Assembly: GCA_944323995.1 (NCBI GenBank)
Contig: CALUUN010000034.1
Span: forward strand, 62,001 to 126,000
DNA length: 64,000 nucleotides
Reading direction: 5' to 3'
DNA from: Candidatus Gastranaerophilales bacterium
Lineage (GTDB): Bacteria > Cyanobacteriota > Vampirovibrionia > Gastranaerophilales > Gastranaerophilaceae
Shown: in pieces, positions 1-64,000 of the stretch
Position numbering within the stretch: position 1 is the stretch's first letter
How the letters are laid out: the number at the start of each line of letters is the position of its first letter
Position numbers and translations under genes: made by a program
The notes under the pieces: generated by a model
Told to the model about the DNA's origin: nothing
The model's input: the letters and a program-made list of their open reading frames with translations, nothing else
The model's database searches: none

Positions 1-314
1 TCCTGCAAAGATAATTTTTTAGAAGGGTTTTTCAGAAAGTCTTCATAAAGCCTGTCGGCTTTCTTTATGATTTCATCCATCTCATTTTTTGTTTTGGGAA
101 CTTCTGCCGCCAGATAAGTTTCTACTTCAGATTTATAGTGTTTAGTGAAGAACATGCAATTATGTTTTTTCGCATATTCTTGCAAATTAGTTATTTGATA
201 ATACAAGAACTGCATATGACCGCTCATAACAATATGCGGAAGCTGTCTTAAAAATACAAAGCTGCCGAAAAATAAAAATACTAAAATTGATATAATTATT
301 AATTTGTTTTTCAT
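1..314 (-). CDS. Membrane-anchored hypothetical protein (C-terminus off the window)
   Basis: The frame is open from ATG at 314 to the left edge, giving 104 visible residues. It begins MKNKLIIISILVFLFFGSF, a short basic start followed by a hydrophobic stretch that reads as a signal anchor or signal peptide. The rest is soluble and charged (KKHNCMFFTKHYKSEVETY...). I do not recognise a family. The gene is truncated by the window, not by a stop codon. Confidence 0.6.
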   Translation of the reverse strand, partial: MKNKLIIISILVFLFFGSFVFLRQLPHIVMSGHMQFLYYQITNLQEYAKKHNCMFFTKHYKSEVETYLAAEVPKTKNEMDEIIKKADRLYEDFLKNPSKKLSLQ

Positions 315-357
315 TTAAAATTCCTGTATTTAATTTAGCATATTATTCTTTATGTAA

Positions 358-727
358 GAACCCGTGTCTGCGACAGCAGGCAGAATTTAAGCACTGCTAT
401 CGCAAGACGGGAAAGAGATACGCAGATGATAAATCAAACTGCACTCTTTTGCTCCCGGCGTCTGCCGGAGACAAGTCCCCTTAAACTTACGTCCGAAACG
501 GTTCACGGTGATTTAGCCATACGCATCATGCTGACTTGTCTATTAATTAATCTATATATAAACCGGTTGAAGAACAGACGCCACCCTGCTCTTGAGGGAT
601 ACATAATGCATTGCCCACCGCTCGTCTGGCATCTACGAGCTACGACAACCGGCTTGTCTGATTATGAGGACTCCCGCACCCCTCTGTCAGCTTACTGCTC
701 CGGAAGGGAGATTTACCGTATCAGACA
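358..727 (-). ncRNA. Structured non-coding RNA candidate, family not recognised
   Basis: About 370 nt between two minus-strand genes that is GC-richer than its surroundings and dense in long-range complementarity. Helices seen: 720-726 with 656-662 (7 bp), 646-652 with 563-569 (7 bp), 533-541 with 469-477 (9 bp), a CCGGC/GCCGG hairpin at 455-468, and a long near-perfect arm 394-411 with 361-380. The minus orientation is preferred because TTGTCG (750-755) and TATAAT (728-733), spaced 16 nt, lie just upstream. I compared it by eye with RNase P RNA, tmRNA, SRP RNA, 6S RNA and a group I intron and found none of their hallmark sequences. A 113-codon open frame crosses it on the plus strand but does not look like protein. 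Confidence 0.55.
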
Positions 728-767
728 ATTATATAATAAACTCTTGTTACGACAAAAATGGTCGTAA
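728..767 (-). promoter_or_regulatory. Promoter of the structured RNA with palindromic operator
   Basis: Read on the minus strand, -35 TTGTCG (755-750) and -10 TATAAT (733-728) are separated by 16 nt. The -35 sits inside a perfect inverted repeat, TTACGAC-N7-GTCGTAA, at 747-767. Nearly the same sequence (18 of 20 positions) recurs at 4671-4690 upstream of the WYL regulator gene. A common DNA-binding protein, possibly that regulator, is an inference. Confidence 0.5.
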
Positions 768-771
768 TATG

Positions 772-1326
772 TTAGTATAAGTAATCTGAAATCTTATCCA
801 TATACATTTTTGCTTTTTTTATATTAAAAGTTTGAGCATATACTTCTTTAAGATTATAGTTATTTACAAATGGGGACAAAATTTTATAAAATTCTTTTAA
901 AAATATTTTTTTGTCAATTAAAATATCACATTCTATTTTGTATAAATTTAAATCATAATCATCTATAATATTATTTGCAAATGATGCATATAACTCATAA
1001 TCATGTGCAAAAATAAATCTTATATTCTTTTCGTCTATGCTCTTGACATATAATAAAGGTAAACTACCCTCATTGTCAGGGAAAAAAGCAATATCATCCT
1101 TTAAATTTATAATTTCTGCTAAAAATTGAATTAAATCAAAAGTATCTGTCATTACTGTGCTGTATTGAATATAAAATTTCTTTTTATCTTTTTCTAAATC
1201 AATATAAACCCAACCATTTTGCTCTTTGATTGTTAAAACAGAGAAGTTGCTATATTGGTTTGGTTTTGATTGATTAACAAAATCTATAATTTCATTTTCA
1301 GTATTTATATCGCCTATTATTATCAT
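772..1326 (-). CDS. Immunity-type hypothetical protein
   Basis: 184 residues, ATG with a strong AGGAGG Shine-Dalgarno. Residues about 65-150 (FLAEIINLKDDIAFF... LLYVKSIDEKNIRFIF... IDKKIFLKEFYKI) align by eye with the C-terminal part of the next gene upstream (1408-2583), so the two are paralogues over one domain. Small acidic single-domain proteins repeated in tandem like this are typical of immunity proteins of polymorphic toxin systems. That role is inference from context. No signal peptide or membrane segment is present. It is the last gene of the minus-strand cluster that begins near 4638. Confidence 0.6.
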   Translation of the reverse strand: MIIIGDINTENEIIDFVNQSKPNQYSNFSVLTIKEQNGWVYIDLEKDKKKFYIQYSTVMTDTFDLIQFLAEIINLKDDIAFFPDNEGSLPLLYVKSIDEKNIRFIFAHDYELYASFANNIIDDYDLNLYKIECDILIDKKIFLKEFYKILSPFVNNYNLKEVYAQTFNIKKAKMYMDKISDYLY

Positions 1327-1407
1327 TCAAATTCCTCCTGATATTTTTCTTTTATCAATTTACAGATTTCAATGAGGTGATTGAGATTACAGAGATATAT
1401 AAAAATT

Positions 1408-2583
1408 TTAAAGATATTGCTCTATTATAGGAGAACCTTTTTGTAATTCGATAAATTGGTTTAACATCCAATTGCAAGTATATTGTTTCGTGTCAGTATT
1501 TTTTATAACATTTTTAATTGTCGAATAGAATGTTCTTATAAAATTTTTTTTGTCTGTAATTATATCTTGTCGTATTTTATATGCTTCTGTTTCTATATAT
1601 TTCGAAAATTGCTTTCTTTGTGATAAATGTATAAATCTAATTTTGTCATTTATTTTTTTTACAAATAGAAATGTATCAGGACCTTCTTCTTCACAATAAA
1701 AATATATCTCATCTTCTTTTGAAATTATAATTGCTTCTAAAAATCTTAACAAATGTGCCGGAGTATTAACTGCTTCAGCAAGCCAGAATATACTTTTTCC
1801 ATAATCAGTTTCAAATAAAAATTCTAAATCAACATAATACGCATTTGCTATGGTTATGTTGAGTTTGTTCGTTTCAATCGGGATTGAAGTTTCTATTAAT
1901 TGTTCAAATGTAATTTTTTCATTTTTGCTATATTCATTCCAGGTTTGTTTGGAAAAATCTTGAACAATTTGCCATATAGGTGTTTCCTTTAAATTCATAT
2001 AATCAGTATCAGAAGAAATTTCCAGTTGATACCCGTTTTCAAAAACAAAAATTATCTCATCATACATATCTTCTCCTTGCTTTCGATAATGAGATACACA
2101 TTCATTTGGGTGACAAGTACGACGGATTTGAATATCTGACAATTTTTGTCCGATAATATTTTTTGTATAGTATTTGCTGATATCTTTCCAAGTTAAACAG
2201 CTATCAATACAGGATATTTCTTCAAATAATGTTAAAGTGTTCAGTCCTATTTGTGCATTACTAAATTCGCAATAATTTATTTCAAAATGAATATTTCCAA
2301 AACACAAAACCAAAGGTTCATCAAGACTAAGAGAAACATTATGTGTTGGACTTGTGGAGATAGGTTCTTCATACATATTTTCTTCAACAAACCACTCATT
2401 TTCATCCGCATACTTAACACAGCGATTTTCTTGTTCATCTATGCCGGTGCTGGTATAGATATGCCCCCTAATCATAATTTTATCAAGAGGTTTACCAATC
2501 AATTCTTTTTTTAGAACTCCCAGAAATTCCGAAAGTTCTTTTGCTGTATAGTAGTTTTTGGTGTTCCATTTGCAATTTGACAT
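1408..2583 (-). CDS. Multidomain immunity-like protein
   Basis: 391 residues with SD GAGGT. The N-terminal half holds two copies of one unit: GKPLDKIMIRGHIY...LVLCFGNIHFEINY (about residues 30-110) and GQKLSDIQIRRTCHP...IIFVFENGYQLEI (about 145-195). The C-terminal part (about 265-360; LRFLEAIIISKEDEIYFY, KIRFIHL, TDKKNFIRTFYS) matches the protein encoded at 772-1326. The architecture suggests fusion of separate immunity-type domains, as in poly-immunity proteins. No toxin partner is visible nearby, so function is inferred only. Confidence 0.6.
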   Translation of the reverse strand: MSNCKWNTKNYYTAKELSEFLGVLKKELIGKPLDKIMIRGHIYTSTGIDEQENRCVKYADENEWFVEENMYEEPISTSPTHNVSLSLDEPLVLCFGNIHFEINYCEFSNAQIGLNTLTLFEEISCIDSCLTWKDISKYYTKNIIGQKLSDIQIRRTCHPNECVSHYRKQGEDMYDEIIFVFENGYQLEISSDTDYMNLKETPIWQIVQDFSKQTWNEYSKNEKITFEQLIETSIPIETNKLNITIANAYYVDLEFLFETDYGKSIFWLAEAVNTPAHLLRFLEAIIISKEDEIYFYCEEEGPDTFLFVKKINDKIRFIHLSQRKQFSKYIETEAYKIRQDIITDKKNFIRTFYSTIKNVIKNTDTKQYTCNWMLNQFIELQKGSPIIEQYL

Positions 2584-2606
2584 ATTTTTAACCTCACATA
2601 ATAGTA

Positions 2607-3062
2607 TTACAGAAGCTTATCAGGTGTATTTTTTATCTTCTCTAAAAATATCCTGTATTTATCGGGTTGAAATTCATAAGAAAGAGGAAAATCCCAATTC
2701 TGTATGGTTCTAAAATGTTTCCAAATAATACTGGAGCCTGTATTAAAAATTTTTACACGAGCAGAAGAACACTCTGATTCACCACATGTACAACAAAGAA
2801 TCGGCGTTTCTCTTTTTCCGTTTGAAACTTCTGCTTTTACCAACCCTTTATATAATTCGGAAGGCATCAGGTAAATATAATCTCCTGGTTCAAATGTTGT
2901 TAAATCAGGTTCCTGTTTCGCAAAGATATTTTCGTAATATGATAAAATCTTCAAAAGCTCTTCTCCATTTATCAATATCTTGCATCGATTTAATTTCTCC
3001 GGGAAAATAAAATCTTTTTCAGATTCTTCAATTATTACATCTAATGTGTCATACTTTTTCAT
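2607..3062 (-). CDS. Hypothetical protein with CCTCGESEC motif
   Basis: 151 residues. The distinctive feature is LCCTCGESECSSARVKIF near residues 88-105 followed by a tryptophan-rich stretch (IIWKHFRTIQNWDF). Paired cysteines of this kind can form a small metal site, but no geometry can be proved from sequence. It sits 6 nt downstream of the WG-repeat gene and is probably co-transcribed with the immunity-like genes. SD AGGT precedes the ATG. Function unknown; membership of the immunity cluster is inferred from position. Confidence 0.55.
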   Translation of the reverse strand: MKKYDTLDVIIEESEKDFIFPEKLNRCKILINGEELLKILSYYENIFAKQEPDLTTFEPGDYIYLMPSELYKGLVKAEVSNGKRETPILCCTCGESECSSARVKIFNTGSSIIWKHFRTIQNWDFPLSYEFQPDKYRIFLEKIKNTPDKLL

Positions 3063-3067
3063 TTTTG

Positions 3068-4638
3068 TTACCTAACTATTTCATACTCAAATACTTCAAC
3101 ACCCGGTTTTTTATTACAAATGATTGTCCTATTATTGCAGACTTGTATATTGTAATATTTGGGCTCTAAGATAATAGTACCGTCTTTTTTGCATAATCCA
3201 CAAGAATTTTCAATATTTTTATCTATACAAACAGTATAAAGATTGTCGTTTTTTAAAAAGATTTTATCGTATATAGCAGGTATTATTATATTTCCGTCTA
3301 TACTTTTTACTCCTATTTTTTCATTTTGTTTAAACAAGTATCTTTTTCTTTTAAAATCAACTTCTTCTATATAATTCATGCTAGCAATATCATTTGCTTC
3401 GCAATTTGCAAGAATAGTTCCGTTTTTATTAATAAGTCCGAATATTTTTTTGCCGTTTCTGTCAATCTTTGTTTCATAAGGATATTTAAATGTATTTATC
3501 CTTGTATAATTGGATTTAAATATTTCTTTGCCTGTTTTATCTATTATTTTTTCAACTGTATAACCTAATTTTTTATCAAAAATTTCTACTAGTATGTTTC
3601 CGTCTTTAAGAAAGGTTACATCATCAAACATTGGTTTAAACAAAATTTTATTTTGGTTTAAATCATAAATTCCTAAAGGAATATCTTCCATCGTGTTTTT
3701 TTCACGATACGTAAATAATCCATTATAATAATCATAGTATATATCTTCAAAAACCGGTTCTGTTGCAAATCTCCCATTACGGTCAATAACAGCCCATTTA
3801 CCATTTCTCCAGCCACCGACATGGACTGCAAAATAGTCTTTACATTCACTCCAATCGTCATTTACAAACCTCTTAATTTCATCATATATGCAGGGAATAA
3901 TTTCGTTGCCCTGTTTGTCAATAACGCCCCACAACTCTTCTTCCGTCCATATTTTCCTTGATTATATTCATTATCCCATTTTTTATCAATGGTCCATTTT
4001 CCTTTTGCAACTATTGCTCTATCACCTATAAAGTCAAATGCATAAATATATTGCGGTTTTATTACCTCTTTACCATTTTTATCAACATAACCCCAATATC
4101 CCGCAAACTCAGGATATTCTGAATGATAAGCTAAGTATTCCCAGCTGATATTTAACAAAGAAACTCTAGCCAACCCTTCTGAAAAATTTTCAAGTCTTTG
4201 GTATTGATTTTTCAAATATAATTCATTTCCGTTTTTATCAACATAAAGCCATTCTTTCCCATTGTAGACCGGGGCATAACCATTATTGAAGTCGTTTGCA
4301 TATTTATATTTTGGAGGAATTATAACTTCAATATTTTTATTCAAAAAACCATACCCTTTTCCGTTTATCCCTATACAACACATTTCATTTTCCCAATCAC
4401 CCATGTAATCAAACTCTAAATCAGTCAATCTTTTACCTTCATACGATACAAAAGTTGATTTTCCTTCGCAATTAAAAGATTCACCATCTAATAAAACTTT
4501 TAACACATTGATATCAGGCTTTTCGTAAACAGATTTAACATTCCAACACCATTTTTTTGTTACTTTTATATGCTCGTCGTTGAATATAACTTCATTGCAA
4601 AAGGTTGGGTTTGCTGAATATTTATATTTATCATTCAT
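3068..4638 (-). pseudogene. WG-repeat protein, split by a single frameshift
   Basis: Two overlapping frames together encode one WG-repeat protein of about 520 residues. The 5' part (4638 to about 3955) carries repeats such as GYGFLNKNIEVIIPPKY and GYWGYVDKNGKEVIKPQY. The 3' part (about 3955 to 3068) continues with LWGVIDKQGNEIIPCIYDEI and GKWAVIDRNGRF. At 3952-3955 there is a run of four T (A on the coding strand); adding one base joins NQGK to IWTEEELWGVIDKQG without loss. Either the gene is a recent pseudogene or a homopolymer sequencing error is present. The start at 4638 is preferred because GAGGTGAT precedes it. WG repeats are beta-rich and common in surface, effector and immunity contexts. 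Confidence 0.7.
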
Positions 4639-4670
4639 ATTTATCACCTCAATTATATCCTAACTTAACA

Positions 4671-4702
4671 TTACGGCAAAAATGGTCATATTGGTGTATA
4701 AT
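4671..4702 (+). promoter_or_regulatory. Operator-like element and -10 box of the WYL gene
   Basis: TTACGGC-N7-GTCATAT (4671-4691) is an imperfect copy of the perfect palindrome at 747-767 and sits just upstream of TATAAT (4697-4702). The WYL gene starts at 4725 after an AGGAG ribosome-binding site. The position suits autoregulation, and could also influence the divergent WG-repeat gene starting at 4638. Confidence 0.45.
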
Positions 4703-4724
4703 AAATATAGTTTAGGAGAAAATT

Positions 4725-5699
4725 ATGTCGGATAAGCCAAGATACTCAAGAATATCAGATATTTTAGACCTTGCGATTTTTATGTCATCAAAAATTCAAG
4801 GGGTCACAATAACAGAAATCGCGCAAAGATACAATGTTTCCCGAAGAACTGCTGAGCGTATGCGCGACAGTTTGACCTGTATTTTCCCGTCTGTTGATGA
4901 AATCGAAACAAACGACAATCAAAAACACTGGGGATTTATTAATTATTCCATCTCAAACCTGATTTCATTTACACCCAAAGAGATTGCAAATATTGAGCAG
5001 CTTCAAAGACGCACTACAAATAAAGAGATGAAAGAAGAACTCGGTAAAACCGTTGAAAAACTTAAATCCCTGAACAGAAAACACGCACTGCCTTTAGAAA
5101 ACAATATTGAACTTTATATGCAGACAGAAGGCTACGCCGTTCGCCAGATGCCGCAATACAAAATCAGCCTTGAAATATTAGAGGTTATTCGTGAAGCAGT
5201 TCAGCATTCAAAAATGGTTACAGGCATTTATCACAACAAAGAACGATTGATTGAGCCTTTAGGAATGATTTACGGGGAAAAAATTTATCTTGTTGCAAAA
5301 GAAAAAGCAAAGGGTGACGGGATTTATAATTATCTTTTGCACAAATTTGAGAATTTGAAACTAACAGACAAAACCTTTGATAAAGGTGATTTTGACTTGC
5401 AGGAATATACAAATTTATCCTTTGGTGTTTATCACAGTGACATTCTGGAGGTAGAACTTTTGTTTTCGCAAGATTTGGCACAGGAAGCAAGCCAATTCAA
5501 TTTTCATCCGACACAATCAGGGAAATGGAACGACGATGGAACTTATACGGTTTATTTTAAAGCAAGCGGCAGCAGGGAAATTATATGGCACGTGTTTCGC
5601 TGGGGCGCCGGATGTAAGATTGTTGCACCGGAATCCCTTAAAGAAGAATATAAAAAATATTTGAAAGAAAACTTAGAAAATTATTTTAAATTTTTATGA
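4725..5699 (+). CDS. WYL-domain transcriptional regulator
   Basis: 324 residues. The N-terminal winged helix (about 10-60; SRISDILDLAIF...ITEIAQRYNVSRRTAERMRD) is a DeoR/HTH_11-type DNA-binding domain. A middle WYL region (about 150-225; VTGIYHNKERLIEPLGMIYGEKIYLVAKEK) and a C-terminal WCX-type segment (GSREIIWHVFRWGAGCKIVAPESLKEEY, 285-312) complete the family architecture. WYL proteins are known to bind ligands including nucleic acids and are frequently found beside CRISPR-Cas loci. This one directly precedes the CRISPR array. SD AGGAG; an operator-like palindrome lies at its promoter. Control of the locus or of defence is inference. Confidence 0.88.
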   Translation: MSDKPRYSRISDILDLAIFMSSKIQGVTITEIAQRYNVSRRTAERMRDSLTCIFPSVDEIETNDNQKHWGFINYSISNLISFTPKEIANIEQLQRRTTNKEMKEELGKTVEKLKSLNRKHALPLENNIELYMQTEGYAVRQMPQYKISLEILEVIREAVQHSKMVTGIYHNKERLIEPLGMIYGEKIYLVAKEKAKGDGIYNYLLHKFENLKLTDKTFDKGDFDLQEYTNLSFGVYHSDILEVELLFSQDLAQEASQFNFHPTQSGKWNDDGTYTVYFKASGSREIIWHVFRWGAGCKIVAPESLKEEYKKYLKENLENYFKFL

Positions 5700-5800
5700 T
5701 GTATCTGCTATATAATTTAAAACAAAAGTCGTTGCACAAATAAATATATTAATTTATTGTTTTGTATAATCTTCAGGAGTGAATATCTTTGTGCGACTTC

Positions 5801-8606
5801 GTTATAGTTTCCTTTCGAAAGTATTTATTGTATAATTTTTATTGCAGTATTGATAATATATCTATCGTTATAGTTTCCTTTCGAAAGTATTTATTGTATA
5901 ATTTGGCTTGGCGTCATTAGCCCTGCTTTTGAGTTATAGTTTCCTTTCGAAAGTATTTATTGTATAATGCAATAACCCCAGACTTCATCATCAGACTCGT
6001 TATAGTTTCCTTTCGAAAGTATTTATTGTATAATATAATACGGCTTTTCTCTGTTGCGGTAATTGTTATAGTTTCCTTTCGAAAGTATTTATTGTATAAT
6101 GCATTGTAGATTTCATTCATTTTGTCGAAGTTATAGTTTCCTTTCGAAAGTATTTATTGTATAATATGATGGAATATTCACCGCTCAAAGGTATAGTTAT
6201 AGTTTCCTTTCGAAAGTATTTATTGTATAATTCAAGACCGGCCTCATACCAAAGTGGATAGTTATAGTTTCCTTTCGAAAGTATTTATTGTATAATTGAT
6301 TATATATATATTCTACCATGCGGGTGTTATAGTTTCCTTTCGAAAGTATTTATTGTATAATCCTTAAACGTTGCAAGGATTGAGCATTAGCGTTATAGTT
6401 TCCTTTCGAAAGTATTTATTGTATAATATAGTTAGAATTAAATGTAATCGACATTTCGTTATAGTTTCCTTTCGAAAGTATTTATTGTATAATCAGGCAA
6501 CTGGTCTGCTGCAACGAATACAGGTTATAGTTTCCTTTCGAAAGTATTTATTGTATAATTTAGACATCTTCAAAAATAATCTTTCGTAAGTTATAGTTTC
6601 CTTTCGAAAGTATTTATTGTATAATAATACGAAAGCTCACAACGCTGTTCGTCGCGTTATAGTTTCCTTTCGAAAGTATTTATTGTATAATGAAACCGTG
6701 ACGAGATGAAGCACCGTAAATGTTATAGTTTCCTTTCGAAAGTATTTATTGTATAATTACAGTCAGGGTTAGCAACCTTGCCACCGTGTTATAGTTTCCT
6801 TTCGAAAGTATTTATTGTATAATCATTCTTTAATCATTAAATCAACTTTTTCTGTTATAGTTTCCTTTCGAAAGTATTTATTGTATAATTAATCCTTCTG
6901 TGTGTCGCTCCTGTATCTTGTTATAGTTTCCTTTCGAAAGTATTTATTGTATAATTACAGATGTCGAACCGGAGGCATAAATGCAGTTATAGTTTCCTTT
7001 CGAAAGTATTTATTGTATAATTATTTTGGAAGAACAATTAACACCGTAATTGTTATAGTTTCCTTTCGAAAGTATTTATTGTATAATCAATGCCCGAACA
7101 ACCCGATGAATGCTTGAGTTATAGTTTCCTTTCGAAAGTATTTATTGTATAATAAAGTCAGATGACCAGAAATACATTCGCTAGTTATAGTTTCCTTTCG
7201 AAAGTATTTATTGTATAATTCCGGATCAAGTCCATGTTCTATGCATCTTGTTATAGTTTCCTTTCGAAAGTATTTATTGTATAATATCATATCGTCTGTG
7301 TGCATTGAGTAGATTGTTATAGTTTCCTTTCGAAAGTATTTATTGTATAATATCATATCGTCTGTGTGCATTGAGTAGATTGTTATAGTTTCCTTTCGAA
7401 AGTATTTATTGTATAATTTCTTTTGATTCTTCTTCCCAAACTTCTCTAGTTATAGTTTCCTTTCGAAAGTATTTATTGTATAATTTTAAATTTTTAAATT
7501 CCTTTCATTCAAGGTTATAGTTTCCTTTCGAAAGTATTTATTGTATAATCAATACCATCAGCTTTATAACCTTCTTGTTGTTATAGTTTCCTTTCGAAAG
7601 TATTTATTGTATAATGGTAAAACTGGCTCTTATGGCTTCTGTTAAGTTATAGTTTCCTTTCGAAAGTATTTATTGTATAATCTATTAGCCGTTTGAGTTT
7701 TCCACGTTACTTGTTATAGTTTCCTTTCGAAAGTATTTATTGTATAATTCATTAAACGGTGGATTGCACCAAGAAAAAGTTATAGTTTCCTTTCGAAAGT
7801 ATTTATTGTATAATCCGTCACCCTGTTTATACATAACCTCAACAGTTATAGTTTCCTTTCGAAAGTATTTATTGTATAATTGTAAACGGTAATGTACTTG
7901 ATGATTCCATGTTATAGTTTCCTTTCGAAAGTATTTATTGTATAATTCAGATACTGTACAGCCGGAGCAAATCCAGTTATAGTTTCCTTTCGAAAGTATT
8001 TATTGTATAATCACAGACGCTATTATTAAGCTGGGTGCTGAGTTATAGTTTCCTTTCGAAAGTATTTATTGTATAATTGTTTCTGCCGGCGTTACTATTG
8101 CAGTTGGGTTATAGTTTCCTTTCGAAAGTATTTATTGTATAATATTGAAAACTAAATTTAAATAAGATTGGAGGTTATAGTTTCCTTTCGAAAGTATTTA
8201 TTGTATAATCAAACAAGCCTTGATTATCGTATACAACAGGGTTATAGTTTCCTTTCGAAAGTATTTATTGTATAATTTTTAAATATTTTAAACCAGGAAC
8301 TTTGCTGTTATAGTTTCCTTTCGAAAGTATTTATTGTATAATACAAACCAGAAATGATAATCGCAGTATAGAGTTATAGTTTCCTTTCGAAAGTATTTAT
8401 TGTATAATATCTTCAACATCATCAACACACATAGCATTGTTATAGTTTCCTTTCGAAAGTATTTATTGTATAATCGCCTGAAAGTATTACAGCAACTATC
8501 AATAGTTATAGTTTCCTTTCGAAAGTATTTATTGTATAATTTTCATCTTTAAAAAGTTGATTATCAAGCGGTTATAGTTTCCTTTCGAAAGTATTTATTG
8601 TATAAT
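5801..8606 (+). CRISPR. Type II-C CRISPR array, 43 repeats, 42 spacers
   Basis: A 36-nt repeat starting GTTATAGTTTCC and ending ATTGTATAAT is repeated without visible variation from 5801-5836 to 8571-8606. Spacers are mostly 30 nt (range 29-31). The repeat contains the palindrome CTTTCGAAAG. Orientation is set by the GTTxTAG start typical of type II repeats and by the tracrRNA anti-repeat at 12999-13030. Spacers 23 (7286-7315) and 24 (7352-7381) are identical. Spacer 22 (7220-7249) equals 11338-11367 inside cas9. Each repeat ends in TATAAT, so internal promoters as in Neisseria type II-C arrays are plausible. Short open frames across the array are artefacts of the repeat. Confidence 0.99.
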
Positions 8607-8663
8607 ACCAAGCTCTAAAATCTAGGATAGACAAGGGGTTTGGTATTTTTATTATAAAAAATT

Positions 8664-8996
8664 TTAGAACAAAAGAAGTTGTTCGCAGCCAATAATTTCT
8701 TCTTTTTCCGGTTTCCCAACAAGAAAAAGCATGCCTCCGTATTGTTTGTCTGTTACCTGAAGAATTCGGACGTTGCCTTCAGGCGGAATAATTTGTTTAA
8801 TTCGACGAATTTCTCTATCTACAATATCTTGCCCGCGGCATGTCCTGCAATAAACAGAAAATTGAAGCATAATAAAACCTTCATTAAGTAATTGTTTTCT
8901 GAAACGGGTTGCTATTTTTCGTTGTTTCTTTTGAGTTACAGGGAGATCAAAGAATACAAATAATCTCATAAAAATATCATTACCTTTTACGCTCAT
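8664..8996 (-). CDS. cas2: CRISPR-associated endonuclease Cas2
   Basis: 110 residues. Cas2 forms the adaptation complex with Cas1 that inserts new spacers. The fold-defining start MRLFVFFDLPV (residues 10-20) and EGFIMLQFSVYCRTC, followed by the VRILQVTDKQYGGMLFLVG strand, match type II Cas2. The ATG at 8996 overlaps the cas1 stop by 4 nt (ATGA), implying translational coupling. An internal ATG at residue 10 with AAAGGT upstream is an alternative start. It ends about 60 nt from the last CRISPR repeat and is convergent with the array. Confidence 0.95.
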   Translation of the reverse strand: MSVKGNDIFMRLFVFFDLPVTQKKQRKIATRFRKQLLNEGFIMLQFSVYCRTCRGQDIVDREIRRIKQIIPPEGNVRILQVTDKQYGGMLFLVGKPEKEEIIGCEQLLLF

Positions 8997-9874
8997 TTTG
9001 CCTCAATAAATTGTGGAAGTTCCAATATATTGCTGTCATTTTGTTCAAGACTTTTTGCAAAAGTTTGACAGACCCTTTCGCAAGCATTTTGAACTGTAAT
9101 TTGTTCACCTTTATACCTGCACTGCATATTTAATATATTCAAAAGGCAGGCTTTATCTTGTTTGGATAATTCAGGTTCATCTAAAGTTTGCATATTTGAT
9201 ACAACTAAATCAACAAAAGGTCTAAATGGTTCTATTAAATCTTCAATCAGATTGAAAGAGTTAAGTTCATTACAATGATGAACTCCCAGACATGGAACAA
9301 GACCGCTTGATGACACGAATTTTGCCAGTGTACCTCTGATTATTGCATACCCGTAATCCAGCGCTGCATTATGTTTTGTTTCTGCATGCCGTTTAAAATT
9401 TTCAAACAGCAGCCCCCAGTACTGTTTTGAAACGTATGCTTCTATATTGGTTGTATCACCAGATTTAACTTTTTCACAAAAATAATCTAAAATATCATTA
9501 TCAAATAGTATTTTTAGGACATTGGACTGATTTTTAATTTTTTGTTTTATAATTTTTTGCCATAATCGTTTTTTCAAAGGTTCAGACATATTTATATGAT
9601 TAAGAGCAATTTTTGTATTTCTACTATGCTGGTAAAATGGTGTCAAAATCACATTCGGTTGATGTTTTTTATCACAGGAAAACAATGTGATATTATATTC
9701 GCCGCATACTGATAAAAGATAATTTGTAACTTCTATCTGCATATTTTCAAGTATTATTGTAGAAATATCTTCAAGCGGGATTTTTACCTCGCTATCTTGT
9801 GATGAATACATAAGTTGAAAGTTCTTCACACTAAGTTTACAAGGATTACTAAACAAAAGAGTTTTATATCCCAT
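8993..9874 (-). CDS. cas1: CRISPR-associated integrase Cas1
   Basis: 293 residues, normal for type II Cas1. The metal-binding catalytic triad can be placed at E145 (NIEAYVSKQYW), H200 (GVHHCNELNSFNL) and E215 (DLIEPFRPFVD), with the spacing seen in the family. It integrates prespacers into the array together with Cas2. It lies 3' of cas9 with an 11-nt overlap and overlaps cas2 by 4 nt, so cas9-cas1-cas2 read as one operon. No cas4 or csn2 is present, which assigns the locus to subtype II-C. Confidence 0.97.
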   Translation of the reverse strand: MGYKTLLFSNPCKLSVKNFQLMYSSQDSEVKIPLEDISTIILENMQIEVTNYLLSVCGEYNITLFSCDKKHQPNVILTPFYQHSRNTKIALNHINMSEPLKKRLWQKIIKQKIKNQSNVLKILFDNDILDYFCEKVKSGDTTNIEAYVSKQYWGLLFENFKRHAETKHNAALDYGYAIIRGTLAKFVSSSGLVPCLGVHHCNELNSFNLIEDLIEPFRPFVDLVVSNMQTLDEPELSKQDKACLLNILNMQCRYKGEQITVQNACERVCQTFAKSLEQNDSNILELPQFIEAK

Positions 9875-12800
9875 GTTTTTCCTTTCTTTTCATTTTTATT
9901 GGTAATCGTTTTTCATGTTTTACCTCATGATAATCACCAAGTATTCCGACTTGATATTTTTTTATGTAAGCTGCAGTTTTTGTAGAAAAACGAACTCCTT
10001 TTTGAACTCTATCAGGAGCATCTAAAACAATTCTACCGTTATCTATATCACAACCTTTATAATATCCTAAAAATTCATCTTCAGGTTTTCCTGTTGAGTT
10101 TATTGCTATCAAAGTATCCGGAAAAAGACTAAAAAGAAAAGTGTAATCTTCTGTCATTTCAATCCAACCATTTTTTCCTTTATTTATAGCCTTATTTGGT
10201 AATTCTTTGCCGAAATCAGATACATAAATCGGTACCAAGAAAAATTCGTTTTTGCCTTTTTTATTCTTTTTGGTAAAGACATCCAATCTGGGCATTGACG
10301 CGTTTTTAGCAAAGCCTCCTCTTACCAGAATACCGGAAGTACTAGAATCTTTAATTTTTATTGATTTTATTTCATGCGGATGTTGTCCTTTTGCTATTTT
10401 TTCTTCGGATAAAGGCATGTATACAGGTTCTGCAAATGCTTTTTTAGGATCATTATTAAATTTTTCTAATCTTTCTTTTAAAAGATTGTAGATTTTATAA
10501 TTTCGTTCTTTGTCAAACATTTGTTCCAATTTTTTTAGATCAATCGTTTCAATAGGTGTTTTAACCGTAGTAAAGCCTTTATCAAGATGTTTTGCGCTTC
10601 TTATTGTTGCATCATGCAATTCTCCTTTAACGGACTTTCTAACGGCTCTTGATACAAAAACATGTTTTAATGACTGTTCAAGATCTTCCGAAAAAGTTTC
10701 CCATGGTTTTTTAAAGTGAGGTTTTCTGTCTTTTGTATAATCATAATTTTCAAGTCTGGCAGAAACAGTAGACAAATATTGAACCATGCCTTGTGTTGAG
10801 CAAGCAATAACAGCTGCATCAAGAGCATGATGTTTGTCGCTTTCGTCTCTATTTTTGACAAGTCCCCATTGCGTTCGTAAAAATGCCGTTAGAGCACCAT
10901 TCCTTGTTTCGACTTTGAGATTATTATCAAAATCAAGATTTTCTTTTATATAATCTTTGACAAATTTAGCAATGTATCTTGTATCGTTTAAATTTCTTGA
11001 TTTAAATCCTTCTTGTTCGTATTTTTTCTTAGTTAGACGGTTAACTTTTGCTTGTTTCAGGTGGTAAGATTTGACGCGTTGTACAAATTCATACCATTTA
11101 TTTTCACCAATATATTCATACGGTATTTTATTTCCTTTTTGTCTATTCTCATCCGTCAGACAGAGTACCTTGTTATTTAAACTATCATCAAAACTCCTTG
11201 AATAAGGAATAATATGATCTATATCTACATAGTCAGATTCAATAAGTCTTTTGGGATCAATATATTTGCCTGAATAAACACAAAAACCTCCTTGTTCTTC
11301 CCAAAGACGGAATTTGAGAAGGTTGCTTTTAGGATTATCCGGATCAAGTCCATGTTCTATGCATCTTTGTCTTGCTTTTTCCTTTTCTGCCTGGAATTCA
11401 TTTTGAGCATTCTTAATCTTTCGTCTTTCAGTTACAGATTTTGATAAATCTCTGGACATTTCAATAATTACGGCATCAAAATGACCATATTTTTTGATCA
11501 AAGAATTTACAATTTTTCTTGTTTGAGATATGGCCCTATTTACAACAGGATTGGTTGTAAGTTCGTTTTGATTCAAAACCGGAAGTAAAGATTGTTTTTC
11601 ATTTTTGTTATCTTCAATTTTGTATCCGGCTTTTTCACATGCTTCGCTATATTTCATTCCCTGCATCATAAAAGGAATTAGTTTTTTCATTGCTTTAATT
11701 GAAAGGTGGACAGTTTTACTCATTGAAAGCTCTTTAATGATATCTATTAGTGCATTTTCAAATCCTTTTTCTTTTAAGGCTTTTTCTATGCTTTCATCAC
11801 TTTTTTCGCAAGTTAAAACTAAAGCAATATCATTAAAAAAATTTTCATCATTTTTTATTGCGTCAAAATATAATTTTCCGAGTCTTGAATCTGCTATTGC
11901 TTTTTTAATTGCATGATAATTCTTAAGTTCAATTAAAGTTGTATTTTCGATATCTGCAGGTTGTCCTTTTGAATCAACTTTTCCATAATTTAAGGTTAAA
12001 AATTTAGTAGTATCATCCAGACACAATTCTTTTCGCAATTGTTTATATGTAACTTTAGTAAGTTTATGAGCAAGATTTATAGCATCCTCAATTTCTTCCG
12101 CGGCAAAAAATCTTGTATCGCCCAAATCGTTAATTAAGCGCAGATTAACAAGTTTATTTAAAGCAATAAAAATTTCCGATGTATAAGCGCATTTTGGGGC
12201 TCTCATTTCATCAGATTCAAAAATACAAGGAGTATCTATAGGAATTGATTTTAAAGGCCTTTGGTAAAAAGCTATTTCTTTATAACCATTTTCTATTTCT
12301 TCACTTGCAATATCAGAGCCTAAATCCCGCTGTACTTTAAAAATAGTTTCTATTTCTTGTTTTAACAAATCTCTTGAGATAGATTTATTATATTTTCCTG
12401 CTTTATTTCTTTTGGCTTCACCATTGTTATATTTAAGTGCAAACATTTCACCGATGGTTTTGTATTTACCATGTTCAAAATTTTCTGTTGTTTCTTTTAT
12501 TGATTTTAATAAATCTCCTTCTGTTTTCACTTCTTCAGATTTCCTTATAGATTTAAATCCTCTACGTTTAGCGATATGTATTAAAATTCTATAAAATTCA
12601 ACACTGCTTAATTTTCTTTCCAGAGCTTCTTTACGTAAATTCCACACGTCTGTACTCATTTCAGGTGAATTGTAAACAGTTTCGATTTCTGATTGAGTAA
12701 TAAATTTTTTTTCCAATAAAAATTTCCTAATATTATATAAGCGACTTGCACGTCTTGACAACCTGCGTCGTGAACTTCTAGCTTCTCTTCTGGGCAATGC

Positions 12801-12950
12801 CAATGATGACCCGTCTTTTGGATGTTCAGCCGCAGTAAAAATTCTGACACCTAAATCTATAATTTCTCCGGTATGCTCTTTTTCATCAAGTTCTATAATT
12901 GAGTGCCCGACTGATGCAATACCTATATCAAGACCCAATACTTTAATCAT
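9864..12950 (-). CDS. cas9: Type II-C CRISPR effector nuclease Cas9
   Basis: 1028 residues from ATG at 12950, which has AAAGGAGT just upstream; a longer frame beginning TTG at 12971 is not preferred. RuvC residues are D8 (GLDIGIASVGHS), E497 (IIEMSRDL), H708 and D711 (HHALDA). The HNH site is D576/D578-H579 (DIDHIIPYS) with N602 (DENRQKG). An arginine-rich bridge helix (RREARSSRRRLSRRASRL) follows RuvC-I. The length is typical of compact II-C enzymes. All catalytic residues are intact, so the enzyme should be active. The array's own spacer 22 matches bases 11338-11367 of this gene, encoding about residues 528-538 between RuvC-II and HNH. Confidence 0.98.
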   Translation of the reverse strand: MIKVLGLDIGIASVGHSIIELDEKEHTGEIIDLGVRIFTAAEHPKDGSSLALPRREARSSRRRLSRRASRLYNIRKFLLEKKFITQSEIETVYNSPEMSTDVWNLRKEALERKLSSVEFYRILIHIAKRRGFKSIRKSEEVKTEGDLLKSIKETTENFEHGKYKTIGEMFALKYNNGEAKRNKAGKYNKSISRDLLKQEIETIFKVQRDLGSDIASEEIENGYKEIAFYQRPLKSIPIDTPCIFESDEMRAPKCAYTSEIFIALNKLVNLRLINDLGDTRFFAAEEIEDAINLAHKLTKVTYKQLRKELCLDDTTKFLTLNYGKVDSKGQPADIENTTLIELKNYHAIKKAIADSRLGKLYFDAIKNDENFFNDIALVLTCEKSDESIEKALKEKGFENALIDIIKELSMSKTVHLSIKAMKKLIPFMMQGMKYSEACEKAGYKIEDNKNEKQSLLPVLNQNELTTNPVVNRAISQTRKIVNSLIKKYGHFDAVIIEMSRDLSKSVTERRKIKNAQNEFQAEKEKARQRCIEHGLDPDNPKSNLLKFRLWEEQGGFCVYSGKYIDPKRLIESDYVDIDHIIPYSRSFDDSLNNKVLCLTDENRQKGNKIPYEYIGENKWYEFVQRVKSYHLKQAKVNRLTKKKYEQEGFKSRNLNDTRYIAKFVKDYIKENLDFDNNLKVETRNGALTAFLRTQWGLVKNRDESDKHHALDAAVIACSTQGMVQYLSTVSARLENYDYTKDRKPHFKKPWETFSEDLEQSLKHVFVSRAVRKSVKGELHDATIRSAKHLDKGFTTVKTPIETIDLKKLEQMFDKERNYKIYNLLKERLEKFNNDPKKAFAEPVYMPLSEEKIAKGQHPHEIKSIKIKDSSTSGILVRGGFAKNASMPRLDVFTKKNKKGKNEFFLVPIYVSDFGKELPNKAINKGKNGWIEMTEDYTFLFSLFPDTLIAINSTGKPEDEFLGYYKGCDIDNGRIVLDAPDRVQKGVRFSTKTAAYIKKYQVGILGDYHEVKHEKRLPIKMKRKEKHGI

Positions 12951-12964
12951 TTTATACTCCTTTA

Positions 12965-12992
12965 TTGACAAATAAATTTATTATTTTATAAT
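12965..12992 (+). promoter_or_regulatory. tracrRNA promoter
   Basis: TTGACA at 12965-12970 and TATAAT at 12987-12992, 16 nt apart, both perfect sigma-70 hexamers. They predict a transcription start at about 12999, exactly where the anti-repeat begins. The promoter lies in the short cas9 leader and points away from cas9. Confidence 0.85.
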
Positions 12993-12998
12993 AATACC

Positions 12999-13082
12999 AT
13001 ACAATAAATACTTTCGAAACGTTACTATAATAAGAAAGTTTCGTGAAGTTCTGTCCGGTAATTTTACCGGACATCTTCTTTT
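12999..13082 (+). ncRNA. tracrRNA
   Basis: 12999-13019 is perfectly complementary over 21 nt to the 3' half of the CRISPR repeat, and 13024-13030 (ACTATAA) pairs with its 5' end, leaving a small internal bulge (CGTT) as in known repeat:anti-repeat duplexes. A linker with a short stem follows, then a strong hairpin (TGTCCGGTAA/TTACCGGACA, 52-61 with 64-73 of the 13000s) flanked by GAAG/CTTC and ending in a T run at 13079-13082, an intrinsic terminator. The resulting RNA is about 84 nt. It is divergent from cas9, a usual II-C arrangement. RNase III processing with crRNA is the known mechanism of the family. Confidence 0.93.
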
Positions 13083-13103
13083 AAAAAATCTTTCAAAGAG
13101 TTT

Positions 13104-13691
13104 TTAAGAAATATAGCAATCATCATCCTCTACTAAATCATTTGAAAGATATTTTTCAAACAAATCAACCAAGCCTAATACTTTGCCTTCGGTAGACATT
13201 TTGACCATTTCAAACGCACGTTTGTTAAAACAATTTGCTTCATCCATGCCATTGAGAACTGTAACACGTTTAGAATTGTTTTGTTCAAGGCTTGTTATAA
13301 GATTTGTATGAAATACTGCGCATAAATTGTAATCTTTTATTTTAGTTAAATCAAAATCATACAGTCCAAAGTTTTCTGCACGGGCACGAATTGCATTAAA
13401 TCCGAACTCAAGACCGTCCATATTCCAGTGAACAAAAATCGGATTGTTCAAATTTTTATAAAAATCCACAAAATCTTTAAGCAATTGTTGTTCGCTTTCC
13501 ATAAGTGATTTCCCTTGTACAACATAATTATGCAGAGCAAAAGTGTGCAGCTCTTTTGTTGCATAATTAACCAATGCAATAGAACATATTGTAGGTGCAT
13601 AAGCACCTCCGTCATAAAATCCGTCGCAAGAATAATGAATTGCGTAAATGTCTTGTTCTTTGTCTTTGATTAGGAATTTTATTCCGTCCAT
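13104..13691 (-). CDS. Hypothetical protein, possibly RNase H-like fold
   Basis: 195 residues with SD GGAG. The N-terminus (IYAIHYSCDGFYDGGAYAPTICSIALVNYATKELHTF) looks like the first strands of an RNase H-like fold. FVDFYKNLNNPIFVHWNM followed by GFNAIRARAENFG recalls motif II of DEDD 3'-5' exonucleases. A full set of acidic catalytic residues cannot be assigned with confidence. It ends 22 nt from the tracrRNA terminator, so it borders the CRISPR locus, but nothing else ties it to CRISPR function. Confidence 0.55.
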   Translation of the reverse strand: MDGIKFLIKDKEQDIYAIHYSCDGFYDGGAYAPTICSIALVNYATKELHTFALHNYVVQGKSLMESEQQLLKDFVDFYKNLNNPIFVHWNMDGLEFGFNAIRARAENFGLYDFDLTKIKDYNLCAVFHTNLITSLEQNNSKRVTVLNGMDEANCFNKRAFEMVKMSTEGKVLGLVDLFEKYLSNDLVEDDDCYIS

Positions 13692-13818
13692 ATTTTTGGC
13701 TCCACTGTGTTTATATGGTCATAATAGATTACGAAAACGACAAATACGGACGTAAAGCTATTACATTTCTAAAATATCATTTTAAATATGTCTTATAATA
13801 AGAGATTTTTTGTAAGAC

Positions 13819-13977
13819 ATGACGGGGCTATATCTTGGATTTACTCTGCATTTACAAAATTTTGCCCTAGGTTTTACCAGCTTAGACGGTTTAGAAACAA
13901 TTTATTTAAGTTGTATGCAGATTGGCACATATATCGCTAACGAACTTGACAACTTAAAATTCGACGTGTCTGAATGA
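13819..13977 (+). CDS. Possible small protein, 52 aa
   Basis: Within the 458-nt gap 13692-14149 this is the only frame that looks protein-like: it starts MTGLYLGFTLHLQNFALGFT and has a balanced acidic tail (IANELDNLKFDVSE). The ribosome-binding site is weak. The remainder of the gap shows only AT-rich sequence and an inverted repeat (TTGAATAGT near 14037 with ACTATTCAA near 14086). The call rests on composition alone. Confidence 0.3.
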   Translation: MTGLYLGFTLHLQNFALGFTSLDGLETIYLSCMQIGTYIANELDNLKFDVSE

Positions 13978-14149
13978 AGACACTTTATATTTTTAGCGAT
14001 TTTTATCAAACTGATTTACATTACTCAATTTAGTCTTTTGAATAGTAAAGCAGTTTGTAATCATTTGCACAGGATAAAAACTTGAACTATTCAATAGGTC
14101 ATGGCACAATCTTTAATCCTTGAATAGAAAATTGCATATTTTATACAAA

Positions 14150-14521
14150 TTATCTTCTTTTAAACCGCGGATGTTTATTTTTAAACCTGAAATTTTTCGG
14201 TTGTTTTTTAGTTTTTTTAATTACGTGTTTTTTATTTTTTTCGTACTTTTTAACATTTTTGTGATGTTTTTTCCGGATATTTTGTTTGTTTTTACTCCAT
14301 TTAAACCAGCTGTGATTGGAATTTTTCTTTTTAATTTTATGTTTTTTAGGCGGGTGTGATTTTTTTACTGCCGATTTATTTTTACCGCGGTGCCAAAAAT
14401 TAAACCATCCGTGTACAGCCGGTCTTTTATGATGTTGGCGCGGAGCTGCCGTACAAACGCTTAAGCCCTGCCCTAATAACATTATTCCTGCGATTAAAAG
14501 TGATAAAATTTTTCTCTTCAT
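14150..14521 (-). CDS. Secreted, very basic lysine/histidine-rich protein
   Basis: 123 residues. A clear signal peptide (MKRKILSLLIAGIMLLGQGLSVCTAA, cleavage near residue 26) precedes a low-complexity tail of Lys, His, Arg and Trp (HGWFNFWHRGKNKSAVKK, KKHHKNVKKYEKNKK). No conserved catalytic domain is visible. Such tails bind polyanions in general, so interaction with envelope polymers or nucleic acid is conceivable. It lies 31 nt downstream of the carbonic anhydrase gene on the same strand. Confidence 0.6.
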   Translation of the reverse strand: MKRKILSLLIAGIMLLGQGLSVCTAAPRQHHKRPAVHGWFNFWHRGKNKSAVKKSHPPKKHKIKKKNSNHSWFKWSKNKQNIRKKHHKNVKKYEKNKKHVIKKTKKQPKNFRFKNKHPRFKRR

Positions 14522-14552
14522 ACTTTTTCTCTCATTTTTATTATGTCAAATT

Positions 14553-15137
14553 TTATTCTTCCAGCATTTCAACCTGTCCCGTATCGTGGTTAAAGTGGCA
14601 TTTCGCTATGTATAAATCATCCTTCTTTACCGCTTCGTTAATGATTACGGAATGTTTCATCAAATAATCTTCAACCCAGATAGTATGCTGCTGCGCAAAA
14701 AAGTTGTGGCAGGTTATATCCTCTTTTTTATCCAGAACCGGATATACGCATTTTAATATAGAGGAAAAATTGCTCATCGGCTCCGGATAGTGTTCTTTTG
14801 CATATTTCATAACTCCGCAGTCGTCATGCCCGAGCAAAATTACAAGCGGAACATTTAATTTTTTAACGGCATATTCTATACTTTCTATAACGTTCGGGCC
14901 TGTTGTCATGCCGGCAACCCGCACTACAAAAAGTTCTCCTATTCCGCAGTCAAATATAATTTCCGGAACCACTCTTGAATCAGAACACGTTAAAACACAC
15001 GCATAAGGTTCCTGATGATAAGCATATTTTTTTAGGGTTTCAATACACATGTTTTTTGCAGTCGGAGTTCCGTTTACAAAGTTGCGGTTGCCCTGTAGTA
15101 ATTTATCCAGTTCTTTTTTTGCTCTTTCTGATATCAT
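14553..15137 (-). CDS. can: Beta-carbonic anhydrase
   Basis: 194 residues, typical for the beta class. It catalyses CO2 hydration to bicarbonate in the cytoplasm. Zinc and dyad residues are all present: C51, D53 and R55 in CSDSRVVP, then H104 and C107 in GHDDCGVM. The conserved GxxGVVRVAG-like strand appears as GELFVVRVAG. A -10 box (TATAAT) lies 11 nt upstream of the ATG with no strong SD, giving a very short leader. Bicarbonate supply for carboxylases is the usual role. Confidence 0.93.
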   Translation of the reverse strand: MISERAKKELDKLLQGNRNFVNGTPTAKNMCIETLKKYAYHQEPYACVLTCSDSRVVPEIIFDCGIGELFVVRVAGMTTGPNVIESIEYAVKKLNVPLVILLGHDDCGVMKYAKEHYPEPMSNFSSILKCVYPVLDKKEDITCHNFFAQQHTIWVEDYLMKHSVIINEAVKKDDLYIAKCHFNHDTGQVEMLEE

Positions 15138-15216
15138 AAGTTTATTTTATTATAATTTTTAATATATTGCAAATTATGCGATTAATGTATATAATCGGCT
15201 AAGAAAGAGGTCTGTT

Positions 15217-16848
15217 ATGAAGTTTGAAAAAGTTCTTAATTTTATAAAACTGCATCCTGAAATTTTTACGGTTTTAGGATTGTTCGCGGCATTTTATTTT
15301 ATATTTTTCCACAATATCGGAAACTATGCGCTGATGGATGTTGATGAAACCCGATATGTTGCAATGGCAAGAGATATGTTTTATACAAAAGATTTTATGA
15401 CACTCTATTTGAACGGAGATTATTTCTTTGAAAAACCGCCCCTGTACTTCTGGGGAGAGTGTTTGTCTTTTGGAATTTTCGGCAAAGTAAATGAATTTAC
15501 CGCACGTTTTCCGGTTGCATTTTACGGAATGCTCACGTCGTTTATGGTTTATATTACCGGAAGAAAAATTGTTTCAAGAAAATTCGGCTTAGTATCCGCT
15601 CTAATCCTTGCAACAAGTCTTGAATTTATTATTCTTGCAAAATTTGCAATACTTGATATTGTTCTTGCAATGTGTGTGGGATTTGCGCTTTGCTTCGGAC
15701 TTTTGACTTATTTCTGCGGCGAACGCGGCAAAAAGTATCTCTGGTGGCTGTTTTATCTCTCATCAGGTCTTGCCGTTATGGCAAAAGGAATTCCGGGATT
15801 TGTAATACCTTTCGGCACAATGTTTTTTACCGCAATAGCAGCAAAAAGGTTTAAAGAACTTTTCAGACCGGTTTATTGGATTCCGGGTGCGATTTTATTT
15901 TTGCTGGTTGTCGTACCCTGGCATGCACTTATGTTTAATATTCACGACCCGCTTTTCTTTAACGAATATATTGTAAAACATCACCTTGAAAGATTTATTA
16001 ATTCTCATGAAATAGGACGCAAAGAACCGTTTTATTTCTTCATTCTGACGTTTTTGTGGGGATTTTTCCCGTGGATTCTCTCGTTTATCGCAGCTTTAGC
16101 GGCAAAATTCAGGGCGATAAAACTCTATGCGGTTGAAAATCTTACAAGAGAACAGAGATTTTTGTATTTGAATGTAATAGCATTTTTGTTTACTATGCTG
16201 TTTTTCTCATCTTCAAGCACAAAACTTGTAACCTATCTGCTTCCGATTTATATTCCGGCCGCATTTATCGGAGGGTATATCTGGACTCATTATGAGGATT
16301 TCAAAAAACAAATTGATATATCTGTTTATATTCTCGGTTCAATTTTTATTATTGCGGCATTTATGGCGGTGTTTACACCTTTTTATCTGCCCGAACAACT
16401 GTATAATGATATTTTGAATGCAAAATGGCTGTGTATTATTCTTCTTGCAGCTGCCGGAATTTTGAGTATAATTTTTGCCCGCAAAAACAAAGTTTGGGGA
16501 ATTTTTGCGGTGTATACGGGTCTTATGCTCATGTTATCGGCTTTTGGCACAAAAGAATTTTTTAATATTGACTACAAATTCGGACAGAATGATTTGATGG
16601 AATTTGCAAAATACACAAAAGAAAACAACTACGAACTCGGTGCCGTAAATCTCGGCCGCAAATATTCACTGTTATACTATCATGGCGGAACAATTGATTA
16701 CAGAAACGGTGAAGATGTTTCCGATATGCTCAGGAATAAAAACGAAATGATTATTATAAAGACTAAAGATCTTGATAACATTATGAAAAATCTTCCCTAT
16801 AAAACAGTTAAAACAGGAAGAAGATATTCTTTGATAAAGGCTGAATAA
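15217..16848 (+). CDS. GT39-family glycosyltransferase (ArnT/PMT-like)
   Basis: 543 residues, integral membrane. The first periplasmic loop has the GT-C signature MDVDETRYVAMARDM (acidic pair about residues 41-43) and FFEKPPLYFW, typical of ArnT-like enzymes that use polyprenyl-phosphate sugars. About ten or more hydrophobic helices follow, with a soluble C-terminal tail (about 445-543). The substrate cannot be read from sequence; lipid A or another envelope glycan is likely. SD AAGAGGT precedes the ATG. It is divergent from can and ends at a strong bidirectional terminator. Confidence 0.85.
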   Translation: MKFEKVLNFIKLHPEIFTVLGLFAAFYFIFFHNIGNYALMDVDETRYVAMARDMFYTKDFMTLYLNGDYFFEKPPLYFWGECLSFGIFGKVNEFTARFPVAFYGMLTSFMVYITGRKIVSRKFGLVSALILATSLEFIILAKFAILDIVLAMCVGFALCFGLLTYFCGERGKKYLWWLFYLSSGLAVMAKGIPGFVIPFGTMFFTAIAAKRFKELFRPVYWIPGAILFLLVVVPWHALMFNIHDPLFFNEYIVKHHLERFINSHEIGRKEPFYFFILTFLWGFFPWILSFIAALAAKFRAIKLYAVENLTREQRFLYLNVIAFLFTMLFFSSSSTKLVTYLLPIYIPAAFIGGYIWTHYEDFKKQIDISVYILGSIFIIAAFMAVFTPFYLPEQLYNDILNAKWLCIILLAAAGILSIIFARKNKVWGIFAVYTGLMLMLSAFGTKEFFNIDYKFGQNDLMEFAKYTKENNYELGAVNLGRKYSLLYYHGGTIDYRNGEDVSDMLRNKNEMIIIKTKDLDNIMKNLPYKTVKTGRRYSLIKAE

Positions 16849-16861
16849 GTCTAAAAATGTT

Positions 16862-16892
16862 TTAAAAAAGCTCCCTTTTGGGAGCTTTTTTT
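16862..16892. terminator. Bidirectional intrinsic terminator
   Basis: AAAAAAGCTCCC-TTTT-GGGAGCTTTTTTT between convergent genes. The GC stem is flanked by A and T runs, so it can stop transcription from the glycosyltransferase and from the Ctp protease gene. Confidence 0.9.
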
Positions 16893-16893
16893 C

Positions 16894-18114
16894 TTACTGA
16901 TTTGCTACAGCATTGCCTTTTGTCATATTTTGGAGAACTTCTATAGCTTTTTTAAGCTGTACATCGTCTTTATTTTTAACGTTTTCTTCTGTCAGTTCAA
17001 CGACAATATCAGGTGTAATACCTTTTTTATTTATATCCGTGCCGTTGGGGGTCAGGTATTTTTGGATTGTAATATTCAAACCCGATTCGTACGGAAGTTT
17101 GTTAATTTCCTGAACAAGACCTTTTCCGAAGGATTGTTCACCTATGATTACACCTCTATGGTTGTCTTTAATAGCGCCTGAAAAGATTTCGCTTGCCGAG
17201 GCCGAACCTTTGTTTATGATTACAACAATGGGTTTGTCGGTCACAACACCTTTTGCAGCCCGCTGGGTTTCTTTATAGCCGTCGCGGTCAACCGTGCTTA
17301 CAATAACACCGCCGTCTAGAAACATATCGGAGATGTAAATTGCGTTGCTCAAAAGTCCGCCGGGATTTGAACGCAGGTCTATAATAAAACCTTTTTTATC
17401 GGGAGAATTGACTAATATATCAGCAAATTCTTTTGAAGCGTTGCGGCTGATAAATGAGCTCAGTCTTATATAGCCGATATCCGCAGGCAAAGTGATATTC
17501 TCGGGTAATTTTTGCGAAATTGATTTGATTTCAATTTCAGCGCGCACAATTGTGTAAAGTTTCGGTGCCATATCCTTGCGTTTTACAAGAAGCGTAACAG
17601 TTGTACCTTCTTTTCCTCTGATTTGATCGGCAGCTTTGTCGACGGTTATGCCTTTTGTGCTTTTACCGTTGATTTCAAGGATTTCGTCATCTGCAAGAAG
17701 TCCGGCTTTTTCCGCAGGAGTGTCTTCAATAGGTGCTATTACCATTAATTTGCCGTCTTTGACACCGATTTGAATACCGATACCTTTTAAAGATCCCTTA
17801 ATAGAGCTTGTTTCTTCCGCAAACTCTTTCGGATCCAGAAATTTTGTGTACGGGTCATTCAAACTTGCAATCATTGTATTGATTGCGACATAAGCATCCT
17901 CATTTGTTCTGATAACTTTATCATACTTATGGCGCCACTTTGTCCAGTCCTGTGAATTGTTCGTCTGGTCAACAAATTTGGTATTTACCAATCTCCACAC
18001 GTTGTCATATAGTTCAACAGGCGTGTATGCCATGCTGTAATTTTTGATAACACATCCGAATAGTATCAGAAATGTCCACAAAAATATAAAACTTTTCCTC
18101 ATAATGTTTCTCAC
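16894..18114 (-). CDS. ctpA: C-terminal processing peptidase (S41 family)
   Basis: Periplasmic serine protease of the Ctp family. Counting from GTG at 18129, a signal anchor (RKSFIFLWTFLILFGCVI) is followed by a PDZ domain (about 105-190; GIGIQIGVKDGKLMVIAPIEDTPAEKAGL) and the catalytic core. The nucleophile is in NKGSASASE (about 307-314) and the general-base lysine is K336 in SFGKGLVQ. The GTG at 18114 is preferred because GGAGG lies 8 nt upstream; ATG at 18102 is also possible. Family members trim C-termini of exported proteins. ctpA is a family name here; orthology to a specific CtpA/B/C is not claimed. Confidence 0.9.
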   Translation of the reverse strand: MRNIMRKSFIFLWTFLILFGCVIKNYSMAYTPVELYDNVWRLVNTKFVDQTNNSQDWTKWRHKYDKVIRTNEDAYVAINTMIASLNDPYTKFLDPKEFAEETSSIKGSLKGIGIQIGVKDGKLMVIAPIEDTPAEKAGLLADDEILEINGKSTKGITVDKAADQIRGKEGTTVTLLVKRKDMAPKLYTIVRAEIEIKSISQKLPENITLPADIGYIRLSSFISRNASKEFADILVNSPDKKGFIIDLRSNPGGLLSNAIYISDMFLDGGVIVSTVDRDGYKETQRAAKGVVTDKPIVVIINKGSASASEIFSGAIKDNHRGVIIGEQSFGKGLVQEINKLPYESGLNITIQKYLTPNGTDINKKGITPDIVVELTEENVKNKDDVQLKKAIEVLQNMTKGNAVANQ

Positions 18115-18227
18115 TAAATATTCCTCCACCTAACTCTTACGTTTTTATAGATGTATTTTTTTTAATTTGGTTCCGTAAAAACTAAAAGTCATAAAAATAT
18201 AATAGCATATTTTTTCAAATTGTGGAA

Positions 18228-18848
18228 CTACTTATGCTCAAACTGTAAAAGTTTGAGTCCTCTTTTTTCTTTCGGGTGGGCATCGGGCAGCTCATAGCAC
18301 TTGATACACCGGGCTTCGTAAGTTTCGTCGCCGCCTATCATAATAAGCGGTGAATTTTTATCTGCGGGTTTTCCGTCAATAAGCCTCTGGGTTCTTGTGG
18401 CATGATCACAGCCGCATTTCATACATACGGCATGAAGTTTATCAACAGAGGTTGCAATACACATCAACTCAGGCATTGACCCGAAAGGTTCCGCTTTAAA
18501 ATCAAGCTCAAGTCCGGTACCGATTACGCGTTTGCCTTCTTCCATAAGTTTTGAAATAACTTTTACAATATTACTGTCAAAAAATTGGAGTTCATCAATC
18601 GCAACAATTTCATCTTCCGGCTTTACAACGCTTAAAATTTGTATTGCATGCTTAACTTTTATAGCGTCAAGCCACAAACCGTTTCTTGATTCTATATAAT
18701 CACCTTTTGAACGCGTATCAACGTCCGGTGAAATTACTTTGACCTTTTTCTTAGCAATAATGCAGCGTCTGATACGGCGCAAAAGTTCTTCTGTTTTGCC
18801 GCAGCTCATCGGCCCTGTTATTAATTCAAAACTGTATCCCTGAATCAT
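18228..18848 (-). CDS. tdk: Thymidine kinase
   Basis: 206 residues, type II (TK1-like) enzyme that phosphorylates thymidine to dTMP for salvage. The P-loop is GPMSCGKTEELLRR (residues 12-25), the Walker B/DELQFF segment (VAIDELQFF) is about residues 83-91, and the lasso-type zinc site appears as CMKCGCDH plus CIKCYE. GTGLELDFKAEPFG forms the usual flap. SD GGGGAG is 5-6 nt from the ATG. The gene stands alone. Confidence 0.97.
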   Translation of the reverse strand: MIQGYSFELITGPMSCGKTEELLRRIRRCIIAKKKVKVISPDVDTRSKGDYIESRNGLWLDAIKVKHAIQILSVVKPEDEIVAIDELQFFDSNIVKVISKLMEEGKRVIGTGLELDFKAEPFGSMPELMCIATSVDKLHAVCMKCGCDHATRTQRLIDGKPADKNSPLIMIGGDETYEARCIKCYELPDAHPKEKRGLKLLQFEHK

Positions 18849-18979
18849 TTTCTCCCCAAATCGTATTTTTTACACTTTTTATTATACTCCTCAATTTATT
18901 TTTTGAAAAGCAAACATTACGAATTTGTTAAGTTGAATTTCAGGAGATATTTTTATATTTTAAACAAATACAAGCCTAA

Positions 18980-20257
18980 TCAGCCCAATAAATCCGCCCA
19001 TCTGTCATCGGGAATTTTGTTTCCGTTATCCGCATAAAGCTGCAGGGCAAGTTTATGACGGTTAAGGGTTTTGTTGGCTTTAGTCAGATAATCATATTCT
19101 GCAATTCGGTCAGCTTCAATCATTCTCTGGCGGTTCATACGTTCAAATTTCAAGCTGTGAACAACGCCGTTAAACCAATCAGCTTTCATTTCATTAATAG
19201 CATTTTCTTTTTCCGCAAGTAATTTTTTAAGTTCTGCGTTGTCCGGATTTTTTAGAAGTTGTTCTTTTAATTTTGCGGCCTGACTCATTGCAGTCCGCAA
19301 ATCAGCTTCAACAACTCTCATATCCTGCCAGATTTCGCCAATCGGATAGATATCCACATCAGCAAGCCTGTTTACTTTATGTATGAATTTATTTTGAATA
19401 GTTTCATATATTTTAGGGAACTGGCGCTTAACTTCGGGATGTTTTTTAATTTCAGCCTTGAACAATTCTTCAACGCTTTTTTTAGCTCTTTGCGCATCCT
19501 CATAATGATGAAAATGTCCTTCGTAAACATCAACGTTTTCGCGCAAAAATTCTTCATAGTATTCTGCAACTTTTCCTATCAGCTGTTTTTTTGAAAGAGG
19601 TGTCTGTTTTATAGCAGCCGCAGCAACAGACGGGTCTGCACCTTTAGATATGATTTCAATAAGTTCTTTTGTTGAATATTTGCCGTCGGGATTTATATTT
19701 TCTTTTTTAATCCTTTGCCAGAATTTGAACATCCGCTCGGGTTTTATCAAACGTTTATCAAGATATTCTTCTTCAATTTTTTCGAGATTTTTAAAATAGT
19801 CATACGCCGGTCTGTTTTTCTTTATTTCAAGCTGAATATTTTTGTCAATGGTTTGCAGAACCGAGCTTAAATTACCTCTTTTTTCAAGATCTTTTGCAAG
19901 TTCGGTCAGTTCCGGACTTGAGGGATCTTTTTTTGCAAGCATTTCAAATACAGCCATTTTGGTTTTTAATGCGGCTTTTTCATTTGAGAGTCTTGTAAAC
20001 CTGTCAAGTTTCTGACGGTTTGTCAGAATTTCCAGCAAAACTTCTTTTTCTTCCGCGGTTTCCGGCATTTTAACCCTTAAACTGGGAGCCCAGATATCCT
20101 GCGTGAGCAGAATTTTTAACTGATTTTTTAAAATTTCCGGTCTTGGCCCGCCTGAAAATGAAACAGCATCTGATGTGTGCTGTTGACGGTTATTTACTTT
20201 TTTGCCGGTTGAATTACTTACAAATTTTTGGTTTAGTGATACAGAATTTACAAACAT
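18980..20257 (-). CDS. Hypothetical helical protein with lineage-type N-terminus
   Basis: 425 residues from ATG at 20257, chosen over an upstream start because AGAGGAAAAT immediately precedes it. The N-terminus (MFVNSVSLNQKF...DAVSFSGG) resembles a leader seen on many proteins of this lineage, including 21543. The rest is almost entirely charged helix (KLKEQLLKNPDNAELKKLLAEKE), likely coiled coil or helical repeats. No catalytic motif or membrane segment is visible, and I do not recognise a family. Confidence 0.65.
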   Translation of the reverse strand: MFVNSVSLNQKFVSNSTGKKVNNRQQHTSDAVSFSGGPRPEILKNQLKILLTQDIWAPSLRVKMPETAEEKEVLLEILTNRQKLDRFTRLSNEKAALKTKMAVFEMLAKKDPSSPELTELAKDLEKRGNLSSVLQTIDKNIQLEIKKNRPAYDYFKNLEKIEEEYLDKRLIKPERMFKFWQRIKKENINPDGKYSTKELIEIISKGADPSVAAAAIKQTPLSKKQLIGKVAEYYEEFLRENVDVYEGHFHHYEDAQRAKKSVEELFKAEIKKHPEVKRQFPKIYETIQNKFIHKVNRLADVDIYPIGEIWQDMRVVEADLRTAMSQAAKLKEQLLKNPDNAELKKLLAEKENAINEMKADWFNGVVHSLKFERMNRQRMIEADRIAEYDYLTKANKTLNRHKLALQLYADNGNKIPDDRWADLLG

Positions 20258-20414
20258 ATTTTCCTCTTTATTTTTACTACCTGAAAAATATAAAGCCGAA
20301 AATATTTTTTTTTGCCGGCATGAAAAAAATTTGTAAAGTTTTCTTATCAATTTTGCATTTTGTAAAAAAATGATGACTGATTTGCCGGATGCAAACCTGC
20401 ATCAAAATTGTTTG

Positions 20415-20443
20415 TTGACAACATAAATAACAATATTTATAAT
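20415..20443 (+). promoter_or_regulatory. Consensus promoter driving a leaderless gene
   Basis: TTGACA (20415-20420) and TATAAT (20438-20443), 17 nt apart, both perfect. The ATG at 20452 is only 8 nt past the -10 box and no ribosome-binding site fits between, so the mRNA should begin at or next to the start codon. Confidence 0.8.
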
Positions 20444-20451
20444 AAATTCAT

Positions 20452-21300
20452 ATGATAGAAAAATTTGAACTTGAAAGTGATGAAAGCATCTTATCGGAAT
20501 CAAAAAAGGATACCGAACTTGCTGTTACAAGTCTTGTGATGCTTGCTTTGATTCCTTGTCTGCTGATATTTTTAAGTATACACAAACCTGATATTCAAAC
20601 ATTGGACGATTGGCTTTTTTATACTTATTTGTTAGGGCCTTGTTCAATTGTATTCGGCGGTTATTTTGTGTATGTTCTCTATCAATATTTGACATACAAG
20701 ATATATTTAACAAATAAAAAGGTGATTTTTGTAAATCGAAGCGGTGTAAAATTTATAAATTTTAATGAAATAAAAGAATGGTCAATCGCAAACTACGCTG
20801 TCGGGATAAAGACAATAGACAATAAAAAAATTAACATAGGATATATCAAAAATTCCGAAGAATTCAAAAATCAGCTGGAAGCGGTTTTGCCGGGAAAAGG
20901 CACGAATAAACCGCAGATGTGGCTGTGGTTTGCTATATTTTTCGGAATATTATTTGCGCAATATTTTATGTATTACTTCGGGAAAATTCCGGCACCGCAA
21001 AAAGAAAATGCCGGTGGAACCTATATGAAAAAGATAGAATCAAAAATTAAAAATAACTGGCACCCGCCTGCTTTTAACAGAAGTTATAAGGTTGTTTTAT
21101 TTTTCAGGGTAGAAGCCGACGGTAGAGTTAAAGATATTCAAGTCAAACAATCTTCCGGAAATGAGGAACAGGATAATATTGCAATACAGGCTTTGACAAA
21201 ATCCTCGCCTCTGCCGGAACTTCCGGAAGAATTAAGCCAGAGGGGCTTTGTCGATGTGCAGTTTAACTTTGATTACAATTTGCATGAAAAAACAAAGTAA
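20452..21300 (+). CDS. Membrane protein with PH-like and TonB C-terminal domains
   Basis: 282 residues. Two hydrophobic helices near residues 25-45 and 60-82 are followed by a short PH-like segment (YLTNKKVIFVNRSGVKFINFNEIKEW), as in membrane YdbS/bPH proteins. A third helix (MWLWFAIFFGILFAQYFMYYFG, about 162-183) leads to a TonB C-terminal domain (SKIKNNWHPPAFNRSYKVVLFFRVEADGRVKDIQV, SGNEEQDNIAIQAL). The TonB-type domain would be periplasmic. It may energise an outer-membrane receptor such as BtuB at 47223-49253, but ExbB/ExbD are not in the window. Translation appears leaderless. Confidence 0.7.
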   Translation: MIEKFELESDESILSESKKDTELAVTSLVMLALIPCLLIFLSIHKPDIQTLDDWLFYTYLLGPCSIVFGGYFVYVLYQYLTYKIYLTNKKVIFVNRSGVKFINFNEIKEWSIANYAVGIKTIDNKKINIGYIKNSEEFKNQLEAVLPGKGTNKPQMWLWFAIFFGILFAQYFMYYFGKIPAPQKENAGGTYMKKIESKIKNNWHPPAFNRSYKVVLFFRVEADGRVKDIQVKQSSGNEEQDNIAIQALTKSSPLPELPEELSQRGFVDVQFNFDYNLHEKTK

Positions 21301-21542
21301 AATAACAAGAATTATAAACTAATGTCCTTGTATCCGTATAATAGCCGAAGCCAAAATCAAAAACCTTGTCGCAAATACTTTATCAGGCAAATTCCTGATT
21401 AAATTTCCGGCCGAATTTGTGAAATCTTATTTGCCGTTTTTTGTTACAATTTCGCAATAATTAAGAGAAATATCTATGTAATCGGCAAAAAAAAGTTTCA
21501 CGGTTTTTAGGATTGATATAAAAATTATAGGAGAAGTAAAAA

Positions 21543-21992
21543 ATGAATAAAGTTTCAAATCAACCCTGTTTCGGCTCACGTCTTCCGGTAACCGATTCGT
21601 TAAAAATGGTCTACAGCGGCGTATTAAGCCACGCATGTCCTAAAAGTACAAGACAAAAGGTAGCTTATACGGTTAATGCATTAATGAAAGACGGCAAAAA
21701 TGATGTTATTGCTCTGGTAGAAAAACAAAACGGTTATAAATCAAGTGCTGCGGTGTTTGTTAACGGAAAAAAAGCGGAAGAAAAGGTTTCTTACGGAATG
21801 ATGACTGCATCATATTTACACAGAGTAAATGAATTATTATATGCTTTAGCACATTATGCTGACAAAGTAAAAACAAAAAATTATAATTTTAACAAAGTTC
21901 TTCACGGAGAATTAAGAACATCCGATGACAGAATACATAAAATAATAATAAACCACCTTAGATCCGAAGGAATAAACGGCTCAATAGGTTAG
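21543..21992 (+). CDS. Hypothetical lineage-specific small protein
   Basis: 149 residues with SD AGGAGAAG. It starts MNKVSNQPCFGSRLPVTDSL, whose F-G-S element recalls the SFSGG of the protein at 18980-20257. The remainder is basic and soluble (YALAHYADKVKTKNYNF, HKIIINHLRSEG). No known domain recognised. An overlapping minus-strand frame (21427-21636) is considered spurious. Confidence 0.6.
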   Translation: MNKVSNQPCFGSRLPVTDSLKMVYSGVLSHACPKSTRQKVAYTVNALMKDGKNDVIALVEKQNGYKSSAAVFVNGKKAEEKVSYGMMTASYLHRVNELLYALAHYADKVKTKNYNFNKVLHGELRTSDDRIHKIIINHLRSEGINGSIG

Positions 21993-22080
21993 TGTAAAAG
22001 AACACATGGTTTGATTTTTTTCGGCAACTTGTTCTTTAAATTTTCTACAGTCTATTTTTGTTTTTAATCTACATTATTCA

Positions 22081-22389
22081 TTAGCCCTGCATTTTATCAA
22101 GCAGGGTTTTAATTTCCATAATTTTTTCTTTAGCGATTTCAGAATCAGAAAAAGACTTAGCAACACATTCTTCAAGATGTGTTTTCAAAATATTACTTTC
22201 AACATGCTTAATTGCAGAACGTACAGCCTTGAGTTGTACAATAATATCAGGACAATAACGTTGTTCTTCAATCATTTTTTTGATACCTTCCAACTGACCT
22301 ATTGCTCTGTTTAAACGAGGTATTTCATGTTTATGATTCGGATTTTCTGATTTTTTGCTGTTCATATCTTTTTTAGACTCTTTTTTCAT
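22081..22389 (-). CDS. csoR: CsoR/FrmR-family metal-sensing repressor
   Basis: About 102 residues of the all-helical CsoR/RcnR/FrmR family (HEIPRLNRAIGQLEGIKKMIEEQRYCPDIIVQLKAVRSAIKHV...). The C-H-C set needed for copper(I) is present: Cys in RYCPDI, then His and Cys in LKTHLEEC. It is predicted to be a tetrameric DNA-binding repressor released by metal. The ATG at 22389 follows TATAAT by 6 nt with no SD, so it looks leaderless; the upstream ATG at 22404 lies at the -10 itself. It sits just after a metallothionein-like gene whose promoter bears two G-tract operators. Copper over other thiophilic metals is inference from the C-H-C pattern. Confidence 0.88.
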   Translation of the reverse strand: MKKESKKDMNSKKSENPNHKHEIPRLNRAIGQLEGIKKMIEEQRYCPDIIVQLKAVRSAIKHVESNILKTHLEECVAKSFSDSEIAKEKIMEIKTLLDKMQG

Positions 22390-22404
22390 ATTTTCATTAT
22401 ACAT

Positions 22405-22432
22405 AAAAAAGGGACAGAAAAACTGTCCCTTA
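22405..22432 (-). terminator. Terminator between metallothionein-like gene and csoR
   Basis: Read on the minus strand: AAGGGACAG-TTTTT-CTGTCCC then TTTTTT. It should stop most transcription from the upstream small gene, leaving csoR to its own TATAAT just downstream. Confidence 0.8.
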
Positions 22433-22448
22433 ACCCTAAAATAATATT

Positions 22449-22568
22449 CTATTTTTTAGGAGGTTCATTGCACTCTGGCGGACAATTACATTTGTCCTCA
22501 GTGCAAGTACAATTGTCCCCGCATGTACAGTTAACGCATTTGCAATGTGGATTTGAACATTTAGCCAT
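22449..22568 (-). CDS. Cysteine-rich metallothionein-like protein, 39 aa
   Basis: From ATG at 22568, preceded by AAAGGAGG, the product is 39 residues beginning MAKCSNPHCKCVNCTCGDN and continuing CTCTEDKCNCPPEC. It has eleven cysteines in C-x-C and C-x2-C spacings, which can wrap a thiolate metal cluster. A longer upstream frame exists but would put the operators inside the gene. Proposed role: buffering copper or a similar soft metal in the cytoplasm, induced when CsoR releases. It has no membrane segment. Confidence 0.82.
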   Translation of the reverse strand: MAKCSNPHCKCVNCTCGDNCTCTEDKCNCPPECNEPPKK

Positions 22569-22586
22569 ATTAGCCTCCTTTTTATT

Positions 22587-22637
22587 ATACCCCAGTAGGG
22601 TATCTAATAACATATTCATGATACCCAATTGGGGTAT
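22587..22637 (-). promoter_or_regulatory. Twin CsoR-type operators over the metallothionein promoters
   Basis: Two inverted repeats of identical layout, ATACCC-N5-GGGTAT, occur at 22587-22603 and 22621-22637. The first overlaps TATAAT next to the small gene's SD. The second lies between TTGACA and a TATCAT box further upstream, so two promoters may each carry one site. GC-tract palindromes of this kind are the known targets of CsoR-family repressors. Confidence 0.78.
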
Positions 22638-22671
22638 ATTTGTCAAGAGGTCTTCTTTGGTTAATTGTGTA

Positions 22672-23031
22672 TTAATCAATATCACCTTTGTAGGCACACG
22701 GTATATTTTCTTCTTTTAAATAATTCATGCCCCATTTGTTTAATTCAATAATAGCCGGAATCAGCGTTTCACCTCTTTTCGTGAGAGAATATTCTGTTTT
22801 AGGCGGTACTACAGGATAAAGTTTTCGCTCTATTATTCCGTCTGCTTCAAGTTCTTTTAACTGTTGAATGAGCATTTTGGGAGCTGCATGCGAAATCAGC
22901 TTTTGAAGTTCGTTATACCTCAATGTTTTATTTATAAGATGCCCGATTATAACCCCTTTATACTTCCCGCCGATTATCTCCATGGTTACTTCTAACGGGC
23001 ATTGATATTCATCTTTTCTTCGTTTTGTCAT
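22672..23031 (-). CDS. HxlR-family transcriptional regulator
   Basis: 119 residues of winged helix-turn-helix HxlR type: CPLEVTMEIIGGKYKGVIIGHL (11-32), LRYNELQKLISHAAPKMLIQQLKELEADGIIERK, PPKTEYSLTKRGETLIP. The conserved N-terminal Cys11 is the redox or electrophile sensor in several members (YodB, QorR type). It is divergent from the MBL-fold hydrolase at 23139 and has a palindrome at its promoter. Regulation of that neighbour is likely but inferred. Confidence 0.9.
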   Translation of the reverse strand: MTKRRKDEYQCPLEVTMEIIGGKYKGVIIGHLINKTLRYNELQKLISHAAPKMLIQQLKELEADGIIERKLYPVVPPKTEYSLTKRGETLIPAIIELNKWGMNYLKEENIPCAYKGDID

Positions 23032-23046
23032 ATATAAAATCCTTAT

Positions 23047-23068
23047 TTACTTTTTAGTAAGTATTATA
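23047..23068 (-). promoter_or_regulatory. -10 box and palindrome in the hxlR/MBL intergenic region
   Basis: TTACT-N4-AGTAA (23047-23060) lies immediately downstream of the minus-strand TATAAT (23063-23068) of the HxlR gene. Position and symmetry suit an autoregulatory operator shared with the divergent hydrolase. Confidence 0.5.
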
Positions 23069-23138
23069 CAAAAAAGTGCATTCTTGTCAAAATGATAATA
23101 ACTATATAAAATTGTTTTATTATAAGGAGGGTATCTAA

Positions 23139-23930
23139 ATGAAAATTACACAAGTAAGAAATGCAACAATTATAGTGGAATACAATAATACAAAATTCCT
23201 AATTGACCCGTGGCTTATGCCTAAAGATTATATGCCGGGATTTGATACAGCGATAAATTCCGAAATTCACCAGCCAAGAGTGGATCTGCCATTTGAAATT
23301 GAAAAAATTGTAGATGTTAATGCTGTTATTATTACTCATATTCACCCTGACCACTGGGATGAATTTGCTGAAAAAGCTCTGGATAAAAATATAAAAGTTT
23401 TTGTGCAATCTTCTGTTGACAAAGATTACGTCATTACAAAAGGATTTACAAATGTTGAAATTATACAGGAAACAGGCACGGAATATAATGGTATAACCCT
23501 ATACAAAACAGGCACCCAGCATGGCAAAAGAGAAATAATTAAACCATTATGTGCTTCTATTGGCATGCCTTATGATGCGATGGGTGTTGTTTTTAAATCA
23601 GAGGATGAAAAGACATTGTATATAGCAGGCGATACTATTTGGTGTGAAGAAGTAATTGAGGCTCTTACAAAATACCATCCTGATGTAATAGTTATAAATG
23701 CTTGTGCTGCAACGGTTTTAAACGGTGAACGGCTAATTATGAATATTGATGATGTAAAAGAAGTTTTGCAAAATGCTCCTAATGCAAAAGTAATTGCAAG
23801 CCACATGGATACAGTCAGCCATCTTTCGGTTACAAGAAATGATTTAAAAGAATTTAAAAATAAAAACAATATTGATAATTTATTAATTCCTGAGGATGGA
23901 GAGGTGATTGATTTTTCTGAAAATACTTAA
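23139..23930 (+). CDS. Metallo-beta-lactamase-fold hydrolase
   Basis: 263 residues with SD AAGGAGG. The dinuclear metal motif H-x-H-x-D-H is THIHPDHWDEF (about 66-76). Later ligands include H129 in TGTQHGKRE, D168 in LYIAGDTIW and H228 in ASHMDTV. The layout resembles the UlaG-like/Zn-dependent hydrolase branch of the superfamily. The substrate is unknown. Divergent from an HxlR regulator, it may act in detoxification. Confidence 0.82.
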   Translation: MKITQVRNATIIVEYNNTKFLIDPWLMPKDYMPGFDTAINSEIHQPRVDLPFEIEKIVDVNAVIITHIHPDHWDEFAEKALDKNIKVFVQSSVDKDYVITKGFTNVEIIQETGTEYNGITLYKTGTQHGKREIIKPLCASIGMPYDAMGVVFKSEDEKTLYIAGDTIWCEEVIEALTKYHPDVIVINACAATVLNGERLIMNIDDVKEVLQNAPNAKVIASHMDTVSHLSVTRNDLKEFKNKNNIDNLLIPEDGEVIDFSENT

Positions 23931-23952
23931 ACATTTAAAATAAAATTAATGC

Positions 23953-23981
23953 AAAAAAGATGCAAATATTTGCATCTTTTT
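23953..23981. terminator. Bidirectional terminator
   Basis: AAAAAGATGCAAA-TA-TTTGCATCTTTTT between the convergent hydrolase and flavoprotein genes; near-perfect stem with A and T flanks. Confidence 0.88.
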
Positions 23982-23998
23982 ATTTATTATAATTTAAA

Positions 23999-24627
23999 TT
24001 ATTTTATAAAATTTGTATAAACATATTCTTCTGTTTCTGGCATTTGTAAGCCGTATTTAAGGGAAAGCTCTTTCATTTTTAGAAACCATGACATATTTTT
24101 ACCTAAAATACGCATTGTCTGAAGACCTTCAAGGTCTTGCTTTACATCTTCGGGCATCCATCCATGAACCATATTCCAATACCGAGAAGCAATAACAGGC
24201 ATTTCCGATACAAGCAAATATTTATTTGATCTAAAGTTGCTGTTGTTCCTGCACGTCTTGCAGAAATTACAGTCGCACCCGGTTTTAATCTGAATCTTTG
24301 TTTGCCGCTTAGTGCATCAGCATAGAAAACCCTGTCTAAAAAGGGAACAATTATTCCGCTTGCACTTGCATAATGCACAGGAGAACCAAAAACAAAGCCG
24401 TCTGATGTTTCTGCTTTTTCTAAGAATTCATTAACTTTGTCATTTATTACACATTTACCTATTTGGCTACAGGCTCTGCAATCCTTACAAGGAGTAATAG
24501 GGTCTGTGCCTACATAAAAAATTTCAGTTTCTATTGCTTCAAGATTTAAAGATTTTGCAACCTCATTTAGTGCTGTATATGTACAGCCGTTTTTGTGAGG
24601 TGAACCATTTAACAATAAAACTTTCAT
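23999..24627 (-). pseudogene. NADPH-dependent FMN reductase, frameshifted
   Basis: The 5' frame (24627 to about 24220) encodes a flavodoxin-like reductase: MKVLLLNGSPHKNGCTYTAL phosphate loop, ITPCKDCRACSQIGKC cysteine motif and GFVFGSPVHYASASG. It then runs into unrelated residues. The correct continuation (LVSEMPVIASRYWNMVHGW...EEYVYTNFIK) is in another frame down to 23999. The break falls in a short AAAT tandem (24213-24228). Adding back one AAAT unit gives QINKYLLVSEMPV, the sequence usual for this family. A 4-bp slippage deletion is therefore likely. It may be a pseudogene, a phase-variable gene or an error. Confidence 0.75.
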
Positions 24628-24630
24628 GCA

Positions 24631-25011
24631 TTACTCCTCATAAGACAAAGTATCATAAACTTTAGCAACAATTTTCCAGTTACCTTTAATTTTGTTCATA
24701 ATAAGTAAATCAGTGAATTTATATCCGTGCCAGTTATCTTCAATTACTCTAACAACTGCAATTGTTTTCTCCAGTGTAATTACATCAATTCTTGCAACAT
24801 AATCATTTCCGCAGGCTCCCATTTTGTCTATTGTGTCATAAAATCCTTGGATAGAGCCTGATTGATATTCTTTGTCATTCAGTTGACCAAAGAAATTTGC
24901 TTTTTCATAAAAATAAGGCTTAACAATTTCACTATTACCATTTTTAACCGCTTCAATAAATTTTTTTGCAAGATTTTCAACTGCATTAAATTCTTCTATT
25001 TGTTCTCTCAT
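24631..25011 (-). CDS. NTF2-like (SnoaL/lumazine-binding type) protein
   Basis: 126 residues of the small cone-shaped NTF2 fold: N-terminal helix (VENLAKKFIEAVKNGNSEIVKPYFYEKANFFG), then KTIAVVRVIEDNWHGYKFTDLLIMNKIKGNWKIVAKVYDTL, the usual terminal strands. These proteins bind small hydrophobic ligands or act as minor enzymes; no catalytic dyad is evident. It is just upstream of and presumably co-transcribed with the flavoprotein gene. Confidence 0.72.
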   Translation of the reverse strand: MREQIEEFNAVENLAKKFIEAVKNGNSEIVKPYFYEKANFFGQLNDKEYQSGSIQGFYDTIDKMGACGNDYVARIDVITLEKTIAVVRVIEDNWHGYKFTDLLIMNKIKGNWKIVAKVYDTLSYEE

Positions 25012-25111
25012 TTTGAGTTCCTTTCTTTTTTGTGTTTATTATGTTAATTTATTGCATGAATTTATTCAAGTACGGATAAAAAGGTAACCTACTGACGTAA
25101 AGGAGCATAAT

Positions 25112-25456
25112 ATGACGACAGAAGAAAAAGACTGCTTAAAAGAAGTTGATAGTTTTGCGGAAACCGGATTTAATTATACGCTGTCACTTGTAAGCGGGAA
25201 ATATAAACTAACTGTTTTATATGCTATATACAGACATAAAGTTATAAGGTTTAATAGTTTGCAAAAATATTTGAATATAGTATCTCATAAAACTTTAAGC
25301 GGGGTTTTAAAGGAACTTGAGAAAGATAATTTGATTATAAGAAAAGAATATCCGCAAATACCTCCTAAAGTTGAATATTTTCTTTCTAAAAGGGGTGAGT
25401 CTTTTATTCCTATTTTATACGCACTTTGCGAATGGGGAGAGAAACATAAACAATAG
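25112..25456 (+). CDS. HxlR-family transcriptional regulator
   Basis: 114 residues. NYTLSLVSGKYKLTVLYAIYRH, FNSLQKYLNIVSHKTLSGVLKELEKDNLIIRKEYPQIPPKVEYFLSKRGESFIP is the HxlR winged helix. It has a Cys at residue 8 rather than the usual CP motif. It is divergent from the NTF2-like/flavoprotein pair, repeating the regulator-next-to-stress-enzyme layout of 22672-23930. SD AAAGGAG. Confidence 0.88.
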   Translation: MTTEEKDCLKEVDSFAETGFNYTLSLVSGKYKLTVLYAIYRHKVIRFNSLQKYLNIVSHKTLSGVLKELEKDNLIIRKEYPQIPPKVEYFLSKRGESFIPILYALCEWGEKHKQ

Positions 25457-25712
25457 TGTTATCACCACCTTTAAAGTTTGTAACTATTGAATTTTTTCAC
25501 TCTGTGTAAAAAGTTACATTGTTTGATTATTTTTGGACACTTCCGGCAGGTTAAAACCTAAACACAAAGCCACTTTACGAGGCAAAATCATTTTAACCGT
25601 ACAGGATTGAAATGTCTGGTTTATACCACTATCCGTACAAATCAATCTGGACAAAAAAATACAGTCGGGGTGCACTTCAAATGAATCCGGCTTAGGTATT
25701 TCTCAAAAAAAC

Positions 25713-25798
25713 GGAGAGGGTGGGATTCGAACCCACGGAGAGTGTTACCTCTCACAGACTTTCGAGATCCGCACCTTAAACCACTCGGACACCTCTCC
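25713..25798 (-). tRNA. tRNA-Ser (CGA)
   Basis: 86 nt on the minus strand: acceptor GGAGAGG/CCTCTCC, D-arm TCCGAGTGGTTTAAGG, anticodon loop CTCGAAA giving anticodon CGA, a long class II variable arm (TGAGAGGTAACACTCTC) and T-loop GGTTCGAATCC. No 3' CCA is encoded. The 256 nt between it and the preceding gene contain no gene I can support. Confidence 0.95.
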
Positions 25799-25842
25799 AT
25801 ATCTATATTCTATCAAAAAAATAATTTTTGGTGCAAATATTA

Positions 25843-27090
25843 TTACAAATCCTTATGGTGGAATTGTTTTATGCCTTCTGCGTAATCTTTCACAATATGG
25901 CCGTTTCCGATTAATTTGTATTTATATATAGTCAAACCTTCAAGTCCGACAGGGCCTCTGGCATGGGTTTTGTTGGTAGAAATTCCGACCTCTGCGCCGA
26001 AACCGTATCTGAAGCCGTCCGCAAAACGTGTTGATGCGTTAAAATAAACGCCCGCTGAATCCACTTTATTCATAAATCTTTCAGCGTTTTCAATATCTTT
26101 TGTTATTATACTGTCAGTATGGCCGGAACCATAAGTATTTATATGTTCAATTGCTTCGTCAAGATTTTTTACCGTCTTAAACGCCAGTGTCGTGTCACCG
26201 TGTTCAAATGCCCAGCTTTCAGGGTTTTCAACAAGTTTTATTTCTTCAAGCTGCAATGCGGCAAGAAGTTTGTCTTTATCTTGAAAGTTTTCGTGTATCA
26301 AAAGTGTTTCAACCGAATTACATGCACTCGGGTACTGGGTTTTTGCATCCGTAATAACTTTTATTGCCATGTTTAAATCCGCAGTTTGGTCGACAAAAAT
26401 ATGGCAGATTCCGTCTGCGTGTCCGAGAACCGGAATTTTCGTATTCTCTTTTATGAATTTAACCAGTTTATTACCGCCGCGCGGTATAATCAAATTTATA
26501 TACTTATCACATTTAAGCATTTCTGCCACGTCATCACGTGTAAACACCTGCTGCAAAACGTTTTTCGGAAAACCTTCAAGTTTGTTGAGAGCACCGTTTA
26601 TAATTTCAAGAATTGTTTTATTTGTGTTGATTGATTCTTTTCCGCCTTTTAAAATTACGGCATTTGCGGATTTTACGGCAAGTGATGAGATTTGTGCGAT
26701 GACATCGGGCCGCGCCTCAAAAATAATCCCCAGAACCCCTATCGGGCAGCTTATTTTGTAAAGGGTTAAATCTTTATCAAGTTCGCGGACAAGGAGTTTT
26801 TTATTAATCGGATCTTCAAGTTTTGCAATGTCGCGTATACCTTGAATCATGTCGCGCATTTTGTTTTGGTCGAGTTTGAGCCTGTTGAACGTAGATTTTG
26901 AAAGCTCGCCGGTTTCCACAAGTTTTTCGGCATCGCTTAAATCTTTTTTATTTGCCTCAAAAATTTTTTCTTTATTTTTTTCAAGTGCATCAGCAATATT
27001 CAAAAGTGCTTTATTTTTCAAATCACCTGAAACATCCGCAATTTCAAGTGCCGCATTCTTAGCGGATTTTGCTATATTTTCAAAATCCAT
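25843..27090 (-). CDS. proA: Gamma-glutamyl phosphate reductase
   Basis: 415 residues, normal length. Second step of proline synthesis: NADPH reduction of glutamyl-5-phosphate to the semialdehyde. The aldehyde dehydrogenase-type catalytic cysteine is in YPSACNSVETLLIH; PIGVLGIIFEARPDV and ILKGGKESINTN are characteristic. It directly follows proB (8 nt), and proC lies at 43965 in the same window, so all three proline genes are present. Confidence 0.98.
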   Translation of the reverse strand: MDFENIAKSAKNAALEIADVSGDLKNKALLNIADALEKNKEKIFEANKKDLSDAEKLVETGELSKSTFNRLKLDQNKMRDMIQGIRDIAKLEDPINKKLLVRELDKDLTLYKISCPIGVLGIIFEARPDVIAQISSLAVKSANAVILKGGKESINTNKTILEIINGALNKLEGFPKNVLQQVFTRDDVAEMLKCDKYINLIIPRGGNKLVKFIKENTKIPVLGHADGICHIFVDQTADLNMAIKVITDAKTQYPSACNSVETLLIHENFQDKDKLLAALQLEEIKLVENPESWAFEHGDTTLAFKTVKNLDEAIEHINTYGSGHTDSIITKDIENAERFMNKVDSAGVYFNASTRFADGFRYGFGAEVGISTNKTHARGPVGLEGLTIYKYKLIGNGHIVKDYAEGIKQFHHKDL

Positions 27091-27098
27091 AAACTCTC

Positions 27099-28241
27099 CT
27101 ATAAAATTGTAATATTATCACGGGTAATAATTGCATCGTAGTTTTTAAACCCTAAGATTTTCAAAATATTATCCGAATGATGTCCGATAAGTTTCTGACA
27201 GGAAGTTGAGCTGTAATTTACTATTCCTCTTGCAAATTCTTTTTTGTTTTCGTCAAGAATTGAAATTACATCACCTTTGTTAAATTCATTAATTACTTCA
27301 ATAATACCGATAGGCAAAAGACTTTTTTCCTGTTCGGTGAGGGCTTTTTTTGCACCGTCGTTTACGACAATTTTTCCTATAATATTTGTTGCATAACCTA
27401 TCCAGCGTTTTTTATCGGGCATATTTTCATTTTGCGGAAGGAACATTGTACCGTAATCTTCACCTGCAAATATTTTTCGTATTATATAAGGAACGGTACC
27501 GTTTGCAATAAGCATTTTGCCGCCGAATCTCGTAACCATTCTTGCGGAGCGGAGTTTTGTTTCCATGCCGCCTCTGCCGCCGTCAGATACGCCTGATGCC
27601 AGTGCAATTATATCATCCGTAACCTCATCGACTTCTTTGATAAGTTTGGCATCCGGATTGACTTTCGGATTTGAATCAAACAATCCGTCTATATCAGAGA
27701 GAATTACAAGCAAATCAGCATCAAGTTCGCTTGCAACAAGTGCGGAAAGTTTGTCGTTATCTGAAAAACAAACCTGCATATTTTCATACCGCGGGGTCAT
27801 TTCAACGGTAGACACAGTGTCATTTTGATTTATCACAGGGATAACACCGAGCTCCAGAAGTTTATTCAAAGTTGTTCTCAAACTCAGATACCTTGTTCTG
27901 ATGGAAAAATCGTCCTCTGTCAAAAGGATTTGTGCCGCAACAAGCCCGTAGGTATCAAAACCGTTTTCATATAAAGACATCAACTTTCCCTGCCCGATTG
28001 CAGCGCAAGCCTGTTTAAGGGCGGTTCCTTCGGTACTTTCCAGTCCTAAACGTTTTTTGCCCAATCCTACGGCACCGGATGTTATTACAATAACCTCTTT
28101 GCCTGATTTTACAAGTGCGGCGATGTCTTCTATGAACGAAAATATTCGCGGAAGCGAAACATTTCCGTCACTGTTTCTCAAAATATTAGTTCCGAGTTTT
28201 ATAACTATACGTTTTGCTTTAATAAATTCTTTTCTGTCCAT
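27099..28241 (-). CDS. proB: Glutamate 5-kinase
   Basis: 380 residues from ATG at 28241 (MDRKEFIKAKRIVIKLGTN). A longer open frame upstream is not used: TATACT lies 6 nt before this ATG with no SD, predicting a leaderless message. The amino acid kinase domain (IVIKLGTNIL, VITSGAVGLG, VINQNDTVS, DNDKLSALVA) is followed by a C-terminal PUA domain (IGKIVVNDGAKKAL...KGDVISILDE...FARGIVNYSS). It makes glutamyl-5-phosphate for ProA; feedback by proline is usual for PUA-bearing forms. Confidence 0.97.
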   Translation of the reverse strand: MDRKEFIKAKRIVIKLGTNILRNSDGNVSLPRIFSFIEDIAALVKSGKEVIVITSGAVGLGKKRLGLESTEGTALKQACAAIGQGKLMSLYENGFDTYGLVAAQILLTEDDFSIRTRYLSLRTTLNKLLELGVIPVINQNDTVSTVEMTPRYENMQVCFSDNDKLSALVASELDADLLVILSDIDGLFDSNPKVNPDAKLIKEVDEVTDDIIALASGVSDGGRGGMETKLRSARMVTRFGGKMLIANGTVPYIIRKIFAGEDYGTMFLPQNENMPDKKRWIGYATNIIGKIVVNDGAKKALTEQEKSLLPIGIIEVINEFNKGDVISILDENKKEFARGIVNYSSTSCQKLIGHHSDNILKILGFKNYDAIITRDNITIL

Positions 28242-28247
28242 AATTTG

Positions 28248-28295
28248 AGTATAACAAAAAAACAGATATACATACAATAATTTTTGTCCTATAAT
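28248..28295. promoter_or_regulatory. Divergent proB/alr promoters, both leaderless
   Basis: On the minus strand TATACT (28253-28248) is 6 nt from the proB ATG. On the plus strand TATAAT (28290-28295) is 6 nt from the alr ATG at 28302. The 60-nt gap holds no ribosome-binding site for either gene. Confidence 0.7.
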
Positions 28296-28301
28296 CGTTT
28301 T

Positions 28302-29423
28302 ATGAAAAATGTCAGACAAACAAACGTAAATACACACAGAGATGCCTGGGTTGAAATAAATATGGCAAACCTTGAGCATAATATTTCCGAGATAAAAAAA
28401 TATGTGCCCTGCGGAGTAAAACTGCTTGGAGTTGTAAAGGCCGATGCATACGGCCACGGCGCGGTCATGCTTGCGCCGACAATTCTTGCACACGGGTTTG
28501 ATATGCTCGGAGTGGCATCAATTGATGAAGGTGTTGATTTGCGTAATGCAAAAATTACCTGCGACATTCTTGTTCTTGGCGCAGTACCTGTCTGGGCGGT
28601 AGAAAGCGCCGTCAAAGAAAATTTGAGTATCTCAATATTTTCAAAAGGTCATATAGAAGCCTGCCGCAAAGCCTTTGAAAGGACGGGGATAAGACCGAAA
28701 GTTCACATAAAACTTGATACCGGAATGAACAGAATAGGTGTCGAACAAGAAGATGCGGTTGATTTCATAAAAGAAGTTCAGAGTCTTGATTTTATTGATT
28801 TGCAGGGAATATTTACCCATCTTGCAATGGCTGAAAGCATTGAAGAAACCAAAAAACAGGTTGACAAATGGAGTAACATAATTTCGCAAATTCATACGGA
28901 AGGTCTGTTATTACATGTTCAAAACACTGCCGGCACAATGAGTTATGATTTGCCTGATACAAATATGCGGCGTGTCGGAATTGCGCTTTACGGACTGGCG
29001 CCGGATTATCCGCCGTGCATAAAAAACAAGCCTGATTTAAAACCGCTTATTTCTTTAAAAGGCAGGATTGTTAATATACATACAGCAAAAGACGGTGAAG
29101 GCGTAAGCTATTCATATACCTACAGAGCACATGGCGACCGTGTTATTGCGACTTTGCCGGTCGGATATGCAGACGGAGTACCAAGAGCTCTGTCAAACAA
29201 AATATACGGGGTTTTGAACGGCAAAAAAGTTCCGCAGGTCGGAAATATTACCATGGATCAAATGATGTTTGACATAACCGGTGTTGAGGCCGGATTAGGC
29301 GATATAATTACTTTGCTGGATGAAGAAAATTCAATTGATGAGTGGGCAAAAATGCTCGGCACAATAAACTATGAGCTGACCTGCCGCCTGAAAGTAAGAT
29401 TGCCCAGAGTTTATACGAGGTAA
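28302..29423 (+). CDS. alr: Alanine racemase
   Basis: 373 residues from ATG at 28302. The PLP-binding lysine is in GVVKADAYGHGAVM (about residue 46) and the second-base tyrosine is in the VSYSYTYRAHGDR segment. LGVASIDEGVDLR and PVGYADGVPRALSN are further signatures. It makes D-alanine for peptidoglycan. The ORF extends upstream to a TTG at 28284, but that codon is in the -10 region. lpd follows after 2 nt. Confidence 0.97.
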   Translation: MKNVRQTNVNTHRDAWVEINMANLEHNISEIKKYVPCGVKLLGVVKADAYGHGAVMLAPTILAHGFDMLGVASIDEGVDLRNAKITCDILVLGAVPVWAVESAVKENLSISIFSKGHIEACRKAFERTGIRPKVHIKLDTGMNRIGVEQEDAVDFIKEVQSLDFIDLQGIFTHLAMAESIEETKKQVDKWSNIISQIHTEGLLLHVQNTAGTMSYDLPDTNMRRVGIALYGLAPDYPPCIKNKPDLKPLISLKGRIVNIHTAKDGEGVSYSYTYRAHGDRVIATLPVGYADGVPRALSNKIYGVLNGKKVPQVGNITMDQMMFDITGVEAGLGDIITLLDEENSIDEWAKMLGTINYELTCRLKVRLPRVYTR

Positions 29424-29425
29424 AT

Positions 29426-30679
29426 ATGGAAAAAGAATTTGATTTCGGGATTATAGGATCGGGGCCTGCGGGTTATACTGCAGCACTGAGTGCAGCGTCT
29501 GCGGGTAAAAAAGTTGTTTTGTTTGAGAAGGATTCTGTCGGAGGAATATGTCTGAACCGCGGCTGCATTCCGACAAAAACAATGCTGCATTCGGCAGAAA
29601 TTTATGAATATTTGAATAATTCTCTTGATTTAGGGATTTGCGTTGATAACTGCAAAGTTGATTTTTCCAAAATTGCGGAAAGAAAGCGTGCTGTAGTTGA
29701 AAAATTGCGCAGCGGACTTGAAAGATCTTTTAAAAACGCCGGAATAGTAACAATTCAAGCCCAAGCCCGAATTATTAACAAAAATACAATAGAAGCCGGC
29801 GGTGAAAAATATTCCTGCGGACAAATTATTGCCGCTCCCGGCTCAAGTCCGAGAGTGATTAAAGGCATGGAATATGACCACAAATTTATTCTTTCGTCAG
29901 ATGATGTTTTGAATTTTGAAACACTGCCTGAATCCATTGTCATAATCGGTTCCGGCGCTATCGGAATTGAATTTTCGAGAATTTTGTCGGCATTCAATGT
30001 CCAAGTTACCATTGTAGAAATTGCGGAAAACCTTCTTCCGCTTGCGGATTTTGAAATTTCCAAACGTGTTGAAAGAATTTTTAAATCCAAAAATATAAAT
30101 TTTTATACCGGAACTTCGGTCGAAAAAATCGAAAAAACGGATAAAGGTGTGCAAATTCTTCTTTCAAACGGCCAAACACTGAACGCTGATTGTACGCTTC
30201 TTGCGGTCGGCAGAGTTCCCAATAAAATTGAAAACATTGAAGGCGTTACCTCTATCGGTGATGCGGCAGGCTCAATTCAGCTTGCACATTTTGCAAGCAA
30301 ACAGGCGCTGGAAAAGGTTGTTCAGATTCCTTTTGATGAAACCCTTGTGCCGTCAGTGGTTTACGGCAGCCCCGAAATCGCTTGGATCGGCAAGCGCGAG
30401 CAGGATCTGGAGCCGGGAACTTACCAGAAAGCAATGATCCCGATTTCCGCACTGGCAAAATCTCAATGCGACAACGCGCTTGACGGTATGATGAAAATTC
30501 TTGTCCGCGATGACAGAATTATAGGCGCACATATTGTGTCTAAAGAGGCCTCCTCGCTTATTCAGCAGATTGTTATTGCAATGCAGGCAAATGTTTCTGT
30601 TGAACGTTTGAAGGCCGTATGTTTTGCGCATCCGACGTATTCTGAAGGAATTTTTGAATGTCTTATGAGGTTAAAATAA
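29426..30679 (+). CDS. lpd: Dihydrolipoamide dehydrogenase-like flavoprotein
   Basis: 417 residues, shorter than typical E3 enzymes (about 460). FAD site GIIGSGPAGYTAALSAASAGKK, redox disulfide GGICLNRGCIPTKTM, NAD site IVIIGSGAIGIEFSRIL, and the C-terminal AHPTYSEG catalytic histidine are all present. It reoxidises dihydrolipoyl groups. Direct linkage to lipA (overlapping start/stop) supports a lipoate-dependent complex rather than another pyridine nucleotide disulfide reductase. Confidence 0.9.
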   Translation: MEKEFDFGIIGSGPAGYTAALSAASAGKKVVLFEKDSVGGICLNRGCIPTKTMLHSAEIYEYLNNSLDLGICVDNCKVDFSKIAERKRAVVEKLRSGLERSFKNAGIVTIQAQARIINKNTIEAGGEKYSCGQIIAAPGSSPRVIKGMEYDHKFILSSDDVLNFETLPESIVIIGSGAIGIEFSRILSAFNVQVTIVEIAENLLPLADFEISKRVERIFKSKNINFYTGTSVEKIEKTDKGVQILLSNGQTLNADCTLLAVGRVPNKIENIEGVTSIGDAAGSIQLAHFASKQALEKVVQIPFDETLVPSVVYGSPEIAWIGKREQDLEPGTYQKAMIPISALAKSQCDNALDGMMKILVRDDRIIGAHIVSKEASSLIQQIVIAMQANVSVERLKAVCFAHPTYSEGIFECLMRLK

Positions 30680-31521
30680 TGCGTCAGAGGCTTCCTGAAT
30701 TTTTAAAACGACCGATTATTGATACTGACAAAACCAGAACCGTCCGAAAGATTTTGAAAACCAAATGTCTTAACACGGTTTGCGAAAATGCACGCTGCCC
30801 CAATAAAAATGAGTGTTATACAAAAAACACCGCAACTTTTTTGATTATGGGAAACAACTGCACCAGAAACTGCCGCTACTGCAATATCTCTTGCGCAAAA
30901 CCGGAGCCTCTTGATTTGAATGAACCTTTGCATATTGCACAGGCCGTATGTGATCTCGGACTTAAATATGCCGTGATAACTTCTGTTACCCGCGACGATT
31001 TGCCCGACGGCGGCGCAGAGCATTTTGCAAACTGTATTTATGAAATAAGAAAATTATGCCCCGATACAAAAATCGAAATCCTCACCCCCGATTTCAAAGG
31101 CGATAAACATGCACTTGACATAATTATTCAGGCAAAACCGGATGTCTTTAACCACAATATTGAAACCGTAAAAGAACTATTCAAAACTGCACGCCCGCAG
31201 GGAAACTATCTGCGCTCGCTTGAGGTTCTTAAATATGTAAAAGAAAAAGGAAAAATCATCACAAAATCAGGACTTATGATAGGTCTTGGCGAAACACTTG
31301 AACAAATTGAATCAACCTTAAACGACCTTCATAATACAGGTTGTGATATCGTGACAATCGGCCAGTATATTCAACCTTCCAAAAATCATCTTGATGTCGC
31401 AAAATATTATTCTCCGGAAGAATACGAAACCTTAAAACTGCTCGCTAAAAAGGCGGGTATTTGCCATTATCAAATAGGGCCGCTTGTCAGAAGTTCCTAC
31501 AGAGCAGGTGAACTACTTTGA
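30679..31521 (+). CDS. lipA: Lipoyl synthase
   Basis: 280 residues from ATG at 30679, which overlaps the lpd stop (TAATG) and has GAGG upstream. It is a radical SAM enzyme inserting two sulfurs into octanoyl chains. The auxiliary cluster motif (CLNTVCENARCPNKNEC) and the radical SAM motif CTRNCRYC are both intact, and the C-terminal RSSYRAGEL supplies the conserved RSSY serine. It supplies lipoyl groups for lpd-linked complexes. Confidence 0.97.
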   Translation: MRQRLPEFLKRPIIDTDKTRTVRKILKTKCLNTVCENARCPNKNECYTKNTATFLIMGNNCTRNCRYCNISCAKPEPLDLNEPLHIAQAVCDLGLKYAVITSVTRDDLPDGGAEHFANCIYEIRKLCPDTKIEILTPDFKGDKHALDIIIQAKPDVFNHNIETVKELFKTARPQGNYLRSLEVLKYVKEKGKIITKSGLMIGLGETLEQIESTLNDLHNTGCDIVTIGQYIQPSKNHLDVAKYYSPEEYETLKLLAKKAGICHYQIGPLVRSSYRAGELL

Positions 31522-31731
31522 TTTTTTTTCGACTATTTTAAATTCGTAGCCCAGATAATCCAGCAGTTCCTGAACAAGTCTGAATCTTATGCTGCCCGAG
31601 AGAAACATCTTGGAAAGATTGCTCGGGAAGGGCACATTGCGGCCTTCGGCTTTCATCTTTCTCAAAACTTTGCTCATTGATTTGCCGTTTCTTACAAGTA
31701 TTACTTTTATTTCTTCGTATATATTCATCAT
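31513..31731 (-). CDS. Small helix-turn-helix-like protein
   Basis: 72 residues. MMNIYEEIKVILVRNGKSMSKVLRKMKAEG...PFPSNLSKMFLSGSIRFRLVQELLDYLGYEFKIV has the helix pattern of a compact XRE-type DNA-binding fold, as seen in small phage-like regulators. It converges on lipA, overlapping its end by 9 nt. A second ATG follows immediately at 31728. Function unknown. Confidence 0.55.
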   Translation of the reverse strand: MMNIYEEIKVILVRNGKSMSKVLRKMKAEGRNVPFPSNLSKMFLSGSIRFRLVQELLDYLGYEFKIVEKKSK

Positions 31732-31916
31732 AATATTTATATTATTTTATCTTTTGGGGAATTACAAAAATCACAACCTTGTTATTAGTTAGAATAATTA
31801 TTATATTATGTATAATAATAAAAATTAAGCATAAGTCAGTCTTATGTTACTCTTGTGGAGAAAAATTTTTTATGATAGCATTGAATTTGTACAAAAGATT
31901 AAAAGAGGAAATTATT

Positions 31917-32576
31917 ATGCAGGCTCGCAGAGCAGCCAGAGAATTGGCTTTTATATTATTTTCACAATTTGACAAAAAAATAACCAATTATTCCGGAACG
32001 GATTTGGAAAACATAATTTTGAAATCGGTAAGAATATTAACAGGCAACGCAGGCGATGAATTAAAAACAGCCGTCGGAGCGCTTATTGATATGAAAAACC
32101 GCATAGATGACTATGAAGCGGAACATGAAATTAATTTAAACAGACCCCTGGAAGCCGCAAATCTTCCGGTTCCTCTTCCGATGACATCGGATATGACAGG
32201 CAGAATTGATGAGATGATTGATATTGCCGAAAAAGCGCTTCTTGCGCTTGAAATTGCGGAGTTTACCACACTTGATTCACAACATGAAGTAAAAAATTAT
32301 GCAATAAAAATTGCGGAATTTTTCCAGAAAAACCATGAAGAAGTTGACAAACTTATCCAGAAATATTCAAAAGGCTGGGATATCGACAGGCTTGTCAAAA
32401 TGGATAAAGATATTTTGCGCATTGCAATAGTGGAACTTTTGTATATGAAAGATGCGCCTATGAAAGTTGTTATTGATGAAGCGATTGAACTTGCAAAAAA
32501 ATATTCAACCGACGACAGTGCGGCATTCATAAACGGCATTCTTGCAAAAGTTATTATAGATAACGGATTGAGTTAA
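31917..32576 (+). CDS. nusB: Transcription antitermination factor NusB
   Basis: 219 residues from ATG at 31917 with SD AAAGAGG. Start MQARRAARELAFILFSQFD and the C-terminal helices (DKLIQKYSKGWDIDRLVKMDKDILRIAIVELLYM...VVIDEAIELAKKYSTDDSAAFINGIL) are NusB signatures. At about 80 residues longer than E. coli NusB it carries an internal insertion (about 40-110). It binds boxA RNA with NusE for rRNA antitermination. The stop overlaps the ftsY start. Confidence 0.93.
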   Translation: MQARRAARELAFILFSQFDKKITNYSGTDLENIILKSVRILTGNAGDELKTAVGALIDMKNRIDDYEAEHEINLNRPLEAANLPVPLPMTSDMTGRIDEMIDIAEKALLALEIAEFTTLDSQHEVKNYAIKIAEFFQKNHEEVDKLIQKYSKGWDIDRLVKMDKDILRIAIVELLYMKDAPMKVVIDEAIELAKKYSTDDSAAFINGILAKVIIDNGLS

Positions 32577-33490
32577 TGTTCAAATTTTTTTCAGACAGTT
32601 TTGAAAATTTTAAAAAAAAGGTTTCGAATACAGCCTCGGCACTTGTCGGTAATGTTGTTGAGGCAGCGGGTGATGAAGAAAACTTTTCCGAATTTGTTCT
32701 TGATGATATGGAAGATGTTCTGATAGGAGCGGATCTCGGCGTAAACTACGCCGCAGAACTTGTTGACAGACTCCGTAATCAAGACAAGATTAAGCCTTCC
32801 GATGTAAAAAACTATCTTCAGGCAGAATTTGAAAAAGTTCTTACATCTGCCGGCAGAACAAATTTGAATTACAGAGAAAACGAACTTAATATCTATTTTA
32901 TAACAGGTGTGAACGGAGCCGGTAAAACAACCTTAATCGGCAAACTGGCCTACAGATTCAAATCCGAAGGCAAAAAGGTTTTAATCGCCGCAGGTGATAC
33001 TTTCCGCGCGGCAGCCGAAGAACAGCTTGATATCTGGTCAAAACGTGCCGGCGCCGATATTGTACGACGTGACAAAGCCGATCCGGCATCGGTTGTCTAC
33101 GAAGCAATTCAAAAAGCAAAAAACGAAAATTATAATGTTGTTCTGGTAGATACGGCAGGCAGACTGCAAAATAAATACAATCTTATGGAAGAGTTATCCA
33201 AGATTAAATCCGTAATTGATAAAAATGCACCCGAAAACTTGCGTGAATGTATGCTGGTTTTGGATGCAAATACCGGCCAGAACGGTTTGCAGCAGGCAAA
33301 AGTATTCACCGATGCGGTCAATATTACCTCTGTTGCTTTGACAAAACTCGACGGCTCAGCAAAAGGCGCAATTATTCTTGCTGTCGCAAAAGAAATGAAA
33401 CTTCCCGTCAAACTCGTTGGCATCGGTGAAAAAATGGAAGATTTAAAAGATTTTGATTCCGCTGAATTTATTCAGGCACTTTTTGAATAG
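32576..33490 (+). CDS. ftsY: Signal recognition particle receptor FtsY
   Basis: 304 residues, an NG-domain form lacking a long acidic A domain. GTPase motifs: GVNGAGKTTLIGKLAYRF (G1), DTFRAAAEEQL (G2), DTAGRLQNKYNLMEEL (G3) and TKLDGSAKGA (G4), with GIGEKMEDLKDFD at the C-terminus. It receives SRP-ribosome complexes at the membrane. It is translationally coupled to nusB by a 1-nt overlap. Confidence 0.97.
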   Translation: MFKFFSDSFENFKKKVSNTASALVGNVVEAAGDEENFSEFVLDDMEDVLIGADLGVNYAAELVDRLRNQDKIKPSDVKNYLQAEFEKVLTSAGRTNLNYRENELNIYFITGVNGAGKTTLIGKLAYRFKSEGKKVLIAAGDTFRAAAEEQLDIWSKRAGADIVRRDKADPASVVYEAIQKAKNENYNVVLVDTAGRLQNKYNLMEELSKIKSVIDKNAPENLRECMLVLDANTGQNGLQQAKVFTDAVNITSVALTKLDGSAKGAIILAVAKEMKLPVKLVGIGEKMEDLKDFDSAEFIQALFE

Positions 33491-33645
33491 TTATTTTTGG
33501 GAGTTTTATATTTAATTTGTACGCCGGTTTTAATCCGCCGTATATTAAGTTTTGTAAAATAAATGGAGGAAAAAGTGCATTTTTATTAAAGAAAATTAAA
33601 AATATACCGATAAAAATAATGTGAGTAAATAAAAGGAGTCTTGTG

Positions 33646-34041
33646 ATGGCAATTGAATTTAACGGAAAAGGAAATGTAAACAACTTTAGAATCGGCAAAG
33701 AGGTGCCGGGTGCAAAAGATGTTCAGAAGGAAGAAAAGGTAGAGGAACAAAAACAGGTAGCGGACAACAAGTTTGTCAAAGACTTAGGCGAAGATTTGCT
33801 GACCTCAACAGCTGCAAGCGCTTACGGAATTAACTTTGCAAAACCTGCCGGAGTCAAAATTGACAAAGCATTCTGGGGCGATGCGCTCAAAGGTTTGAAT
33901 CTGAAAGATACCGCCGTATCCGAAGATACTACAAAAGGTCTTGCGGATATTGACAACACATTTGCAATCCTTGATATGGAACGCAAAATGGCCTCATCCC
34001 CATTTATTCAGGCACTTAATAAAGAATTCGGAATTTCATAA
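33646..34041 (+). CDS. Hypothetical protein
   Basis: 131 residues; ATG at 33646 is 7 nt after AGGAG. MAIEFNGKGNVNNFRIGKEV leads into a charged stretch (KEEKVEEQKQVADNKF) and an Ala/Gly-rich segment (SAYGINFAKPAGVKIDKAFW). No signal peptide or known domain. The F-N-G-K near the N-terminus is reminiscent of the lineage-type leaders seen elsewhere. It is followed by an intrinsic terminator. Confidence 0.6.
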   Translation: MAIEFNGKGNVNNFRIGKEVPGAKDVQKEEKVEEQKQVADNKFVKDLGEDLLTSTAASAYGINFAKPAGVKIDKAFWGDALKGLNLKDTAVSEDTTKGLADIDNTFAILDMERKMASSPFIQALNKEFGIS

Positions 34042-34106
34042 GACTTATAAATCACATTTACTCGTCTGAGGCAAAATGCCAAAGACAATTACTCACACAA
34101 ATTTTT

Positions 34107-34133
34107 AAAGGCTGACGACAATCAGCCTTTTTG
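34107..34133 (+). terminator. Intrinsic terminator
   Basis: AAAGGCTGA-N6-TCAGCCTTTTT downstream of the gene ending at 34041. Confidence 0.85.
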
Positions 34134-34168
34134 TTATAAAAGATGAATTTGCGGCAAATTTACGCAAT

Positions 34169-34194
34169 AAAAAAGTCCCGAAAGGGACTTTTTT
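34169..34194 (-). terminator. Intrinsic terminator of dnaG-sigA
   Basis: AAAAAAGTCCC-GAAA-GGGACTTTTTT; its left arm lies just after the sigA stop and its right arm overlaps that codon. It is symmetric enough to act both ways. Confidence 0.88.
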
Positions 34195-35299
34195 ATGATT
34201 CTACATATTCTCTCAAGCGTTTTGATCTGTTGGGGTGACGGAGTTTTCTTAACGCTTTGGCTTCAATTTGTCTGATACGCTCGCGCGTTACACCGAACAA
34301 TTGTCCTACTTCTTCAAGAGTTCTTTGACGGCCGTCATCCATGCCGAAACGCAGTCTTAAAACGTCGCGTTCTCTCGGGGAAAGCGTGCATAAAACTTCT
34401 GCAAGATCTTCTCTCAAAAGTTCGGATGCAACTGTTTTAATCGGGGCGTCAGCTTCTTTATCTTCAATAAAATCACCCAGTCTGGAATCTTCTTCTTTAC
34501 CTATTGGAGTTTCCAGAGATAAAGGTTCCTGAGCAATTTTGATAATTTCACGAAGTTTCGGAATAGAAACATTCATTTCAATCGCAAGTTCATCTTCGGT
34601 CGGTTTTCTTGAAAGTTCCTGAGCCAGACGGCGGGTAACTTTTTTCAATTTATTAATTGTTTCAACCATGTGAACCGGAATACGGATTGTTCTTGCCTGA
34701 TCGGCGATTGCGCGTGTGATTGCCTGTCTTATCCACCATGTTGCATAAGTTGAAAATTTAAACCCGCGTTCATGGTCAAATTTTTCAGCAGCACGGATTA
34801 AACCGAGGTTTCCCTCCTGAATTAAATCCAAAAACAACATTCCGCGGCCTACGTATTTTTTTGCGATACTTACAACAAGACGCAAATTTGCCTGCACGAG
34901 TTTTCTTTTTGCAATAGCACCCGGTGTGCCGCCTTGAAGAATTTTTCTTGCTAGTTCTATTTCTTCTTTTGCAGACAGCAGTTTTATTCTTCCGATTTCT
35001 CTTAAATACAATCTTACCGGATCATCGACCGCAATACCTTTCGGTAATTCAAAATCCGAATCATCCGGATCTTCTTCGTCAGAACCTGACATCATATATA
35101 TATCATCCAGATTCATTTTGTTGCCGATTTTGGAGGTTACAATATCTTCAATATTATCGGTGCTTATGTCCATATTCATGTAGTTTACGCTATCATTTTC
35201 GGACTCTAAAACTGCATCCTCATCCAAATCATGTAAATCCAGGGTTTCATCTTCCATAACACTTACAACTGAGGAACTGGGTTGTCTTTTTTTAGTCAT
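34193..35299 (-). CDS. sigA: Primary RNA polymerase sigma factor
   Basis: 368 residues. Region 1.2 ([33 protein letters not shown]), region 2 ([57 protein letters not shown]), region 3 and region 4 ([51 protein letters not shown]) are complete. An acidic N-terminal stretch replaces a long region 1.1. It directs housekeeping promoters such as the TTGACA/TATAAT pairs seen here. It follows dnaG with an 8-nt overlap, the classical macromolecular synthesis pairing. Confidence 0.97.
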
Positions 35300-37169
35300 T
35301 AATTTTTCTCCGATTATTTATTTTATCTCTTAATTGCATTTGAATTTTCAGGGCTTCTGTATCATCGTCATTTACATTTTTATATAAATTCCGCATTTGT
35401 TCTTTTTCTTTTTCCCGCTGACATTGATTTATTTTGTTAATATTTTCTTTGATTATATTTTCAAAGTCCTTCGGGCTTAAATTTTTATAACTTTCGGAAA
35501 TACTTGCCAAATCCGTTACAATTGCCTGCAGCTCAGGATTTTGAATAAATTCCGTATATAAATGTTCAATTAATTCCTTTACATTATTTACGGTACATAT
35601 CAATTTGTCAATTGTAGATTTTACAATTATTAACGTTTTATCTTCAAATGCCGTATCGCCTATTATAGCCTTGATTTGCTCAAAACTTAAAGGGCTTTCT
35701 GGTACTAAAAAAACGCTCAACAAATTTTTTTGCGCTTTTTGTAATACAGATATGTTTTTTGTTACATTCTTAACAAAAATTTCCGAAGCGGCATCAGCCT
35801 GCGAAAACGAATTAACTTCTCTTTCAAGAACATTTCCGTCAATATTAAGCGCCTGTGCAACCATTTCAGTGTATTCTGAACGGACGATTTTATTCCCGAT
35901 TTCTCTGAGAACCGGAATAATCTTTTTTACAAATCTGGCTTTTTCAGTCGGTGTTTTATAGTTTTCTTTATCTTTCAAAATATTATTAAGCTGAAAATCA
36001 ACCAGAAGCGGAGCGTGCTGAATATATTGTCTGTAGCTGTCAGCACCTACCGAACGAATAAATTCGTCAGGGTCTTTGCCTTCCGGAGGTGATATAACCC
36101 TTACTTCGCAGGCATATTTGTCGCTTGAGGTCGAAATATAGCTTTCGTCAAAGAGTTTGAGGTTGCCGACACCTTCAAAAACTTCTTTGATAATTTCCGC
36201 ACCGCGTTCGGTTGCTTTTTGTCCGGCTGAATCCGTATCAAACGAGAGATAAATTTTTCTTGATTTTGTATATCTTGAAAGAAGTTTGACATGCTCTTGA
36301 GTCAAAGCTGTTCCGCAGGATGCAACACAGTTTTCAATGCCGTGCGCCTGAGCGGATATTACGTCAAAATATCCCTCCATAAGTATTACGCTGTCCTGCT
36401 CTTTAATGGCTTCTTTTGCGGTATAGAGTCCGTAAAGAATTTTACTCTTGTTATAAATAAGCGAATCCGGTGAATTCAGATATTTCGGTGATTGGCCTTC
36501 TTCAATCGCTCTTGCGCCAAAGGCAACAAAATCCCCGAACTCATTTTGTATGGGAATTATAATCCTGCCTCTGAAACGGTCTATAAATCGGGTTTTTTGT
36601 CCTGCAATAACAAGTCCTGATTTTTCCAGAATATCATCCGAAAAATCTTTTTTTAATTCGTCATAAAGCGCCGTGTAGGTTTTGGGTGCAAATCCGAGAT
36701 GAAATTTTTTGATAACATCTTTTGAAATTCCGCGTTTTGTAAGGTATTTTAAGACATTTTCAGTATCGGAATCCTGATTTTTTAACAATCTGTCAGTATA
36801 AAAATCAACTGCACGGGAATTGGCCTTGAGCATCTGTTCTTTAATATCTTTAGAACCTTCGCCGTGTCTGAGGTTTTTCGGCATTTCAAGCCCGAATTGC
36901 TGCGCCAGATCTTTTATCAAATCCATAAACTCAACGTTTTTGGTTTTCATGATAAAAGAAAGCGCATCTCCGCCTGCGCCGCAGCCGAAACACTTGTAAA
37001 TACCCATCTGGGGATTTACCGAAAAAGAAGGTGTTTTTTCCTTATGAAAAGGACACAAACCCCAGTAATGGTTTCCGGATTTTTTGAGAACAACCTGCTC
37101 GGATACTACATCCACTATATCCAGCCGGTCTTTTATTTGCGAAATTAATTCTTCAAGTGTGTCTGCCAT
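35292..37169 (-). CDS. dnaG: DNA primase
   Basis: 625 residues. The N-terminal CHC2 zinc ribbon ([13 protein letters not shown]...[11 protein letters not shown], about 39-67), the RNA polymerase core, and TOPRIM motifs ([25 protein letters not shown]) are all present. The C-terminal DnaB-interacting region is helical. It synthesises RNA primers at forks. Overlap with sigA suggests translational coupling. Confidence 0.97.
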
Positions 37170-37282
37170 ACTTCCATTTTAGCATTAATATTTTTTTTAG
37201 TAAAATTATACCCGCATGGGTAATATTCATATTCCGAAAAAATTTGTAAAATTTAATTAATGAAGTTACAAATCGGGTAATA

Positions 37283-37993
37283 ATGACCAATCCGTTAAAA
37301 GATAAAACAAAACCTCCTGACAAGGAGTCATTGCTTGCAATGGTAACTCACGACTTGAAAAATCCGGTCAGCTCCGGAATTCTGGCTGTAAAATTACTGC
37401 AGGATAAAAAACTCTCTCCGCTTAATCCGTATCAAAAAGAAATTGTTGACAACGTTATGGTTGCTTTTAATTATATGCAAAACCTGCTGGATAACCTTCT
37501 TGACAGATATAAAGTCAATAACAAAGTTTATTCGCTGAACAAAAGTACGGTGAATTTTACCGATCTTGTAAGTTCAGTAATTGAAGAATCAAAGTATATT
37601 TTTCTTGATAAACATCAAAGTGTAAAATTTGTCTCCGATGTTAAAAACAACACAATCAGTCTTGATGCTCTTGAAATAAAAAGAGCAATTAATAATCTTA
37701 TGAGCAACGCCGCGAAATATTCACCGGCATATACCCGCACTGTTATTCAACTGTTTGAAAAAGAAAATTCTCTCGGATTATCAATTGAAAATGCAGGATG
37801 CAATTTTGATACGCGGGATCCGAACAAAATTTTTGAAAAATTTGTTTCTCTAAACGATAATTCCAAATCAATTGCGTCAGGCCTCGGGCTTTTTATTGTA
37901 AAAGAAATAGTAGAAGCACACGGCGGCCGCATTTATGTTGAATGTGAAGTCGGAAAATTTACACGGTTTATTTTTACGCTGCCGAGAAAATAA
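37283..37993 (+). CDS. Soluble sensor histidine kinase
   Basis: 236 residues with no membrane segment or sensor domain. HisKA H-box LLAMVTHDLKNPVSSGIL (phospho-acceptor His about residue 24), N-box ALEIKRAINNLMSNAAKYSP, a degenerate G1 (LGLSIENAGCNF) and G2 (ASGLGLFIVKEIVEAHGGRIYV). No response regulator is adjacent, so it is an orphan kinase that likely works with a partner protein. No clear SD was found before the ATG. Confidence 0.85.
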   Translation: MTNPLKDKTKPPDKESLLAMVTHDLKNPVSSGILAVKLLQDKKLSPLNPYQKEIVDNVMVAFNYMQNLLDNLLDRYKVNNKVYSLNKSTVNFTDLVSSVIEESKYIFLDKHQSVKFVSDVKNNTISLDALEIKRAINNLMSNAAKYSPAYTRTVIQLFEKENSLGLSIENAGCNFDTRDPNKIFEKFVSLNDNSKSIASGLGLFIVKEIVEAHGGRIYVECEVGKFTRFIFTLPRK

Positions 37994-38041
37994 TTCATTT
38001 AAAGCATTAAAACTTTTCTAAAAAGGCTTATAATCTGAATT

Positions 38042-38896
38042 ATGAACATGCAGCTTTTATCGGAATATCTTGAATATCTGGATGTTGAAAAAGGCCTGAG
38101 TGAAAATACCACATCAGCTTACCGCCGTGATTTGAACGACTTTATGGAAAATTGCCTGATTCCTTTTTCGGATATTCAGCGCAGTCAAATTACAACATAT
38201 ATAAGAAATCTGCATGAAAAAAATTATTCCCCGTCAAGCATAATGCGAAAAATAGCTGCCCTGCGCGGATTTTTCAAATGGCTTTGCGTAAACGGATACT
38301 GTAACACTGACCCCACTTTAACCCTTGAACTGCCCAAAGCACCCAAAAAACTTCCCAAAATTATGACCGTTAATGAAATCGAAACCATCTTGAACCGGAA
38401 TCTTTCCAAATCCGAAAAAGTTATTATTGAACTTTTGTACGGCTGCGGTTTGAGAGTATCAGAGCTTGTTAACCTTAATATCAACGATTACGATTTAAGC
38501 GGAAAATATATTCAGTGTTTCGGCAAGGGTTCCAAAGAAAGAATTATTCCGCTCGGGTCAAAGGCTGTTTCCGCAATCAAAAATTACCTGCCCGAAAGGG
38601 ATTTTTTGCTGCAAAAATTCCGGCTTGATACAAAACGGCTTTTAATCCATAAACACGGCAGAGAAATGACACGTCAGGATGTTTATAATTTTATTCATGA
38701 ACAGGGCAAAAAAATTCACAAAGCTATATCTCCTCATACGCTCCGCCACAGTTTTGCGACACATCTTCTGGAAAACGGAGCCGATTTGCGTGTTGTACAG
38801 GAACTTCTCGGACACAGCAATGTTTCAACAACACAACTTTACACTCACATAAGCAAAAAACGTCTGAAAGAAGTCTATTTCGCAATAAATAATTAA
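38042..38896 (+). CDS. xerD: Tyrosine recombinase XerC/XerD
   Basis: 284 residues. N-terminal SAM-like DNA-binding domain (YLEYLDVEKGLSENTTSAYRRDLNDF) and catalytic domain with R (YGCGLRVSELVNL), K (FGKGSKERIIPLG), HTLRHSFATH, LGHSNVSTTQLYTH, giving the full R-K-H-R-H-Y set. Resolves chromosome dimers at dif. XerC versus XerD cannot be told apart here. TATAAT is 7 nt before the ATG with no SD, a leaderless type start. Confidence 0.92.
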   Translation: MNMQLLSEYLEYLDVEKGLSENTTSAYRRDLNDFMENCLIPFSDIQRSQITTYIRNLHEKNYSPSSIMRKIAALRGFFKWLCVNGYCNTDPTLTLELPKAPKKLPKIMTVNEIETILNRNLSKSEKVIIELLYGCGLRVSELVNLNINDYDLSGKYIQCFGKGSKERIIPLGSKAVSAIKNYLPERDFLLQKFRLDTKRLLIHKHGREMTRQDVYNFIHEQGKKIHKAISPHTLRHSFATHLLENGADLRVVQELLGHSNVSTTQLYTHISKKRLKEVYFAINN

Positions 38897-38957
38897 ATTC
38901 CGAAAAATATTTTTTAAAATTCGCTTGCAAAAACTTCTTTTATGCTAGTATAGAGCT

Positions 38958-39677
38958 ATGTTAGAGTTATTTGTATCCGGATCGGAAAAACACAGCGGAA
39001 AAACATTTATAACGGCAGGACTTGCCGCAACAATGCAGAGCCTGGGGTATTCGTCCTGTGTTTATAAACCCGTGCAAACGGGCGCTATAGAAAAAAGCGG
39101 GTTTATTCAGGCACCGGATCTTGCCTTTGTAAAATTCATTGATCCGTACATTAAAACGTATTTTTCATATCTTTTAAAAAGTGATGCAATACCTGCTGTG
39201 GCGGCCGAACTTGAACACACTTTGATAGACAAAGAAATAATTTATCAGGATTACGCGAGCATTAAAAAAGAATACGAATGCATTTTGACTGACGGCACAA
39301 TAGGACTTGCAACACCTTTGGGTGAAGGCTTTTTGGAACAGGACATGATAAAAATGCTGGATATACCCGTTTTGCTTGTGGTTTCACCTTCCGAAAACTC
39401 CGTTAATAACACAATTTCAAGCGTCAATCAGGCTTTTGCCGCAGGTATAAAAATCCGCGGCGTAATCATAAACGACTGCCCCGAAGTTATTCAGGATTTG
39501 AATATAAAATCCATGCCCAGACTGATTGAAAAATACACCGACGCTAAAATCCTCGGTGTCATGCCGCATATAGAAGATTTGAAAAAAATTAACCCGAATG
39601 ACTTAATCTCAAATGTTTTGACCGGTATTGACATAGAAAGCGTTTTCAATGTCAAAATCGCAAAACTGGAATTATAA
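38958..39677 (+). CDS. bioD: Dethiobiotin synthetase
   Basis: 239 residues. P-loop GSEKHSGKTFITAGLAATM (8-26), substrate lysine in YKPVQTGA, and DGTIGLATPLGEGF match BioD, which carboxylates and closes the ureido ring of the biotin precursor. Variation from the canonical GTDTxVGKT makes a BioD-like ATPase possible. No other bio gene is nearby. A TAGTAT box sits 6 nt before the ATG, so the start looks leaderless. Confidence 0.82.
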   Translation: MLELFVSGSEKHSGKTFITAGLAATMQSLGYSSCVYKPVQTGAIEKSGFIQAPDLAFVKFIDPYIKTYFSYLLKSDAIPAVAAELEHTLIDKEIIYQDYASIKKEYECILTDGTIGLATPLGEGFLEQDMIKMLDIPVLLVVSPSENSVNNTISSVNQAFAAGIKIRGVIINDCPEVIQDLNIKSMPRLIEKYTDAKILGVMPHIEDLKKINPNDLISNVLTGIDIESVFNVKIAKLEL

Positions 39678-39784
39678 ATCTATATCAAAAATAAATTGTA
39701 ACGATATATAAAGATTATATACTTTTAAGGCAATTTTCTCTTAACAAATTTTTTAAATAAAGTATAACGAGGTATAATTACGTT

Positions 39785-39967
39785 ATGGATGAGAGAAACG
39801 ATCAAAACTTAAGAGTAATAGAGAATTCTCAAGAGATGAGAGGAAATGAAGTTTCTGAGCAAATTCGTTTGTCTCGCCAGACAAATCCTATTGTTAGAAA
39901 GTTGTTGAAATTTGGCAGAGCCGAATTAACACACAAATTTTCGGTCAAAGATTTGTTCACGCGTTAG
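39785..39967 (+). CDS. Small hypothetical protein, 60 aa
   Basis: MDERNDQNLRVIENSQEMRG... then RKLLKFGRAELTHKFSVKDLFTR. TATAAT at 39773-39778 is exactly 6 nt from the ATG, with no SD, the same layout as several recognised genes in the window, which supports it being real. No domain recognised. Confidence 0.5.
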   Translation: MDERNDQNLRVIENSQEMRGNEVSEQIRLSRQTNPIVRKLLKFGRAELTHKFSVKDLFTR

Positions 39968-39985
39968 GAATATGCGCACGGTTTT

Positions 39986-40558
39986 ATGAGGACCGCACGG
40001 CAGCGTAATGATCTGCCGGTTTGCGAAATTCTGAAAGTTATACTTCGTTATTCTTTCAGGCAGTGTATGTACGAGATTAAAAAACAGATTTATCTTGATT
40101 TAACCAAAACACAGAAATCCGCTCTGTGTAATTATTTGCGTGCACTGGTTAAAAAATCGCCGGAATATTCCGCAGATGAGATTCTGGAAAAATTTATTGA
40201 CGATGAAAAATATTATCTGGATATAAACGCGTCGCGGTTTGAATTTCTGGCGGAAAAACTGGACGATGAAGAATTTTTGAACGAAACAAAAAAATATTTA
40301 TACGAATGCCGTAAATATTACGATTACAAAAAATCACAGCAGCCGATAATTGAGGCGCAAAAAGAATTTGAAAAGAAAAAACGAGCTTTTCTGCGTGAAG
40401 TAAAAATGTCAAAAGAATCTCCGACAAAAAAACAATTGTACTATTACGACAAACTCTGTAAAGAATATAACCTTGAAAAAAAAGAATTGACATCAAAACT
40501 TGAAGCCCGCAACGAAATTGATAAAATATTAAACGAGCACACGGTTGAAGTTAGTTAG
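39986..40558 (+). CDS. Hypothetical helical protein
   Basis: Up to 190 residues, strongly charged and helical (RALVKKSPEYSADEILEKF, EAQKEFEKKKRAFLREVK, PTKKQLYYYDKLCKEYNLEKKEL). The C-terminal LYYYDKLCKEY segment resembles helices in replication or phage accessory proteins but no family can be named. Start codon uncertain: ATG 40067 (MYEIKKQIYLDL) may be the true start. It lies just downstream of the 60-aa gene. Confidence 0.55.
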   Translation: MRTARQRNDLPVCEILKVILRYSFRQCMYEIKKQIYLDLTKTQKSALCNYLRALVKKSPEYSADEILEKFIDDEKYYLDINASRFEFLAEKLDDEEFLNETKKYLYECRKYYDYKKSQQPIIEAQKEFEKKKRAFLREVKMSKESPTKKQLYYYDKLCKEYNLEKKELTSKLEARNEIDKILNEHTVEVS

Positions 40559-40588
40559 TATATCGGTCAGAGTTTTCGCGCAAATAAA

Positions 40589-40622
40589 AATAATAGCAAA
40601 GTTTTTAGACTTTGCTATTATT
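40589..40622. terminator. Bidirectional terminator
   Basis: AATAATAGCAAAGT-N6-ACTTTGCTATTATT, a 14-bp perfect stem between the plus-strand gene and the minus-strand tRNA. Confidence 0.75.
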
Positions 40623-40632
40623 ACTTTTCACT

Positions 40633-40709
<77 letters not shown>

Positions 40710-40799
40710 TTATTTAATTTTGGAGTTCAGACAACCACCATTATCATTTACCCCCATCCCATTATTAAACGCTAAAAAACAAAAATCAAGACCCATGAT

Positions 40800-41123
40800 T
40801 TATTTTAACAAAAATGTCCGCACATATTTATGTGCAAGTGCCAGTTCATCATTATTCAGCTTATCAAGCATTGTTATAATATCAGATTTCAAATCTTTTT
40901 GATCCTGCAGGTAATAGAATTCAAACAAGTCTTTAGGTTCAACATCTAAAGATGTTGCTAATCGTTCAATTAAATCCGGCGAAGGAAAATTTTTGCCGCT
41001 CTCTATGCAGCTTATATGTTTATCATCAACGTTTACAAATTCGGCAAGCTGTGCTTGTGTCAATTTTTTCTTTTTACGGTATTCTTTAATTTTTTTCCCG
41101 AACAGTATTTTTATACCGGTCAT
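40800..41123 (-). CDS. XRE-family transcriptional regulator
   Basis: 107 residues with SD GAGAGGTG. Helix-turn-helix FGKKIKEYRKKKKLTQAQLAEFVNVDDKHISCIESGKNFPSPDLIERLATSLDV (8-62), then a short helical tail. A stand-alone regulator with no obvious partner; the neighbouring acyltransferase remnant is unrelated. Confidence 0.85.
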   Translation of the reverse strand: MTGIKILFGKKIKEYRKKKKLTQAQLAEFVNVDDKHISCIESGKNFPSPDLIERLATSLDVEPKDLFEFYYLQDQKDLKSDIITMLDKLNNDELALAHKYVRTFLLK

Positions 41124-41279
41124 TTTTCACCTCTCACTTAATTTTATTAAGTTTTTTAAATATATAAAATGCTAAATTAGGTAATATATTGACTAAAATT
41201 TACCTATTTGATAGAATTTATAACCGGATAGGTAAATTCCGGCGGATTAAATACCTTATTTACGGAAATTTTATACAAA

Positions 41280-41679
41280 ATTCAAATACACAAAACACGT
41301 TATCAAAACCCGAAAATTTCATAACGCAACAGCTGTTCATACCGGCGAAGAGCTTATGCTTTTAAAAAGCCGGTTTCCCGAAAATATAGAGTTGTATGTT
41401 GCAAAACTCAACAATAAAATGATAGCCGGAACAGTCTTGTTTATTTATGATAATCTTGTGCATACACAGTATCTTGCAGCGGACGATACAGCAAGAGAAG
41501 TCGGTGCGCTGGATTTTGTAATCAGTGAACTTTTAACGATATATAAAGACAAAAAGTATTTTGATTTCGGAATTTCAACCGAAAACAACGGCAGATATCT
41601 TAATGAAGGCTTAATAAGACAAAAAGAAGGTTTCGGCGGCAGAGTTATTGCTTACAACACTTATTTACTTTGTAACTAA
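41280..41679 (+). pseudogene. N-terminally truncated GNAT/FemAB-like acetyltransferase
   Basis: The frame encodes only the C-terminal half of an acetyltransferase: ELYVAKLNNKMIAGTVLFIY, VHTQYLAADDTAREVGALDFVI, YFDFGISTENNGRYLNEGLIRQKEGFGGR. Homologous sequence (TRKFHNATAVHTGEELMLLK) continues upstream of the first ATG at 41356 without a start codon or ribosome-binding site. The missing N-terminus indicates a decaying gene. It converges with the next gene, overlapping it by 4 nt. Confidence 0.65.
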
Positions 41680-42788
41680 ACCCCGATTACAGAGCGGGTG
41701 TTTTTGACCTGTAATTTATCAAGCAGTTTTTTTATTGAAACAAGTATTGCCATGCTTATTGCCGTAACCGCGACAAACCTTAAAACGGCAATAACACTTG
41801 CCGTCAAAAATTCCTCCGGTGAATTTACCGGCAAAACTTTCGGCAAATTAAAAATTTGGTTGAAAGCAAAAAAGATATACCAGTGAACAAAGAATATTGA
41901 AAAACTGTATTTTGCAATCAAATCAGCACTTGTGTTAAACCATTTGCAATTTTTAACCGGTTCGTCGTAATGTTTCAGATACCCCAGCACAACAAGCGTC
42001 AAAAAGATTTTTGAAATAGTACCGTTTGCAAAATTATACGTGTGCAAGAGATAAACATCAACCGCGGAGGTCAGAAGCATAAGCCCGATAAATCCCCATC
42101 TGAATTTATAGCACAAATCAATTTTATCTTTATATGCTGAAAAATACATTCCGAGAACATACATTGATGCAAAATGTACAAATCCGTTCAAAATATATTT
42201 TAAGTATTCAACATATTTTGCCGAATAACTTAATCCCGCAACAGTTTCGGGTTCAAGCGTCATGCGCGTAATAAAAAACGTTACAAGAAACAGCAGCGGC
42301 AGTAATTTGTAAAGAATTTTTTTCCGCTCCAAAATCAAAAATACATCCGCAAGCAAAAAGAAAATACAAATCATCGGAATATACCAGGTCGGCACATTGT
42401 GAACACGTCCTGTTGTTAAAAACACCCCGATTTGTGCAAACGGATTCAAACCGTCAAAAGGGTTTCCGTAAGCCAGCGGCATGGCAAAACAAAGTATTAT
42501 ACCGGGAACTGCCGTGATAATATACGGCAGGATAACGTTTGTCCATTTCTTTTTCAAATAAGTTTTATACTCATACCTGTCAGACAAATGCTGAAACAAA
42601 AAACCGGAAATAAATATGAAAAGTGCCGTTCCGCCGGTAAAAATTTCAAACGCAATATTATTAAGCCATGTGCCGGAATTACCCATCTGCATTGTGTGTC
42701 CGACAACAATCAACAATATTGCGAGTCCTCTGAAAACATTTATATAATTAAGCATCTGCCGTTTTGGTTTTTGAATATTTTGCTGCAT
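41676..42788 (-). CDS. Acyltransferase 3 family membrane protein
   Basis: 370 residues with about ten transmembrane helices. The family signature is at the start: NYINVFRGLAILLIVVGHTMQ (histidine about residue 32), then GGTALFIFISGFLFQHL. Such enzymes O-acetylate surface sugars (OafA, WecH types). The acceptor is unknown. It lies 9 nt downstream of the gene at 42798-43322 on the same strand. Confidence 0.88.
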   Translation of the reverse strand: MQQNIQKPKRQMLNYINVFRGLAILLIVVGHTMQMGNSGTWLNNIAFEIFTGGTALFIFISGFLFQHLSDRYEYKTYLKKKWTNVILPYIITAVPGIILCFAMPLAYGNPFDGLNPFAQIGVFLTTGRVHNVPTWYIPMICIFFLLADVFLILERKKILYKLLPLLFLVTFFITRMTLEPETVAGLSYSAKYVEYLKYILNGFVHFASMYVLGMYFSAYKDKIDLCYKFRWGFIGLMLLTSAVDVYLLHTYNFANGTISKIFLTLVVLGYLKHYDEPVKNCKWFNTSADLIAKYSFSIFFVHWYIFFAFNQIFNLPKVLPVNSPEEFLTASVIAVLRFVAVTAISMAILVSIKKLLDKLQVKNTRSVIGV

Positions 42789-42797
42789 AAATTCCCC

Positions 42798-43322
42798 TTA
42801 ATAACTTTTGACTGCGCCCCAGGCGCGAATTGTACCGCGCTCGTATTTGATAAGATAATAGTCGCCTTCTTTTACATATTCTATTGTAGCACTCATATGG
42901 ATTTTTTCTTCATCCGGCGGCATACCTACTTCGGCGCGCTTTTTGTTTGTTTTTTCGCGTTCTTTTTCACGTTTCTTTTTTATTTTTTGATACTCTTTGT
43001 CATGGTCTTTGTTGAAGGCTTCTTTATCTTCCTCAACTTTAAATACCGGAATAATCGCAACAGGATTTTTGGTTTGCATCAGTATTAAAAAATCACGTTC
43101 GTCCGAAAGCGCAAGTTCATAATGTCCCGCGGGAATAGTATTTCCCTGGCTGTCCGCGATTTTATCAACTATGATAAGCACGGGGTAATCGGAATCTTTT
43201 AAAGAATACCTGTAAATAGCCTGCGAGCCGAGCTGAACGCCGGAAGTTTCCTGCGGATGAACGGGATACGGTCGGATTTCTTTGAAATTCAAAATTGTTT
43301 CGGTATACAACCCCTCAAGCAT
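42798..43322 (-). CDS. Hypothetical protein in the rnpA operon
   Basis: 174 residues. Beta-rich N-terminus (QAIYRYSLKDSDYPVLIIVDKIADSQGNTIPAGHYELALSD) and a central highly charged helix (KEYQKIKKKREKEREKTNKKRAE, about 110-132), ending in YVKEGDYYLIKYERGTIRAWG. It has no signal peptide. Its start overlaps the rnpA stop by one base, so it is translationally coupled to rnpA. Not recognised. Confidence 0.6.
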   Translation of the reverse strand: MLEGLYTETILNFKEIRPYPVHPQETSGVQLGSQAIYRYSLKDSDYPVLIIVDKIADSQGNTIPAGHYELALSDERDFLILMQTKNPVAIIPVFKVEEDKEAFNKDHDKEYQKIKKKREKEREKTNKKRAEVGMPPDEEKIHMSATIEYVKEGDYYLIKYERGTIRAWGAVKSY

Positions 43323-43675
43323 TATTCAATCCCCGATACAAGTTTTCTCACGGCATTGTCTATTTCTTTAAAACTTTTGCCGAGCGCATTTTCGCTTCCG
43401 ACAAATACAAGCGACAAATATTTCTGGGAATTTCCGAGATTATTTTCTTTTAACAAAAGTCTGTAACTTTCCCGCATAAGACGTTTTAAGCGGTTTCTTT
43501 TAACCGCGCGTTTGTGAACTTTTTTACTCACTACAAACCCGACTTTTGTTGGGGAATCGTCTTTTTTAAGGATGCCTGCAAACAAAGTCACTCCGCCCTT
43601 GTGGGAGGAGTTTCTGACTTTATATGTTGCTTTAAATGCGGATCTGTTTTTCAATCTGTATTGTTTTGGTAACAT
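43322..43675 (-). CDS. rnpA: Ribonuclease P protein component
   Basis: 117 residues. LPKQYRLKNRSAFKATYK, then KVGFVVSKKVHKRAVKRNRLKRLMRESYRLL with the RNR motif in the basic helix, binds RNase P RNA for tRNA 5' maturation. It lies 40 nt downstream of rpmH as in most bacteria. The usual yidD/yidC and dnaA neighbours are absent. Confidence 0.95.
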   Translation of the reverse strand: MLPKQYRLKNRSAFKATYKVRNSSHKGGVTLFAGILKKDDSPTKVGFVVSKKVHKRAVKRNRLKRLMRESYRLLLKENNLGNSQKYLSLVFVGSENALGKSFKEIDNAVRKLVSGIE

Positions 43676-43715
43676 TTAAAATCCGCCTTTCATTTTGTTA
43701 CCGGTTTAAAACCGA

Positions 43716-43868
43716 TTAAGCACGTTCTTTAGCTGTGATAGCCAATTTGTGGCGGCCTTTAGCGCGGCGTCTGTTCAAAACTTCTCTGCCGCCCGGGGTA
43801 GCCATTCTTGCTCTGAAACCGCTCACATGCTGTCTTTTTACTTTAGTTCCTTCTAGTGTACGTCTCAT
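43716..43868 (-). CDS. rpmH: Ribosomal protein bL34
   Basis: 50 residues: [18 protein letters not shown], then [25 protein letters not shown], the conserved basic L34 sequence. ATG at 43868. It precedes rnpA on the same strand. Confidence 0.97.
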
Positions 43869-43964
43869 TTTCTAATTCCTTTTTGTTTATATTTGTCGTA
43901 TGATTTTTATGTTAAATAAAAAAAAGTCATTAGTCAATATAAAACGAATGCGAGGTTAAATAAT

Positions 43965-44771
43965 ATGAACAAAAAAATAGGTTTTATCGGATGCGGCAAG
44001 ATGGCAAGCGCCATTATCAAAGGGATTACATCATCCTGTTGCGGTGAAAAATATGAACTTAAAGGATCGGAAATAAATTGCGAAATAGCCGAACTTGCGC
44101 AAAACAGACTCCAAATTCCGGTTATGACCGATAACAGACTGCTTGTCATGGACAGCGACGTAATTTTTCTGGCGGTAAAACCCAATTATGTTCAACAAAT
44201 TCTTGAAGAAATTAAAGACGAAATCACACCCGATAAACTTGTTGTATCAATTGCGGCAGGTGTCAGCACATCAAAGATTGAAAAAATTCTTCATCAGGCT
44301 CGCATAGTTCGTGTTATGCCGAACACTCCGGCTCTTGTTCTTGAAGGTATGAGCGGAATCTGCAAGGGTGAATTTGCACGGGATGAAGATGCGGCATTTG
44401 TTATGAAATTGCTTTCAAATATCGGAAAATGCATTGAAGTTACCGAAGAGCAAATGGATATCGTAACCGCAATTTCAGGTTCCGGCCCGGCATTTTTCTA
44501 TAAGGTTATAGAAGATATGGCGCGTGCGGGAGAAAAACTCGGACTGGATTATGAAAAATCCTTGCTGCTTGCCGCACAAACCGCTCTCGGTTCTGCCGCA
44601 ATGGTATTTAACAGAGGCGAATTAACCGTTCAAAACCTGATTGACAACGTGGCAACAAAAGGCGGCTGTACATTTGTCGGGATAAGCGTTATGAACGAAG
44701 AAAATTCAGACAAATTGTTCTATGATGTAATAAGTGAAACCGCCAAAAAAGCACATGAACTCGGCAATTAA
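43965..44771 (+). CDS. proC: Pyrroline-5-carboxylate reductase
   Basis: 268 residues. N-terminal Rossmann motif KIGFIGCGKMASAIIKGI, VIFLAVKPNYVQQIL, VRVMPNTPALVLEGMSGI, and the C-terminal ISGSGPAFFYKVIEDMARAGEKLGL signature. It performs the last step of proline synthesis. SD GAGGTT. Divergent from rpmH and convergent with btuF, overlapping it by 4 nt. Confidence 0.98.
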   Translation: MNKKIGFIGCGKMASAIIKGITSSCCGEKYELKGSEINCEIAELAQNRLQIPVMTDNRLLVMDSDVIFLAVKPNYVQQILEEIKDEITPDKLVVSIAAGVSTSKIEKILHQARIVRVMPNTPALVLEGMSGICKGEFARDEDAAFVMKLLSNIGKCIEVTEEQMDIVTAISGSGPAFFYKVIEDMARAGEKLGLDYEKSLLLAAQTALGSAAMVFNRGELTVQNLIDNVATKGGCTFVGISVMNEENSDKLFYDVISETAKKAHELGN

Positions 44772-45562
44772 TTGAGTTTTGAAAAAAATTCCACTGCTCT
44801 GTAAATTCTCGGGCCCGGGCGGTTTATCATATCAATTTGTTCCTGAGTGAGAAAAATTATTTTTGATTTCGGAAAAAGCTGTTTTATTCTTGCGTTATTT
44901 GCGGCAAAACAGACAACCACAATATCCGGTTCCGTTTTGATTGCATATTCATCGGATACCGGAGGATAAAAAAGATCTATATCTTCCGCTGCCGGAATGT
45001 TGCCTGATTTTTTTATAACATCGGTTATAAAACTTTTTTTACCGACTGTTATAATCGGGTCGGTCTGTATCATGTAAAAAATCTTTTTAGGCGGATTTTT
45101 TGAACTTGATTTTGCAATTTTGGTTTTTATATCTTTAACCAGCAAATCGGCTTTTTGTCCGGAATTTGTCATTTCGCCGATTTTGTATATGTTTTTGTAA
45201 ATATCGTCAATTGTTTCAAAGTTAAAAATAACCGGTTTGATTTTTATTCCTTCAAAATCGCTTAAAAGTCCGTGAGAGTTGTCGGGAACAAAAATGTAAT
45301 CAGGATTAAGTCTGATAATTTTTTCCTTATTTAAAAAATACGCATCGCCGACTTTTTCTTTAAGCATGGCTTCTTTCGGGTAATTACATGCGGTTGACAC
45401 CCCTATAAGATTATCCTGAACATCAAGCGCATAAATAATTTCGGTAACTGCGGGCGCAAGGCTGATAATTTTCGGGTTTGAAACTTCTTTTGCCGCCGAC
45501 GTATTCAAGCCGAGAACAAAAACTGATAAAATTAAAAATAATTTATTTAATAATTTGCACAT
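44768..45562 (-). CDS. btuF: Periplasmic cobalamin-binding protein
   Basis: 264 residues from ATG at 45562. Signal peptide MCKLLNKLFLILSVFVLGLNTSAA is followed by the class III binding-protein fold: PKIISLAPAVTEIIYALDVQDNLIGVSTACNYP, where the SLxPxxTEIxxxL element is typical of BtuF/FhuD types. The two-lobed protein would deliver B12 to BtuCD. It overlaps btuD and ends the riboswitch-controlled operon. Ligand assigned from context. Confidence 0.88.
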   Translation of the reverse strand: MCKLLNKLFLILSVFVLGLNTSAAKEVSNPKIISLAPAVTEIIYALDVQDNLIGVSTACNYPKEAMLKEKVGDAYFLNKEKIIRLNPDYIFVPDNSHGLLSDFEGIKIKPVIFNFETIDDIYKNIYKIGEMTNSGQKADLLVKDIKTKIAKSSSKNPPKKIFYMIQTDPIITVGKKSFITDVIKKSGNIPAAEDIDLFYPPVSDEYAIKTEPDIVVVCFAANNARIKQLFPKSKIIFLTQEQIDMINRPGPRIYRAVEFFSKLN

Positions 45563-46262
45563 TATAACTCCCGTTGTCATTTAGAATTTTAAAATCTATG
45601 TTATAAATTTTTTTCAAAATTTCACTTTTCAAAAAATCTTTTTTACCGGCTGAAAAAATTTTTCTTTCCTGATTTATACCGATAAAATAATCACCGTAAA
45701 AGGCCGCAAGATTCAAATCATGCAATATCACAACACTTGTAATCCCGTTTTTTGATAATTTTTTTATAATATCCAGAACCTTAACCTGATTAATCAAATC
45801 CATATTTGATGTCGGTTCATCAAGAAGAAAAATTTCAGCCTCCGAAAGCAGCCCGAGCGCAATATTTGCTTTTTGAAGTTCTCCGGCGCTCAATTTTTCA
45901 ACCGTAATATCTTTTTTGTCATAAATTTCAAGTTTTTGCATAATTTCAAAAATTTTTTGTTTTTCATTTTTTGTAATATGCCATTTCCAATTTTTTCTGA
46001 AAAATATTGAAGTCAAATACTCATAGAGTGTTATTGCGCCGGTGTATGTAATTTTTTGCGGCAGATAAAACATTTTTTTACCGGATTTGATAACACCGCA
46101 ATCAGGTTTTAAAATTCCTGCAATAAGTTTTATCAAAGTGGTTTTTCCGGCACCGTTGGGGCCTATTATTACGTTAATACAACTTTCCTTCAAAGATAAA
46201 TTGATATTTTCAAAGAAATTCGTATTTTCAAAATTAAAAGATAAATCTTTAATTTCTATCAA
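45543..46262 (-). CDS. btuD: Cobalamin ABC transporter ATP-binding protein
   Basis: 239 residues. Walker A GPNGAGKTTLIKLIAG, Q-loop YLPQKIT, signature LSAGELQKANIAL, Walker B EIFLLDEPTSNMD and H-loop VVILHDLN are intact. It energises BtuC. It overlaps btuC by 14 nt and btuF by 20 nt. Confidence 0.92.
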   Translation of the reverse strand: MIEIKDLSFNFENTNFFENINLSLKESCINVIIGPNGAGKTTLIKLIAGILKPDCGVIKSGKKMFYLPQKITYTGAITLYEYLTSIFFRKNWKWHITKNEKQKIFEIMQKLEIYDKKDITVEKLSAGELQKANIALGLLSEAEIFLLDEPTSNMDLINQVKVLDIIKKLSKNGITSVVILHDLNLAAFYGDYFIGINQERKIFSAGKKDFLKSEILKKIYNIDFKILNDNGSYNVQIIK

Positions 46263-47223
46263 AAATATCTCCTTTCTTGGTTAAGAAGAATACAAAAACA
46301 GGTGCTCCGATAAACGCAATTACAAGCCCGAGAGGAATTTGCAGCGGATAAACAAGCGTTCTTGAAAGATAATCCGCAAACAAAATAAAAGATCCTCCGA
46401 TTAATATATTTGCGAAAAATAAATACCTGTAATCGTTTCCGACAAGTTTTTTTGCAATTTGCGGCGCAATGATACCGATAAATCCCAAAATCCCTGCGGC
46501 AAAAACACTTAAACATGTCAAAAATGCCGACAAAATTATGATTAAATATACCTCTTTTTTAAAAGATGGAACCATATTTTCATCAAGTCTTAAAAAATTT
46601 AACTTCGGTATCACAAAACAACTTGCCGCAAGTGCAGCTGAAAATACCGCAAAAAGTGTTTTATCCGGAACAAGTCCGCCGCTGTTAAACCCGCCGGACA
46701 AAATAAACATTATCAGGTGTGATTTATCGGCATGCATAAGTATAAACAGAGATATCAATGAACTTGCAAACAGATTAACCGACAACCCCGTCAGAATCAT
46801 TTTAGCTGCCGAAAATCTGCTTATTCCGGCAAATAAAATTACCGCAGCCGACGAAATAAGCGCCCCCGCAAAACCGAAAAGCGAATAATTCATACTGTTA
46901 AAATAAATTACGGAAATAACAATCCCGAGCCCTGCGCCGGAAGAAACACCCGTAAGATAAGGTTCCGCAAGCGGGTTTTTTGATACCGCCTGCATAAAAA
47001 GTCCCGCAAGTGCAAGACAAGACCCTGCAATAAATCCTTTTAAAACTCTCGGATATCTCAAAACAGTCAGTATAATGCTGTCGGCGTCGTTTGAAAGATC
47101 AAAACTTTTAAACAGCAAATGTATTCCCGAATCCTTGTATCCGGCAAACAAAGCCAGATACAGCGCAATTAAAAATACAATTGTCAAAATTATTAAAGTA
47201 TAAATTTTCTTTGATTCAGCCAT
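46249..47223 (-). CDS. btuC: Cobalamin ABC transporter permease
   Basis: 324 residues, FecCD family with about nine to ten membrane helices. RYPRVLKGFIAGSCLALAGLFMQAVSKNPLAEPYLTGVSSGAGLG is the family hallmark, and GFIGIIAPQIAKKLVGNDYR contains the coupling region for the ATPase. It overlaps btuB by one base. Confidence 0.93.
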   Translation of the reverse strand: MAESKKIYTLIILTIVFLIALYLALFAGYKDSGIHLLFKSFDLSNDADSIILTVLRYPRVLKGFIAGSCLALAGLFMQAVSKNPLAEPYLTGVSSGAGLGIVISVIYFNSMNYSLFGFAGALISSAAVILFAGISRFSAAKMILTGLSVNLFASSLISLFILMHADKSHLIMFILSGGFNSGGLVPDKTLFAVFSAALAASCFVIPKLNFLRLDENMVPSFKKEVYLIIILSAFLTCLSVFAAGILGFIGIIAPQIAKKLVGNDYRYLFFANILIGGSFILFADYLSRTLVYPLQIPLGLVIAFIGAPVFVFFLTKKGDIFDRN

Positions 47224-49253
47224 TAAATATTCTCTTTCTCCGGCAGTGTATACTTAACAAAAACACCTGCCATAAATTGAATTCCGGGTGCGTAATAATA
47301 CACATCGCCCTGTCTGTACATTGAAATTTTTTGATCCAGAAGATTATATATCATAGCTTTCAGATAAACATGCGCACCTTTAAAGCTGAAAAGCCGTACA
47401 TTTGCGCCTATTCTCACATCCACATACCCCGGAGTCCTCACCGCGGTTACGGATGAATCCATTGCCCTGCTTGATGCCGCTTCAAGTCCTACATATCCGT
47501 TAAATCTTTCATGCGGTGTCCAGTAAAGAGTTGTATTGAGTCTGTTTTTCGGACATGCCGGCAAGTCCGTTCCGGTTGCGTCGTTTTCGGAATCCGTGTA
47601 TGTATAGTTCATGATTGCCTTAAATTTCTCATTCGGAGTCCAGGTCATACGTGCCTCATAACCCTGAATACGCGCGCTGTCAACGTTTGTATACATATAA
47701 CTTGTAAGTCCGTATTCAAAATTTATGTAATCTCTGTAATCATTATTAAAATAACCGAAATCAAAAGTCAATTTGTCATTGAAAAAACTTTGTTCAATTC
47801 CGACATCCCAGCCGGTCATCTTTTCCGCCGCAAGGTTAGGGTTCGGAATCATATCGTATCCCATAGACCTCATTCTTGCAAATCTTTGATAAAGCGTCGG
47901 AGTATTTACACTCTGCCCCCAGGAACCTCTGAATTTGGTCTTTGCACCTTTGATTTTAAATGTCGGCAGAACAAGTGCCGCGGATGCGTTCGGCAAAACA
48001 TACGTACCGTAAGCTGAATTGTTAACCAGCCTTGCGCCGCCGCGTATAAACAATTTATCTTTAATATTTATTGAGTCATTAACAAAAACGTCATTTTGAA
48101 TTGTGCTTCCCGTAAAATTGTTCACATCGGTCATGCCGAAATTAACCATGGTTGATTTACTGTCAATAAATTCCGTTTCAAGATTATATCCGACCGAAAA
48201 TGTATTCCATTCACGGTAATTAAAATTATGCTGCGTCATAAAATTCAAACGGGTGCTTCCGATTTTAGAGAGCGACTGCATAGTCGGGTCGGTATTTATA
48301 AAATCCGGATAGATAAAGTTATTGGATTGATTGTGATAAAGTCCGAATTTTGTATTGTAGTTGTACCATTCGGTCGGGGTATGGTCAAACGAGAGGACAT
48401 TCATAATGTCAATATTTGTACCGTAATTTCCGTATGGCGCCTGATATCTGGTGTAGGGGTAATCATTATGAAAATTTATGCCAATATCTTTTCTTGCCCT
48501 TGAAAACCTGAAAATATCTCTTATTTCCGCTTTGCCGTCAAGAACTCTCAAGCCTGTGTTTGTAACAACACTCAAATTGTTATAAGCGTTATTGTCTATT
48601 GTTCCCAGCCCCGTTGCGCGCATTCCGCCGTTTGTCTTAAACCAGGTCAAACCCATATAGTAATCTTTTTTGTCATCACCGCCCATTATCGCAAATCTTT
48701 CTTTATATGAGCCGTAATTCCCCATCTCAGAACCCATTTCAATTGACATAGGGCCTCTGCCCCGTCTTGTTTGCAGAGCAATAAGACCGCCAGAGGCATT
48801 AACTCCGCCGACATTTCCCTGCGGGCCTCTTATAATTTCCACACGTTCCAAATCATCCGTAAGCTGATATTGAAATTCCATCCCCGGCGAGGTCATAGAC
48901 GGTCTGTCCGCTCTGATTCCGTCTATTGTAAGTCTGACCCTGTCAGTTCCGCGCATTCTCAAAGATGACGGCGACCCCGGCGAAGATTCTGTCTGCACCG
49001 TAAGGCCTGCCGCCTGATTTAACAATTGAGTCAAAACCGGCGAGCCCTGATTTTTTATCTCATCAAGAGTAATAACATCAACGCTTGCACCTGATGTTTT
49101 TATATTTTCGGCATAATTGCCGAGCGAGTATACTTCCTTTTCCGTTAAACCGCCGTACAAAACGGCACCATTGTCTTCAGTATCCTGTATTGCAAAGGCA
49201 AAAGCCGGATTAAGCAAAAAAAGGATAAGAAGAACCGTCCTCTTAATTCTCAT
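47223..49253 (-). CDS. btuB: TonB-dependent outer-membrane receptor, cobalamin type
   Basis: 676 residues. Signal peptide (RTVLLILFLLNPAFAFA), plug domain with a TonB-box-like start and GSPVLTQLLNQAAGLTVQT, RMRGTDRVRLTIDGIRADRPS, VEIIRGPQGNVGGVNASGG, then a beta-barrel ending in a C-terminal strand (FVKYTLPEKENI). It imports a large ligand across the outer membrane using TonB energy. The cobalamin riboswitch upstream and btuCDF downstream point to vitamin B12 or a related corrinoid. Confidence 0.93.
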   Translation of the reverse strand: MRIKRTVLLILFLLNPAFAFAIQDTEDNGAVLYGGLTEKEVYSLGNYAENIKTSGASVDVITLDEIKNQGSPVLTQLLNQAAGLTVQTESSPGSPSSLRMRGTDRVRLTIDGIRADRPSMTSPGMEFQYQLTDDLERVEIIRGPQGNVGGVNASGGLIALQTRRGRGPMSIEMGSEMGNYGSYKERFAIMGGDDKKDYYMGLTWFKTNGGMRATGLGTIDNNAYNNLSVVTNTGLRVLDGKAEIRDIFRFSRARKDIGINFHNDYPYTRYQAPYGNYGTNIDIMNVLSFDHTPTEWYNYNTKFGLYHNQSNNFIYPDFINTDPTMQSLSKIGSTRLNFMTQHNFNYREWNTFSVGYNLETEFIDSKSTMVNFGMTDVNNFTGSTIQNDVFVNDSINIKDKLFIRGGARLVNNSAYGTYVLPNASAALVLPTFKIKGAKTKFRGSWGQSVNTPTLYQRFARMRSMGYDMIPNPNLAAEKMTGWDVGIEQSFFNDKLTFDFGYFNNDYRDYINFEYGLTSYMYTNVDSARIQGYEARMTWTPNEKFKAIMNYTYTDSENDATGTDLPACPKNRLNTTLYWTPHERFNGYVGLEAASSRAMDSSVTAVRTPGYVDVRIGANVRLFSFKGAHVYLKAMIYNLLDQKISMYRQGDVYYYAPGIQFMAGVFVKYTLPEKENI

Positions 49254-49289
49254 TGCTTTCCCTTCCTGAAAAATCTTAACGCCGTACGA

Positions 49290-49418
49290 AGGGAAAATTT
49301 CAAACCAATCTTTTAATCATCACCATGCTCCTGTCTCGAGGTTGTAACAATATCAAGCATTCCGACTTTAACGGCCGCGGACCGGCGGGGGAATTTCACC
49401 CCTTCTTTCCTTGATACG
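49290..49418 (-). promoter_or_regulatory. Cobalamin riboswitch
   Basis: The transcript begins near 49418. P1 pairs TATCAAG (49416-49410) with CTTGATA (49357-49351). Inside are GGGGTGAAATTCCCC, the conserved core hairpin, and the GCCGGTCCGCGGCCG segment that forms the kissing-loop region. A downstream hairpin region reaches the btuB ribosome-binding site (GGAAGGG). The compact core suggests a short class II type element. Known action: corrinoid binding shuts off expression of the uptake operon. Confidence 0.9.
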
Positions 49419-49424
49419 GTTTTT

Positions 49425-49453
49425 ATTATACTTAAAGCAGTTTTGTCTGTCAA
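49425..49453 (-). promoter_or_regulatory. Promoter of the B12 uptake operon
   Basis: On the minus strand TTGACA (49453-49448) and TATAAT (49430-49425) with a 17-nt spacer, both perfect, immediately upstream of the riboswitch. Confidence 0.88.
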
Positions 49454-49455
49454 AT

Positions 49456-50172
49456 TCAGAGCTTTATCAGGGCGCTGTGGCGGTTTGTAGTTGCGTTTTC
49501 TCTGCGATAGGAAAAGAACATGTCATTATCACAGTATGTGCAGTACGGGCAGATATCAATTTTGTCCGCTCCGATTTCTTCAAGCTGGCGTGCGTTTATC
49601 GCTTTTAAATCCACAAACTTTTTTCCGTCTTTGATTTTAAACATTCCGTCAAAATTTTTTACGGTTGATTTAAGCTGTTCAAAGACATCATCACCGACAT
49701 CATAACAGCATAAAGAAATCGCGGGGCCGATTACGGCAATTATATCTTCGGGAGCGGATTTCATAACTTTAACTGTTTCGGGCGCAATTTTTTGTGCGGT
49801 TCCGCGCCAGCCGGCATGCGAAATTGCAGCTATTTTTTGTTTTTTATCGTAAAGAATAACGGGCGTGCAGTCCGCAAAGTTCAAAAATACAGCCTGCTTT
49901 TTATTATCTAAAATAAGAGCGTCGGTTTCTGGATAATCCGTTTTCCCGACAACCGCAAAGTCAACATTTGCGCTGTGTGTTTGAGAAGGTGAAACAAGTT
50001 CGGTTACTTGCAAATATTCACGGAACATTTTTTTGTTTTCTTCGACGAGGTTTTCAAATTCGGGTTCTTTAGTTTTTATAACACTTTCACGCGTTGTAAA
50101 AAACGCCGTTATATCTTCTAAAAAATCCGATTTTAAAACAGTTTTGCCGTTAATTTTATCAAAGTAAAACAT
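49456..50172 (-). CDS. pgeF: Multicopper polyphenol oxidase-fold purine nucleoside phosphorylase
   Basis: 238 residues from ATG at 50172, 6 nt after TATAAT and without SD (leaderless). YfiH/YlmD family: SPSQTHSANV, NFADCTPVILYD, ISHAGWRGTAQKIAPETV, IGPAISLCCYDVGDDV and the terminal CDNDMFFSYRRENATTNRHSALI. The zinc-binding His/Cys set is intact. Family members cleave purine nucleosides; a role at peptidoglycan fidelity is reported for E. coli. Confidence 0.92.
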   Translation of the reverse strand: MFYFDKINGKTVLKSDFLEDITAFFTTRESVIKTKEPEFENLVEENKKMFREYLQVTELVSPSQTHSANVDFAVVGKTDYPETDALILDNKKQAVFLNFADCTPVILYDKKQKIAAISHAGWRGTAQKIAPETVKVMKSAPEDIIAVIGPAISLCCYDVGDDVFEQLKSTVKNFDGMFKIKDGKKFVDLKAINARQLEEIGADKIDICPYCTYCDNDMFFSYRRENATTNRHSALIKL

Positions 50173-50178
50173 ATTTTT

Positions 50179-50220
50179 ATTATACAAAACATTGTCTAAT
50201 ATGGCAAACCGTGTTAGTAT
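50179..50220. promoter_or_regulatory. Overlapping divergent promoters
   Basis: Minus: TTGCCA (50207-50202), 17 nt, TATAAT (50184-50179). Plus: TTGTCT (50192-50197), 17 nt, TAGTAT (50215-50220). Each -10 is 6 nt from its ATG, and the two -35 boxes lie within 16 nt of each other, so the promoters must compete. Confidence 0.72.
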
Positions 50221-50226
50221 ATGGTC

Positions 50227-51414
50227 ATGAAAAGATTTTTACTTATTTTTCTGGCTGTAATTTTAATGCAAAATATCGCATCAGCCGCACAAACAAATAT
50301 AAGTTTTATTTATATAAACGGTTCAAATAATAACGATGAAAAAATGAAAAACTGGTATGAAGAAGGGGTTAAGAAACTTCATCCCGCATTAAAGAAAAAA
50401 TTTGAAAAAAACCGTGACACAAAAAAATGGTTCAATGCAGAAACAGGGATTTATCATATAAATGAGGAGCCGGTTATATTTTTCTGGGGCGACAGAAGCA
50501 AAAAAGACCTTGATTTTGTAAAACGCCAGCTTGATATTTCAAAGGCCTTGAGTCCGACACTTGCTTATCAGGTAAGGAACATGCTGACCAAATATCTTCA
50601 TGACGCAATCTGGGTTCAAAAAACTCACAACATGAACCCGATTATTGACAACCTTAACGATACCGTAAAAGAAGAAGCCGCAAAAGGCAATGAGGTTGTG
50701 TTATACGGATATTCGGCCGGAACTTTTGTGACATACAATTATTTGCTGAATAAACTTCCGTATCTTAATCTTGAGGATTTGTTTGATGTTGTAAACGTAA
50801 GCGAAAGCACGAGAAATTTTATACAGGCGAACCCGATGAATAACACATGCATTTCCGCTCTGGCAGATGCAAACATAGGTGTGGTATCTTCAGACGGCCA
50901 TTTGCTTTTGGATCCGTCGGAAGATTTTAAAAAGAATTATTTGAATTTGAACGCTTCAACGGAAAAGGTTTGCGCACCTTCCGGCGCCGTAAAAGGCATA
51001 GTAAATTTTGCAAGCCCGCTGGTGCTTTTTTATTCCGATGCTGCAGATCCTGACTATGAATTTACCTACTATAACAAACTAATGATGGAATATATAATCC
51101 AGAAGGGTTTATTCTGGTTAACGGTAAATTTCAGAGAGGATCCGCTCGGATTTCCTACCACAAGAAATCTTACCATAGAGGAATTGGAGCAGGTGGCAGG
51201 CGTAAAATTTGAATCACCTTCCGGATTAATTTATGATAATTCGGGGGTATGGAGCAAACGTTCGTTTATGTTTGCACACACATCATACTGGAGTGCCCGC
51301 AACACTTTTGCAAACGCGGTTGTAAAAAGTCTTGTAAAAGGCATGAGATTTAATTACGACAAAGATTATCAGATGGAAGTTCTTAAAAAAGATAAAACGA
51401 GAGAGCACCTGTAA
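50227..51414 (+). CDS. Exported alpha/beta-hydrolase-like protein
   Basis: 395 residues from ATG at 50227. Signal peptide MKRFLLIFLAVILMQNIASA is followed by a hydrolase-like fold: EVVLYGYSAGTFVTYNYL carries a G-x-S-x-G nucleophile elbow (Ser about residue 165), and FAHTSYW near the C-terminus could supply the catalytic histidine. Family unassigned; a periplasmic esterase or lipase is plausible. Translationally coupled to nagZ by ATG overlap. Confidence 0.68.
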   Translation: MKRFLLIFLAVILMQNIASAAQTNISFIYINGSNNNDEKMKNWYEEGVKKLHPALKKKFEKNRDTKKWFNAETGIYHINEEPVIFFWGDRSKKDLDFVKRQLDISKALSPTLAYQVRNMLTKYLHDAIWVQKTHNMNPIIDNLNDTVKEEAAKGNEVVLYGYSAGTFVTYNYLLNKLPYLNLEDLFDVVNVSESTRNFIQANPMNNTCISALADANIGVVSSDGHLLLDPSEDFKKNYLNLNASTEKVCAPSGAVKGIVNFASPLVLFYSDAADPDYEFTYYNKLMMEYIIQKGLFWLTVNFREDPLGFPTTRNLTIEELEQVAGVKFESPSGLIYDNSGVWSKRSFMFAHTSYWSARNTFANAVVKSLVKGMRFNYDKDYQMEVLKKDKTREHL

Positions 51415-52358
51415 TGCGTGAAAAAGTTTATCAAATGTTTATACTCGGAACAGACGGCGGCGGGTACATAGATGCTTTGAAAAACGGGCTTGGCGGCGTG
51501 ATATTTTTTACGCACGACATCCAAAGCGCAGAGCAGTTCAAAGAATTGATTTTAAGGTGCAAAACGTTTGCAAAAATTCCGCCCTTTTTGTCAATAGATC
51601 AAGAAGGCGGCCGTGTGGAAAGAACGGAAAACATTCATAAAAAACATCTTTCGGCAAGATATGCTTATCAAAACGGTTTGGACTTTTTAGAAAAACAAAC
51701 CTCCGAAATTGCACTTGAATTAAAAAGTTACGGGATAAACTTAAATTTTGCCCCCTGTGTTGATGTTAATACAAATCCTGATAACCCGATAATCGGCGAA
51801 AGATCATTTTCTTCAAACCCTGATGAAGTTATTGAAGCCGGCAGACAGGTTATGGAGATTTACCGCAGAAACGGTATTATTCCCTGCTTAAAACACTATC
51901 CGGGACACGGTGACGCAAATTCAGACAGCCATTTGACATTACCGGAAATTGATTTGCCGCTTGAAAAAATGGAGGCCGTGCATATCAAACCTTTTGCCGC
52001 GCTGGCAAACGAGGCAGAAATGGTTATGGCGGCACATCTTCACTGCACCTGTTTTGACAAATCCGAAATCCCGACAAGTTTAAGCAAAAATGCGATTTCA
52101 TACCTCAGAAATAAAATAGGCTTCAAGGGGGTAATAATTTCCGATGACATGATAATGAAAGGCGTTGCAAAGTTCGGCGCTGTTGAAGCAGTTGAAACAG
52201 GAATCCGCGCCGGCTTGAATATGTTTATCTACAGAAATTCATCACCGGAAACTATTGATGTAATCGAAACCATTGTAAAAAAAGCAAAAAAAGATAAAGT
52301 GCTTGCTCTAAATATCGAAAAATCATCTGAAAAAATCAGGGTGTTAAAAAATCGCTAA
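51414..52358 (+). CDS. nagZ: Beta-N-acetylhexosaminidase (GH3)
   Basis: 314 residues without signal peptide. GH3 motifs: SIDQEGGRVERTENI, NPDNPIIGERSFSSNPDEV, KHYPGHGDANSDSHLTLPE (catalytic His loop) and ISDDMIMKGVAKFG (nucleophile Asp). The cytosolic enzyme removes GlcNAc from anhydromuropeptides in cell-wall recycling. Start overlaps the previous stop (TAATG). Confidence 0.95.
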   Translation: MREKVYQMFILGTDGGGYIDALKNGLGGVIFFTHDIQSAEQFKELILRCKTFAKIPPFLSIDQEGGRVERTENIHKKHLSARYAYQNGLDFLEKQTSEIALELKSYGINLNFAPCVDVNTNPDNPIIGERSFSSNPDEVIEAGRQVMEIYRRNGIIPCLKHYPGHGDANSDSHLTLPEIDLPLEKMEAVHIKPFAALANEAEMVMAAHLHCTCFDKSEIPTSLSKNAISYLRNKIGFKGVIISDDMIMKGVAKFGAVEAVETGIRAGLNMFIYRNSSPETIDVIETIVKKAKKDKVLALNIEKSSEKIRVLKNR

Positions 52359-52382
52359 AAAAGTATTCTGTTTTTTATTTAT

Positions 52383-52835
52383 TCAATAATTTCTATTTTT
52401 TATCTTATCCTCTATATACCAGTAGATATATAAGACAATATAATTCCCCACTAATCCCAAAAGTACACTCTGGATTAATTGCCCGTAAAAACCATTATCA
52501 AAATAGGGAAAACCAAAAGGCCAAAATATAAAATATGCAATTATCAGAACTGTCAATTTTAAATAATTTGATTGTTTTAGTTTGTGGATGAATTGAGACA
52601 CCAATTTATATTTTTGGGAATTCTCTAATTTTTTATACGCAAAAGGCAAGATGAATAATCGCCCTATTACTATTAATAATATTATTTGAATCCAATATTC
52701 ATAAAATATTTTTGCTATTAAATTATCATAAGGTTCAAACATTGCTATTCCTAACAAAATTATTACAAAAAAACCTATGCCGGCAACCACATTAACAAAT
52801 AGTAAGCATAAAATATTTTTTAATATGTCTCTCAT
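52383..52835 (-). CDS. Small membrane protein, immunity-like
   Basis: 150 residues with four hydrophobic segments (LCLLFVNVVAGIGFFVIILLG, WIQIILLIVIGRLFILPFAY, LKLTVLIIAYFIFWPFGF, LIQSVLLGLVGNYIVLYIYWY) and a basic tail. It resembles in size and layout the proteins at 53052 and 53573. It directly follows a displaced toxin tail. Immunity to a membrane- or periplasm-acting toxin is inferred. Confidence 0.55.
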   Translation of the reverse strand: MRDILKNILCLLFVNVVAGIGFFVIILLGIAMFEPYDNLIAKIFYEYWIQIILLIVIGRLFILPFAYKKLENSQKYKLVSQFIHKLKQSNYLKLTVLIIAYFIFWPFGFPYFDNGFYGQLIQSVLLGLVGNYIVLYIYWYIEDKIKNRNY

Positions 52836-52850
52836 TAGTAATCCTTTAAT

Positions 52851-53051
52851 CTAAATTGTACTGGTATTATAACATAATAAATTTCTTAGTTTGTTAATAG
52901 TTTGCAGTGTATAGGCGCTATTATTGAGTATTCGGATTTCTGAATTAGGTAATTCTTCTTTATTTAACCATTTGTAGTCATATTTATCAAATAATATCCC
53001 TTTAAATTCTCCGTTTTCTATCCGTGGATTTAAGATTGTCAAATTATTTAA
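52851..53051 (-). pseudogene. Displaced C-terminal toxin tail
   Basis: This open frame has no start codon context and follows directly, in the same frame, after the TAG stop of the gene at 53052. LTILNPRIENGEFKGILFDKYDYKW aligns with the end of the protein at 54054-55049 (VDVLSAKVRGNYVDVTLLDTYDF). It is therefore a remnant of a homologous polymorphic toxin C-terminus, as expected when a new toxin tip displaces an old one. Confidence 0.55.
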
Positions 53052-53510
53052 CTATTTTATATATTTTTTAATGCCTCTATACAACATCAAGTAAAAAAGC
53101 AAGATTCCTCCTGCATAAAATAGTATATATGCAATCAATGTAAAAATAACAGTCCATATAAAAAAATAGTCAATATATATATATATACAATAAATCAAAA
53201 ATGGTAAATCATAACAAAAGGCTATTATTAGGATTTTCTTTTTATTTTGAGGGGTGTTTTTTATAAATTGAATATACTCGCTTATTATTGATTTCGTATG
53301 CTTTTTGGCAATATTTACCAACAACTTTGGCAAATAGAGTTTTACAATAATATACGTAATCTGCAAAAGTAATCCCAAAAGAAGCATAATATTCGCATTT
53401 TGGGAAATATCTGAAACTAAATCCAGACTAATATTCATACATAATATTATGAAACCTATTAATAATATATTGAAGATATTAAAAATTATATAAAACTTTG
53501 AACTGCTCAT
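53052..53510 (-). CDS. Small membrane protein, immunity-like paralogue
   Basis: 152 residues, about four membrane helices. It shares with 53573-54034 the pattern FY..FNIFNILL at the start and KKKILIIAFCYDLPFLIYCIYIY near the middle, then GGILLFYLMLYRGIKKYIK at the end. SD AAAGGAT. Tandem duplication behind a toxin-like gene suggests an immunity array. Confidence 0.6.
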   Translation of the reverse strand: MSSSKFYIIFNIFNILLIGFIILCMNISLDLVSDISQNANIMLLLGLLLQITYIIVKLYLPKLLVNIAKKHTKSIISEYIQFIKNTPQNKKKILIIAFCYDLPFLIYCIYIYIDYFFIWTVIFTLIAYILFYAGGILLFYLMLYRGIKKYIK

Positions 53511-53572
53511 TTTTATCCTTTATATTTTATACCTACATTTTACAATTGTAAAGTAGGGATGTAACAACCTTG

Positions 53573-54034
53573 CTATTTAGTTTTTTTGATTTTCTTATCT
53601 TGAATTTTCCATATAAGAAATAATGAGATATAGAACATGCATATTCCACCAAATGTTATTATTTCATACACTGGAATATAAGCCCATTCAAAACGATATT
53701 CTTTTATTGAAAAAAATAATATGCAATATAACATTATAACCACATCATAAACAAACGCTAATAACAGTGTTGATTTTCTGCTATTTATATTAGTTTTTAA
53801 TTCTATTGCTACTTTGCTTAATGTAAAATTTGGGAAAAATTTTTCAAAAGTATTAAATAATACGTACAAAAGAATAATTTTTATAAGTATGCTTAAAAAT
53901 ATTAAGCAAATTGGAATAAAACTATTTTCGGCAATACTAAAAATTACAAAAAAAACAAGTAGAGTTAAATATGTACATAAACAAAGTAATATATTTAAAA
54001 TATTTAAACATAAATAAAAATCATCTTTTTTCAT
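53573..54034 (-). CDS. Small membrane protein, probable cognate immunity protein
   Basis: 153 residues: FYLCLNILNILLCLCTYLTLLVFF, ILIKIILLYVLFNTF, KSTLLLAFVYDVVIMLYCILFF, GGICMFYISLFLIWKIQDKK. Four helices and a lysine-rich end. It is 19 nt downstream of the toxin-like gene at 54054, the usual position of a cognate immunity gene. SD AAAGGA. Confidence 0.6.
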   Translation of the reverse strand: MKKDDFYLCLNILNILLCLCTYLTLLVFFVIFSIAENSFIPICLIFLSILIKIILLYVLFNTFEKFFPNFTLSKVAIELKTNINSRKSTLLLAFVYDVVIMLYCILFFSIKEYRFEWAYIPVYEIITFGGICMFYISLFLIWKIQDKKIKKTK

Positions 54035-54053
54035 ATATACAAATCCTTTTGAT

Positions 54054-55049
54054 TTATTTCATTTTATACCTACATCTCACAATTGTAAAGTACGGATTTA
54101 ATTTTCCTGTTTCTTGTGCTTGACGTCCCATTTTTACAAGAAGGTTAGAATCATTTTTATTAAAATCATATGTATCAAGTAATGTCACATCTACATAATT
54201 TCCACGAACTTTTGCAGATAACACATCTACACTGCCAAAAGCATTATGTAAATTGGTAAATCCATTAAACCTGAATGATCCGGATACTTCTTTCCCTGAC
54301 TTTAAATCTGCATAATTATTTCTTATAAAACTCTCAAGTTCTTCAGAATGAGCTATTACATTAGATACATTGCTATTTTCATGTAAAACGACACCAGGAA
54401 CATTTACATCTCCAAATTGTGATTTTATTTTATTTTTTATTTTTGTTTTATATGGTGCATACTCACTGGTTAAAGAATCTACATCGTTATATAAAGTACC
54501 ATTTTTTCTTATATAATCATGATTATAAATTCCTGTAGAATCAGACGCCATATTCCATAACGCTACAGCATCATTTTGATTTAATGGATAGCCTCCCGCA
54601 TTAATTAAAAGATTAAGAGTTTTTTCATTTAATAAACCATCTGTGCTATTGATATTACGTTCAAAATAATTTCTAATTCCTGCATTTTTATTTATCGGAT
54701 AATTATTATAAGTTATACCGCCGTCTAATTTTAATGTTGGTTCAATATCCTCAGCAGCACCGGTATTAGTTCCACTATGTTCATAATTATTCCCCCCAAC
54801 ACCATCAGGTTTGGAGCGATAATGTGCTCTTACCTCAGTTCCGTCATCACGGGTGTATGCATGAACATAGACAACGTCAGGATTACCGGAAAGGTCGCTT
54901 TCTCTTGGAATACCCAAATTTTCCATTTGATAATCTATAGCTTTTTCATTTGTCATAAATTCTTCTGCGGACATTTTTCCTATGTCTTCTGCAGTGTAGA
55001 TTTTGTTGTTGTTTGAAATTGTGTTAAAAAAGTTTTTCAAATTTGCCAT
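54054..55049 (-). CDS. Polymorphic toxin-like protein
   Basis: 331 residues with SD AGGAG and no signal peptide. The N-terminal helix region (TAEDIGKMSAEEFMTNEKAIDYQMENLGIPRESDL) and VVYVHAYTRDDGTEVRAHYRSKPDG look like a trafficking or pretoxin segment. The C-terminal 60-70 residues (LSAKVRGNYVDVTLLDTYDFNKNDSN...YFTIVRCRYKMK) are the part repeated in the remnant at 52851-53051. The tail-variant arrangement plus following membrane genes implies a toxin, but no catalytic motif is identified. Confidence 0.55.
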   Translation of the reverse strand: MANLKNFFNTISNNNKIYTAEDIGKMSAEEFMTNEKAIDYQMENLGIPRESDLSGNPDVVYVHAYTRDDGTEVRAHYRSKPDGVGGNNYEHSGTNTGAAEDIEPTLKLDGGITYNNYPINKNAGIRNYFERNINSTDGLLNEKTLNLLINAGGYPLNQNDAVALWNMASDSTGIYNHDYIRKNGTLYNDVDSLTSEYAPYKTKIKNKIKSQFGDVNVPGVVLHENSNVSNVIAHSEELESFIRNNYADLKSGKEVSGSFRFNGFTNLHNAFGSVDVLSAKVRGNYVDVTLLDTYDFNKNDSNLLVKMGRQAQETGKLNPYFTIVRCRYKMK

Positions 55050-55184
55050 TTATATTTCTCCTCAGCATGTAAAGTTGTATTTATCAATTAATGTTGAATA
55101 ATATTATAATAACATTATTTTGTTAATTTGTCAACTATGTTGATTTATAATTTTAAATATGATACAATTTTTTTGAGGTAAATT

Positions 55185-55571
55185 ATGGATAAACAAACAC
55201 AACTAATAAAATTCGGTACAGTTATAAAGCAAAGACGTCTGGCTTTAAAATTCAGCTTAAGAGATTTAGAGAAACTATCCAGCGTAAGTGCTGCTTTAAT
55301 CACAAAACTTGAAAACGGGAAAATGGCAAATTTTCCAAAAGCTATTACGATTAAACAACTTAGTGATGCATTAATGTTTAATGACGAATTATTTGTTCTT
55401 GCGGATATTTTGTTTGAACCGAAAGAGCAAAAAAATATACCTCCAAAAACGTTTGAAGACGAATTAAGGGAATTGCTGGCAACTAAAACAACGCTTAATT
55501 CCGATAATATTACTCAGGTAATTTATTTTGTATCGGGACTGGAAAAACTGCAAAAAATGCAAAAGTTATAA
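55185..55571 (+). CDS. XRE-family transcriptional regulator
   Basis: 128 residues. FGTVIKQRRLALKFSLRDLEKLSSVSAALITKLENGKMANFPKAITIKQLSDAL (11-64) is a Cro/C1-type helix-turn-helix, followed by a helical tail. SD GAGGT. Divergent from the toxin-like gene and possibly its regulator. Confidence 0.85.
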   Translation: MDKQTQLIKFGTVIKQRRLALKFSLRDLEKLSSVSAALITKLENGKMANFPKAITIKQLSDALMFNDELFVLADILFEPKEQKNIPPKTFEDELRELLATKTTLNSDNITQVIYFVSGLEKLQKMQKL

Positions 55572-55868
55572 TTTTTCTGACTTAAATGTCAAACTTGCGA
55601 TACTTTTTCTCAAAATCCCTGATACATAACAGCTAAAAGCCACCAAAAAAGAGCCTTTTCGGCTCTTGTTGTAAAATCTGGGCCGCAGTGGACTGTCTTG
55701 GATTTGCTCCACGCTCACAGAGTTTCGCCTTAAAGCCTGCGGCTAAGCTGGCTCAATCTGTTCGCAATCCGGACTAACTCAATGTCGTTCGTGTCGTCCG
55801 TCCGCAAATCCGCTCGAACCACTATAAAGAAACTTTTGTTTAAAGATTAAATGCACAAAAATATGAGA
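55572..55868. other. Intergenic region with terminator and GC-richer patch
   Basis: A hairpin AAGAGCC-N5-GGCTCTT (about 55649-55667) is a likely terminator for the XRE gene. From about 55679 to 55825 the sequence is clearly GC-richer than its neighbours and contains no plausible reading frame. It also has no tRNA or known RNA fold that I recognise. It may be a remnant of mobile DNA. Confidence 0.4.
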
Positions 55869-56975
55869 TTAATTAAATAATTTAGAACATTTTTCTTGAA
55901 TATTTAATGCAACATCTTTTGCAAATTTTTCCTTGAGTCCTATATTTTGGGCAACCGCCAATATATCATCTAAAGTTGGATTTTTGCCTTCTCCGTTGAT
56001 TGTTGTTGCGTGTTCGCCATTAAATGAAAAACTATAAGTCAAATCATACGCAGGAGATAAATGCCATTCTTTTTTTGTATCATCAAAAAGAAAAGAAAAA
56101 TTTTTTGAATGGTCATCTCTGTTGTGTGCAAATACATTAAAACACATCAACCTAAATAACTGTTCAATATCCTTATAATTTCTTGTTAATTCCAGTGTTA
56201 ATTTCATCAATGTATTGTAATCAAGATTAGGAAGCCTGTGACTTGTCTCTAATAGTCCGCTAACTGATACCATATGAACTTTTTTACCATTTTTACGGTC
56301 AAACCTTTTTACTCCAAAATACCCCGAACAAATTTTTGATGGAAAGAGGCGTGTTTCAGGCATAGTTATTCCACAATCTTTTGCGCATAATGAATATTGA
56401 TACTCTTTTTCGCCAATATTTTTAGGGTCAAAAGATGACGGGAATTTAATTATCCAGTCTTCGTTATCTATAGAAGTTAAAATTTTAGGCCTTGCACCGC
56501 CGGATGAACCGCCAAGTTGAAAAAGTTCATCTAAGTTAGCCGAATCTTGTGATTCCAGTATTTTGGAACACTCTTGAGCAAGAATGTCATAATCGCAAAT
56601 TTTGTTTTCCGTTTCAAATATGTGTTCAGGCTTATAAGTCAAGGCACCCATCCCGCTTTTCTGAACAACAGCAAGACGATTAAGATTATCAATTTCAGCA
56701 GGATTTATTTTGTTTTTCAAAAACAATCTGTCAACAAGCAACCGTCCCCAACCGTCAGGCAGACTGTCATTAAAAACGCCAAACAATCCGCCAAAAGGTT
56801 CGTATTTGGGGACAAAAACTTTCTTGACAAGGGGCAGGCTAAAAGGTGAAATGCTAAAACCGTTATTCAACCAGTCCGAATCATATTCAAAAGCAACAAC
56901 TCTTTCGTGAGTTTTTGCAAGAGTTCCGACTAAAATATCGTTATAAAATACTTTTAAATATTTATAATTGTCCAT
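55869..56975 (-). CDS. hipA: HipA-family serine/threonine kinase toxin
   Basis: 368 residues. N-terminal HipA domain (YLKVFYNDILVGTLAKTHERVVAFEYDSDWL, FGGLFGVFNDSLPDGWGRLLVDR) and kinase core: PKILTSIDNEDWIIKFPSS (ATP-binding lysine), FNVFAHNRDDHSKNFSFL (catalytic loop) and WHLSPAYDLTYS (metal-binding). In known systems it phosphorylates translation factors such as glutamyl-tRNA synthetase and is neutralised by HipB. It overlaps hipB by 14 nt. Confidence 0.93.
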   Translation of the reverse strand: MDNYKYLKVFYNDILVGTLAKTHERVVAFEYDSDWLNNGFSISPFSLPLVKKVFVPKYEPFGGLFGVFNDSLPDGWGRLLVDRLFLKNKINPAEIDNLNRLAVVQKSGMGALTYKPEHIFETENKICDYDILAQECSKILESQDSANLDELFQLGGSSGGARPKILTSIDNEDWIIKFPSSFDPKNIGEKEYQYSLCAKDCGITMPETRLFPSKICSGYFGVKRFDRKNGKKVHMVSVSGLLETSHRLPNLDYNTLMKLTLELTRNYKDIEQLFRLMCFNVFAHNRDDHSKNFSFLFDDTKKEWHLSPAYDLTYSFSFNGEHATTINGEGKNPTLDDILAVAQNIGLKEKFAKDVALNIQEKCSKLFN

Positions 56976-57246
56976 TTATGACCTCATCAATGGAAGTGTA
57001 ATTTTTTTGTGTAAACAAATTTTCCAAATCCCCTTCTAAATTGAGAGCAATCAGAATTTTTATAAAAGAATTCAAAGAAATTTCATACTTTGATTCAAAC
57101 CTTTTGATAGAACCAAGGCTGACACCCGATTTTGAAGCAAGCTGAATTTGTGAAATCTTAAGTTTTTTACGTTGCTGCTTAATTTTTTCAACTAATTCTT
57201 TTGCTATTTCATTAGGAGTTTTAGGGTTAAACAAAAAACTGTTCAT
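56962..57246 (-). CDS. hipB: HipB-family antitoxin
   Basis: 94 residues, XRE helix-turn-helix (ELVEKIKQQRKKLKISQIQLASKSGVSLGSIKRFESKYEISLNSFIKILIALNLEGDLENLF). It binds HipA and represses the operon. TATAAT lies 9 nt from the ATG, giving almost no leader. Operator palindromes overlap and precede the promoter. Confidence 0.9.
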   Translation of the reverse strand: MNSFLFNPKTPNEIAKELVEKIKQQRKKLKISQIQLASKSGVSLGSIKRFESKYEISLNSFIKILIALNLEGDLENLFTQKNYTSIDEVINGQL

Positions 57247-57306
57247 AGATAATATATTATACTATTTTTATTAAAAAGTCAATATTTAGATAATATATTA
57301 TCTAAA
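57247..57306 (-). promoter_or_regulatory. HipB operator pair
   Basis: The 14-mer AGATAATATATTAT occurs at 57247-57260, over the -10 region, and again at 57288-57301 inside a perfect 22-bp palindrome (57285-57306, TTTAGATAATA and its complement). TTGACT lies between them. Two sites around the promoter are what autorepression by HipB requires. Confidence 0.7.
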
Positions 57307-57533
57307 AAGATATACAATCTTCCCCAAAACAAAATACAACAAAATGAAGTTATGTTGTATTTTGAGGGTAAATATATGTGGGTAGGGGTGAACGGATTTT
57401 TTCAGGCGGTAGTTTTTGAATGCTATTTAAGCGATATTTAAACGCTGTTTAAAAGGTGTTTAAATTTTGTGTCATTGGACTTTACTTTTTGTACCGAAGA
57501 AGTAATCATTGTCTAGGATTAAACGGATTTCAA

Positions 57534-58073
57534 ATGAACATAGTACAACCTATAAAAACGATAGAAGATATTCAAAAGATTAAAAAATATCTTGCAAAAA
57601 AGCCAAGGAATGCACTACTTTTCAGCTTTGGGATAAATACAGGACTAAGGATATCGGATATTCTTTCGCTTAATGTTGGGGGCGTAAAAGACAGAGATTA
57701 TATTGAAATCAGAGAGAAAAAGACGAATAAGTATAAGAAATTTCCGCTTAATATGTTTTTAAAAGCGGAGATAGAAGAGTTTGTAAAAGATAAACCGCCT
57801 GTGCTGCCGTTATTTTATACACAAAAACATTGCAGACTGGATAGAGCACAGGCGTATAGGATTTTGAATAAAGCCGCACAAGCCGTTGGTATGAAGGAAA
57901 GAATCGGAACACATACGCTAAGGAAGACATTTGGGTATCATCATTATAAAAAATATAATGATATCGTACTCCTGCAAAAAATCTTTAACCACTCCTCACC
58001 CTCAGTAACACTTCGCTACATCGGCATCGAACAAGACACCATTGACGAAAGCTATATGAATTTTTATTTGTAA
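57534..58073 (+). CDS. Short tyrosine recombinase/integrase
   Basis: 179 residues from ATG at 57534. It is a catalytic domain only: GINTGLRISDILSLNVGGV (Arg), KTNKYKKFPL (Lys), GTHTLRKTFGYHHYKK (His-Arg), FNHSSPSVTLRYIG (His/Ser and Tyr). The first 26 residues of the longer frame lack start signals. It is of the small integrase type often on islands and phage-like elements. It lies between hipBA and the BREX genes and may have brought one of them. Confidence 0.85.
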   Translation: MNIVQPIKTIEDIQKIKKYLAKKPRNALLFSFGINTGLRISDILSLNVGGVKDRDYIEIREKKTNKYKKFPLNMFLKAEIEEFVKDKPPVLPLFYTQKHCRLDRAQAYRILNKAAQAVGMKERIGTHTLRKTFGYHHYKKYNDIVLLQKIFNHSSPSVTLRYIGIEQDTIDESYMNFYL

Positions 58074-58106
58074 AACTGTCATAGTGGATAATAGAATCAA
58101 AAGTAA

Positions 58107-58457
58107 TTATTTATAGCTTCCGACTTTTCTACCGTATTTGTCGTATTCGGTAATTCTACCGGATGAGTCTTTTTTAAATGAACCTACTTTTTGTCCGTAC
58201 TTATCATATTTTGTAGTTATGCCATTAGAATTTGTTTTGTAACTTCCAGTCTTTTGACCATATTTGTCATACTTGTTGTATCCATTGGTTGTCTTTTTGT
58301 ATGAGCCAGTTTTAGAACCGTATCTGTCATAAGAATTGTAGCCTGAAGTTGTTTGCCTGTAAGAACCTGTCTTTTGACCATACCTATCATAGGAAGTAAC
58401 TGCAAAAGCAACATTTGCAAAGAATAACATCAACAATAAAACTAAAAATTTCTTCAT
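58107..58457 (-). CDS. Exported protein with YDRYGxKxGSY repeats
   Basis: 116 residues from ATG at 58457. Signal peptide MKKFLVLLLMLFFANVAFA, then five tandem units of about 20 residues: YDRYGQKTGSYRQTTSGYN, YDRYGSKTGSYKKTTNGYN, YDKYGQKTGSYKTNSNG, YDKYGQKVGSFKKDSSG, YDKYGRKVGSYK. The repeat should form short beta hairpins on the cell exterior or in the periplasm. The function is unknown. Confidence 0.7.
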   Translation of the reverse strand: MKKFLVLLLMLFFANVAFAVTSYDRYGQKTGSYRQTTSGYNSYDRYGSKTGSYKKTTNGYNKYDKYGQKTGSYKTNSNGITTKYDKYGQKVGSFKKDSSGRITEYDKYGRKVGSYK

Positions 58458-58508
58458 ACACAACTCCTTTATAATCATAACGAAATAAGGCTGAAAATTG
58501 TTCAAATA

Positions 58509-58706
58509 TTAATATTTTTCATCTTCATCATCATATTCATAGTTAGACCATTTTTCTCTTTCTAAAGCTTTTCTGTCATATTTAGAATCTTCCATTTCAT
58601 CCCATCCAGATTCGTACATATTCGCCATTTCTTGGTCTCTAGCCTTATTTCTGTACTTTCTATTTTGATTACCAGAATCCCCAAATAAAAACTCAAATAA
58701 TCCCAT
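58509..58706 (-). CDS. Small charged hypothetical protein
   Basis: 65 residues from ATG at 58706: MGLFEFLFGDSGNQNRKYRN then an acidic, Tyr-rich tail (SNYEYDDEDEKY). It sits just upstream of the repeat protein on the same strand. No domain recognised. Confidence 0.5.
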   Translation of the reverse strand: MGLFEFLFGDSGNQNRKYRNKARDQEMANMYESGWDEMEDSKYDRKALEREKWSNYEYDDEDEKY

Positions 58707-58836
58707 AAACACCTCAAATTATAATTTGTTACTTTTGTAGTATAGCACAAAACTTTGAACAATTTACTTGTTATTTGATTTATTAAGTAATACGCTAAAG
58801 ATGTTAAAAACAGCATGTTTGTAGTAAGATTATACT

Positions 58837-59457
58837 ATGGTTAAACGAGATGTTTGTAATTCTGTTTCTAAAGAATATAGTGCTAGGATGACAGGAAATC
58901 AATTTCTTTATCCAGAGTTTAAGGTTGCAGTTAAATTACTACAAGAAGGCTTGAGCAAAAAAGAAGCAACCGATAAAATTATTAATGAGAATTTATTTGA
59001 ATATCGTTCTTTTAAGGCTATAAACAAACATATTGGTGCTGTATGGGAAAGAGCAAACTATTTAGATGACTATTTGATTGAAGTGCTATTAACTGAACCT
59101 AATGAAATAGGAAGACTTATTAATTTTTATGCAATTTTAAAATATGACAGATTATTTCTTGAATTTATGGAAGAAGTCTTAATAGATAAAGTGTTTTCAA
59201 GACAAATGGAAGTTTCTAAATCTGATATATCCAACTATTTTTCGATTAAAGCAGAACAGAGTGAAACTGTGGCTAACTTTAAAGAAACAACATTAAAAAG
59301 GCTTAGATTAGCGTATTTTGAGATTCTAAGTGGAGCTGGATATATAGGAACAAATAGAGATAATGCAGAATTAACAATCCCTATAGGTATATACCAGATT
59401 ACTAATCATTTAGAAGAAATTGGTGATAAAAGGTATGCAAAAGCAATGTTAGGATAA
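58837..59457 (+). CDS. brxA: BREX protein BrxA
   Basis: 206 residues of the DUF1819 type: SARMTGNQFLYPEFKVAVKLLQEGLSKKEATDKI, FEYRSFKAINKHIGAVWERANYLDD, LRLAYFEILSGAGYIG. BrxA is a small DNA-binding core component of type 1 BREX phage defence. First gene of the island; brxB follows after 3 nt. Its codon usage (many TTA, AGA, ATA) is more AT-rich than that of the housekeeping genes, consistent with transfer. Confidence 0.92.
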   Translation: MVKRDVCNSVSKEYSARMTGNQFLYPEFKVAVKLLQEGLSKKEATDKIINENLFEYRSFKAINKHIGAVWERANYLDDYLIEVLLTEPNEIGRLINFYAILKYDRLFLEFMEEVLIDKVFSRQMEVSKSDISNYFSIKAEQSETVANFKETTLKRLRLAYFEILSGAGYIGTNRDNAELTIPIGIYQITNHLEEIGDKRYAKAMLG

Positions 59458-59460
59458 GTA

Positions 59461-60060
59461 ATGGAACTTAGAGCAAGACTGGATAAAATTAAAGCAATAA
59501 TTGAACAGGATTCGTTTTTCAATCAACAATCGTTGGGTGGAGAGTTAAATTTTCATATCTTTGATTATGAACCATCAGATGAACTAATTGTAAGGAGATA
59601 TATCAAGGATTTTGTAAGCAGTTATTCTTATGCCAATTCAAAGATTAAACCTATAGAATTTGATTTATTTGAGATGTTATTAAAAATCCTAACTGATAAA
59701 ACTGCTGGTAGTAAAACTTATCTTGATTTAGCAATAGAAACTGAAGAAAGACAAGGAACAGAAAGTCTTATTAATACTCTTAGAGGGGTTATTAATATAG
59801 AAGAATTTGTAAATATGATAAAAAAAGAGCTAGGAGATAGTAATCTTGTTATTTTATCTGGTGTAGGAAAGGTATATCCTTTGGTAAGGTCGCATAATGT
59901 CTTAAATAATCTTCATGCAGTTTTAGATAAGATTCCAGTTATTATGTTCTATCCTGGTACATATGACCAAAAAGAATTAAGGCTATTTAAAGGTTCAAAC
60001 TTTGATGGCTTAAAAGATGATAATTATTACAGAGCATTTAGGCTTGTTGCAAATGAGTAA
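59461..60060 (+). CDS. brxB: BREX protein BrxB
   Basis: 199 residues of the DUF1788 type: LGGELNFHIFDYEPSDELIVRRYIKDF, VILSGVGKVYPLVRSHNVLNNLHAVL, IPVIMFYPGTYDQKELRLF, the motif set of BrxB. Required for defence in known BREX-1 systems, exact role unsettled. It is tightly spaced with brxA and brxC. Confidence 0.93.
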   Translation: MELRARLDKIKAIIEQDSFFNQQSLGGELNFHIFDYEPSDELIVRRYIKDFVSSYSYANSKIKPIEFDLFEMLLKILTDKTAGSKTYLDLAIETEERQGTESLINTLRGVINIEEFVNMIKKELGDSNLVILSGVGKVYPLVRSHNVLNNLHAVLDKIPVIMFYPGTYDQKELRLFKGSNFDGLKDDNYYRAFRLVANE

Positions 60061-60070
60061 AGGTGTAGTT

Positions 60071-63000
60071 ATGAAGCTAAGAGAATTATTTGAGAAAGAT
60101 ATTAATAGGAACATTAATGGTGTTGTTAAAGTTGAGCAAGTTGATGACGAAGCTATTATTTATCAAGAATTGGACGAATTTGTCGTTACAAAAGAACTTT
60201 CTAAGCATTTTAGCACTTTTTATAGTAATTATAAAAACTCATTTGAAGAAAGGACTGATAAAATCGGAGTATGGATTTCTGGTTTCTTTGGTTCTGGTAA
60301 ATCTCACTTTTTAAAGATGCTATCATATCTACTTGCCAACAAAGAAGTAAAAGGTAAAAAAACAATAGAATTCTTTGAAGGGAAATCTAATATAGATGAT
60401 TGGACTTTTGCTGATATGAAATTAGCTACATCTGTTCCTACAGAAACTATTTTGTTCAACATTGATTCTAAGAGCTCAAAAGATACAAAACAAAGAAAAG
60501 ATGGTATTGTTGAAGTCTTTTTAAAGGTCTTTAACGAATCTCAGGGTTACTCTGCAAACTACCCTAAACTTGCAGATATTGAAAGATACCTTGATAAAAA
60601 TGGAAAATATGAAGAATTCAAACAAATTATAACCTCAGAAAGTGGTGTATCTTGGGAAGAAGCATCTAATGCAGTTGGATTCTTTAAAGACTTCTTTATA
60701 AAGGCATATGTTCAAGTTACAGGGACAACAGAACAAAGTACACAAGACTTATTTAAAGATGTTGTTGAAGATTCGGGGATTACACCAGAAGGGTTTGCAA
60801 AGCTAATAAAAGAATATCTCGAAAGTAAAGGTAGTAAGAATCGAATTATTTTCTTAGTCGATGAAATTGGGCAATTTATAAGCGATAATACAAACCTTAT
60901 GCTTAGTTTACAGACAGTTGTTGAAAACTTGGGTACTATGTGTAATGGAAGAGCTTGGGTAATGGTAACATCTCAAGAAGCAATAGATTCTATAACAAAA
61001 GAACGTTTCAGAGACCAAGATTTCTCAAAAATCCAAGGCAGATTTGATACAAAATTAAGTTTATCTGGTTCAAACACTGATGAAGTTATCAAACGAAGAT
61101 TATTAGAAAAGAGAACAGATGCAAGAACTCTTCTTTCTAATTACTACAACGAACAAGAAAAGATTTTGGCGAATTTAATAACATTTTCAAGCCAAACTTC
61201 TGGAATGAAAATGTATGAGAACTCAGATGATTTTGTTGATTGTTATCCATTTGTCCCATATCAATTCAAGTTGTTGCAAAGTGTATTTACAGAATTAAGA
61301 AACTTCTCTCATGCTGGGGCTCACTTAGCTTCAGGGGAGCGTTCTATGCTTAATGCATTCCACACAGCATTAAAAGAGTATGGGGACAAAGAGATTACAG
61401 AATTAGTTCCATTTAATGTTTTTTATTCTACGATTCAAACCTTTATAGATACAGATATTGTCAGAATAATTGCACAAGCAAAAGAGGGTAATCCAGATAT
61501 AGAAGATTTTGATATTGAAGTCTTAACTGTTTTATTCTTGATTAAATACATTAAAGAAGTTCCTTGTGATGTAGAAAATATTGCAACATTAATGATATCA
61601 AATATTAATGAAAGCAAAAATGCACTAAAATCCAAAATAGAAGGAGCTTTAACAAGATTAAAACAAGCTACATTAATACAACAAAATGGAGAAGAATATT
61701 CATTCTTAACAAACGAAGAACAAGATGTTACAAGAGGCATAAAAAACACTCAGATTGATTCTAGCGATGTATTAAATGAAGTCTATAGAAATATATATGA
61801 AGAAATTTATACTAAAAAGTCAATAACTCCATATCCTCAAGGACAGTCTTATTATTTTGTAAGAAAAGTTGATGATGTAGTAAGAGGAAGCCAAGCAGAA
61901 GATATAGAAGTTAAATTTATTACTTCTATGAACTCTGATTATAAATTCAGCGAATCTGAGCTAAAAATGAAGTTCCTTGCAGGAAATACATTATTTATCA
62001 AATTGAATGAAAACGGTTACCTACAAGAGCTTGAAACTATCTTAAAAACAGATAAGTATATCAAGCAAAAAAGCAGTGTAAAACAGTCTGAAATGCAGGA
62101 TATGATATTAAAAAACAGAGGTGCTGAATTAATAGAACGCAAGAAAAGGGTAAAAACTTTATTAGAACAAGCTATTCTTGAATCTACTTTCTACACAAAC
62201 GGTCAGATTATGGAAGTTAGTGCAACAAGTGCTGCTGCAAAGATTGAAAATGCATTGAAACAAATTGTAGAAAATACATATACGAATCTTCATTTTATCC
62301 AAGAAAGAGTTAGGGATGAAAAAGAAATCCATGCAAAACTCATTGCTCCTCAAGGTAAATTGGATGAAAGAAACAAAAAAGCTCTTGATGATGTTTTAGC
62401 ATTTATTCAACTAAATAACTCGATGAGTTGCACTGTTACAATGCAGGGATTAAAACAACAATATACAAGAAAACCTTTTGGTTGGTCTATAAATGATATT
62501 GCAGGTGTTGTAGCAGATTTAGCTGTAAAGGGAGATATTTCTATTCTCTATAATGGTGTTCAATGCAATTATCAGGATTATAATACAGTAAAATATTTGA
62601 CAAATGACAGAGAAATCCAAAGCACTGTAATCAAATTGAAAGAAAAAATAGATAGTGCAAAAATCCAGCAAGTAATAGCAATAGCACAAGAACTATTTGA
62701 AAAACAAGACTTTGTAGATGATGGAGAAAAACTTGCAAATTCAATAAGAGAAAATCTTCAAAATATGATTGGAGATTTACAAGAGCTTAATGGAAGACAT
62801 AATAACCCCAAATATCCTAAAAAGACTGTTATTGAACTTGGTCTTTCTACATTAAAAGAGCTTAAGAATGAGCCAGATGTAAACGGATTATTTGATTTAT
62901 TAATAAGACAAAAAGAAAATCTATTAACTTGGAAACAAGAATATAAACTTCTCAAATCATTCTTTAATACTCAAGTTGGTATTTTTGATGAATCATTGAA

Positions 63001-63634
63001 AATATATGACAGAGTAAAAAGAAACGAAGTTTATTTAACAACTTTTGAATCAGAAGAGGTTGCTAAATTAAATGAACTAATTTCTAAACTTGAATTGATA
63101 ATAGATTCTCCTGAACCATATTCTATGATTAAAGACCTTCCTATCTTAAATTCGGATATAATTTCTATTGTTAATAATGTATTAGAAGGTTATAAACAAG
63201 CATTAGGAGAAGTTATAAGTAATTTAGCTTATTATTTAGCAGAAGAAGCATTAAAGCAGGGGCTTGATTCTGAAAGATATAGCAATTTATTCAAGATTAA
63301 TGTTACTGATTTGTATGAAAGAGCAACTGATTTTGGAGAGTTAAAGGCTATTGAAGAAAAAGCAAAATTATATTATGAAAAACTTTTGAAACAAATTTCA
63401 GAAGATAGCATTGCAAAAAAGAATTTAGAATTACAACAACAAACAGGTACAGAAGAACATCCAGACTCTGAACCAATGATTCAGAAAGAATTAGTATTCG
63501 TAAATCCTACAAATGTTGTTCAGAGTATGCAAATTCTTGAGACTGAAGAAGATGTTGATAACTATATCAACAAACTGTCAGAAGAGTTGAAAAACAGAAT
63601 CAGGAACAATAAACGTATTAAACTTCAAGGCTAG
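60071..63634 (+). CDS. brxC: BREX ATPase BrxC (PglY-like)
   Basis: 1187 residues from ATG at 60071 (MKLRELFEKDINRNINGVVK), with AAAGGTG upstream; a longer frame starts inside brxB. Walker A GFFGSGKSHFLKML near residue 80, IIFLVDEIGQFI (Walker B about 260) and a sensor/arginine region. The remainder is helical. A large AAA+-type ATPase is an essential core part of BREX. Length matches BrxC. Confidence 0.95.
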   Translation: MKLRELFEKDINRNINGVVKVEQVDDEAIIYQELDEFVVTKELSKHFSTFYSNYKNSFEERTDKIGVWISGFFGSGKSHFLKMLSYLLANKEVKGKKTIEFFEGKSNIDDWTFADMKLATSVPTETILFNIDSKSSKDTKQRKDGIVEVFLKVFNESQGYSANYPKLADIERYLDKNGKYEEFKQIITSESGVSWEEASNAVGFFKDFFIKAYVQVTGTTEQSTQDLFKDVVEDSGITPEGFAKLIKEYLESKGSKNRIIFLVDEIGQFISDNTNLMLSLQTVVENLGTMCNGRAWVMVTSQEAIDSITKERFRDQDFSKIQGRFDTKLSLSGSNTDEVIKRRLLEKRTDARTLLSNYYNEQEKILANLITFSSQTSGMKMYENSDDFVDCYPFVPYQFKLLQSVFTELRNFSHAGAHLASGERSMLNAFHTALKEYGDKEITELVPFNVFYSTIQTFIDTDIVRIIAQAKEGNPDIEDFDIEVLTVLFLIKYIKEVPCDVENIATLMISNINESKNALKSKIEGALTRLKQATLIQQNGEEYSFLTNEEQDVTRGIKNTQIDSSDVLNEVYRNIYEEIYTKKSITPYPQGQSYYFVRKVDDVVRGSQAEDIEVKFITSMNSDYKFSESELKMKFLAGNTLFIKLNENGYLQELETILKTDKYIKQKSSVKQSEMQDMILKNRGAELIERKKRVKTLLEQAILESTFYTNGQIMEVSATSAAAKIENALKQIVENTYTNLHFIQERVRDEKEIHAKLIAPQGKLDERNKKALDDVLAFIQLNNSMSCTVTMQGLKQQYTRKPFGWSINDIAGVVADLAVKGDISILYNGVQCNYQDYNTVKYLTNDREIQSTVIKLKEKIDSAKIQQVIAIAQELFEKQDFVDDGEKLANSIRENLQNMIGDLQELNGRHNNPKYPKKTVIELGLSTLKELKNEPDVNGLFDLLIRQKENLLTWKQEYKLLKSFFNTQVGIFDESLKIYDRVKRNEVYLTTFESEEVAKLNELISKLELIIDSPEPYSMIKDLPILNSDIISIVNNVLEGYKQALGEVISNLAYYLAEEALKQGLDSERYSNLFKINVTDLYERATDFGELKAIEEKAKLYYEKLLKQISEDSIAKKNLELQQQTGTEEHPDSEPMIQKELVFVNPTNVVQSMQILETEEDVDNYINKLSEELKNRIRNNKRIKLQG

Positions 63635-63722
63635 GGGTAAATGGTGTAAATAGGAGTAACCATTATAGGATAAACTTAATCCCTAAAATATTGGAACTTT
63701 TCAAACGATAAAGGAAGTATTG

Positions 63723-64000
63723 ATGACAGAACGATTAGAAAAAGAAATAACATTAGATAAATCAGCACTAAAAGACTTTGCAATAAAAGCAAGAAGAAAA
63801 CTTAAAGAAAGAGTTGAGCTTCAAGCAAAACTGATGGGATTTTATGAAGATAATAGAGCTGTCAATTATGAGTTTGAAGACGACAGACAAGTGAAAATAA
63901 ATGGAGAGTTCTTTAGCAAAAAACAAGTAGAGACCTTACAAAGAGAAATTAAGTCAAAAGGTTATGAAAACTTGATTGATGAAGTTGCATATACTTGGTT
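63723..64000 (+). CDS. pglX: BREX adenine methyltransferase PglX (5' end)
   Basis: Only the first 92 codons are visible: MTERLEKEITLDKSALKDFA, KARRKLKERVELQAKLMGF, VNYEFEDDRQVKINGEFF, the N-terminus expected for PglX. SD AAAGGAAG. Its methylase motifs lie beyond the edge. pglZ and brxL should follow if this is a complete BREX-1 locus. Confidence 0.88.
   Translation, partial: MTERLEKEITLDKSALKDFAIKARRKLKERVELQAKLMGFYEDNRAVNYEFEDDRQVKINGEFFSKKQVETLQREIKSKGYENLIDEVAYTW

Follow-up and report, generated by a model that had tools for sequence, protein, structure and literature searches.

Spacer 22 in the CRISPR array of a Candidatus Gastranaerophilales bacterium is an exact copy of a segment of the cas9 gene in the same locus, and the sequence 3' of that segment lacks the PAM that we derived for this Cas9 lineage. 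The spacer was very probably mis-acquired, either from the strain's own cas9 or from a conspecific's, and has persisted because it does not act against DNA.

RESULTS

The spacer resides in a type II-C locus

The window (the whole 64,000-nucleotide stretch of DNA that we analyzed) comes from a 1.75 Mb draft genome that is 99.9% complete and carries a single copy of cas9. The locus comprises the following features, with positions given in window coordinates.

5801-8606, + strand: CRISPR array of 43 identical 36-nt repeats (GTTATAGTTTCCTTTCGAAAGTATTTATTGTATAAT) and 42 spacers of 29-31 nt
8607-8652, + strand: conserved terminator-like hairpin and T run, at the probable leader (newest) end of the array
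8664-8996, minus strand: cas2 (TIGR01573)
8993-9874, minus strand: cas1, type II (TIGR03639)
9864-12950, minus strand: cas9, type II-C, 1028 aa from the ATG (TIGR01865, E = 3e-228), with recognised HNH and RuvC domains
12965-12992, + strand: tracrRNA promoter TTGACA-16-TATAAT, read directly from the sequence
12999-13082, + strand: tracrRNA, with the anti-repeat at 12999-13031 and a terminator hairpin at 13052-13082

The three cas genes gave full-length matches to type II family models. The operon consists of cas9, cas1, and cas2 only, with neither csn2 nor cas4 found in it, and the ORFs beside it (13104-13691 and 14150-14521) matched no Cas family. The tracrRNA lies just upstream of cas9 on the + strand and pairs with the repeat. 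Judged by its HNH- and RuvC-containing Cas9, its type II Cas1, its Cas2, and this pairing, the locus is an intact type II-C system. Each repeat ends in a -10-like element, TTGTATAAT; some type II-C systems have crRNA promoters within their repeats. At the trailer end, the array adjoins a WYL-domain regulator gene (4725-5699), and two relatives, G014 and G007, have conserved sequence there.

Spacer 22 is identical to a segment of cas9

An earlier note on this DNA had reported that a spacer in the middle of the 42-spacer array perfectly matched the cas9 gene of its own locus, with TGTCTTGC following the match. This was borne out in full: all 30 nucleotides of spacer 22, the 22nd of the 42 spacers, are identical to the cas9 segment, and the 30-mer occurs exactly twice in the window (at 7220 and 11338), on the + strand in both cases.

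7220-7249, + strand: spacer 22, identical to the cas9 segment
11338-11367, + strand: protospacer in cas9 (non-target strand; codons about 529-538)
11368-11375, + strand: 3' flank of the protospacer at the PAM position, TGTCTTGC, with T and not C at position 5 (non-PAM)
11330-11337, minus strand: opposite flank of the protospacer, reading TAATCCTA, with C at position 5, C at 6, and T at 7

When the spacers were searched against the whole genome, the cas9 site of spacer 22 scored E = 1e-7, far beyond chance, and no other spacer of the array had a significant second site (next-best E, 0.09). One further repeat-like genomic site in this search was the tracrRNA anti-repeat. With a full-length match to its own genome outside the array, spacer 22 is a self-targeting spacer. 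The protospacer encodes R-C-I-E-H-G-L-D-P, around residues 529-538 of Cas9, and the guide is complementary (antisense) to the cas9 coding strand and mRNA at nt 1584-1613. Spacers 23 (7286-7315) and 24 (7352-7381), which adjoin spacer 22, are identical to each other.

A piece of cas9 could have been joined into the array during assembly, given that the genome is a draft in 35 contigs and is related to metagenome-assembled genomes. We consider such an artefact exceedingly improbable. The insert amounts to exactly one spacer (30 nt), set between two perfect repeats, and it shares a contig with cas9. The cas9 stretch, with an identical flank, was found independently in two other MAGs (L018 and L015).

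Guides are read on the + strand

The tracrRNA forms a duplex of -34.5 kcal/mol with the + strand repeat, compared to -15.8 kcal/mol for the opposite strand. The hairpin and T run at the array end are conserved among relatives, degenerate repeats are found at the opposite end in G007, and the conserved flank of the mapped protospacers (see below) is on the 3' side. On the basis of the anti-repeat pairing, the array-end terminator, and the protospacer flanks, we conclude that the guides are read on the + strand and that the PAM must therefore be 3' of the protospacer. Judging from where the degenerate repeats lie, new spacers most likely enter near cas2. A leader at the 3' end would make 20 spacers younger than spacer 22, which has therefore probably stayed in the array as a neutral passenger. 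The earlier statement that spacer 22 was kept through many later acquisitions thus holds, at about 20 younger spacers, insofar as the leader end has been correctly placed.

The PAM of this Cas9 lineage

To define the PAM, we took the spacers of this array together with those carried by E04 (L018), G014, and G007, whose Cas9 proteins are 99.8%, 95%, and 88% identical to the one studied here, and compared them with 383 genomes of the family and 383 of the order. Spacers of more distant relatives, mapped within the family, extended the set to 17 protospacers and to Cas9s down to about 77% identity. The mapped protospacers, which lie in phage genes and in the chromosomes of other species, gave the PAM N4-C-(C/A)-R, a motif resting on 10 to 17 sequence-derived protospacers. 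Among the ten that belong to Cas9s at least 88% identical (flanks AAAACCAC, TCCGCCAA, TTATCCAG, TATACCAA, TACCCCGC, TTTACCAC, ATAACCGC, TCAACAGT, AATATCAA, and ACAACAGA), nine have C at position 5, and all ten have C or A at position 6 and A or G at position 7. Overall, C is present at position 5 in 15 of the 17. The other two, spacer 26 of this array and spacer 13 of G204, indicate that rare PAM-less spacers against foreign targets also exist. The genes matched include those for a terminase small subunit, a head-tail adaptor, a CI-like repressor, and a DNA methyltransferase. Spacers of this array in the set include the following.

6101-6129, + strand: spacer 5, perfect match at G105:C5, flank ATAACCGC
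7418-7448, + strand: spacer 25, perfect match to the rsfS gene of a sister genus, with C at PAM position 5

Searches of phage and plasmid collections for protospacers produced no convincing match, and exact scans of IMG/VR found none for spacers 22, 5, 13, 15, 18, 25, and 31, some of which were scanned with degenerate positions. The closest solved homologue of this Cas9 is GeoCas9, the type II-C enzyme of Geobacillus stearothermophilus (PDB 8jtj, 8uza), whose PAM is N4CRAA (PMC5681539). Our sequence-derived motif resembles it in the C at position 5 and differs in preferring C or A and then A or G at positions 6 and 7, in a host from a gut lineage.

The self site in cas9 lacks the PAM

The flank TGTCTTGC reads N4-TTG, with T at positions 5 and 6 and G at 7, where lethal self-targeting would call for N4-C-(C/A)-R beside the target. 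Its PAM score of -3.8 bits is reached or exceeded by 41% of all cas9 sites. The repeat that follows every spacer (GTTATAG) likewise has T at position 5; the cas9 site therefore shares the feature that protects the array itself, and with T at this position no DNA cutting is expected at cas9, although weak cutting at a non-canonical PAM may occur. The earlier note had argued that such a guide should be lethal or autoregulatory unless its flank was not a valid PAM, and had proposed determining the PAM by aligning the other spacers. Now that this has been done, TGTCTTGC does not fit: the proviso applies, the lethal or autoregulatory reading is weakened, and the alternative offered in the same note, tolerance, is supported by a clear non-PAM.

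A perfect self-match in a genome whose CRISPR system is intact serves as a sign of anti-CRISPRs (PMC6739104), and active self-targeting could be held back here by such an inhibitor or because Cas9 has lost its function. We regard this as very unlikely. The full-length family matches of cas9, cas1, and cas2 speak against lost function, and neither form of restraint is needed because the PAM is absent at the self site.

On the other side of the protospacer, TAATCCTA might have served as a PAM if spacer 22 went into the array the other way round. Its PAM score is reached by about 9% of random sites, so the case is statistically weak, and we offer inverted insertion as a suggestion only. Candidates for such an inverted reading are spacer 22 itself, spacer 13 of G204, and spacer 9 of G014, the last with a one-base slip.

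Other spacers also match chromosomal DNA

A second self-spacer was found in G014, in which spacer 9 (L015) perfectly matches the strain's own oadA-like gene (L118, reverse strand, position 3455 of the reverse complement). The flank of this site, CTAAAGAT, has no C at position 5 and is a non-PAM. These two chromosomal self-spacers, against cas9 and oadA, are those found in the lineage, and both are PAM-less.

Spacer 25 matches rsfS at 31 of 31 positions in two g27 genomes, including G158. The strain's own rsfS is 54% identical to that of the sister genus and contains no match to spacer 25. The neighboring spacer 26 (7485-7513) matches, at 28 of 29 positions, an intergenic site of G158 upstream of a prepilin-like gene. 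By their matches, these two adjacent spacers seem to record the chromosome of another bacterium and not a phage. Since the array records chromosomal DNA of another genus, spacer 22 may derive from the strain's own chromosome or from conspecific DNA. Farther along the array, spacers 27 (7550-7579), 28 (7616-7645), and 31 (7815-7844) all map to the same region of one phage-like element, G142:C2, with 6, 4, and 1 mismatches, respectively.

Spacer 22 is absent from the arrays of relatives

Beside the array, strain E04 is 99.5% identical to the window across 13.6 kb; on the other side, the identity is 95.8% across 452 bases. Its array (L018 13652-16384) has 41 spacers, none of which is common to the 42 in the array studied here. 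Spacer 22 was likewise absent from the arrays of G014 and G007 and from all other arrays found in the family. A guide dedicated to autoregulation would be conserved among relatives; missing from a 99.5%-identical strain, spacer 22 is not a conserved regulator. Within the E04 array, spacers 11 and 24 are identical but not adjacent, and its spacer 27 and spacer 13 of our array, with 7 mismatches between them, resemble homologous sites in targets that have diverged.

The earlier suggestion that the spacer controls Cas9 levels found no positive evidence. In addition to its absence from relatives, the site lies in the middle of the ORF, and DNA binding needs a PAM. Regulation could instead act on RNA: guide-loaded Cas9 would cut or block cas9 mRNA without a PAM, lowering expression and leaving the chromosome unharmed. 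The guide is indeed antisense to this mRNA, and PAM-independent RNA targeting by type II-A and II-C Cas9 has been published (PMC5796797). However, antisense orientation is not special to spacer 22: of the 16 foreign protospacers that lie in ORFs, about 10 share it. As one of 41 distinct guides, spacer 22 would also contribute a small share of the pool. With its absence from relatives weighing against it as well, we judge RNA-level autoregulation quite unlikely.

Could the spacer instead guard against incoming DNA that carries this cas9, whether on a rival element, as the earlier note had proposed, or in chromosomal DNA of a sister strain? The array does record the chromosome of another genus, through the matches of spacers 25 and 26 to G158, and the cas9 of G014 contains an identical protospacer. 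Yet the non-PAM flank is the same in all three genomes with the exact protospacer, so a rival with the same cas9 sequence would be equally PAM-less, and divergent cas9 homologues show 3-10 mismatches to spacer 22. No Cas9 more than 38% identical was found in phage, viral contig, or plasmid records, which weakens the rival-element idea, nor was a copy of the protospacer found in IMG/VR. We consider this immunity quite unlikely. The distribution of spacer and target among relatives and mobile elements thus does not support a regulatory or rival-directed role.

The earlier note had also asked whether related strains combine the spacer with a divergent cas9; no other array found carried the spacer. 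A diverged cas9 with a better flank was likewise rejected as the source of spacer 22, as all the homologues found show either the mismatches noted above or the same flank. In G202 and G265, spacer 22 has a partial match that lies in recA and was judged to be due to chance.

DISCUSSION

We favor mis-acquisition followed by tolerance. The crRNA, read along the + strand, would need N4-C-(C/A)-R 3' of its protospacer, and at cas9 it would meet N4-TTG, with the critical position 5 occupied by T as in the array repeats. Cas9 loaded with the spacer 22 guide should neither bind nor cut the cas9 gene, a behavior in the cell that we infer from the flank, and the spacer would persist as a passenger across about 20 later acquisitions. 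How it was acquired is conjectural; one possibility is that the prespacer was chosen with a PAM and then inserted inverted.

Guide-based autoregulation of cas genes occurs naturally through tracr-L and creR. Another such case is scaRNA (PMC6990116). Like these, spacer 22 specifies a guide RNA from the locus that is able to pair with a cas gene. The known regulators, however, work by partial matching or at promoter sites, and none is encoded as an ordinary spacer, whereas spacer 22 is a full-length ordinary spacer with a PAM-less, mid-ORF target and is not conserved.

Closer parallels lie among tolerated self-spacers, for which a missing or mutated PAM has been documented (PMC6990116). In the type I-F system of Pectobacterium atrosepticum described there, as here, spacers match the bacterium's own chromosome perfectly or nearly so, without a functional PAM and alongside intact cas genes; here, the target is the effector gene itself, cas9, and the system is type II-C, from the Gastranaerophilales. 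Campylobacter jejuni has a similarly minimal type II-C system of cas9, cas1, and cas2 that takes up host chromosomal spacers (PMC4283603). In that species, the uptake was observed with phage carrier-state cultures and connected with a Cas4-like phage protein, whereas our spacers come from an analysis of sequence. Slipped type II-A spacers of the NAGG kind (PMC10415147), whose PAM is displaced, are also rare, and their protospacers have no canonical PAM at the expected position. Spacer 22 would need a one-base 5' slip, moving the flank C from position 4 to 5, and that C would then be followed by TT; CC appears only when the site is read inverted. PAM-less self-spacers and host-derived type II-C spacers are therefore already known, and what is particular here is that the target is cas9 itself. 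Text searches of the literature yielded no usable earlier report of a spacer directed at the cas9 of its own locus, which does not prove absence.

If RNA silencing were to prove true, the strain would trim its own Cas9 through an ordinary spacer, a self-limiting loop without DNA damage. On the reading that we favor, the locus offers a clean example from nature in which an array holds a spacer perfectly matching its own effector gene with no apparent harm, explained by a PAM derived from the same lineage. The analysis also yields a testable PAM for the Cas9 lineage of gut Gastranaerophilales and indicates that arrays of this group sample chromosomal DNA, both their own (cas9 and oadA) and that of a sister genus (rsfS).
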